A program made the translations under genes and the position numbers. The notes beneath the pieces are model-generated. The model saw nothing but the letters and a program-made list of their open reading frames with translations. It made no database searches and was not told where the DNA came from. Positions 1 through 37,866 of a stretch of 37,866 nucleotides of DNA are shown in pieces. Origin of the DNA: Alphaproteobacteria bacterium (GTDB taxonomy: Bacteria; Pseudomonadota; Alphaproteobacteria; GCA-2731375); assembly GCA_021776235.1 (NCBI GenBank), contig JAJFGG010000149.1:1-37866 (forward strand), in the 5' to 3' direction. Every line of letters begins with the position of its first letter. The first letter of the stretch is position 1.

Positions 1-199
1 AAGTCTATTCCGCAGTAATATGTCATCTCGGTCTCCTCTTTTGGTCTTGGGTGAACGTTTGCTCGTCACAAACTCAATCCAATGTACCTCTTGAGGAGGC
101 CGGCCTAGATGATTATCAGGTCTTTCTTCTTGATTATTCGCTATCTGGCAAAAGATATGTTTGCGCAGAAATTCACAAAGAAAGACCTGACCCCGCCCT
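1..199. other. Gene-less, lower-GC left edge
   Basis: No coding region could be recognised here on either strand. The base composition is visibly richer in A and T than the rest of the window, and it changes close to position 190, where the aldolase remnant begins in mid-domain. Short open frames exist but none resembles a known protein. It may be the edge of a deletion or insertion that removed the first half of the aldolase gene. Confidence 0.4.
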
Positions 200-739
200 G
201 TGGTGCCCTATTGCGAGACGGTGGAGGAAGTCCAGGCGGTCGTGGCAACCACCAAATGGCATCCGTTGAAAGGCGAATATCTGCGCCGTGCCGTGGAAAA
301 AAACGAGCTGCCCAGCAAGGAGACCAGGAAGTACCTGCAGAACAGACGCAAGGAATCCTTCGTCATTATCGGTATCGAGTCCGAACCCGCCTACAGGAAT
401 TTGGATGCGATCCTGGACGTCGGCGGCATCGATGGTGTCTTCATCGGACCGAATGACATGTCCACGTCCCTGGGTATTCCGGACGACTATTCGAACAGGA
501 AATATTTGCGCGTGATCGAGGACATCATCAAACGCTGCGCCGCGCGAAAGATTCCGGTGATGGTGCACCAGCAAACCATGGAAACGTCCAGCAAGGCGAT
601 CAAATTGGGCGCCCGGTTTGTTCTCCATTCGACCGACGGGCGGATGCTGCAACGTGTCATGCAGAACGAAATGAACGCCTTGAGGAAGGTTGCCGGCGCG
701 ACGACGGCGTCAGCGAAAGATACAGTCGAAACAGTATAG
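200..739 (+). pseudogene. HpcH/HpaI-type aldolase, C-terminal half only
   Basis: The 179 readable residues match the second half of the HpcH/HpaI aldolase (class II, pyruvate-type aldolase) TIM barrel. They contain the VPYCETVEE segment, a metal-ligand style IESEPAYRNLD segment and the hallmark DGVFIGPNDMSTSLGIP. Family members are normally about 250-300 residues, so roughly 100 N-terminal residues are missing. An in-frame TGA stands at 188-190, just before the GTG at 200, and no matching N-terminal half is seen upstream in any frame. The stop at 737-739 looks natural. The most likely reading is a gene truncated by a deletion or rearrangement. A real short protein starting at GTG 200 cannot be excluded but would lack half the barrel. 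Confidence 0.7.
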
Positions 740-888
740 AGGAAAAAGCCCGTCTGGGACCAATAGGGTTGTTTCTGTTCGTGTATTTCGGGTCGGAATA
801 ATTGTGGGTCTACCATCCTTGCGACTTGATTGATCAAAGCCGCGGCGCCCCTGGCGTGCCAGCCGCCGGCCAACGCCGCGCTGACGGA

Positions 889-1023
889 TCAATCCTGGCA
901 GCAAGTGTTGTCGCCGCAGGAATGGTAGCCCTTTGGGCAATCAGCAGCTTGAACCGACGCGCCCAGGCCGAATACCGCCGTTGCCAGGATGATCATCGTC
1001 GCAAGGGTTAAACGCATGCTCAT
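889..1023 (-). CDS. 44-residue secreted Cys-rich peptide
   Basis: A short reading frame, ATG at 1023 to TGA at 889, is preceded by a strong ribosome binding site (AAGGAG, seven bases upstream). The first 26 residues form a textbook Sec signal: MSMR, then a hydrophobic stretch LTLATMIILATAVFGLGA, then SVQA before the cut. The predicted mature peptide is ADCPKGYHSCGDNTCCQD, 18 residues with four cysteines, the last two adjacent, so two disulfides are possible after export. It lies 41 bases downstream of the coiled-coil membrane gene on the same strand, so the two are probably cotranscribed. Function is unknown. A secreted signal, an adhesin-like tag or a toxin-like peptide are guesses. Coding status rests on the RBS, signal peptide and composition. 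Confidence 0.7.
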   Translation of the reverse strand: MSMRLTLATMIILATAVFGLGASVQAADCPKGYHSCGDNTCCQD

Positions 1024-1064
1024 TCTTTATCTCCTTGTGAAAAATCCCGGCAGGAGACCGATAA

Positions 1065-2069
1065 TCATTTGATGAGTATACCTGCCTTTGTCGTAACGAC
1101 CCAGTTCTCGAACATATTTGTTCCTTTGCCCGAATCCCAGCCCGTTATAATACCTTTGGGCAAGACGATCTCAAGCTGATTGTCCTTCCGCTTTCGCGCC
1201 AGTATGCCAACTTTTTTCCGGTCCAGAGCCTTTCCTAACGTATCGTCCGCGTCCAGGTCCCGCTCAACGATACGAAAATCGTGATCGGCCATTTTCTTGA
1301 ATTTTCCATCGACTAACTTGGAAAAAGTGAATTTAATCCGGTCACAGCACTCACCAAGATTGGCGCCCGAGGCTGTAATTTTTTCCCAATTTGGGTCGTC
1401 GTTATTCGGTGTGAAGCGGTAGACGACCGGATCGCCATTGGATGCCGCCTTCAGCTTTCGGTTCAGGATCTGAATCTTTTTCTTGGCGTCGTTGGCCGCC
1501 TCCTTCGCTTCGGCGATACTGATTTCGATGTCCTTGCGGTATGAAACGACCTTATCGGCGAGCGTCTCAACTTTTTCGAGTTCGCTCTTCAGATTGGCGC
1601 CAAGTGCGGTTAGGTCGCCGGCCTGTTTCTTGGCTATCTTCGTCTGAACCTGGATCTGAATGATGTCATCCCGCATATCGCCTCGCAAGAAACTGACTTC
1701 CTTGTTCAGGGCATCGACCTCGTTCTGTAGCGACTTCCCGAGTTCCTTGGCGGCGCTCTCCTTTAAATCTTCGAGGGTCGTTGGCAGGCCAAAAACGCCG
1801 ATCACGGTCAGGGTCGCGCCGAACACTGGCCCCCATATGGCCAAGCGGCGCTTCCAGCGTCGGTCTGTCTCGGCCAGGATCTCACTGCGCTGCTCCTGCA
1901 TATGGGCAACGGATTCGGCTGTCTTTTCCTGAACCAGCCTGGTCAGCTCGTCCGAGTGTTCGCGCATTTGCGCCGCCGCATCGCCGGTCTGCTGCGAAAT
2001 GCGGAAGTCAAGCTCTCGCGCGTGAAGTTGTAGCCGCCGTTCGAGGTCTTCACTATCGACGCCCGCCAT
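1065..2069 (-). CDS. Membrane-anchored coiled-coil protein, unknown function
   Basis: This 334-residue protein is not recognised. Residues about 5-70 are charged, heptad-rich helix. Residues about 74-95 (AIWGPVFGATLTVIGVFGL) form a single membrane segment. Residues about 97-200 are a second long coiled coil, and the last 130 residues look like a beta-rich domain containing a CC pair (GECCDRIKF). The ATG at 2069 was chosen because a GGGGG tract lies nine bases upstream; an in-frame TTG at 2087 would add six residues. The arrangement suggests a bitopic inner-membrane protein with a long periplasmic or cytoplasmic rod. Its partner downstream is a tiny secreted Cys-rich peptide, so a role in the envelope or in handling that peptide is possible but unproven. 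Confidence 0.7.
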   Translation of the reverse strand: MAGVDSEDLERRLQLHARELDFRISQQTGDAAAQMREHSDELTRLVQEKTAESVAHMQEQRSEILAETDRRWKRRLAIWGPVFGATLTVIGVFGLPTTLEDLKESAAKELGKSLQNEVDALNKEVSFLRGDMRDDIIQIQVQTKIAKKQAGDLTALGANLKSELEKVETLADKVVSYRKDIEISIAEAKEAANDAKKKIQILNRKLKAASNGDPVVYRFTPNNDDPNWEKITASGANLGECCDRIKFTFSKLVDGKFKKMADHDFRIVERDLDADDTLGKALDRKKVGILARKRKDNQLEIVLPKGIITGWDSGKGTNMFENWVVTTKAGILIK

Positions 2070-2306
2070 TGCATTGCCCCCACTCAACCAAAGCGTACTT
2101 CTAGCGTAGCACGTTCGCGAACGGAGGCAAGACGATCACGATCACGGCCATGAGGCGGATGCTTAGACCAGTTTCGATATTTATCGAATCAAGTCTAGCT
2201 ATTGTCGCTCACGCTCGTGCGCCAAAGCGCACCGCTCCGCGTGGGCGGCACATTAGCGCCGGGCCGCCGTCGCGGCCTGGATTGCGTAATTCGAAATCGA
2301 ATTCGG

Positions 2307-2576
2307 TCTAGTGGTCTGCATCACCTTATTTGCATTGTTTGGATCGTCTGTCCCGTTCCCTGGGCAGGAGCGGTCGCGCCGGCGATGCGGTGCATCGTCA
2401 AGCGGCCGCGACGCCCTCCAGGGGACGGGACAGACGACCCTTCGGGGGGCTTTGCAGGCTTGCCGCCTGCGTTGCGCGGCGCTTGTGGTGGCCCACACCA
2501 CGACGCGCCACGCGCCTACCCGGCAAACCTGCAAAGCCGTCCAAACCATGCAAATAAGGCGATGCAGGCCACTAGA
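2307..2576. repeat. 270-bp MITE-like element with 36-bp TIRs and two inner hairpins
   Basis: Inverted arms at 2307-2342 and 2541-2576 match at 33 of 36 positions (both begin TCTAGTGG and end GGTTTGG or TGTTTGG). Inside are two further inverted repeats: 2345-2363 with 2418-2436 (18 of 19), and 2448-2465 with 2521-2538 (17 of 18). Folded as a single strand this gives a three-way cloverleaf: one long stem carrying two long hairpins that nearly fill the interior. No convincing gene lies inside. CTAG at both tips is compatible with insertion at a TA or CTAG target. The element ends 11 bases before the larA stop codon. A non-autonomous mobile element (MITE) or a structured intergenic repeat are the two readings. 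Confidence 0.7.
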
Positions 2577-2587
2577 GCACTTCCGGG

Positions 2588-3865
2588 CTAGAAAAGCGGC
2601 ACCACATATGGCCCCTCGGGAATAACGGCTATGCTGGGGTCTCCGGCCCTGGCGATGCTGTCGGCGATTGCCGCGGAAATATCGTCGATCCGTGTTACCC
2701 CGGTTACAGCATCGTCCGTCACGGGCAGTTTATCGGAGTAGAGCATGATGGATCCGAGGCGCATGGGTTTCAATTGCATTTCCGTTTGCCATTCATCGAT
2801 ATCCGCGGCTGACTTCGCCAGCAGTGAATCCAGGAACGCCTCCGGCCCCAGCGCGACCAGGCGTGTCTGGGCCCGTCTGTAGTCCTCCGAACCAAGACCC
2901 TCGGTGCATTCCGAGGCAATGATCAAGGTGCCGCCGGGTTCCAGGATATCGAGGGGCGTAACCATCCCCTTGACGGTTTGATAATAGGTTTGATCCAGAG
3001 GATAACCGGCGGCGGAGGTTACCAACGTCTTGAACCGCCGCCCGACGGGGACCTCGGTAAAGGTGCGTGCGAATGCCACCGCGTCCAGATGACTTTCGAT
3101 GATTTCGCCGAAAGTGGCATAGACAAGATTTCGTTCGTCATCGAGAACCACGTTCAGCGCGTGCACGTCACCCAGCATGCGGATGATTTCCAACTGCTCT
3201 TCATGCAACGGATTGCCGGCAAGGTTACATTGCACCGCACCGGGATCCTCCATGAATTCGGCGCTGTGAAATCTTCGTATGGTATCCTGATGGGCGACGC
3301 CCGGTGCCACGACCTTGCGCCCGCCGGAATATCCGGCCATGAAGTGCGGCTCCACCAGACCCGTGGCGATGCGCACATTGGCTTCAACAAAACGCCGGTC
3401 AAGCTTGACCGGCGTCTGCCGTGTTGCCGTGGCGCCCATGTCAACGTGGTCTTCGTCGTTCTGGGCAAAATGATTGACCGTCCTGACAGTATCGAGAACC
3501 CACGGATCGCCAATCAACTCCCGCAGCTCCGCACCTTCATTTGGGCGATGCAGGCCCGTTGCCACCAAAATGGTGATACCGGCCGCCGGGATGCCCGCCG
3601 CCATCAGTGTACGGACCATTGGTTGCAGGAACAGCGAATTGGGCACCGGGCGGGTAATATCGCAGATCAATATGCAGGCGGTTTTCTTGCCCTGGGCAAG
3701 CTCGGCAAGGCTGCCGGACGCAATTGGATTTTCCATTGCCGCCGTCACCACGGCTTCCGGCGAAGCCGGAATCGGGATCGACGGCTTGCGAATAACCGTC
3801 GCCTGCGCGGACTCGGGTAGTTCCACGCTCAGTCCGGATTGGCCATAGGCCAGGTCAATTTTCAT
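2588..3865 (-). CDS. larA: Nickel-pincer racemase LarA (lactate racemase family)
   Basis: LarA interconverts D- and L-2-hydroxy acids, typically lactate, by hydride transfer through a nickel-pincer nucleotide bound to a lysine. The 425-residue protein keeps the expected residues: DITR at 69-72, His106 in GLHRP, His174 in EPHFMAG, Lys184 in GGRKVVAPG and His200 in RRFHS. The last three fall at the same numbers as in the Lactobacillus plantarum enzyme (H174, K184, H200). ATG 3865 was chosen over an upstream in-frame ATG because GGAGG lies 11 bases before it and the family N-terminus (MKIDLAYG) starts there. It diverges from larC-larE-larB, which make its cofactor. LarA homologues act on several hydroxy acids, so lactate is likely but not certain. 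Confidence 0.92.
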   Translation of the reverse strand: MKIDLAYGQSGLSVELPESAQATVIRKPSIPIPASPEAVVTAAMENPIASGSLAELAQGKKTACILICDITRPVPNSLFLQPMVRTLMAAGIPAAGITILVATGLHRPNEGAELRELIGDPWVLDTVRTVNHFAQNDEDHVDMGATATRQTPVKLDRRFVEANVRIATGLVEPHFMAGYSGGRKVVAPGVAHQDTIRRFHSAEFMEDPGAVQCNLAGNPLHEEQLEIIRMLGDVHALNVVLDDERNLVYATFGEIIESHLDAVAFARTFTEVPVGRRFKTLVTSAAGYPLDQTYYQTVKGMVTPLDILEPGGTLIIASECTEGLGSEDYRRAQTRLVALGPEAFLDSLLAKSAADIDEWQTEMQLKPMRLGSIMLYSDKLPVTDDAVTGVTRIDDISAAIADSIARAGDPSIAVIPEGPYVVPLF

Positions 3866-3896
3866 CTGATGCCAAACCTCCAAGATCCGAATGCAG

Positions 3897-3902
3897 ACTA
3901 TA
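3897..3902 (-). promoter_or_regulatory. Candidate -10 box for larA
   Basis: Reading leftward, TATAGT stands about 32 bases before the larA ATG, which would give a leader of roughly 25 bases containing the GGAGG ribosome site. No good -35 hexamer is visible at the proper distance, so an activator may be needed. Confidence 0.3.
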
Positions 3903-3959
3903 GCAAGGGATGCCGAGAGGAACATACTGTTTGGCAAGCTCCGGGCTATTTTGAGTCAT

Positions 3960-3988
3960 TTGATGGCGACCCTTGGCCCGGAAATACT
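3960..3988 (+). promoter_or_regulatory. Candidate promoter for larC-larE-larB
   Basis: TTGATG at 3960-3965 and AATACT at 3983-3988 are separated by 17 bases and would start transcription near 3995, about 30 bases before the chosen larC ATG. It lies back to back with the larA promoter region, so one regulator could control both arms. Match to consensus is moderate. Confidence 0.35.
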
Positions 3989-4024
3989 CTAGACTGTCGA
4001 ATGTCAAATGCCGCGGGGAGCACG

Positions 4025-5242
4025 ATGACCGGGACAGCGAACACGGTGACGCCCGTCACCGCCATCCACCTTGATGCCGTCGGCGGCTTGGCCGGGGACA
4101 TGTTCGCCGCCGCCCTGCTTGATGCCCGCCCGGATCTGTGGCCGGCCTGCCAGGCGGCAATCGCCGGCCTGGGCCTGCCGAAGGGCGTTGCGGCCAGCCT
4201 GACAGCTCACAACGACAAGGTTTTTCGCGGCGCCCGCTTCCAGGTGGCCGACCCGGCGGACGACTCACAATCCGTTCACCATCATGTGCACTGGTCGGAT
4301 ATCCGCGGCCAGCTGCGCGCCGCCCTGACGGGCGCAGTCCTCGAGGCTGCCCTGGACATTTTCGAACTGCTGGCGGAGGCGGAGGCGGTGGTGCATGGCA
4401 TCCCGGTCGAGCGGGTCGCCTTTCACGAAGTTGGCGCCATCGATTCCATTATCGATATTGTTACGGTGGCCGCTTTGATTGCGGCCCTGGGGCCCTGCCG
4501 CTGGTCGGTCGGGGCCCTGCCGCGGGGCCGGGGTTTGGTGAAATCGCAACATGGCATGCTGCCCGTGCCCGCGCCGGCGGTCGTTGAGTTGCTGCAGGGC
4601 TTTACCCTGTACGACGATGGCGAGGACGGCGAACGGGTAACGCCAACCGGCGCCGCCATCCTGCGCTATCTGGCCCCAACCCAGGGCCCCGACAGCGTGC
4701 CCCGGCGCCTGCTTTGCACGGGCGTTGGTTTTGGCAGCCGCCAATTCAAGGCCCGCAGCAATATATTGCGCGCCACCTGTTATGGCGCCGCCGAGAGCAC
4801 GGCCATGGCCGATCAGGTCGAGGTTTTGCGTTGCGAGATCGACGATCAGACCGGCGAGGATTTGGCGGTGGCTATAGATCATCTGCGCCAGACGGCAGGT
4901 GTGCTGGATGTCTGCCAATGGCCCGTGTTTGGCAAGAAAGGACGCCTGGCCGTGGCCCTGCAGGTCTTGGCCGAACCCGGTGCCGCCGACCGCGTGCTTG
5001 ACGAAATTCTGGACGAGACCACGACCCTGGGCGTCCGCCGGGGCCTGTGCCAGCGGCGCATCGTCGCGCGGGAACAGGTGGTAGTGGACAATATCACGGT
5101 CAAGCGCGCCGGCCGGCCTGCGGGGCCATCCGTCAAGGCCGAGATGGCCGACCTGGCCTCGACGCGGGGTGCGGCGCGGCGCCGGGATTTGCGGCGCGCG
5201 GCCGAAGCCAAGGCATTGCCGGAGGTTGGCAAAGATGACTGA
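4025..5242 (+). CDS. larC: LarC, nickel insertion for the pincer cofactor
   Basis: LarC inserts nickel into pyridinium-3,5-bisthiocarboxylic acid mononucleotide, using CTP, as the last step of nickel-pincer cofactor synthesis in the cytoplasm. Visible signatures are HLDAVGGLAGDMFAAALLD near the N-terminus, a His-rich HHHVHW stretch, FHEVGAIDSIIDIV, and VTPTGAAILRYL. The length (405 residues) is normal, with no sign of the programmed frameshift that splits larC in some lactobacilli. ATG 4025 has GGGGAG just upstream; ATG 4001 is in frame and adds eight residues but lacks a ribosome site. The stop overlaps the larE start by eight bases, so the two are translationally coupled. Confidence 0.92.
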   Translation: MTGTANTVTPVTAIHLDAVGGLAGDMFAAALLDARPDLWPACQAAIAGLGLPKGVAASLTAHNDKVFRGARFQVADPADDSQSVHHHVHWSDIRGQLRAALTGAVLEAALDIFELLAEAEAVVHGIPVERVAFHEVGAIDSIIDIVTVAALIAALGPCRWSVGALPRGRGLVKSQHGMLPVPAPAVVELLQGFTLYDDGEDGERVTPTGAAILRYLAPTQGPDSVPRRLLCTGVGFGSRQFKARSNILRATCYGAAESTAMADQVEVLRCEIDDQTGEDLAVAIDHLRQTAGVLDVCQWPVFGKKGRLAVALQVLAEPGAADRVLDEILDETTTLGVRRGLCQRRIVAREQVVVDNITVKRAGRPAGPSVKAEMADLASTRGAARRRDLRRAAEAKALPEVGKDD

Positions 5243-6050
5243 GCGCCTGGAAAATGTCTTGCGGGAAATTCTTGGCAATCAGAGCGGTGCCGCAATCGCG
5301 GTCTCAGGCGGGGTTGATTCCATGACCCTTTCCAGCTTTGCGCATCGGCTGGGCGCAGGCGGCAATGTCCGCATGATCCACGCCGTTTCGCCGGCCGTGC
5401 CGGTGGCGGCAACGGCGCGTGTCCGGGCCTTGGCGGAACAGGAAAATTGGCATCTCGATGTTATCGACGCCGGAGAATTCGCCGACGAGCGATACCGGGT
5501 CAATCCCGTGAACCGCTGTTTTTTCTGTAAATCCAACCTGTACCAAAGCCTCGGCCTGATAACGAAAGGCGTTGTGCTTTCCGGCACCAATACGGACGAC
5601 CTTGGTGATTACCGGCCCGGCCTGCAAGCAGCGGCGGAAAACCATGTCCGTCACCCTTATGTTGAAGCGGGTCTTGCCAAGGCCGATGTCCGTGCCCTGG
5701 CGCACCGATTGGGCCTGCCGGCGTTGGCGGCGCTGCCCGCCGCGCCCTGCCTGGCCAGCCGGGTGGAAACCGGATTGCGTATCCTGCCGTCGGACATGGC
5801 CTTGATCGATGGCGTCGAAACATGGCTGCGCCAGGAATTGCGGCCCGAAACCGTACGCTGCCGAGTGCGGCCGGGCGGCATCGAGATCGAACTGGACGCC
5901 GGCACCATCTCCACTTTGCCGGCCGCGCGCCAGGAAGCCGTTCTCGATGCCTTGCGAAAACGGTTCGGCGAAGCCGAGAATCGGCCTATCCAGGTCTCGG
6001 CTTACCGGCGCGGCAGCGCTTTTATTCATTCGAATGAAGCGGCCGGGTGA
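5235..6050 (+). CDS. larE: LarE sulfur transferase, three-cysteine type
   Basis: LarE is an ATP-dependent sulfurtransferase that converts the two carboxylates of the LarB product to thiocarboxylates. The 271-residue protein has the PP-loop VSGGVDS at 23-29 and the conserved PAAPCLASR with Cys172. It also has Cys95 and Cys98 in NRCFFCK. The L. plantarum enzyme sacrifices the sulfur of a single Cys. The Thermotoga type instead uses three cysteines to hold a [4Fe-4S] cluster that carries extra sulfur. The CxxC plus distal Cys here fits the second, catalytic type. ATG 5235 has GGAGG nine bases upstream and overlaps the larC stop. The Fe-S assignment is inferred from the cysteines only. Confidence 0.92.
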   Translation: MTERLENVLREILGNQSGAAIAVSGGVDSMTLSSFAHRLGAGGNVRMIHAVSPAVPVAATARVRALAEQENWHLDVIDAGEFADERYRVNPVNRCFFCKSNLYQSLGLITKGVVLSGTNTDDLGDYRPGLQAAAENHVRHPYVEAGLAKADVRALAHRLGLPALAALPAAPCLASRVETGLRILPSDMALIDGVETWLRQELRPETVRCRVRPGGIEIELDAGTISTLPAARQEAVLDALRKRFGEAENRPIQVSAYRRGSAFIHSNEAAG

Positions 6051-6062
6051 AGTTGATCAGCA

Positions 6063-6737
6063 ATGCCGGCAAAGGAGATCAATCTGGATTTTAGGCGCCA
6101 TGACAGGCTCGGCCTGGGCGAAGCTGTCTTCTGCTCGCAAAAAACGGCGCAACAGATCGACGCTATTCTTTATCAGGCGGAACAACGGGATGCGGCCATG
6201 CTGCTGACCCGCCTGGATGCCGGCAAATTTGCGGCCTTGGCGGAAAGCCATCGGGCCGGACTTGACTACGACCCGGATTCGCAAACGGCCTTTTTCAATT
6301 GGACGCCCGTTGCCTTGTCGACGTCCCATGTCGCGGTCGTTACCGCCGGTACCTCGGACGCCATGGCGGCGCGGGAGGCCCTTCGTACCCTGGCTTTCAA
6401 CGGCATCGCCGGCACCGGGATCTTTGACGTCGGCGTGGCCGGAATATGGCGCCTGATGGAACGGATCGAGGAAATCAGACGCCATCCCGTTGTCATCGCC
6501 GTCGCCGGCATGGACGCCGCGCTGCCCAGCGTGCTGGGCGGGCTCATTCCCGGTGCATTGATCGCGGTACCCACCTCGACCGGCTATGGCGCCGCACGCA
6601 ACGGCGAAACAGCGTTGTTCGCCTGCCTCACCTCCTGCGCACCAGGTATAACCGTTTGCAACATCGACAACGGCTACGGCGCTGCCTGCGCCGCGCTTCG
6701 TATCCTGCAGGCCGGGCAACTTCTGGCATCAAGGTAG
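6063..6737 (+). CDS. larB: LarB, pincer cofactor carboxylase
   Basis: LarB carboxylates and hydrolyses nicotinic acid adenine dinucleotide to pyridinium-3,5-biscarboxylic acid mononucleotide, the first step of the LarA cofactor pathway. The C-terminal two thirds is PurE-like: VVTAGTSDAMAAREA, IAVAGMDAALPSVLGGL, AVPTSTGYGAA and NIDNGYGAACAALRI. The N-terminal part carries LDFRRHDRLGLGEAVF, a version of the LarB lead segment. At 224 residues it is slightly short for the family. ATG 6063 is the first possible start, since TGA at 6054 closes the frame upstream; no strong ribosome site is seen, which suits coupling to larE, 12 bases before. A long open frame on the opposite strand over the same bases is a shadow. 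Confidence 0.9.
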   Translation: MPAKEINLDFRRHDRLGLGEAVFCSQKTAQQIDAILYQAEQRDAAMLLTRLDAGKFAALAESHRAGLDYDPDSQTAFFNWTPVALSTSHVAVVTAGTSDAMAAREALRTLAFNGIAGTGIFDVGVAGIWRLMERIEEIRRHPVVIAVAGMDAALPSVLGGLIPGALIAVPTSTGYGAARNGETALFACLTSCAPGITVCNIDNGYGAACAALRILQAGQLLASR

Positions 6738-6826
6738 GTAGGAGAGCGACTCCCCGCTGGCCAACTTTATGCAGCACGACCTAGGATACATCGACCTGAA
6801 ACCGAAACATTGCAGTCCATCGATTT

Positions 6827-7150
6827 CTACGCCAGGCCGAGGAAAACCAGGATCGCCCGGTTCATCCGTACCACATCCGCGTCGTCAATATGTCCGATCC
6901 GCTCGCCGAGATGCTCCTTGGCGACGGTCGTGATCTTATCGATCATCAAACGGGAGACGGCGCGCAATCCATTGCCGTCGCTGGGATTGACCGGAATCCT
7001 GAACAATGGAGCCTCCGTTTCGTCCGTAGTGAACACGCAAACCGTCACGGACGCGGTGGCATCGAAGCGGTCGTCCTGGACGATGACGGCGGGACGCGGC
7101 TTTCCGGCGTAGCCGGGACCCGAAACCGTCCACACCTCGCCACGCCTCAT
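6827..7150 (-). CDS. mazF: MazF/PemK-type toxin
   Basis: This 107-residue protein belongs to the MazF/PemK family of sequence-specific endoribonuclease toxins. It shows the family opening RRGEVWTV, the GKPRPAVIVQDD core, the VFTTDETEAPLFRIPV strand region and the helix ending DKITTVAKEHLGERIGHI. Its ATG overlaps the antitoxin stop by four bases (ATGA), the standard antitoxin-toxin arrangement, so it should be expressed only with its antitoxin. The reading frame is intact. Target sequence cannot be read from the protein alone. Confidence 0.88.
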   Translation of the reverse strand: MRRGEVWTVSGPGYAGKPRPAVIVQDDRFDATASVTVCVFTTDETEAPLFRIPVNPSDGNGLRAVSRLMIDKITTVAKEHLGERIGHIDDADVVRMNRAILVFLGLA

Positions 7151-7374
7151 CCTTGGCCGCGGTCCGTAATCGCATCGATGAAGGACTGGTCCTCGCGTTC
7201 ACGCGCGCTCTTCGCCACGGCGAGGGACTGACGGTGCGCCTGATCGACAAAATTCGCCGTGCGGGTGTCGGGAACCCAAATCTGCACCGGCCGAAGTCCC
7301 CGCGCGCGCATGCGTTCGCGATAGTTTCGCACCTTTTCGCGCGAGCTCTGCTTTTTGTTCGTCTTCGCCGCCAC
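7147..7374 (-). CDS. mazE: MazE-like antitoxin (DUF3018 type)
   Basis: A 75-residue basic protein directly upstream of mazF. The core RMRARGLRPVQIWVPDTR is typical of the DUF3018 group of MazE-like antitoxins, with a short N-terminal Lys-rich arm and an acidic C-terminal part expected to wrap around the toxin. The start is GTG at 7374 with TGGAG eight bases upstream. A perfect palindrome lies 18 bases before the start, consistent with autorepression by the antitoxin or the complex. Identification is by similarity plus partner and position. Confidence 0.82.
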   Translation of the reverse strand: MAAKTNKKQSSREKVRNYRERMRARGLRPVQIWVPDTRTANFVDQAHRQSLAVAKSAREREDQSFIDAITDRGQG

Positions 7375-7391
7375 GGGCTGTCTCCAGTTCC

Positions 7392-7405
7392 GGTTACATG
7401 TAACC
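7392..7405. promoter_or_regulatory. Palindromic operator of mazEF
   Basis: GGTTACATGTAACC is a perfect 14-base palindrome in the mazE upstream region. Reading leftward, TTGCTT, 17 bases, and TAGGTT form a plausible promoter whose -10 box overlaps the palindrome, so a bound repressor would block polymerase. This is the usual layout for autoregulated toxin-antitoxin pairs. Confidence 0.55.
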
Positions 7406-7417
7406 TATCCGAAATTG

Positions 7418-7440
7418 GGCGGAAAAGCAAGATTTCCGCC
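7418..7440. repeat. Inverted repeat next to mazE promoter
   Basis: GGCGGAAA and TTTCCGCC form perfect eight-base arms around a seven-base centre. The repeat overlaps the candidate -35 box of mazE, so it could be a second regulator site. It could also be a small hairpin at the end of the neighbouring broken gene. Confidence 0.4.
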
Positions 7441-7475
7441 AAGGCCGCGATGGCCGAAAAACTGGAACGGTTTGA

Positions 7476-7661
7476 GTGTCTCCGCGCAAATCACGCGAAT
7501 TGTATGGCGCCAGGGCGGCGGCGCCGCGGCGCTGGGGCAACTACGCCTTTTGTTGGTTCGATCTGCCGCAGACGCACTGGCCCGATTTTCTCGACCTTTG
7601 CACCGCCGCCTGGCCGGGCGTCGAGGCCTCTTTCGACAGCCAGATGATCGGACTGAGCTCA
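7476..7661 (+). pseudogene. Broken gene, unknown family
   Basis: A protein-like segment with strong bias for aromatic and helix-forming residues (RELYGARAAAPRRWGNYAF, then CWFDLPQTHWPDFLDL, then AWPGVEASFDSQMIGL) starts after an in-frame TGA at 7473-7475. It loses its protein-like character near 7661, where it runs into the 3' end of the opposite-strand GIY-YIG gene. A frame one base away just upstream reads MAEKLERFE from 7450, which might be its displaced N-terminus. It resembles the middle of a small ferredoxin-fold (NIPSNAP/EthD-like) protein, but I cannot name the family. Confidence 0.3.
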
Positions 7662-7668
7662 AATTGCC

Positions 7669-7908
7669 TCAAAAACGCCTTTTTGCAAATGCCCTTCCGG
7701 AACCGGTCTTCAAGTAACGTTCGAATTCAAACGCCTTTGTTTCATCTGAAAATCCTATACAGACAGCCATGCTCCGTGGTTTGAACTTGTTTGTGTGGAT
7801 TGATTTGCCACAATTATGTTCGTCCAGACGCCGTTTCGGGTCGACCGTCATTCCGACGTAGTGGCGATGTGGTGAGGATTCCGATTGAAGAATATAGACA
7901 TAGTGCAT
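7669..7908 (-). CDS. Small GIY-YIG nuclease-fold protein
   Basis: A 79-residue stand-alone GIY-YIG domain: HYVYILQSES (the GIY strand, here YVY), HYVGMTVDPKRRLDEHN (YVG motif with the conserved Arg) and FERYLKTGSGRAFAKRRF (the conserved Glu and the basic tail). This is the small UPF0213/YhbQ-like group, whose function is uncertain, although some members cut or nick DNA. It lies 3' of tRNA-Ser on the same strand and separates the tRNA from a broken gene. Similar small ORFs are often scattered in several copies per genome, which suggests mobility. Confidence 0.8.
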   Translation of the reverse strand: MHYVYILQSESSPHRHYVGMTVDPKRRLDEHNCGKSIHTNKFKPRSMAVCIGFSDETKAFEFERYLKTGSGRAFAKRRF

Positions 7909-8022
7909 GAATCAGTCCGCCTTCGCTAAAGCTCCGGCGTGACATTCGCCCCCGCCGCCCGCTCATGATGGATTGGCAATTCATTCCGCCGAAGCCGGAG
8001 CGCCGCGAACGGCGTAGGCGAA

Positions 8023-8112
8023 TGGCGGAGGGGGTGGGATTCGAACCCACGGTACCCGCAAAGGTACACCGGTTTTCGAGACCGGCACAATCGACCACTC
8101 TGTCACCCCTCC
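8023..8112 (-). tRNA. tRNA-Ser(CGA)
   Basis: The minus strand reads a complete class II tRNA. The acceptor stem GGAGGGG pairs with CCCCTCC. The anticodon loop CTCGAAA gives anticodon CGA (8076-8078). A long variable arm (GTACC paired with GGTAC) follows, then the T arm GTGGG-TTCGAAT-CCCAC, discriminator G and an encoded CCA at 8023-8025. The long variable arm and the anticodon identify serine, reading UCG. Confidence 0.96.
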
Positions 8113-8292
8113 GAGGATCCTGAATCCGGGCGCCGCTACGGTGGTGGCGTGACTTTTAGCCCGGCTTGGGACGGGCCGTCCATAGCTGATTACCTCCGCC
8201 ACCCCGCCCGCGGCGTTTTCAGAGCCTGTCGTTCTGTTTGACATGTATTGTTTCATAGGCTCACGGGTAACGAAGGCCGCCGGGGCCGCGGC

Positions 8293-10515
8293 TCAGGTTT
8301 GCAATGACGCCAGCCATTGCCGCAGGTTTTCCGCATTGGGGTCGTCGATGGCCACAAACAGGGCCAGGGCGGCGGTCCAGGCCTCCCGCGCCTCGGCGAT
8401 GCGCTCCAGGCTCTCATGGGCCAGGCCCAGATTGGCCAGGGCATTGCCCTCGCCGCGCCGGTCGCCGATGCCGCGGGCGATGACAAGCTGTTGCTGGTAG
8501 TAGGAAATGGCCTGGTCCACCTCGCCAAGGTCAGCATAGGCGTTGCCCAGATTGCCGAGCACATTGCCTTCGCCGTGGCGGTCACCGATCTGCCGGAAGA
8601 TGTCCAGCGCCTCGTCGTGCCGTGCAATGGCCTGGTCCGTCTCGCCGCGCCTGGCATGGGCGTTGCCCAGACTACCCAGGGCGCTGCCTTCGCCAACCCG
8701 GTCGCCGATCTCGCGCGCGATGATAAGCTGCTGGCGGTAATAGGCGATGGCCCGGTCCATCTGGCCGAGGCCGGCATGGGCCAGGCCCAGGTTGCCAAGG
8801 GCGCTGGCCTCGCCGTGGCGGTCGCCGATCTCGCGCGCGATGACAAAGGCCTGCTGGTAATAGCCGATGGCCGCGTCCAGCTCTCCCAGGTTGGCATGGG
8901 CCCGGCCCAGATTGCCGAGCACACTGGCTTCGCCGCGCCGGTTGCCGGCCAGACGGGCGCCCTTGGCCGCCGCCTCCGCCCACAGGATCCACACGCGGGG
9001 TTGCAGGCGCAGGCCGAGCACATAGACACCCAGATTAACGTATTGATACACCAGGTCACAGGCCGCCGCCGACGGTGCCGCCTGCATAGCCGCGACCGCG
9101 CGGGCCTGCCCGGTGCGGATATTCAGCCCCTCCAGGTCATACAGCGCCAGGCCGTCATGAAGATTCTGGCGGCCGCCCTTGGCGTAAAGATTGTCGGCGG
9201 CCGATAGCACGGCGGCAAAGTGGCGCCCATGGCGGGCGTTTGCCGCCGCACGGCGGGCGGCGGGTTGCTGCCGGCCGGCCAGGCCGCGCATGAGACCGTG
9301 CAGGCAAAATCGTTCCGTTCCCCGGCCCGGCCCCACGAGGCCGGCGTCCAGCAACGCCGCCAGTATCCCCTGGGCCGCATCGGTGCCCGCCTCCGGGGCC
9401 CACACCGCCGCCGCCGCCGCTGCATCGAAATCGCCGGGAAAGACGGCCAGATCACGCCAATGGGCGGCCAGACCGGCAGCGTCTGCCGTCAAGCGCTCCA
9501 GCCGCAGTACCAGGCTGGCCATAACCGCGTGATCGGCCTGGCCCGCCCGTTGCAGGCTTTCGCGGCGCTCCAGGATCTGCGCGGTATAGGCCTCAAGGGC
9601 AACGCCGCCGGCGCCATCGGCCGCATAGGCACCTGCCACCATCAGGGCCAGAGGATGGCCGGCGCAGGCCAGGGCCAGGCCCTCCAGGGCGCCGTCGTCA
9701 GGCCGGTTCGCGGCTGCGCGTTCGGCAAAAATCTCCGCCAACAAGGCAACCGCATCGGCCTGGCCCAGACTGTCCAGGCCATGGCAGACAACGCCGGGCA
9801 GCGCCACCGCTTGGCGCGCGGTGATGATGGCGGCGGACGGCGGCGGCGGCAGCAGGGCCCGGACCTGGTCGCCATCGCGGGCGTTGTCCAGAATAAGCAG
9901 CGATCTATGCCGCCCCAGAATATCCCGGTAGATGTCCCGCACAGCCTCGTCGTCGTCGGGCAGGCGGGCCTCGGGCTGGAAGCGGCGGATCACCTCTTCG
10001 GCAACCTCGCGCGGGGCCGCCGGTTCCGCATCGGTGCCGCGCAAATTCACCAGGATCTGCGCCGCCGGATAGTGCAAAACCAATTGCCGCGCCACCCGTA
10101 CCGCCAGGGCGGAGGTCCCTGTCCCGCCGATGCCCGTCACCGACGTGATCGCCTGTGCTCCGCCGCCCTGGTGTAAGGATTGCAGAATAGCGGCTTCCTC
10201 GGCGCCGCGGCCCTTGAAATGGGGCCCCGCGGCGGGCAGATTGCAGCGCGGTTTCGGCAGGACCTGACGGACCGCAGCCTCCAGGGCGACGACCGCGGCG
10301 GCGGTCAGTTCAATGGGCCTGCCGCCGAACTGGGCATTATCGGCCGCGCCGCCGATGGCGATACCGCCCGCGCCGGAGTTGGCGAGTGTTCCAGCGGCGA
10401 TAAATTTCTGCGCCAATTCAGCGAGATTCGACGCGCCCAGCGCCACCATCAGCGCCTGGATCGTCGGATCGCCTATCGGATCGGGCGGATTTTCACGACC
10501 AGCATTACCTATCAT
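8293..10515 (-). CDS. STAND/NB-ARC-type ATPase-like protein with five TPRs
   Basis: A 740-residue protein in three parts. Residues about 1-95 are a small Gly/Ala-rich effector or adaptor region. Residues about 96-300 are an NB-ARC-like domain, with Walker A position GIGGTGTSA at 128-136, Walker B LLILDN at 206-211 and GxP motif GHPLAL at 286-291. Residues 526-725 are five tandem TPR units of exactly 40 residues. The Walker A lysine is replaced by threonine, so nucleotide binding may be weak or lost. ATG 10515 was chosen because the frame upstream runs antisense into rplU. STAND proteins act as switches in signalling, regulation or phage defence; the role here is unknown. Confidence 0.8.
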   Translation of the reverse strand: MIGNAGRENPPDPIGDPTIQALMVALGASNLAELAQKFIAAGTLANSGAGGIAIGGAADNAQFGGRPIELTAAAVVALEAAVRQVLPKPRCNLPAAGPHFKGRGAEEAAILQSLHQGGGAQAITSVTGIGGTGTSALAVRVARQLVLHYPAAQILVNLRGTDAEPAAPREVAEEVIRRFQPEARLPDDDEAVRDIYRDILGRHRSLLILDNARDGDQVRALLPPPPSAAIITARQAVALPGVVCHGLDSLGQADAVALLAEIFAERAAANRPDDGALEGLALACAGHPLALMVAGAYAADGAGGVALEAYTAQILERRESLQRAGQADHAVMASLVLRLERLTADAAGLAAHWRDLAVFPGDFDAAAAAAVWAPEAGTDAAQGILAALLDAGLVGPGRGTERFCLHGLMRGLAGRQQPAARRAAANARHGRHFAAVLSAADNLYAKGGRQNLHDGLALYDLEGLNIRTGQARAVAAMQAAPSAAACDLVYQYVNLGVYVLGLRLQPRVWILWAEAAAKGARLAGNRRGEASVLGNLGRAHANLGELDAAIGYYQQAFVIAREIGDRHGEASALGNLGLAHAGLGQMDRAIAYYRQQLIIAREIGDRVGEGSALGSLGNAHARRGETDQAIARHDEALDIFRQIGDRHGEGNVLGNLGNAYADLGEVDQAISYYQQQLVIARGIGDRRGEGNALANLGLAHESLERIAEAREAWTAALALFVAIDDPNAENLRQWLASLQT
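8341..8940. repeat. Five 120-bp tandem units encoding TPRs
   Basis: The TPR part of the STAND gene repeats with an exact 120-base period (units beginning at 8341, 8461, 8581, 8701 and 8821). Segments such as CGGTCGCCGATCTCGCGCGC recur at 8701 and 8821. The central units are most alike and the outer ones more diverged, which indicates growth by internal duplication. Confidence 0.75.
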
Positions 10516-10677
10516 GGTTTTCTTGCCTGTTTCGCTACTACAGAGTGTATAATCCCTGCGCCGTTTTTGCCAGAGGACAGCTGAATTATGGCCTGGGCCA
10601 TGATGCGCGCGGCAGAACCTCACCCGCTGCCACGGAAAATGCCATTGGGCGGCGCTTTTTTTCGGCGCGCGGGGTCG

Positions 10678-10706
10678 TTGACAAAGGCCCCGCCGGGGCG
10701 TATATC
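10678..10706 (+). promoter_or_regulatory. Promoter of rplU-rpmA
   Basis: A perfect TTGACA (10678-10683), a 17-base spacer and TATATC (10701-10706) form a strong sigma-70-type promoter. Transcription from about 10713 gives a leader of roughly 130 bases before rplU. The leader contains the small inverted pair GCATG/CATGC at 10808-10823. This promoter is the main content of the 330-base gap between the STAND gene and rplU; nothing else is recognised there. Confidence 0.7.
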
Positions 10707-10845
10707 CGCGCCGACCTGGGCGGCGTTCGCGCCGCCTGAAACGTTTCGCGTGCGCGGCGGGCTTTCCGGATGGGAAATGCGGGCGCCGGGCGCAAAAGAC
10801 CAGTTTTGCATGCCCAGACATGCATGACCAACGATGGGCTGACCG

Positions 10846-11427
10846 ATGTTCGCTGTAATCAAGACGGGCGGAAAACAATACCGCGTAAGGCCGGACGACG
10901 TGATCCGGATTGAACGGATCGCCGGCGAAGCCGGGGATGAAGTGGCATTCGATAGTGTCCTGATGCTGGATTCCGAGGGCGACACAACCGTTGGCGCCCC
11001 CCTGGTGGACGGCGCCAAGGTCATGGGCACCCTGGTGGAACAGGCCCGCGACAAGAAGATCATCGTATTCAAGAAGAAGCGGCGGAAAAACTATCGCCGC
11101 CGCAACGGCCACCGCCAGGAATTGAGCATCGTGCGGATCACCGATATTACCAGCCCGGGCGCCAAGAAGCCGGCGGCTAAAAAGACCGCCAAGACGGCCA
11201 CCAAGACCGATGATGCGAAAGCGGCGGCTGATAGCGAAAGCAAAGCCAAAAGCAAAACAGCGGACAAGGCGGCGGACGAAGCTCCGGCAAAGACGGCAGC
11301 CAAGAAACCTTCAAAGCCGGCGGCAAAGGCAAAAGCGGCGGAAAAACCGGCGGCAGAAAAGACCAAGGCCAAGGCAAAACCGGCCGCCAAGGCGAAAGAT
11401 AAAGCTGCCGACAGCAGCGACAGCTAG
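10846..11427 (+). CDS. rplU: Ribosomal protein L21 with long Lys/Ala tail
   Basis: L21 binds 23S rRNA early in large-subunit assembly. Residues 1 to about 103 are a standard L21 ([14 protein letters not shown] start, [26 protein letters not shown]). Residues about 106-193 are a low-complexity tail of Lys, Ala, Pro and Glu that nearly doubles the length; usual L21 is about 100 residues. Such tails occur in several alphaproteobacteria and are probably disordered and RNA-binding. No strong ribosome site precedes the ATG. rpmA follows after 12 bases, as in most bacteria. Confidence 0.97.
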
Positions 11428-11439
11428 GGAGCGGCAGAT

Positions 11440-11697
11440 ATGGCGCATAAAAAGGCAGGCGGCAGTTCACGTAACGGCCGCGATACAGCAGGCCGGCGTT
11501 TGGGCATCAAGAAATATGGCGGCGAACGGGTCATCCCCGGCAATATCATCGTGCGCCAGCGCGGCACCAAATGGAAACCAGGTGATAACGTGGGCCTGGG
11601 CAGGGACCACACCATTTTCGCGCTGATCGAAGGCCAGGTAACGTTCCGGACCAGAGCCGGCGGCCGGACTTACGTGTCGGTGCAGCCGCCGGAATAG
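11440..11697 (+). CDS. rpmA: Ribosomal protein L27
   Basis: L27 sits near the peptidyl transferase centre with its N-terminus reaching the tRNA ends. The 85-residue sequence begins [16 protein letters not shown] and contains [25 protein letters not shown], both diagnostic. The mature-type N-terminus (no cleavable leader, unlike Firmicutes) is present. It is cotranscribed with rplU and followed by a clear terminator. Confidence 0.98.
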
Positions 11698-11722
11698 GCG
11701 CGCCCGCCAGCGCAGTTACAAG

Positions 11723-11754
11723 CGGGGGATGGCTGGCCATCCCCCGTTTTTTGT
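11723..11754 (+). terminator. Rho-independent terminator after rpmA
   Basis: A ten-base stem, CGGGGGATGG paired with CCATCCCCCG around the loop CTGG, is followed by TTTTTTG. It ends the rplU-rpmA transcript and separates it from obgE, which starts at 11800. Confidence 0.9.
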
Positions 11755-11784
11755 TTTCACGGGACACGGCAAAGCGATATTTGA

Positions 11785-14020
<2,236 letters not shown>

Positions 14021-14024
<4 letters not shown>

Positions 14025-15313
14025 GCACGGCAGAAGACATCGGGGCGGACGGGACGTCTGATTTACAGCGGCAGATGCTGGATCTGGGCACCGCCGCGCG
14101 GGCAGCGGCGGCGCTTTTGGCCAAGACCCCGGCAGGGGCGAAAAACCTTGCCCTGGGCGCAGCGGCCGCGGCCATGCGGGACGGCGCAGGGGCGATCCTG
14201 GCGGCCAACGCGACCGACATGGCGGCCGCGGAAGAGCGGGATTTAAGCCCGGCCCTGCTGGACCGGCTTTTATTGACGCCCGACCGCGTCGAAGCCATGG
14301 CCAAGGGCCTGGAAGCGGTTGCCGGCCTGACTGATCCGGTCGGCGCTGTTATCAGTGAATGGGAGCGCCCCAACGGTCTGCGCATTGCGCGGGTTCGCGT
14401 ACCCTTGGGGGTCATCGGCATCATCTATGAATCCCGGCCCAACGTAACGGCTGATGCGGGCGCCCTGTGTCTGAAATCTGGCAACGCGGCAATCCTGCGC
14501 GGCGGTTCGGAAAGCTTCCACTCCTCGCGCGCCATCCATGCCTGCCTGTTGGCCGGCCTGCGGGCGGCGGGCCTGCCCGAAGGGGCGATCCAGTTGCTGC
14601 CGACGCGGGACCGGGCGGCGGTCGGCATGCTGCTGAGCATGCACCAGCATATCGACATCATCGTGCCCCGCGGCGGCCGCGGCCTGATCGAGCGGGTGCA
14701 GAACGAAAGCCGGATACCGGTGATCGCCCATCTGGACGGCAACTGTCACGTCTATGTGGACGGCTCGGCCGATCTGGCGATGGCCCGTCAGGTCTCGCTG
14801 AACGCCAAAATGCGCCGCACCGGCATTTGCGGCGCCGCGGAAACCCTTCTGGTGGACAGCCATTGTGCCGCCTCGCATCTGGCGCCATTGATCAGGGATC
14901 TGCTGGATGCGGGTTGCGAGGTGCGCGGCGACGGGGCGACACAAGGGTTGGATGCGCGGGTGGTGGCGGCCCGGGAAAGCGATTGGCGGACGGAATATCT
15001 CGATAGTATCATCGCCGTGAAGGTGGTGGATGGCGTTGACGCCGCGATGGCGCATATCGAAGAATTCGGCTCCCACCACACCGACTGTATCATCGCCGGC
15101 GACGCCGCGGTGGCGGAACGTTTTCTGGCCGAGGTCGATAGCGCCATCGTGCTGCACAACGCCTCGACGCAATTTGCCGACGGCGGAGAGTTCGGCATGG
15201 GGGCGGAGATCGGCATATCCACCAACCGCCTGCACGCCCGTGGCCCGGTTGGGGTCGAACAACTGACCTCGTATAAATATGTCGTGCACGGCCAGGGCCA
15301 GCAACGGCCCTAG
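14021..15313 (+). CDS. proA: Gamma-glutamyl phosphate reductase
   Basis: ProA reduces the ProB product with NADPH to glutamate-5-semialdehyde. Aldehyde dehydrogenase-fold markers include [28 protein letters not shown], the catalytic Cys in [24 protein letters not shown] and [20 protein letters not shown] 14021 is preferred because it overlaps the proB stop as ATGA, repeating the obgE-proB junction. ATG 14012, three codons earlier, is possible but has no better ribosome site. Length 430 is normal. Confidence 0.97.
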
Positions 15314-15389
15314 AGCCATTCAGATTGAATGTGCGCAAATTGGTTCAGCAAGCGCAATTGAAGCAATCAACCAGGCGGCGGTGCAAAGC

Positions 15390-15983
15390 ATGGCACGGTT
15401 GAAAATTGGCCTGCTGGGCGGGTCCTTCAATCCGGCCCATGAGGGTCATCGCCATATTTCGCTGCTGGCCCTGAAACGGCTGCAACTGGATCAGGTCTGG
15501 TGGCTGGTATCGCCGCAAAATCCGCTGAAGGCCGGCGCCGGCATGGCGCCCCTGGCCCAGCGCCTTGCCGGGGCCGGCGCCATGACCCGGCATCCGCGCA
15601 TTCGGGCCAGCGACCTGGAAAGCCGCCTGGGCACCCGGTATACCGTGGACACCCTGGCGGCCATCCGGCGGCGCTGGCCGGGGCATGCTTTCGTCTGGCT
15701 GATGGGGGCGGATAATCTGGTGCAACTGCCGCGCTGGCATCGCTGGTCCGAGATCGTCGAGATGGTGCCCATGGCCATCTTCAATCGCCCCGGTCAGGGC
15801 CACCGCGCCCTGGCCGGGGCCGCCGCCGCCCGCTTTGCCGGCAATCGTGTGCGTAACCCGGCCGCTCTGCCCAACGCCCGTGCGCCGGCCTGGTGCTTCC
15901 TGTTTACACGGTTGCACCCGGCCTCCAGCACCGCGATCCGGGCCGGCCGGGAGGGCGTGGACAAAACCGGGAAAGAGGCATGA
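15390..15983 (+). CDS. nadD: Nicotinate-nucleotide adenylyltransferase
   Basis: NadD joins nicotinic acid mononucleotide and ATP to make deamido-NAD, the molecule that LarB also uses. Markers are LLGGSFNPAHEGHRHIS (the HxGH-type nucleotidyltransferase motif), WWLVSPQNPLK, WLMGADNL, WHRWSEI and the C-terminal ASSTAIR. Its 197 residues are typical. ATG 15390 begins right before the family core; GTG 15381 is an alternative adding three residues. Downstream rsfS has its own promoter overlapping the nadD stop. Confidence 0.93.
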   Translation: MARLKIGLLGGSFNPAHEGHRHISLLALKRLQLDQVWWLVSPQNPLKAGAGMAPLAQRLAGAGAMTRHPRIRASDLESRLGTRYTVDTLAAIRRRWPGHAFVWLMGADNLVQLPRWHRWSEIVEMVPMAIFNRPGQGHRALAGAAAARFAGNRVRNPAALPNARAPAWCFLFTRLHPASSTAIRAGREGVDKTGKEA

Positions 15984-16008
15984 CATTTCGCTGAAATGTT
16001 GCCATAAT
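15980..16008 (+). promoter_or_regulatory. rsfS promoter with palindrome in its spacer
   Basis: ATGACA (15980-15985), 17 bases, then CATAAT (16003-16008): each hexamer is one base from consensus and the spacing is ideal. The spacer holds a perfect inverted repeat, ACATTTC-GCT-GAAATGT (15983-15999), well placed for a repressor. The promoter overlaps the end of nadD and starts transcription near 16015. Confidence 0.55.
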
Positions 16009-16038
16009 CGGGGATTGCAAGTGGAGACAAGGGTAATT

Positions 16039-16075
16039 ATGCAACATGCTGACAGTTAGGAGCTATTCACCATAG
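16039..16075 (+). other. Two mini-ORFs in the rsfS leader
   Basis: ATG 16039, with AAGGG before it, opens six codons and stops at TAG 16057, inside the rsfS ribosome site. ATG 16046 opens nine codons and stops at TAG 16073, overlapping the proposed ATA start as ATAG. Translation of either could control or couple entry at rsfS. They may also simply be chance. Confidence 0.3.
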
Positions 16076-16446
16076 CAAGCGCAAGGCAGACGCCAGCCTA
16101 CAGCCAAGAATTGCTGGCACTCGTGAATGGTTCTCTCGATGAAGATCAGGCGGAAGAGCTTGTTGTCATCGACCTGGAAGGCAAATCCACCATTGCCGAT
16201 TACATGGTGATCGCCAACGGCCGCTCGGATCGCCATGTGGGCGCCATGGCGGATCATCTGATGCGCCGGGTCAAGGAAGAGGGCCTGGGCCGCTGCAAGG
16301 TCGAAGGCCTGGGCAAGCGCGATTGGGTCCTGCTCGACCTGGGTGACATCATTGTGCATCTGTTTCGCCCGGAAGTCCGGGAGTTCTATAACCTTGAGAA
16401 AATGTGGTCCATCGAGATGGCGGAGCCTGAACGCGCCGCCCTTTAG
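16072..16446 (+). CDS. rsfS: Ribosome silencing factor RsfS, no AUG start
   Basis: RsfS (RsfA/Iojap) binds L14 and blocks subunit joining when nutrients are short. The core is unmistakable: EELVVIDLEGKSTIADYMVIANGRSDRHVGAMADHL, and DLGDIIVHLFRPEVREFYNLEKMW. The start is odd. The frame is open from TAG at 16057-16059 and contains no ATG or GTG before the conserved domain. ATA at 16072 has a strong ribosome site (TTAGGAG, nine bases away) and includes the usual first helix. TTG at 16111 would cut that helix. ATG 16039 is in frame but is separated by the TAG. I chose ATA; a start at TTG or a sequence error remains possible. Confidence 0.85.
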   Translation: MASARQTPAYSQELLALVNGSLDEDQAEELVVIDLEGKSTIADYMVIANGRSDRHVGAMADHLMRRVKEEGLGRCKVEGLGKRDWVLLDLGDIIVHLFRPEVREFYNLEKMWSIEMAEPERAAL

Positions 16447-16522
16447 GCTGGACGGCGCTGGCCTGGCGCAAGCCGTGATGGGCTGCGGGTCGGGCTGATG
16501 TCAATGACCATTGGTATAAACC

Positions 16523-16981
16523 TTGCGCATTAGCATCTGTGCCGTTGGCCGGGCCCGGGGCCACCCGACGGCTGAAATTTGCCAAACCTATCTGCAACGG
16601 CTGCCCTGGTCCGTCGTGATCCGCGAGGTTGAGGTTCGCAAGAATCTGGCCGGCGAAAAACTGGCCATGGCCGAGGCCGAATTGTTGCGTGCCGCCTTGC
16701 CGGCCCGGGCCGTTGTGGTGGCCCTGGACGGCAGGGGCAAGGTGCTTTCCAGTGAAGCCTTCGCGCAACGCCTGGGCCGTTGGCGGGATGACGGCGTCGC
16801 CGACCTGGCATTTGCCATCGGTGGCGCCAACGGCTTGCACCCTGATTTCTCCCGGGCGGCGGATCTTACCCTGTCCCTGGGCGCCATGACCTGGCCGCAT
16901 TTGCTGGCCCGCGCAATGTTGATGGAACAGCTGTACAGGGCCCAAACCATACTAGCCGGGCATCCCTATCATCGGGCCTAG
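16523..16981 (+). CDS. rlmH: 23S rRNA pseudouridine-1915 methyltransferase
   Basis: RlmH methylates pseudouridine 1915 of 23S rRNA in the assembled 70S ribosome. The 152-residue SPOUT protein opens with MRISICAVGRAR, has VVALDGRGKVLSSEAFAQ and FAIGGANGL (the knot), and ends YRAQTILAGHPYHRA, all standard. The start must be TTG at 16523, since homology begins at that codon; no ribosome site is seen, but TATAAA stands a few bases upstream. It follows rsfS, its usual neighbour. Confidence 0.93.
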   Translation: MRISICAVGRARGHPTAEICQTYLQRLPWSVVIREVEVRKNLAGEKLAMAEAELLRAALPARAVVVALDGRGKVLSSEAFAQRLGRWRDDGVADLAFAIGGANGLHPDFSRAADLTLSLGAMTWPHLLARAMLMEQLYRAQTILAGHPYHRA

Positions 16982-17098
16982 GGGGAGATCACTTTTCGGC
17001 TATGTGCGGGCGAAATATGCTCTAGCGGTTGCAATCAGCGCAAGCTGCGCCATATTGGGACCGATTCGGACGTTAACGACTAGATTTTGAGGATTAGG

Positions 17099-18712
17099 GT
17101 GAAGAACCAGCGGCGGCCCGTTGTACTTTGTATCCTGGATGGCTGGGGTTATCGGGCGGCTTCGGCTGACAACGGCATCGCCCTGGCCGAGACCCCGGTC
17201 TATGACCAATTGCTGGCGAACGAGCCGCACGCCCTGTTGCAGACCTCGGGGCAGGCCGTTGGTTTACCCGACGGCCAGATGGGCAATTCCGAAGTGGGTC
17301 ACCAGAATATCGGCGCCGGGCGCGTAGTGCTGCAGGATCTGCCCCGCATCGATGCCGCGGTGGCGGACGGCAACTTGGCGGATAACCCGCGCCTGGCCGA
17401 GTTTATCGCCAAATTGCGCAGCAGCGGTGGTGCCTGCCATTTGTTGGGACTGCTATCACCCGGTGGCGTCCACTCCCATCAGGACCATATGCTTGCCCTT
17501 GCCAACATCATCGCCGATGCCGGCGTGACGGTTTGGCTGCATTGTTTCATGGACGGCCGTGACACACCGCCCAGCAGCGGCGCGGCTTCTATGGCTAGGT
17601 TTCTGGCCGCTATCGCAGGGCAAGACAACATTCGCATCGGCACCGTTTGCGGCCGCTATTACGCCATGGACCGCGACAACCGGTGGCAGCGGGTAAAACA
17701 AGCCTATGACACGCTGGTCGGGGCCTCGGGCGAGGCCGCAGGCGTGGCGCCGGGCGACGCCGGCAGCGTGATCCGGGCATCTTACGCCCAGGACATACAG
17801 GATGAATTTATTCTGCCGGTCGCCCTGGCCGGCTATCCGGGCATGGTGGACGGCGACGGCCTGCTGATGGCCAATTTTCGGGCCGACCGGGCACGGGAAA
17901 TACTCACGGCCCTGGTGGATCCGGCATTTACCGGCTTTGCCCGCGACCGGGTGCCGGATTTTGCCGATCGGCTGGGCATGGTCACTTATTCCACCGCCCT
18001 GGATGCCAGAATAGGGACGCTGTTCCCCGCCATAGCAGTGCGCCAAACTCTGGGCGAAGTCGTGGCCGCTGCCGGTTTGCGGCAGTTGCGCATCGCCGAG
18101 ACCGAGAAATACGCCCATGTGACATTCTTCCTGAACGGCGGTGACGAGGCTGTATTCGAGGGCGAGGACCGCATCCTGGTACCCTCGCCAAAGGTCGCGA
18201 CCTATGACCTGGCCCCGGAAATGTCGGCCGGCGAAGTCACTGATAACCTGGTGACCGCGATCCGGGGCGGTCAATATGACCTGATTGTGGTCAACTATGC
18301 CAATCCGGATATGGTCGGCCATACGGGGAAGCTGGCAGCGGCCTTGCTGGCCGTGGCCATGATCGACCGCTGCCTGGGCAGACTGTGCGAAGCCGTGCAT
18401 GCCATAGATGGCTGCCTTTTGATCGCCGCCGACCACGGCAACATTGAACTGATGCGCGATCCTGACAACGATGGAGAACATACAGCCCATACCACGGGGC
18501 CGGTGCCGGTTGTCCTGGTGAACGGACCGCGCCTGGCAAACCAGCAGCGCAACCCCTTGCGGGATGGCAGCCTGGCTGATCTGGCGCCCACTGTTCTAAG
18601 CCTGATGGGGCTGGGCCAGCCGGCTCAGATGACCGGCCGAAGTTTACTGACAGCAGTAGCTAAATCGGAGCCAACGCCCCTGCCGACCGCACCAGCGAGA
18701 CAACGTGGCTAA
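17099..18712 (+). CDS. gpmI: Cofactor-independent phosphoglycerate mutase
   Basis: GpmI interconverts 3- and 2-phosphoglycerate in glycolysis using two metal ions, usually manganese. It has LCILDGWGYR with the metal Asp, the catalytic Ser64 in GQMGNSEVGHQNIGAG, HCFMDGRDTPP, NFRADRARE, and the C-terminal ADHGNIE and EHTAHTTGPVP metal ligands. Its 537 residues are slightly longer than usual. GTG 17099 has GAGG six bases upstream; TTG 17087 is in frame but less well placed. The stop overlaps the envC start by eight bases. Confidence 0.96.
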   Translation: MKNQRRPVVLCILDGWGYRAASADNGIALAETPVYDQLLANEPHALLQTSGQAVGLPDGQMGNSEVGHQNIGAGRVVLQDLPRIDAAVADGNLADNPRLAEFIAKLRSSGGACHLLGLLSPGGVHSHQDHMLALANIIADAGVTVWLHCFMDGRDTPPSSGAASMARFLAAIAGQDNIRIGTVCGRYYAMDRDNRWQRVKQAYDTLVGASGEAAGVAPGDAGSVIRASYAQDIQDEFILPVALAGYPGMVDGDGLLMANFRADRAREILTALVDPAFTGFARDRVPDFADRLGMVTYSTALDARIGTLFPAIAVRQTLGEVVAAAGLRQLRIAETEKYAHVTFFLNGGDEAVFEGEDRILVPSPKVATYDLAPEMSAGEVTDNLVTAIRGGQYDLIVVNYANPDMVGHTGKLAAALLAVAMIDRCLGRLCEAVHAIDGCLLIAADHGNIELMRDPDNDGEHTAHTTGPVPVVLVNGPRLANQQRNPLRDGSLADLAPTVLSLMGLGQPAQMTGRSLLTAVAKSEPTPLPTAPARQRG

Positions 18713-20138
18713 GGGGAAGGTAATTGTCCTGACGATTCTGGCGCTCCTGCCTTGCGCCGGCTATCCCGTGTCCGCCTTGGCGGATGCGCGTCAGGATGTC
18801 CGGAAAAAACTCGAAACAACCGAGAAATCGCTCACGGCGGGCCGGGCGCAGCAACGGTCACTGTCCAACAAGGCCCGGGCGGCCCGTGATCAGGTTGAAG
18901 GGTTGCGCATCCGCGCCGCCATCGCCGCCCACAAAATACAGCAGGAAGAAGCGGCGTTGAACGGGATCGAGGCGCGTCAGGCGGCGCTGCGCCGGCGGGA
19001 CCAGGATTACCGCCGCCGCCTCGATCGAATGCAGGAAAGCATGGCCAGTTCGATCACCGCATTGATTCGCCTGGAACGCCAGCCCGCAGCCGCTTTTCTG
19101 GCCGCGCCCGGATCGATGTTGGATGCCGCACGCGGCGGCCGGCTGCTGGCCGCGGCGCTGCCTGTCATGCGCGCGGACGCGGACGCGATTGGCGAATTGC
19201 TGGCCGCGGCAGAGGCGGTGCGCGATCAATTGAGCCGCGAACAACAGCAGCATGTGACGGTGGTTGCGACGCTATCCGGGCGGCACCGGGAATTGCAGGA
19301 TTTGTTGCAAGCGCAGGCCAATACGGAGCAGGAATTCTGGCAGGCCGGCGCGGCAGAGGGTAAACGGCTGGCGGCTCTGGCAAACAAGGCAAGCGGACTT
19401 CGCGCCTTGATGCAACGTCTGAATACCGAGGAACAACAGCGGCAGGTGCGCCAGCGGGAAATTGCAGCTCGCGCGGCGGCGCAGATTGCGGCCCGGCATT
19501 CCGGGCAGAACGCCACCGCGAAGTCCGGGCCGCGGGCCGATCCCGAACCAGGCAATGCATCAAGCCGGCCAGGGGCCCTTGAAACGGCTGGTGCGGCCGC
19601 GCAGCGGCGGCGCAAATTCGCCGCGGATATGGCCCGCGCCCTGGCCACCTCGAAGGCCAGGAACAGCGGCGACGAAAAGACACAACGCACGGCGCCAGCA
19701 CCGCAACGCCTCGCCATGGCGCCGGGGCAAGTGCCATTTTCCAAAATCCGCGGCCGCCTGCAACTGCCCGCCAGGGGCGAGCGGTTGGGGAAATTTGGCG
19801 AAAGCACTGGATTTGGCCCACGGGCGCAAGGTATCACGCTGCAAACTCGGAAAGGGGCGCAGGTCGTGGTACCCTATAATGGACGGGTGGTTTTCGCCGG
19901 GCCGTTTCGTGATTACGGCCTGATCTTGATCATCTCTCATGGAGAGGGATACCATACCCTGCTTGCAGGGCTAACAACACTGCAGGCGGTTGTCGGTCAA
20001 TCGTTGTTGACCGGCGAGCCGGTCGGGCGCATGGGTGGGGACGGGAAACGGTCTCTATATATCGAACTACGACGCAAGGGGGTTGCGATCAACCCGAACC
20101 CCTGGTGGTCGAGGAGCCGCGAAAGGGCGAGTGGATGA
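18705..20138 (+). CDS. envC: EnvC-like murein hydrolase activator
   Basis: A 477-residue exported protein: signal peptide about 1-25 (IVLTILALLPCAGYPVSALA), long coiled coil about 27-260, a low-complexity linker, and a degenerate M23/LytM domain about 350-470. The metal-site residues of active LytM (HxxxD and HxH) are absent: GERLGKFGES stands at the first site and SLYIELRRKG at the last. This is the EnvC pattern, where the protein activates amidases instead of cutting. It probably acts in the periplasm at division. The start is GTG 18705, overlapping gpmI. Confidence 0.88.
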   Translation: MAKGKVIVLTILALLPCAGYPVSALADARQDVRKKLETTEKSLTAGRAQQRSLSNKARAARDQVEGLRIRAAIAAHKIQQEEAALNGIEARQAALRRRDQDYRRRLDRMQESMASSITALIRLERQPAAAFLAAPGSMLDAARGGRLLAAALPVMRADADAIGELLAAAEAVRDQLSREQQQHVTVVATLSGRHRELQDLLQAQANTEQEFWQAGAAEGKRLAALANKASGLRALMQRLNTEEQQRQVRQREIAARAAAQIAARHSGQNATAKSGPRADPEPGNASSRPGALETAGAAAQRRRKFAADMARALATSKARNSGDEKTQRTAPAPQRLAMAPGQVPFSKIRGRLQLPARGERLGKFGESTGFGPRAQGITLQTRKGAQVVVPYNGRVVFAGPFRDYGLILIISHGEGYHTLLAGLTTLQAVVGQSLLTGEPVGRMGGDGKRSLYIELRRKGVAINPNPWWSRSRERASG

Positions 20139-21415
20139 TGAAGCGATGGGTCGGGGTAAAGATTGGCGTGCTGCTGGTGATTGGCGCCTTGTTGGCATTA
20201 CCCGGGTCGGCGCAGGCTGCGGACGACGGCATATACCGCCAATTGAACCTGTTCGGCGATGTATTGGAGCGAATCCGCTCTGACTACGTTGAAGAGGTAA
20301 ACGATCCTGAATTGATCGAAGCCGCCATTGGCGGCATGTTGCGGTCCCTGGATCCCCATTCGTCCTATATGCCGCCAAAGGCATACAACGATATGCGGGA
20401 ACAGATTAAGGGTGAGTTTGGCGGCCTGGGCATAGAAGTGACCATGGAAAACGGCGTGGTCAAGGTGGTTTCGCCCATTGATGATACACCCGCGGCGCGG
20501 GCCGGATTACAGGCCGGCGATTATATCACTCATCTTGACGATACACCCGTCATGGGCATGACCCTGTCCGACGCCGTAAAGAAAATGCGCGGCCCCGTGA
20601 ACTCGGAAATTCGCCTGACCGTGGTCCGCCGGGGCTTGGAAAAACCGCTCGAGGTAAAGGTCGTGCGCGACGTCATCCGGGTGCGATCGGTACGCTCCCG
20701 CCTTGAAGGGGATATGGTCTATGTCCGCATCACCTCGTTCACGGGACAGACCAATAGCGGGCTGGAAGCCGCCATGGCCAAACACAAAGCCGAACTGGGT
20801 AACCGCTTCAAGGGCGTGGTTCTGGATTTGCGCAATAATCCGGGCGGCGCACTGGATCAGGCCATATCCGTTTCCGATGCCTTCCTGGACCAGGGCGAGA
20901 TTGTTTCCACCAGAGGCCGGCGGTCGGAGGAAACGCGCCGCTATAACGCCAAGACCGGCGATCTGGCTGACGGTTTGCTGATCGCCGTGCTGATCAATGG
21001 CGGCTCGGCCTCGGCCTCGGAAATCGTTGCCGGCGCTTTGCAGGATCATCAACGCGCCATTGTCATCGGCACCAAGTCGTTCGGCAAGGGATCGGTGCAG
21101 AGCATAATTCCCCTGCAGGGCCATGGCGCGATCCGCCTGACCACGGCGCGCTATTACACTCCATCCGGCACCTCTATCCAGGCCAAGGGCATCGAGCCGG
21201 ATATCCTGGTCGAGCAGGTGCGCGTGGAGAAGGCACAGCATAGCCAGCGGCGCAGTGAAGCTGATCTGCCACAGCATCTGGAAGCTGAAGAAAAAACGGA
21301 CGCTTCGGAAAAAGCCGTAGACAACGGCGACCAGGAAAAGGCCGAAAAACCGCGCGATTTTCAGTTGAACTATGCCCTTGATCTGTTGCGCGGCATGGCC
21401 TTGCTAAAACGGTAG
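20135..21415 (+). CDS. ctpA: Carboxyl-terminal processing protease (S41)
   Basis: CtpA trims periplasmic proteins, often murein hydrolases, which fits its place after envC. The 426-residue protein has a signal peptide ending SAQA at about residue 28, a PDZ domain about 85-165 (GLGIEVTMENG, AARAGLQAGDYI), and an S41 core with the Ser293, Asp304, Lys318 triad (GSASASEI, LQD, SFGKGSVQ). The spacing (11 and 25 residues) equals that of E. coli Prc. The acidic C-terminal segment is variable. ATG 20135 overlaps the envC stop; AAGGG is upstream. Confidence 0.95.
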   Translation: MMKRWVGVKIGVLLVIGALLALPGSAQAADDGIYRQLNLFGDVLERIRSDYVEEVNDPELIEAAIGGMLRSLDPHSSYMPPKAYNDMREQIKGEFGGLGIEVTMENGVVKVVSPIDDTPAARAGLQAGDYITHLDDTPVMGMTLSDAVKKMRGPVNSEIRLTVVRRGLEKPLEVKVVRDVIRVRSVRSRLEGDMVYVRITSFTGQTNSGLEAAMAKHKAELGNRFKGVVLDLRNNPGGALDQAISVSDAFLDQGEIVSTRGRRSEETRRYNAKTGDLADGLLIAVLINGGSASASEIVAGALQDHQRAIVIGTKSFGKGSVQSIIPLQGHGAIRLTTARYYTPSGTSIQAKGIEPDILVEQVRVEKAQHSQRRSEADLPQHLEAEEKTDASEKAVDNGDQEKAEKPRDFQLNYALDLLRGMALLKR

Positions 21416-21488
21416 AATAGCGGCTGTTCCAGGACCTTTGGTACAAGTGATCGATCCGGGCAAATGCCCTTTCCAGGATTGAGGTAGC

Positions 21489-22907
21489 GTGGCCAAGACA
21501 CCACGAAGTAAAAAGCAGACGAGCGAACGATCTGCGACGTCCCGACGCCGGGCGCCCAGCACCCTGGCGGTGACGGTATTCCTGTTGCTGGCCGGCGCGG
21601 CCAGCCTGGCAGCCTGGTTGAGCTATAGCTATGAACCAGCCGTTGTTCAGAGCGGTACGCCGGAAGCCGTATTGCCCATCGATCTGAGCAAGGAAGGCCG
21701 CGGAGAGCAAGCTGCCCCGGTCATGGCGATCAGACCGGATGAAGAACCGACGGACACAAAGCCTACGCCTGAAAAGCAAGTACCCGCACCACCGGCAGAC
21801 ATAAAAGCCGGCGAGAAACCGGGCAAGCCGGAAACCCCGGCCCAGGCCGGCGCCGAGGATCATCGGGCGGCCCCGGTCACCGGCCCCACGGCCCCGGGCA
21901 CCGGGAGCCAGGCATCGGGCTCCGAAACGCCGCAGCACCGGGCGCCGCCGGCAACCACGGCAGGCCAGCAGCCGGCGCCTCAGGTCTTTCAGGACACGAG
22001 TGAGAAAGATGCCGCGGACAGGCCGGCCAAATCGGCCGGCCCTGCCCCTTCCGTCAAACCCGGGCCCGCCGGCAAGCTGGTCCCGTTGACCGCCGAGGGG
22101 GGCTTGCGTCCGGCGCCCGATCCGGACCTGATAAAATCCACCGAAAGCGGGCCCCTGCCGGTGGTGGCGCCCGACGGACGCACGCCGCTGCAGGTATACG
22201 CCCGCCCCTACAAGGCGACCGGCCGGCCACGTATCGCCGTGGTTGTCGGCAGCCTTGGTCTCAGTCAGGCAACAACCATGGCGGCCATTCAGCAATTGCC
22301 GGGCGGCGTGACGCTGGCCTTTGCACCCTATGGCCGGAATCTGCAGGATTACGTAAATCAGGCGCGCGCGGCGGGCCATGAGGTTTTATTGCAAGTGCCC
22401 ATGGAGCCCATGGATTATCCGACCAACGATCCCGGGCCTCATACGCTGCTGACCAGCCTGACCATTAACCATAACCTGAAGCGGCTGGATTGGTTGTTGG
22501 GGCGTTTTGCCGGCTACGTCGGCGTGGTCAATTTCATGGGTGGCCGTTTCACCGCGGCCGAGTCCCATGTCCGGCCGATCCTGGAGGCCATGCGGGATCG
22601 GGGCCTGATGTTTCTTGATTCCCGTGCATCCTCCTCCAGCGTGGCCGATCGTGTTGCGGGCAAGATTGGCCTGACCATCGCCGTCAATGACCGGGTGGTC
22701 GATGCGGTCGCCTCCCGGGCTGCGATCGACGCCAGATTGCTGGAGTTGGAACGGCTGGCCAGCGCCAGCGGTGGGGCCATCGGCATCGGCTTTCCCTATC
22801 CGGTGACCATTGAACGGCTGGCGCAATGGACCCGGGTCATGGGCGATCGTGGCTATGACCTTGTCCCGATCTCGAGCCTCGCCGACTATCAAGAGGCGAA
22901 GCCTTGA
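21489..22907 (+). CDS. Divergent polysaccharide deacetylase (YibQ family)
   Basis: The 472-residue protein has one membrane segment near residues 25-45 (TLAVTVFLLLAGAASLAAW). A Pro/Ala/Glu-rich linker runs to about 230, and a YibQ/DUF610 deacetylase-like domain fills 235-472 (PRIAVVVGSLGLSQATT, VLLQVPMEPMDYP, FMGGRFTAAESHV, GLMFLDSRAS, ERLAQWTR). The family typically follows ctpA in Proteobacteria and is thought to act in the periplasm on envelope glycans, but no substrate is established. The start is GTG 21489 with GAGG upstream. The stop overlaps the rppH TTG as TTGA. Confidence 0.88.
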   Translation: MAKTPRSKKQTSERSATSRRRAPSTLAVTVFLLLAGAASLAAWLSYSYEPAVVQSGTPEAVLPIDLSKEGRGEQAAPVMAIRPDEEPTDTKPTPEKQVPAPPADIKAGEKPGKPETPAQAGAEDHRAAPVTGPTAPGTGSQASGSETPQHRAPPATTAGQQPAPQVFQDTSEKDAADRPAKSAGPAPSVKPGPAGKLVPLTAEGGLRPAPDPDLIKSTESGPLPVVAPDGRTPLQVYARPYKATGRPRIAVVVGSLGLSQATTMAAIQQLPGGVTLAFAPYGRNLQDYVNQARAAGHEVLLQVPMEPMDYPTNDPGPHTLLTSLTINHNLKRLDWLLGRFAGYVGVVNFMGGRFTAAESHVRPILEAMRDRGLMFLDSRASSSSVADRVAGKIGLTIAVNDRVVDAVASRAAIDARLLELERLASASGGAIGIGFPYPVTIERLAQWTRVMGDRGYDLVPISSLADYQEAKP

Positions 22908-23377
22908 TTCCATTTTGCGAAAGACCCTACCGCGCCTGCGTCGGCATCATGTTGCTCAACAATGATGGCCTGGTTCTGGTCGCCCGGCGTATCGATCAGA
23001 GAGCGGAAGCCTGGCAGATGCCCCAAGGCGGGGTGGAAGATGACGAAACGCCACGCCAGGCCGCCTTGCGCGAACTGGAAGAAGAAATAGGCACGGACCG
23101 GGCGGAAATCATCGCCGAGAGCGAGGCCTGGATACCTTACGATTTGCCGCGGGATCTGGCCGACAGGGTTTGGCAGGGGCGCTTTCGCGGCCAGACTCAG
23201 AAATGGTTTGCCATGCGTTTTCTCGGCGCGGACGAGGATGTCAACCTAGCCACGGCCGAGCCGGAGTTCGACGCCTGGAAGTGGACCCCCATGGTGACGT
23301 TGACGGACGTAGCGGTACACTTCAAGCGGGAGAACTATCGCCAGGTGGTTGAGCTATTTCGCTATCTTGTGCCTTAG
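22904..23377 (+). CDS. rppH: RNA pyrophosphohydrolase
   Basis: RppH removes pyrophosphate from mRNA 5' ends and so triggers decay. The 157-residue Nudix protein begins PYRACVGIMLLN, has WQMPQGGVED and a perfect Nudix box at 42-64 (G-x5-E-x7-REUxEE-x-GU). It then shows YDLPRDLADRVW and QKWFAMRF, typical of RppH/IalA. The start is TTG 22904, fused to the yibQ stop as TTGA, so it should be translationally coupled. RppH is also the last gene of this envelope operon in related bacteria. Confidence 0.95.
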   Translation: MIPFCERPYRACVGIMLLNNDGLVLVARRIDQRAEAWQMPQGGVEDDETPRQAALRELEEEIGTDRAEIIAESEAWIPYDLPRDLADRVWQGRFRGQTQKWFAMRFLGADEDVNLATAEPEFDAWKWTPMVTLTDVAVHFKRENYRQVVELFRYLVP

Positions 23378-23380
23378 AGC

Positions 23381-24184
23381 ATGAACCAGAGTACCCGGAA
23401 CGGGACCATCATGATGCTGCCCGGCGCCTTCTCCGGGGCCTGGTGTTTCGCTAACCTGCGCCGCCATTTCGAAGCCGCCGGCTGGACCGTGCTGACGCCG
23501 GAGTTGCGCTACCACGAGCAAGGCGCCAGGGGCCGGGAACAGCCTCCGGATCCGCGATTGGCGCAGACGGGTTTGTCGGATTACGTCGCCGATTTGAGCC
23601 GCAGCATCGAGGCATTGGGGCAACCGCCGGTTCTGTTGGGCCATTCCATGGGTGGACTGCTGGCGCAGTTGCTGGCGGCCAAGGGCCTGGCGCGGGCCAT
23701 GATCCTGCTGACGCCGGCGCCGCCATGGGGTCTGTTGCCGTCTTCGGAGACCGAGATTGCCGCCGCCATGGGGCTGATGTCTTTGGGGCCGTTCTGGGAT
23801 CAGAGCCTGTCCGCGGAGTTCGAATTAGCCGCGGAGACTTCGCTGAATTGCCTCTCGCCCCCCCGCCAGGCGGAGGTTTTCGCCCAGTTCGTTCCCGAAT
23901 CCGGACGGGCCCTTTTCGAAAGCCTGTTCTGGATGTTCGATCTGGGCCGGGCCTCTTACATCAACGCCGTGAACGTGGATTGCCCAGTGCTGGCCATTTC
24001 GGGCGGCCGCGACAGGGTCATCTCGCCAGCCACGGTCCGCAATGTCGCCGATAAATACCGCGATCTGGCGACTTATCTGGAATTCGGCGAGATGGGGCAC
24101 ATGCTCTTATTGGAAGACGGTTGGGGCGCCGTCGCCAGCGCCAGCAGCGATTGGCTGGATGCTGTTGATACCCGTGAGATCTGA
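23381..24184 (+). CDS. Alpha/beta hydrolase
   Basis: A 267-residue alpha/beta hydrolase fold protein. The nucleophile Ser89 lies in LLGHSMGGLLAQ, the acid is likely Asp in ISGGRDRVISP, and the base is His in MGHMLLLEDGW. MMLPGAFSGAWCF near the N-terminus forms the oxyanion loop region. No signal peptide is present. Substrate cannot be named; esters or lactones are likely. It starts three bases after the rppH stop and may be read through from it, but it is not a usual member of that operon. It ends convergent with the molybdenum reductase gene. Confidence 0.82.
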   Translation: MNQSTRNGTIMMLPGAFSGAWCFANLRRHFEAAGWTVLTPELRYHEQGARGREQPPDPRLAQTGLSDYVADLSRSIEALGQPPVLLGHSMGGLLAQLLAAKGLARAMILLTPAPPWGLLPSSETEIAAAMGLMSLGPFWDQSLSAEFELAAETSLNCLSPPRQAEVFAQFVPESGRALFESLFWMFDLGRASYINAVNVDCPVLAISGGRDRVISPATVRNVADKYRDLATYLEFGEMGHMLLLEDGWGAVASASSDWLDAVDTREI

Positions 24185-24196
24185 GTGTAGAGCACC

Positions 24197-26560
24197 CTAA
24201 TCGCGTCGTATTGACGGTGGGATAAAGGCGCTGACCGGGGGCAGGGCACCTTGGTGGACCTCAATCTCGACCAAACAGGACTGGGCGCTGGGACCCTGAG
24301 CCAGGCGCGAGGTGCCGGCATCGCGGGTCAGCACATTGGCATTGCCATGCTTGTCCAGGCTGCCGACCTGCCCCGGCACCTCCGGGTCGTACCAGGCGCC
24401 GGTGGGCAGCTGCACCGTACGGGGGCGCACCGCATCGCTGACCAGGGCGCCGGCCAGGCACTGGCCGCGCCCATTAAACAGGCGCACTACATCGCCATCC
24501 TTGATGTTCCGGGCGGCGGCGTCTTCGGGATGGATGGTCACAGCCTCGCGTCCCGCGATCTTTGCTTCGCGCGAGAGCACGCCATTGTCCAACTGGCTGT
24601 GCAGGCGGGTGACAGGCTGGTTTGACACCAGATGCAGGGGATAGGTCTGGGCCCGTGGGGCGGCCAGCCATTCTTGCGGTTCCAGCCAGACCGGATGGCC
24701 CGGACAGTCCTCATAGCCAAAGGCGGCAATGCTTTCCGACCAGATTTCCAGCTTGCCACTAGGGGTGCTCAGGGGCTCCGCCAGGGGGTCATTACGGAAC
24801 CCGGCAAGGAAGACATTGGGCTCATCGGGCGGCGGCAGTTCAACCTTGCCGGCCTCCCAGAACACGTCGAAATCGGGCATTTCATGGCCGCCCCTGGCAG
24901 CCCGTTGGCGCGACAGGTCGTATAGATGGCGCAGCCAGTCCATCTCGTCCCGGCCCTCGGTGAAAGCATCCCGCAGGCCCATCTTTTCTGCCAGGCCGCA
25001 GAAAATTTCATGATCATGGCGCGATTGGCCGACCTTCTCCATGGCCTGGCGGTTCGCGACCAGTGTGCCGCCGTCCCGGAACGAGCCGGCAATGTCGTTG
25101 CGTTCCAGCACGGTGGTCGCCGGCAGCACGATATCGGCATGGCGCGCCGTGGCGTTCCACCAGGGTTCGTGCACCACCACCGTGTCCGGACGCTGCCAGG
25201 CCGCCAACAGGCGGTTGATGTCCTGGTGATGGTGGAATGGATTGCCGCCCGCCCAATAAACCATGCGGATATCCGGATAGGTCAGCCGTTGGCCGTTGTA
25301 GTCGTAGCTGGCGCCGGGATTCAAAAGCAGATCGGATATGCGGGCCACGGGAATGAAATCCCCGACCTCATTGCGGCCCTTGTTCAGGGTCGCCCAGGGG
25401 GCCGGAATGGTATGCCGCCCCATTGGCGCGACGGCGCCATAGCCCAGGGCGAAGCCGCCGCCGGGCAGCCCGATCTGACCCAAAATCGCTGCCAGGGTAA
25501 CGGCCATCCAATAGGGCTGTTCGCCATGTTCGGCCCGCTGCAGGGACCAGGCAATATTGATCAATGTCCGCTGGCCGGCCATGCGCCGGGCCAGCGCCCT
25601 GATCTGCGCCGCCGGCAGATCGGCGATCCCGGCGGCCCAATCGGCGTCCTTGGCCTGACCATCGGCCTGGCCCATCAGATAGGGCAGGAAACGGTCAAAA
25701 CCAACGCAGTATTTCGCCAGGAAGGCCGGGTCATGCAGATCTTCGCTGATCAGGGTATGGGCCAGGCCCAGCATCAGGGCAACGTCCGTGCCGGGCCTTG
25801 GTCGCAGCCATTCGGCGCCCAGGAAATCCGCGGCGTCATCGCGGACCGGGCCGATATTCACGAAACCCACGCCGGCCGCTCGGCAGGCCCGCAAGCCCTC
25901 AGCCGCACTGTGCTTGGCGACACCACCCGAATCCACCTGGGCGTTTTTCAAGGGGATGCCGCCGAACATCACCATCAACTCGGTATGCGCCGCGATCACG
26001 GGCCAGCTGTGATGGGCATTCTGCAATGGCACCAGATTGCCCACGACATATGGTAATATGACTTCGGCCGCAGCCAGGCTGTAGGTATTGACCGATCGGG
26101 TGAAACCGCCCGTCAGGTTCAAGAACCGCCCCAACTGGGCCTGGCAATTATGAAATCGTCCGGCACTGGCCCAGCCGTAAGAGCCGGCATAAATGGCCTG
26201 ATTGCCATGGTTTTGCCGCACCCGGTCAATCTCGCCGGCGACCAGCGCAAATGCCTTGTCCCACGACACCGCCACGAACGGCTCAGCGCCACGCATGCCA
26301 TGCCCGCCGCTGCCATCAGGCCCGCACGGGCCCGGACCATTGTCCAACCAGCCGGCCCGCACCATGGGCTGTTCGATACGCAAGTGGTCGTCGACCGCCT
26401 CGGCCAGAGACCGGCCGATGGGGGAAGGATCGGGGTCGTCGGCGACGGGCCGCAGGCTCAGCCGGCCCTGGCCGTCACGCTCCGCGTGATAGGTGCCCCA
26501 GTTGGTTGCCGTATAGTGGTTCGATAACACCGGCTTCGCCGCGCTTGACTGTTCGTTCAC
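24197..26560 (-). CDS. bisC: BisC-type molybdopterin oxidoreductase
   Basis: A 787-residue DMSO reductase family enzyme that binds bis-MGD molybdenum. Ser132 in YGWASAGRFH is the expected molybdenum ligand, the N-terminal lobe lacks Fe-S cysteines, and YWAGGNPFHHHQD, IVLPATTVLERNDI and LHSQLDNG are typical. There is no Tat signal, so it is probably cytoplasmic like BisC, which reduces biotin or methionine sulfoxide. GTG 26560 with GGGGA upstream is preferred to TTG 26572. It lies 39 bases after the D-lactate dehydrogenase gene on the same strand, so an operon is likely. The exact substrate is open. Confidence 0.85.
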   Translation of the reverse strand: MNEQSSAAKPVLSNHYTATNWGTYHAERDGQGRLSLRPVADDPDPSPIGRSLAEAVDDHLRIEQPMVRAGWLDNGPGPCGPDGSGGHGMRGAEPFVAVSWDKAFALVAGEIDRVRQNHGNQAIYAGSYGWASAGRFHNCQAQLGRFLNLTGGFTRSVNTYSLAAAEVILPYVVGNLVPLQNAHHSWPVIAAHTELMVMFGGIPLKNAQVDSGGVAKHSAAEGLRACRAAGVGFVNIGPVRDDAADFLGAEWLRPRPGTDVALMLGLAHTLISEDLHDPAFLAKYCVGFDRFLPYLMGQADGQAKDADWAAGIADLPAAQIRALARRMAGQRTLINIAWSLQRAEHGEQPYWMAVTLAAILGQIGLPGGGFALGYGAVAPMGRHTIPAPWATLNKGRNEVGDFIPVARISDLLLNPGASYDYNGQRLTYPDIRMVYWAGGNPFHHHQDINRLLAAWQRPDTVVVHEPWWNATARHADIVLPATTVLERNDIAGSFRDGGTLVANRQAMEKVGQSRHDHEIFCGLAEKMGLRDAFTEGRDEMDWLRHLYDLSRQRAARGGHEMPDFDVFWEAGKVELPPPDEPNVFLAGFRNDPLAEPLSTPSGKLEIWSESIAAFGYEDCPGHPVWLEPQEWLAAPRAQTYPLHLVSNQPVTRLHSQLDNGVLSREAKIAGREAVTIHPEDAAARNIKDGDVVRLFNGRGQCLAGALVSDAVRPRTVQLPTGAWYDPEVPGQVGSLDKHGNANVLTRDAGTSRLAQGPSAQSCLVEIEVHQGALPPVSAFIPPSIRRD

Positions 26561-26599
26561 GCCATTCCCCAAGCTAAATTGCCCAAAGCCAGATTGTCC

Positions 26600-28021
26600 C
26601 TACAGACGCAGCATTTTGCCCGGATTCATGATGTTGTCCGGGTCCAGGGCCCGTTTCACGGCGCGCATGACATCAACGGCTTCGCCCAATTCGGCCTCCA
26701 GATAATCAATCTTGCCGGATCCGATACCGTGTTCGCCGGTACAGGTCCCTTCCATGTCCTGGGCCCGGCGCACCAGACGGTCATGAAATTCATGGGCCAG
26801 GCGGTTCTCTTCCGGGTCGTCATAGTTGGCGATGATCGACATATGGAAATTCCCGTCGCCGGCGTGCCCGATGAAACCGGAGTTCAAATTGCTCTGCAGC
26901 AGGTCTTCCTTGGTCGCCATGATGCAGTCGGCCAGACGCGAAACAGGCACGCAGACATCGGTAGCCATCACATGTTGCTCGGGCTTTTTCGCAGCCAGGA
27001 TGGCATAATGGCCGTTGTGCCGGGCTTCCCACAACTTATTGCGGTCTTCCAGTTTCGAGGCCCATTTGAAATCGCCGGCGCCGAACTCCGCCGCAATGGC
27101 CTGGGTCATTTCCGCCTGTTCCGCGACCGAGGCCTCGCTGCCCTGAAACTCCATGAACAGCGTGTCGCCGATGACGTAGTCGTCCAGTTTGCCGTAGTCA
27201 CAAATCATCTTCATGGCCCAATCGTCCAGCAATTCACATCGGGCAATGGGTATGCCGCATTGCACGATCGAGATCACCGTGTTGACGGCAGCTTCCAGCG
27301 AGGGGAACGAACAGACCGCCGCCCGGGTCGCTTCGGGGATGCCGAAAAGGCGCAAGGTGACCTCGGTGATTACGCCAAGAGTGCCTTCGGAGCCAACGAA
27401 CAGCCGCGTCAGGTCATACCCGGCGGAGGATTTACGGGCCCGGCGGGCGGTCTGGATGACCCGGCCATCGGCCAGCACGACGGTCAGGGCCAGAACGTTC
27501 TCGCGCATGGCGCCATAGCGCACGGTGGTGGTGCCGCTGGCCCGGGTCGCGGACATGCCGCCAAGGGAAGCATCGGCACCGGGATCGACGGGAAAAAACA
27601 GCCCCGTGTCGCGCAGGTACTCGTTCAAAGTATTGCGGGTAACCCCCGCCTGCACCGTGCAATCCAGGTCTTCCGGACTGACCCGGAGGATCTGATCCAT
27701 GCCGCCAAGATCCAGGGTAATGCCGCCCTGCGGGGCCAGGGTATGGCCTTCCAGGGCGGTGCCGGTGCCATAGGGGATCACCGGCGTGCCGTGGCCCGCG
27801 CAGGCCTTGACGATGGCGGAAACCTCTTCCGTGCTGTTGGCATAAGCCACGCCGTCAGGTGGCGCAGAGGGATGGTAGGCCTCGCCTTTGCCGTGATGCT
27901 CCCGCACCGACATTGCGGTCGTGAAACGGTCGCCAAGCAGCGCCGTCAGTTCCTCTTGCAGGGCCGCTGAAAGCCGCGGTTTGGTTTTGGATTCGCTATC
28001 CTGGTCAATGGCTAGGCTCAT
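26600..28021 (-). CDS. dld: FAD-linked D-lactate dehydrogenase
   Basis: A 473-residue VAO-family flavoprotein. PYGTGTALEGHTL and GADASLGGM bind FAD, KSSAGYDLTRLFVGSEGTLG follows, and the C-terminal HAGDGNFH and GEHGIGSGK motifs hold the metal and substrate. It oxidises D-lactate or a related D-2-hydroxy acid, passing electrons to a quinone or cytochrome. It resembles the LDHD/GlcD group, so glycolate or D-2-hydroxyglutarate are alternatives. ATG 28021 has AAGGAAG upstream. With LarA in the same window, L-lactate could feed pyruvate through this enzyme. Confidence 0.88.
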   Translation of the reverse strand: MSLAIDQDSESKTKPRLSAALQEELTALLGDRFTTAMSVREHHGKGEAYHPSAPPDGVAYANSTEEVSAIVKACAGHGTPVIPYGTGTALEGHTLAPQGGITLDLGGMDQILRVSPEDLDCTVQAGVTRNTLNEYLRDTGLFFPVDPGADASLGGMSATRASGTTTVRYGAMRENVLALTVVLADGRVIQTARRARKSSAGYDLTRLFVGSEGTLGVITEVTLRLFGIPEATRAAVCSFPSLEAAVNTVISIVQCGIPIARCELLDDWAMKMICDYGKLDDYVIGDTLFMEFQGSEASVAEQAEMTQAIAAEFGAGDFKWASKLEDRNKLWEARHNGHYAILAAKKPEQHVMATDVCVPVSRLADCIMATKEDLLQSNLNSGFIGHAGDGNFHMSIIANYDDPEENRLAHEFHDRLVRRAQDMEGTCTGEHGIGSGKIDYLEAELGEAVDVMRAVKRALDPDNIMNPGKMLRL

Positions 28022-28042
28022 GGCGGGCTTCCTTTTCCGTTA

Positions 28043-28102
28043 GAGCGGCCTCGGACTGCTTGAAGCCATGCATTGGGTTCAAGCAATTCTCTGAAGCCGC
28101 TC
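28043..28102. repeat. Nested inverted repeat upstream of dld
   Basis: Outer arms GAGCGGC (28043-28049) and GCCGCTC (28096-28102) enclose inner arms TGCTTGAA (28057-28064) and TTCAAGCA (28078-28085). It begins 21 bases before the dld start. It could be a leader hairpin or two regulator half-sites. The rest of the 253-base dld-Nudix gap holds a GCCGGT/ACCGGC pair near 28176-28202 and nothing else recognised. Confidence 0.45.
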
Positions 28103-28274
28103 GCCTCTAAACTAGCTGATCGAAATCAAGGCCACCGGAGCGCCGAAACAAGCACAAGGCAACACTGATCTCCTCTAGCCGGTCAAAATGACATAACCGG
28201 CCGCGTGATACCAGCGCCCGGCGGCGGGTTTTGTGTTACAAGGCCGGCAGGAAACCCGACAACAATGATTGTGA

Positions 28275-29090
28275 GTGAACGTGAGCGAAGCCGAGAAACC
28301 GACTATTTCCGCCTCTACCGTTCTGTTGATCCGCGATGGGGCGACTGGCCTGGAAGTGTTCATGGTGGTGCGCCACCAGGAAATCGACTCTTTTTCCGGC
28401 GCCCTGGTCTTTCCCGGCGGCAAGATCGATCCGGAGGATATCGAGGCACGGCAATATTGCCGCGGCGCCGAGGGCATGGACGAATGGATGTTGGCCCACC
28501 GGATTGCGGCGGTGCGCGAGGCCTTTGAAGAATGCGGCGTCTTGCTGGCCACCGATCGGGACAGCGAAGATTTGATCGAGGCCGATCAACTGGCCGGCAT
28601 CGAGGCCCGTTGGCGGGCGGACCTGACCGCGGGCAGGATTACCATGGCCGATGTCTGCCGCACCGAAGGACTGATCCTGGCACTGGACAAGATGGTGCAT
28701 TACGCCCATTGGATCACCCCGCGCATTGTGCCGAAGGTTTTCGATACCCAGTTCTTCGTGGCCCGGGCGCCGGTGGATCATGTGGCTTTGCATGACGGCT
28801 CCGAATCCACGGATTCAGAATGGCTGCGGCCCGAGCAGGCGGTGGCGGACGCGGAACTGGGCAAACGTACGGTGGTTTTTCCAACTCGCATGAACCTTCT
28901 GAAACTGTCACAGTACGAAAACGTCGACGCCGCCATGGCCGGCAGCCGAGCCGCCACCGTCGTCACGGTTCAGCCGGAGGTCGCGGCCCACCCCAAGGGC
29001 CGCACCCTGAAAATTCCTCTCGAAGCCGGTTATCCGGGCAGCCAGTTTCTGGTCGAGGAGGAAGGCGCCAAGGTGACCAACCTTTCGTAG
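28275..29090 (+). CDS. Nudix hydrolase, NUDT19-like
   Basis: A 271-residue Nudix protein. FPGGKIDPED opens the box and AAVREAFEECGVLL closes it, with about 25 extra residues between; this split box is characteristic of the NUDT7/NUDT19-like group, which cleaves coenzyme A and related compounds. HYAHWITPRIVPKVFDTQFF is also typical. The start is GTG 28275 or GTG 28281; neither has a clear ribosome site. It is divergent from dld and convergent with the RND pump gene, so it is probably a single-gene unit. The substrate is inferred only from the group. Confidence 0.82.
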   Translation: MNVSEAEKPTISASTVLLIRDGATGLEVFMVVRHQEIDSFSGALVFPGGKIDPEDIEARQYCRGAEGMDEWMLAHRIAAVREAFEECGVLLATDRDSEDLIEADQLAGIEARWRADLTAGRITMADVCRTEGLILALDKMVHYAHWITPRIVPKVFDTQFFVARAPVDHVALHDGSESTDSEWLRPEQAVADAELGKRTVVFPTRMNLLKLSQYENVDAAMAGSRAATVVTVQPEVAAHPKGRTLKIPLEAGYPGSQFLVEEEGAKVTNLS

Positions 29091-29103
29091 AAACGGCCGC
29101 CTA

Positions 29104-32100
29104 TTACCCTTCGGCCGCCTTACGGAGGCCCTCCGATGGCGCGGCGTGGATGCCGTGGAAAGTTGCGTACATGACCGGTACCAGGATCATCGTCAGAATG
29201 GTCCCGAATGACAGTCCGGCGGCAATCGTGGTAGCCATGGCGACCCAGAAAATGTCCTGTACAAGCGGCAGCACGCCCAGCACCGTCGTCGCGGCGGCAA
29301 GGACGACCGGGCGCAGCCGCGAGACGGCCGCTTCAATGATGGAATCATACGGCACGCGACCCGCCGCCAGATTGATGTTGATCTCGTCCAGCAACACGAT
29401 GGAATTCTTGATCATCATGCCGGCCAGGCTCATGGCGCCAAGCAGGGCCATGAACGAAAATGGCTGATTGAACCCCAGCAAGCCACCTGTGATGCCAATC
29501 AGAGCAAATGGAATGACCAGCAGAATGATCAGCGGCGGCCGGAATGCGTTGAACAAGGCCACGATTATAAAGACCATGATGATCACCGTGGGAGCCGCAC
29601 CGGGAAGCAGAGAGTCCTGGGAATCGGCGGTGCTGAAATACTCGCCACGCCACTCCAACCTGTAACCGGGCGGCAATTCAATGGCCTCGAAATCGGCCCG
29701 GACCTGGGCGTGCAAGGCCGGAAAAGTCACCCCGTTCGGCGATGCCTGTACAGTGAGCGCCCGCCGGCGGTTCCAACGCACGATGGTCGGGTCTTCCGTT
29801 TCCCAGCGGATGCCCTCGGTAATCGATGACAGGGGGACGCTCTTGACCGACAACGCCGGCTTGACCTGCGCAAGCTCGAATTCGCCCGCGAACCGGCGCC
29901 GTTCAGGCTCTATGCGGCGCAGCATAATGGGATAAAGGTCGTCCGCCTCACGATACAGGCCCACCGGCAGGCCGTCGTAGGCAAATCGCGTGGCGTTGGC
30001 GATATCCCGGCGTGAAACTCCGGTCCAGCGCCCGGTTGACTGGTCGTATTCAGGCACCAGCTTGAGCACGCGCTGGCGCATGTCGGTGCGCACATCGACC
30101 GCATAGGGATTGGCCCGCAGAATATCCAGGCCCTGCTGACCCAGAGCCCGCAGGGTTTTCAAATCGGCATTCGCAGGTCCGCTGAAACGGGCCTCGAATT
30201 TCCAGGTGTTGCTCGGGCCCGCCGGATACTTGCGCTGGCGGACCAGCGCCTGCGGCATGGCCTGCTGCAGCCACGGCCCCAGCTCGGCAATCAAGGCGTC
30301 GACGTCCGGCAAGGTTTTGGTATTGACCACAATCTGGGCATAGCTCGCGTAGGGAAACTCAGGATCGACGGGCAGATAGAACCGCGGGCCGCCGGCGCCG
30401 AAAAAGCTGGCGACCCCTTCCACCCTGGCATCCTTGCCCAGTTTATCTTCAATTGGTTCCAGCAGTGCGGCGACGTCCTGAATCCTGGTTCCTTCGGGCG
30501 TCCAGACATCAATCGCATACTGATGGCGTGTTGAATCGGTGAAAAACAGGCGATCAACAAACCCGAAACCGTAGATTGACAGGGCCAGCAATGCCGCCAT
30601 GGCGCCCATGGTCAACCAGCGCTGACGGATCGCGCCAATCAACACCGTGCGAAAGGCCCTGAACATGGCGCCGCCATAGGCATCCGCCTGACCTTCGGTT
30701 CCCGCTTTCGGCTCAGCCACCAGATCGATGCACATCACCGGCGTGATGGTCAGGGCGATCACCCAGCTCAGCACCAACGAGATACCAACGACGACAAACA
30801 GGGAACCGGCATATTCGCCGGCATCGGCCTTTGCCGAGTAAATGGGGAAAAACGCCATAACAGCGACAATCGTTGCACCCAATAGGGGGATCGACGGCAT
30901 AGAGGCCGCCTCTATCGCCGCCTGAATTCGGCTCATGCCCTTGTTCAGGCGCACCACCATGCCGTCGGCAACCACAATTGCGTTGTCGACCATCATGCCA
31001 AGGGCAATCACCAGCGCACCCAGCGAGACACGCTGCAGGTCGATGCCCAAGGCGGCCATCACAATAAAGGTGGCCAGAATGGTAAGAACCAGCGCGCCGC
31101 CGATGATGATCCCCATGCGCCAGCCCATAACGAGGGTCAGCACGACCAGGACAATGACAACCGCTTCCAAAAGGTTGACCATGAAATCGTTGATCGCCGT
31201 GGTGACCAGATCGCTCTGCCAGGCCACACGGTGCAACTCGATGCCGATGGGAAGGTCGGCTTCGATTTCACGTAGTTTACGGTCCAGGTTCCGGCCGGTA
31301 TCGACGATGTTGCCGCCACTGACATTAGAGATCGAGATGGCGATGGCCGGATGGCCGTCGAAACGCATCAGGGTCAACGGCGGCTCGAGGTAGCCGAGGC
31401 GAACCTTGACGTAATCCTTCAACGCCAGTGTTTCGCTGCGCCGCGTAACCGGCCTGCCGGCAGCTTCCGAAGCCTCCGCGGCCAAGTCGCTGACTTTGTC
31501 CAGCAGGCTGGTGCGAATGCGCAGTTCGCCAATATCCTCCGGCCGCTCGAACTGGCCGGTCGGGGCGATCCGAAACCGGCGATCGCCAAGTTCGAGCCGG
31601 CCCGCATTCACGACCGAATTCTGTGTCGCAAGAGTGGTGATGAAGGCTTCGGAACTGATGCCAAGCTCGGTCAGCTGCTGCTCGGAGGCGTCGAGATAAA
31701 TGACTTTCGGCTGGACGCCCCAAAGCTCGACCCGCGATGCGCCGCTGACCAGGCTCAATTCCTTCTTGATCGCCTTGACATGCTTTTCCAGCTCCGCCTG
31801 GCTGAAACCCTCGCCGGTAACCGCGAGGACAAAGCCATAAACGAAACTGAAATCGTCCATGACGATCGGCGTGCCGGCACCGGGCGGCAGGCTTGAACGG
31901 ACATCGCGGATCTTGCTGCGCATTTCGTCCCATACCTGCGGCAGCCGGTCGGCCCAGTATTCCTGTTTGATCTCGACCTTGATGATCGACAGGCCGGCAT
32001 GGGAATACGAGGTCAGAAAGCGCAACTGCGGCATTTCCTGGATCGCCGTCTCGATCCGGTCCGTCACCTCCAGCTCTACTTCCACCGGGCTGGCGCCGGC

Positions 32101-32253
32101 ATACTGGGTGAAGACAAGGGCCGTTTTGACGGTGAATTCGGGGTCCTCCAGTTGGCCCAGCTTGAAGTAGCTGGCGATACCGACCACAAGGATCAAAAGC
32201 ACGCTGAAGTATGTAACGGCCTTTTTCTTGACCGCGATTTTGGCTAGTGACAT
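29104..32253 (-). CDS. RND efflux pump permease
   Basis: A 1049-residue inner-membrane transporter of the AcrB type. Its N-terminus is cytoplasmic, the first helix is TYFSVLLILVVGIASYF, and two large periplasmic loops are followed by two blocks of membrane helices. The proton-relay helix reads IALGMMVDNAIVVADG; the first aspartate is present and the second position, Asp in AcrB, is Asn. It forms an operon with the lipoprotein adaptor just upstream (17-base gap). No outer-membrane channel gene is nearby, so a shared TolC is likely. Substrates cannot be read from the sequence. Confidence 0.92.
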   Translation of the reverse strand: MSLAKIAVKKKAVTYFSVLLILVVGIASYFKLGQLEDPEFTVKTALVFTQYAGASPVEVELEVTDRIETAIQEMPQLRFLTSYSHAGLSIIKVEIKQEYWADRLPQVWDEMRSKIRDVRSSLPPGAGTPIVMDDFSFVYGFVLAVTGEGFSQAELEKHVKAIKKELSLVSGASRVELWGVQPKVIYLDASEQQLTELGISSEAFITTLATQNSVVNAGRLELGDRRFRIAPTGQFERPEDIGELRIRTSLLDKVSDLAAEASEAAGRPVTRRSETLALKDYVKVRLGYLEPPLTLMRFDGHPAIAISISNVSGGNIVDTGRNLDRKLREIEADLPIGIELHRVAWQSDLVTTAINDFMVNLLEAVVIVLVVLTLVMGWRMGIIIGGALVLTILATFIVMAALGIDLQRVSLGALVIALGMMVDNAIVVADGMVVRLNKGMSRIQAAIEAASMPSIPLLGATIVAVMAFFPIYSAKADAGEYAGSLFVVVGISLVLSWVIALTITPVMCIDLVAEPKAGTEGQADAYGGAMFRAFRTVLIGAIRQRWLTMGAMAALLALSIYGFGFVDRLFFTDSTRHQYAIDVWTPEGTRIQDVAALLEPIEDKLGKDARVEGVASFFGAGGPRFYLPVDPEFPYASYAQIVVNTKTLPDVDALIAELGPWLQQAMPQALVRQRKYPAGPSNTWKFEARFSGPANADLKTLRALGQQGLDILRANPYAVDVRTDMRQRVLKLVPEYDQSTGRWTGVSRRDIANATRFAYDGLPVGLYREADDLYPIMLRRIEPERRRFAGEFELAQVKPALSVKSVPLSSITEGIRWETEDPTIVRWNRRRALTVQASPNGVTFPALHAQVRADFEAIELPPGYRLEWRGEYFSTADSQDSLLPGAAPTVIIMVFIIVALFNAFRPPLIILLVIPFALIGITGGLLGFNQPFSFMALLGAMSLAGMMIKNSIVLLDEININLAAGRVPYDSIIEAAVSRLRPVVLAAATTVLGVLPLVQDIFWVAMATTIAAGLSFGTILTMILVPVMYATFHGIHAAPSEGLRKAAEG

Positions 32254-32270
32254 GGTCTGGGCACGCTCGC

Positions 32271-33392
32271 TTAATCAGCCAGAATTCGCACTGTTTGGCC
32301 ATCCGTCAAATAACTCACGCCGGCCGTGACAATTCGATCGCCCGCCTCCACGCCCCGAATAATTGCGCCTCGATTACTTGCCCTGATCATGAGCACCTGG
32401 CGGCGCGACACGCTGCGCTTCGCCGGATCGACGATCCAGACAAAGACCTCGTCCGGTTCCGCGTTGCCAGGTGAAAACAATGCGGACGCCGGGACCTCGA
32501 CACCCCGCTGCTGCCAGGTGTCAGGCAATTCCAGGACCGCTGTCGCCTCCCCGGCCATTCCAGGATTAATCTCGACGTCAGCGGGCCGGTCCATGATGAT
32601 CGTGACTGGATAAGTTCGCGTGGTGATCGATGCTTCGTTGCTGATCTCTTTGATCCGCGCGGTGAATTCAACGTCCGGCAATGCCTTATACCGGACCTTG
32701 ATTTCGCTGACGTAGGAGGCCAGCCCGATCAGTCCTTCGGGTACATTGACCTCCATCTCAATCTGTGAGGTATCGAGCAGGCGCAGAATGGGCTGTTTGG
32801 CAACGATATTCTGAAAATCTTCGGCATAGGTCGCGGCCACCGTGCCGTTGAACGGCGCAAATACGATGGTGTAGGAGAGAAACAGCTCGGCCCGCTCCAG
32901 CGCGGCCTGCAGTGCGGTCGATTGAGCGCGTGCCTGCCGCGCGGCAGAACGGAAATTGTCCACCCGTGCCGCGGAAACATGGCCCTTGGCCAAAAGCGTT
33001 TCCTGGCGGCTCAGCTGCTTGGCCGTATTCGTCACCCGCGCCTTGGCCGCCACAATTTCAGCTTTGATCCGCTTTACATCGGCCTCGAAACGGTCGGGCT
33101 CAATCACCGCCAGCACGTCGCCGGCCTTGACACGATCACCCACATTAACGTGCCGTTTCTTCAATTTTCCCGAAACCTCGAACGCAACGTTGATTTCCTG
33201 GGTCGCCTTGGCGCGGCCAGGGAAGGTACCTGTCTGGAAACGCTCCACTGCGCCCACCACAATCGAATTTACCGGACGCGCCTGTGCTTCCGGCGCTGCG
33301 GGCTCGTCGCAGCCCGTCAATGCGAACAGAAACACCGCAGCCGCGGATAAATGCAGTCGTGTTGCTTTTGGTAAGTCAGCAGCTCGTTCCAT
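32271..33392 (-). CDS. RND periplasmic adaptor lipoprotein
   Basis: A 373-residue membrane fusion protein. A signal peptide ends in the lipobox LTGC (Cys28), so it should be anchored by lipid. The lipoyl half-motif VSGKLKKRHVNVGDRVKAGDVLAVIEPD is followed by a helical hairpin (about 95-165), the second lipoyl half IVFAPFNGTVAATYAED and beta-barrel domains. It links the RND permease to an outer-membrane channel. The 353-base region upstream contains two palindromes that may control the operon; no regulator gene is adjacent. Confidence 0.92.
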   Translation of the reverse strand: MERAADLPKATRLHLSAAAVFLFALTGCDEPAAPEAQARPVNSIVVGAVERFQTGTFPGRAKATQEINVAFEVSGKLKKRHVNVGDRVKAGDVLAVIEPDRFEADVKRIKAEIVAAKARVTNTAKQLSRQETLLAKGHVSAARVDNFRSAARQARAQSTALQAALERAELFLSYTIVFAPFNGTVAATYAEDFQNIVAKQPILRLLDTSQIEMEVNVPEGLIGLASYVSEIKVRYKALPDVEFTARIKEISNEASITTRTYPVTIIMDRPADVEINPGMAGEATAVLELPDTWQQRGVEVPASALFSPGNAEPDEVFVWIVDPAKRSVSRRQVLMIRASNRGAIIRGVEAGDRIVTAGVSYLTDGQTVRILAD

Positions 33393-33542
33393 CTGCGGTC
33401 CGTCCCCCTCAGACTATGCTCACCGCGCCGAAGATTGCCCTGCCTAGGCCCAAAAACCGCCTCGCAAACAGGCGCCTATTCGCCGAAGGTCTGACGCAAC
33501 ATCGTTGCGGTGTTTATGTAACAGTAATAATTCGATGCAAGC

Positions 33543-33557
33543 AATTGAATATCAATT
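33543..33557. promoter_or_regulatory. AT-rich inverted repeat upstream of the RND operon
   Basis: AATTGA and TCAATT are perfect arms around ATA. It lies five bases from a larger palindrome and close to a possible leftward promoter (TTGCTT, 17 bases, TTACAT). Possibly a regulator site. Confidence 0.35.
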
Positions 33558-33562
33558 TACCG

Positions 33563-33588
33563 GCTTTGACCGGATATCCGGTCAAAGC
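33563..33588. promoter_or_regulatory. 26-bp perfect palindrome upstream of the RND operon
   Basis: Both 13-base halves match exactly (arm GCTTTGACCGGAT). It lies about 170 bases before the adaptor start, in the gap between mscS and the pump operon. A T run is absent on both sides, so an operator is more likely than a terminator. TetR- or MarR-type regulators bind sites of this kind near RND pumps. Confidence 0.5.
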
Positions 33589-33683
33589 AAAACGCGGATC
33601 TGGCAACGAAAGGCGGCGCACGAGATTGCCTGCGGCGGCCAGCCATGGATCGCCAAAGTGGTATCGGATCCACGGACCCGTTG

Positions 33684-33699
33684 GCGCGGCTTACCGCGC
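33684..33699. terminator. Possible hairpin downstream of mscS
   Basis: GCGCGG and CCGCGC pair around CTTA, followed by the 12-base palindrome CTAAACGTTTAG at 33699-33710. They lie just beyond the mscS stop on its coding strand. No strong T run follows, so termination is uncertain. Confidence 0.3.
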
Positions 33700-33745
33700 T
33701 AAACGTTTAGACTGTCGCTGATCTTTCGGTCCCCCCGCGCCGCCA

Positions 33746-34891
33746 CTATGGCTCACCAGCCGGGAAAAGTTCCGGCGTGCCGAAAGATGTGGATTCCAGA
33801 TAGATCGAGGTGGAGGGGAAGGCAAAGCCGGTGCCCGACTTTTCCACGATGCCTTTGATGGCGAATGCCAGGTCTTCCTTGACCCGCATCCATTCCGTCC
33901 AGGAGGTGGTGGCGGTAAAGCAGTACAGCATGATGTCGATGGAAGAGTCGTTAAAGCTGTCCACATGGATCAGCGTTGTTACCTTGGCCGGGTCCAATTC
34001 GAAATCATCGTTGTCAAAGACATGCGCCTTGATACCGTTGACGATCTGACGCAACTGGCCCTCGCTGGTGCCATACTCGACGCCGATCTTCCAATAAATG
34101 CGCCGGTTCGTCATGCGGGAGAAATTGATCACCGCATCACCCGCCAGCTTGTCGTTGGGAATGGTCGTCAAAGCCTTGTCAAAGCGGCGGATCTTGGTGG
34201 TGCGAAAACCGATCTCCTCGACAGTACCCTCAACGCCTGCGCCTTTGATCCAGTCACCCTTTTCGAAAATATTATCCAAAAATATGGTCACCCCGCCGAA
34301 CAGATTGGCGATCAGGTTCTGGGCGCCGAAGGCTACCGCCATGCCGACCAGGCCGAGGCCGCCCAGAACCGCGCCCACATTGAAATGCCATTCTTCGAGG
34401 ATCGCCACGATGCCGACGCAGACGATGACAAAGCGCGCCAGTTTGGCAACGAATCCCTTCAGACTATCCCCCAGCGTGGAATGGCCGAAGGCGCCGAAGG
34501 CCTTGTCGATCAGAAAGGATAAAGGCCCGACACAGCGGTACAAAGTCCAGAAAATAGCAAAGGCAATGAACGAACGAACCAGGCGGGTCAATAACAGCTC
34601 CACCTGATCCGGAAACGACACCACCTGGGTCGCGGCGTACAGACCGATAATAACAAAGACGAAACGCAGTGGCTGTTCCAGGGCGGCAACCAACTCGTCG
34701 TCAAAAGCCGTTTTGGTGCGCCGGGTGATACCGCCCAACGCCGCCAGCACGACACGGGTAAAGACCCGGCGGAACAGCAAGAACAGGATAAACGTTGCCA
34801 GCGCCAACAGTACCTGGCCGATACCGATACCAAACACCGCCGTCTGCCAAACGGTCACGACCTCAGCCCATAACCCGGTCATACTATCCAT
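33746..34891 (-). CDS. MscS-family mechanosensitive channel
   Basis: A 381-residue small-conductance mechanosensitive channel. Three or more N-terminal helices precede the pore helix and MscS motif GLGLVGMAVAFGAQNLIANLFGG, followed by TIFLDNIFEKGDWI, the beta domain (GTVEEIGFRTTKIRRFDKALTTIPN) and the cytoplasmic cage domain. It releases solutes on osmotic downshock. It is longer than E. coli MscS (286 residues), matching the YbdG/YnaI-like groups with extra helices. The MFS gene lies 19 bases upstream on the same strand, so they may be cotranscribed. Confidence 0.92.
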   Translation of the reverse strand: MDSMTGLWAEVVTVWQTAVFGIGIGQVLLALATFILFLLFRRVFTRVVLAALGGITRRTKTAFDDELVAALEQPLRFVFVIIGLYAATQVVSFPDQVELLLTRLVRSFIAFAIFWTLYRCVGPLSFLIDKAFGAFGHSTLGDSLKGFVAKLARFVIVCVGIVAILEEWHFNVGAVLGGLGLVGMAVAFGAQNLIANLFGGVTIFLDNIFEKGDWIKGAGVEGTVEEIGFRTTKIRRFDKALTTIPNDKLAGDAVINFSRMTNRRIYWKIGVEYGTSEGQLRQIVNGIKAHVFDNDDFELDPAKVTTLIHVDSFNDSSIDIMLYCFTATTSWTEWMRVKEDLAFAIKGIVEKSGTGFAFPSTSIYLESTSFGTPELFPAGEP

Positions 34892-34910
34892 CAGAATTCG
34901 GCTACGTTCA

Positions 34911-36155
34911 TTATGTCTTGGCCTTGAGCGCGCCGGCGGCCTGCGGATGCCCCGCCGTCGCCATCATGGGCAGCAGCAGGGCGGCCAGGGTGATAACGAA
35001 GGCCAGAACCGCAAGAATGATGAATAACGAGATGAAGTCGCCGCTCACCCCCCGCAATATGGCGACCAAGGGGGCGGCCAGGGCGGCGACAGACAGGGTG
35101 ATCAGGTACTTGATCGAGAAAATGCGGGCGCGCCAGTGGTCATCCGTATAGCGGGCGATCAAGGTGTCATTCAGTGGGATCTGGCCGAAGACGAACAACA
35201 TGACGGCGATGGCCACGGCCAACATGGGCAGGCCGGTAAGACCCAGGGCCAGCAGGCCCAGCAAGATCGCCTGGCCGGCGGCGATGATGAATAGCAAGGT
35301 TTTGGCTTCCCTGCTGTCAACCAGTCGGCCACTGATCAACTGGGCCAGGGAGGCGACCGCGAAGACCAGGGCGGCGTAGCCGCCGACGGCAGCGGTATTA
35401 CCGGCCAGGTCGCCGAGGCCGTCTTCCAGGGCCTTCGGCATGATCAGGGTGGTGGAGCCGAAGATCAGGCCACCACAGGCCGTAGCGATCAGAACGACAA
35501 TGAAAACCCGAATCTGCGCGGCACGGTAATCGGCCTGACTGCCGGCCCGTTTGACTTTTTTGGCGATGGTCATGACGCCGGCGCGGCGCAGGTAGAAACC
35601 GTAGGCGATGCCGATCGCAACACAGACCGCACCGGGGACCATGAAGGCGGCGCGCCAATGAATGCTCTCGGTCAGAATGCCGGCGGTCAGGGCCGCCGCG
35701 GCCACGCCCATGTTACCCCAAACTCCATTGACGCCCAATACGCGGCCCATGCGTTCCTGGCCCGAGACCACCAGGGCGATGCCAACCGGATGATAGATTG
35801 AGGCGAATAAGCCAATGGCGCCGAGGCCGATGGCGATCTGCCAGGTATTCTGGGCAAATCCGGTGAGAAAGCAGGCGCTGCCGATACCCAGAAAGAAGAC
35901 CAAAATCATGCCTTCCCGATGCCATCTGTCGCCAAGCCAGCCGGCGGGTATGGCGCCGCCGGCAAAGGTGACGAAGCCTACCGTGGAGACCCAGATCAAT
36001 TCCTCGTAACTCAATTGCCAACTATGTTCCAGGGCGAGAACCACCGTGGGAAACAGCAACATGCAAAGATGATCAACGGAATGGCCCACGTTCAGGAAGA
36101 GCAGGCGTACGCCGCTGGCGCTGGTGTTTTGTGAGGTGTCGGCTTGTTCGGTCAT
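34911..36155 (-). CDS. MFS transporter
   Basis: A 414-residue major facilitator with twelve apparent membrane helices in two halves. Helix 1 is preceded by VRLLFLNVGHSVDHL, loop 2-3 carries GWLGDRWHREG (the GxxxDRxxRR-like motif), and the second half has SGRLVDSREAKTLL. A long hydrophilic loop follows helix 6 (KKVKRAGSQADYRAAQ). It resembles fosmidomycin-resistance-like or general MFS efflux proteins; substrate unknown. It ends 19 bases before mscS. Confidence 0.85.
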   Translation of the reverse strand: MTEQADTSQNTSASGVRLLFLNVGHSVDHLCMLLFPTVVLALEHSWQLSYEELIWVSTVGFVTFAGGAIPAGWLGDRWHREGMILVFFLGIGSACFLTGFAQNTWQIAIGLGAIGLFASIYHPVGIALVVSGQERMGRVLGVNGVWGNMGVAAAALTAGILTESIHWRAAFMVPGAVCVAIGIAYGFYLRRAGVMTIAKKVKRAGSQADYRAAQIRVFIVVLIATACGGLIFGSTTLIMPKALEDGLGDLAGNTAAVGGYAALVFAVASLAQLISGRLVDSREAKTLLFIIAAGQAILLGLLALGLTGLPMLAVAIAVMLFVFGQIPLNDTLIARYTDDHWRARIFSIKYLITLSVAALAAPLVAILRGVSGDFISLFIILAVLAFVITLAALLLPMMATAGHPQAAGALKAKT

Positions 36156-36278
36156 GCCGATACTCTAGAACAATTTTCAGTCACAGGGAATCGCGCAGGC
36201 GGTCCAAATGACCGGCTCAATTTTTCGATCTTGCAACCCTTGAATCTATCCCAAAGCGTTCCTCTCCGGCCTGAATTC

Positions 36279-37511
36279 CTAGCCTGCCGCAGCCGCCAGT
36301 ATGGCCGCGGTGCCCGTGGCCAGAACCTGACAGCCTAGGATGATATCCTCGTCGTGGCTGTCTTCCGCGAAATCGTGGCTAACACCACCGATAGAGGGAA
36401 TAAACAACATGGCGCACGGCATCACCGTGGAAACCACGCCGGCGTCGTGGAATGCGCCCGATGGCATGGGGGTCCAGTTGCCGGGGGCATGCAGTTCCGC
36501 CGCCTGGGTCAGATGCTGCTGGAAGCCCGGGTCCATATGCGCCGCCGCGATGCGCACCCGTGAAGGCATTGCCTCGACCGTTGCGCCGCCTTTGCCGTTT
36601 ACCTCGGCCACCAGGCGGCGGACAACCGCCTCGAACCGATCCAGAACGGCCGGGTCTACGTCACGGTACTGCAATTCCAGTTCGGCGGATCCGGGCACAA
36701 TCGACGGCGCGCCGGGCCGGAGTAAGGCACGGCCCATGGTCCAGACCGAGCGCGCGCCGGCAACTTTGGGAAATTCCTCGTTGATGCCATGCGCCAGGTC
36801 ATAAAGCGCGGCGGCCGCGTCCTTGCGCCCGGCCATCATGGTGGTGCCGGCATGGTTCTGCTGCCCGGTGAAGGTAAAGACCATGCCGCCGAGGCCGACA
36901 ATGGACTCGACGATACCGATGCGCAGGCCATCCGCCTCCAGGTGCGGTCCCTGTTCAATATGGGCTTCCAGGAAACCCAGGTAATTGTGGTCAGCCGCCG
37001 CCAGGCGCGGCACATTCGTCAGGCCGGCCTGCGCCAGAGCATCTGAAAAGGCAACGCCATCCTTGTCCGCCAGGTCCAATTCGGCTTCGGCCCCGAAGTC
37101 ACCGCAAAACGACCGGCTGCCCAAACAGCCATAGAAACGAGATTCCTCGTCCTGCCAGGATATGGCGTCCACGGCCAGATCCTTTGTGGCCGGATCTTCG
37201 GCCAAGGCGCGCACGACTTCCAAGGCATAGATCACGCCCAGGGCGCCATCCAGCCAGCCGCCAGTGGGCTGGGTATCGGAATGAGAACCTAACAAAAGTG
37301 CCGGGCCGGGATTGGCGGATTGGCCCAAAACATTGCCGACACCGTCGATATGGGCTTTCAATCCGGCCTCCTGGTAACGCGCCAGCAACCAGCGCCGCGC
37401 CGTCATGTCCATCTCGGACAGCGCCGGCCGTACCACGCCCGTTCCCGTGGCCCCCATGGCCCGCAGCGCCCGCAAATCTTGCAACAATCGTTCGCCGTTA
37501 ATTTCCACCAT
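36279..37511 (-). CDS. M20 amidohydrolase (carbamoyl-amino acid/allantoate type)
   Basis: A 410-residue metal-dependent hydrolase of the HyuC/AmaB/AllC group, which removes carbamoyl or ureido groups. LGSHSDTQPTGGWLDGALG gives metal ligands His77 and Asp88, ISWQDEESRF gives Glu122/123, and EAHIEQGP and GGVSHDFAED provide the remaining ligands. It probably acts on N-carbamoyl amino acids or allantoate in pyrimidine or purine breakdown; the sequence does not decide. The 5' end faces the divergent gene at the window edge, with paired operator-like sites between them. Confidence 0.87.
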   Translation of the reverse strand: MVEINGERLLQDLRALRAMGATGTGVVRPALSEMDMTARRWLLARYQEAGLKAHIDGVGNVLGQSANPGPALLLGSHSDTQPTGGWLDGALGVIYALEVVRALAEDPATKDLAVDAISWQDEESRFYGCLGSRSFCGDFGAEAELDLADKDGVAFSDALAQAGLTNVPRLAAADHNYLGFLEAHIEQGPHLEADGLRIGIVESIVGLGGMVFTFTGQQNHAGTTMMAGRKDAAAALYDLAHGINEEFPKVAGARSVWTMGRALLRPGAPSIVPGSAELELQYRDVDPAVLDRFEAVVRRLVAEVNGKGGATVEAMPSRVRIAAAHMDPGFQQHLTQAAELHAPGNWTPMPSGAFHDAGVVSTVMPCAMLFIPSIGGVSHDFAEDSHDEDIILGCQVLATGTAAILAAAAG

Positions 37512-37620
37512 GACCCAACCCCGCAGCTTGAATTATCTTTACCCTGATCATCTTGCCTGAAAATAGGCGGCTTTGTCTTTAGCAAGCTGCATCGCTTCCG
37601 GGGCTTGCTGAAAACTTTAC

Positions 37621-37658
37621 GTTCACTGCATGAACGCAATGTCGTTCACGTTATGAAC
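37621..37658. promoter_or_regulatory. Two tandem GTTCA-N5-TGAAC operators
   Basis: GTTCACTGCATGAAC at 37621-37635 and GTTCACGTTATGAAC at 37644-37658 share identical five-base arms with five-base centres. Their centres are 23 bases apart, about two helical turns. They lie between the divergent amidohydrolase and the gene at 37703, so one regulator could control both. Confidence 0.6.
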
Positions 37659-37702
37659 ACCAATTTTTTCAAATTAAAGCTGCAGCCTCTGACAGGACCG
37701 GA

Positions 37703-37866
37703 ATGAGCAGCGAACAGACCTTGAACGAGGCGGCGGATCAGGGGCAGCGCCGGATCGCTGTCGTGGGCGCGGGGGAACTGGCGGAGATCGCGCTTTTATG
37801 CGCCTTGCAGCACGATGTTGAGGTGGTCGGCATCGCCGATGAACGGGCCGGGGCAAACCGTTTCCG
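37703..37866 (+). CDS. N-terminal part of a nucleotide-binding-fold protein (cut by window end)
   Basis: The frame from ATG 37703 is open to the end of the window (54 codons). After a short polar lead it reads RRIAVVGAGELAEIALL, then HDVEVVGIADERAG, a Rossmann-type GxGxxA nucleotide-binding start. This resembles the sugar or CoA-binding half of regulators and sugar-modifying enzymes that sense envelope precursors. A 17-codon frame (ATG 37653) ends with TGA overlapping its ATG and may be a leader. The function remains open without the rest of the gene. Confidence 0.6.
   Translation, partial: MSSEQTLNEAADQGQRRIAVVGAGELAEIALLCALQHDVEVVGIADERAGANRF

Follow-up and report, generated by a model that had tools for sequence, protein, structure and literature searches.

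Initiation factor IF3 acts as an anti-association factor on the 30S subunit, and the codon AUA pairs with the initiator anticodon at two positions. Overlapping stop-start gene pairs of the ATGA type represent a familiar arrangement for translational coupling. Non-canonical start codons are already known from infC, Streptomyces sigR, S. aureus ccpN and cvfC1 and, reportedly, E. coli pcnB; for the AUA, AUU or AUC start assigned here to rsfS across Alphaproteobacteria, a literature search on titles and abstract openings of open papers showed no earlier report among the papers listed.

The available part of PMC5472188 describes non-canonical starts outside infC as having been studied experimentally in few cases, and reports that IF3 represses both infC, in an autocontrol circuit, and the GTC start of Streptomyces sigR. 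In S. aureus, conserved AUA (ccpN) and AUU (cvfC1) starts located behind strong ribosome sites were mapped experimentally, according to the accessible portion of PMC13009471. Proteogenomics of Nostoc yielded ten genes with ATA or ATT starts, as given in the part of PMC8557916 at hand. RsfS itself prevents the interaction of 50S and 30S subunits and is translated in E. coli from a weak UUG codon (PMC10917681, in the text available), the start of rsfS in strain K-12 being TTG.

The window, meaning the whole stretch of DNA that was analysed (37,866 nt), comes from an alphaproteobacterial genome. The closest relatives that carry a name are MAGs filed under Rhodospirillaceae, Alphaproteobacteria or Proteobacteria, apparently marine to judge from their isolate names. 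All features of the window described below lie on the forward strand. Matches to Pfam, and additionally to NCBIfam TIGR00090 for rsfS, give the gene order nadD (15390..15983; PF01467, 60.6 bits), rsfS (16072..16446) and rlmH (16523..16981; PF02590, 151.4 bits). The rsfS product, 124 aa long when counted from AUA, exceeds the curated cut-offs of TIGR00090 (118.4 bits, cut-off 56.9) and PF02410 (114 bits, cut-off 21.6), which places it in the RsfS/Iojap family of ribosomal silencing factors. The opening codon of rlmH, a gene used below as a control, is apparently TTG (16523-16525).

A first, sequence-only reading of this DNA had stated that neither ATG nor GTG opens the rsfS frame and had proposed ATA 16072, preceded by a good ribosome site, as the start. 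The coordinates proved accurate to the base, and the comparisons below support the proposed start. Past the upstream stop, the first ATG, GTG or TTG in the rsfS frame is TTG 16111, with GTG 16123 further inside, and the ATA codon (16072..16074) follows a Shine-Dalgarno sequence AGGAG (16058..16062) at a spacing of 9 nt, an arrangement kept in relatives. The gene thereby shows two features of the infC class, namely an AUA, AUU or AUC start, assigned here by comparison only, and a properly spaced Shine-Dalgarno sequence, as in infC of the same genome.

Alignment of the leader in relatives, which the same reading had recommended, revealed an identical ATA in 11 of the 11 genomes retaining the 5' end of rsfS, comprising 10 genomes of the genus and one of a sister genus (G011); the genus holds 11 genomes, and G008, in which only the last 21 residues of rsfS were matched, was excluded from the start counts. 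Mean pairwise identity within the genus is 1.0 for ATA and 0.84 for the Shine-Dalgarno segment (-16..-1), compared with 0.50 just past the -10 box and 0.68 at the fourfold sites of rsfS. The remaining isoleucine codons of the 11 rsfS genes are ATC (62), ATT (11) and ATA (3), and ATA accounts for 10 of 109 isoleucine codons in seven genes of the window; given this scarcity, codon bias does not explain the conserved ATA start. In four congeners whose ribosome site contains no TAG (L002, L004, L006 and L008), the frame upstream of AUA stays open for 17 to 23 codons and contains no ATG, GTG or TTG. Two further genera of the family carry ATA (G012) and ATC (G013), both after a four-base site within a longer open frame, and rsfS was not found in G014.

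Beyond the family, a profile search over the 385 class genomes recovered PF02410 from 347. The start region was then compared in 74 families, each represented by one genome per family code that was hand-picked among the best-scoring matches listed rather than drawn at random, with rlmH and nadD as controls (n = 59, the 15 other loci having no usable match). When the region from the upstream stop to residue 13 is considered, rsfS lacks an in-frame ATG, GTG or TTG in 15 of the 74 families among the listed matches, compared with 0/59 for rlmH (p = 0.0001) and 1/59 for nadD (p = 0.0009); frames with no upstream stop in reach (7/74 for rsfS, 13/59 for nadD and 2/59 for rlmH) were not scored as lacking a canonical start. 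When the limit is set at residue 9, such a codon is missing in 22 of 74 families, again among the matches listed. Locus L132 is the sole nadD of the 59 with no ATG, GTG or TTG from the upstream stop to the core.

A Shine-Dalgarno run of at least 5 matched bases occurs in the searched stretch in 48 of the 74 families (listed matches), where the following in-frame codon is AUA, AUU or AUC in 25, CUG in 11, AUG in 3, and UUG and GUG in 1 each, while 8 families have no such codon, with locus L134 scored twice, as AUG and as AUA/AUU/AUC. In the other two frames of the same 48 families, AUA/AUU/AUC appear 1 and 0 times (p = 1.5e-8 and 8e-10 against the 25 in frame). Under a weaker rule of 4 or more matched bases, the 74 families of listed matches divide into ATA (21), ATC (8), ATT (6), CTG (15), ATG (4), TTG (2), GTG (2) and no assignment (16). 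The same rule places AUA/AUU/AUC in 8 and 5 of 74 in the other frames of rsfS, and in frame in 1/59 rlmH and 3/59 nadD loci. The earlier remark that AUA starts are very rare does not hold for rsfS in this class, where AUA/AUU/AUC form the commonest assignment, covering 35 of 58 assignable families among the listed matches. As far as codons assigned from sequence can tell, the habit is not universal, since 8/74 families are assigned ATG, GTG or TTG and 16/74 none. Where gene finders accept ATG, GTG and TTG only, the N-termini of alphaproteobacterial RsfS proteins may be misannotated.

The 4+ base rule was also applied to infC as a positive control and placed AUA, AUU or AUC in 29 of 30 loci (ATA 14, ATC 14, ATT 1, none 1), a set in which 11 of the 30 come from the window's own genus. 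In that genus, infC starts with ATC at the same 9-nt spacing as rsfS in 11/11 loci (L190 to L200), the window's genome (L199) among them. For rsfS, named species include Magnetospirillum aberrantis, with AAGGAG-N7-ATA, Insolitispirillum peregrinum, with ATA, and Telmatospirillum siberiense, with ATT, which has a GTG two codons and an ATG three codons downstream. A TTG start was assigned in one member of Sphingomonadales and in one Kordiimonas. Within a single genus (code g91, family f87), the codon after the Shine-Dalgarno sequence is ATA in L118 and L119 and ATC in L137. Among gammaproteobacterial rsfS loci, most remained without assignment by the rule, and the assigned ones carry mostly ATG. 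An rsfS protein tree of 100 rows and 108 columns was mostly unresolved (64 of 97 inner branches open), and the 17 changes among three start classes that it implies are a rough count only, given this poor resolution.

Compared with the systems described above, rsfS shares with infC an AUA, AUU or AUC start after a good Shine-Dalgarno sequence, the avoidance of AUG and, in this genus, the 9-nt spacing. It differs in that RsfS is not IF3, so that any control of rsfS by IF3 would be cross-control rather than feedback. Streptomyces sigR, as presented in the available part of PMC5472188, is likewise a gene other than infC with a genus-conserved non-canonical start and a strong ribosome site; however, its codon is GTC, it encodes a sigma factor in another phylum, and the action of IF3 was demonstrated there, whereas for rsfS it is proposed. 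The S. aureus genes ccpN and cvfC1 resemble rsfS in their conserved AUA or AUU start and strong ribosome site, although they are different genes of a different phylum whose starts were mapped by experiment (PMC13009471, in the portion accessible), while that of rsfS was located by comparison. E. coli offers the same gene with a weak non-AUG start, but UUG is a table-11 start codon, unlike the AUA, AUU and AUC of alphaproteobacterial rsfS. As in ATGA-type pairs, the sequences AUAG and AUAA set an upstream stop, belonging to a mini-ORF or to nadD, on the rsfS start; here, however, the start is AUA instead of AUG, and coupling would follow by analogy.

The leader of rsfS contains further conserved elements. 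A sigma-70-type promoter-like site, ATGACA-17-CATAAT (15980..16008), matches the consensus at 10 of 12 positions; the native sequence has one such site where shuffles average 0.2, and both hexamers are identical in 10/10 genus members. The nadD stop codon TGA (15981-15983) sits within its -35 box. From the -10 box to AUA the distance is 63-65 nt in the genus and 79 nt in L008. Downstream, a leader ribosome site AAGGG together with ATG 16039 (16029..16041) marks the mini-ORF start region; a 19-nt stretch here has a mean pairwise identity of 0.77 over 10 genus members. The sequence-only reading had described two short frames here. The nine-codon frame from ATG 16046 (16046..16075, MLTVRSYSP) was located correctly, its stop TAG (16073-16075) overlapping ATA as ATAG. 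The frame opening at ATG 16039 in the rsfS frame is likewise real and ends after six codons (16039..16059) with a TAG (16057-16059) overlapping AGGAG, but this six-codon shape turned out to be a local, 2-nt-shifted version of a longer leader ORF, which in 6/10 genus members runs from the counterpart of ATG 16039 through to AUA.

An upstream ORF ending on the downstream start, one feature of stop-start coupling, was found both in the genus, where it is the mini-ORF, and elsewhere, where it is nadD. An ATG mini-ORF ends on AUA as AUAG or AUAA in 8/10 genus members, the window included; L007 and L008 both stop earlier, and the sister-genus locus L010 has no ATG there. With the overlap missing from two of the ten congeners and from the sister genus, coupling is not essential and would be at most partial. 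Among the 21 AUA families, the nadD stop itself lies on the rsfS AUA as AUAG or AUAA in six (L025, L113, L151, L156, L158 and L174), and 17 carry no short ATG ORF ending on AUA. A purine directly follows AUA in 17/21 families compared with 5/14 after AUU or AUC (p = 0.012, in a small test devised post hoc from the data), which hints that AUA may have been chosen partly for its capacity to carry an overlapping stop. Concealment of the start region in RNA structure was considered and dropped: of 200 shuffles of the segment 16015-16131, 195 were at least as stable as the native fold (z +1.8), and no structural switch is claimed. No known leader RNA matched Rfam at the gathering threshold within 15000-17600.

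Several other readings of this start were weighed. TTG 16111, the first table-11 start in the rsfS frame, could be the true start, with the upstream conservation reflecting a regulatory leader. At this position, however, four of the 11 relatives (L007, L008, L009 and L010) have CTT or CTG, and the TTG of the window has no Shine-Dalgarno sequence, while AGGAG and AUA are conserved and families devoid of an in-frame canonical codon share the arrangement; translation from TTG was accordingly rejected as very improbable. A comparably slim chance, if anything slightly smaller, is given to fusion of the mini-ORF with rsfS through a -1 frameshift at CCATAG, which would make the mini-ORF AUG the true start. 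The stop overlap of the mini-ORF in most genus members would suit such a fusion, but no slippery heptamer is visible by eye at the overlap, which is in addition lost in L007, L008 and L010, and most AUA families (17 of 21) offer no short ATG ORF to be fused; this candidate was likewise set aside. A sequencing or assembly error that removed an ATG or an open frame, the missed base that the sequence-only reading had asked to have re-read, has nothing in its favour beyond the oddity of the start. The recurrence of the identical codon in 11 genomes of different species refutes it, leaving it with practically no credibility.

The reading preferred here is that rsfS starts at AUA 16072 and that selection holds this codon weak, with IF3 control and stop-start coupling as the favoured means, and taken as a whole it appears probable. 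The AUA start itself is well supported by the comparisons above; IF3 control and coupling are inferred. Initiator tRNA would begin translation of rsfS at AUA 16072 with the aid of AGGAG, IF3 would discriminate against initiation at this codon so that little RsfS is made, and a drop in free IF3 would allow RsfS to rise. Since infC, with its AUC start, would be subject to the same control, both genes would respond together. A ribosome that completes the leader mini-ORF at AUAG would halt on the start codon and could re-initiate there, as could one completing nadD in six other families. In lineages that have the AUAR overlap, ribosomes terminating on nadD or on the leader mini-ORF would feed the weak start.

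The chances stand about even that IF3 discriminates against the rsfS start codon throughout Alphaproteobacteria, which would make rsfS its second class-wide target beside infC. In that case, the level of the 50S anti-association factor would be set by its 30S counterpart, and a fall in free IF3 would lead to co-production of RsfS and IF3. Because RsfS blocks 50S-30S joining and IF3 opposes association on the 30S side, the two factors would be tied together. According to the available part of PMC10158994, IF3 accepts nothing but Watson-Crick pairing at the first two bases and excludes weak pairs at the third, and the initiator tRNA drops off when IF3 is too low, so that a simple relation of low IF3 to more RsfS is not assured. 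Re-initiation is lowered by IF3, less so when a Shine-Dalgarno sequence is present (PMC2268962, in the part at hand).

The main competitor retains the same AUA start and holds that the codon merely fixes a constant low rate of RsfS synthesis, read by no factor, IF3 included. AUA and AUU reporters of S. aureus, which reached ~10% of AUG in poor medium, agree with it, and so does the likewise weak TTG start of E. coli rsfS. In rich medium, one of three S. aureus reporters rose up to 30%, one rose modestly and one did not, and one AUA and one AUU start responded little or not at all to the medium (PMC13009471, as far as the accessible portion reports). Nevertheless, a poor Shine-Dalgarno sequence or a GUG or UUG start would suffice to keep synthesis low, yet the 5+ base site is present in 48/74 listed families and UUG or GUG was assigned in just 4/74 (listed matches); a strong site combined with AUA, AUU or AUC is the infC pattern. 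A constant low rate consequently remains a serious but less likely alternative, short of an even chance. These estimates overlap, as the competitor shares the AUA start with the reading judged probable overall, and the even chance applies to the IF3 part alone.

The recurrence of weak rsfS starts suggests, on comparative grounds, a built-in brake on RsfS production. A single gene keeps AUA, AUU or AUC starts over many families, and that gene itself regulates the joining of ribosome subunits; if the IF3 interpretation is true, the start codon would link two anti-association factors.

After sites of 5 or more matched bases, CUG occurs 11 times in frame compared with 1 and 1 in the other frames of the 48 families. 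Under the weaker 4+ base rule, however, its frequency in rsfS (15/74) is inseparable from the nadD background (9/59, p = 0.50). CUG as an rsfS start class, which passes the strict test and fails the weaker one against nadD, is thus likely but unproven. In loci L040, L041, L049, L066, L069 and L074, from Caulobacteraceae and Hyphomonadaceae-type MAGs, CTG follows GGAG or AAGGAG, and no in-frame ATG, GTG or TTG precedes the core.
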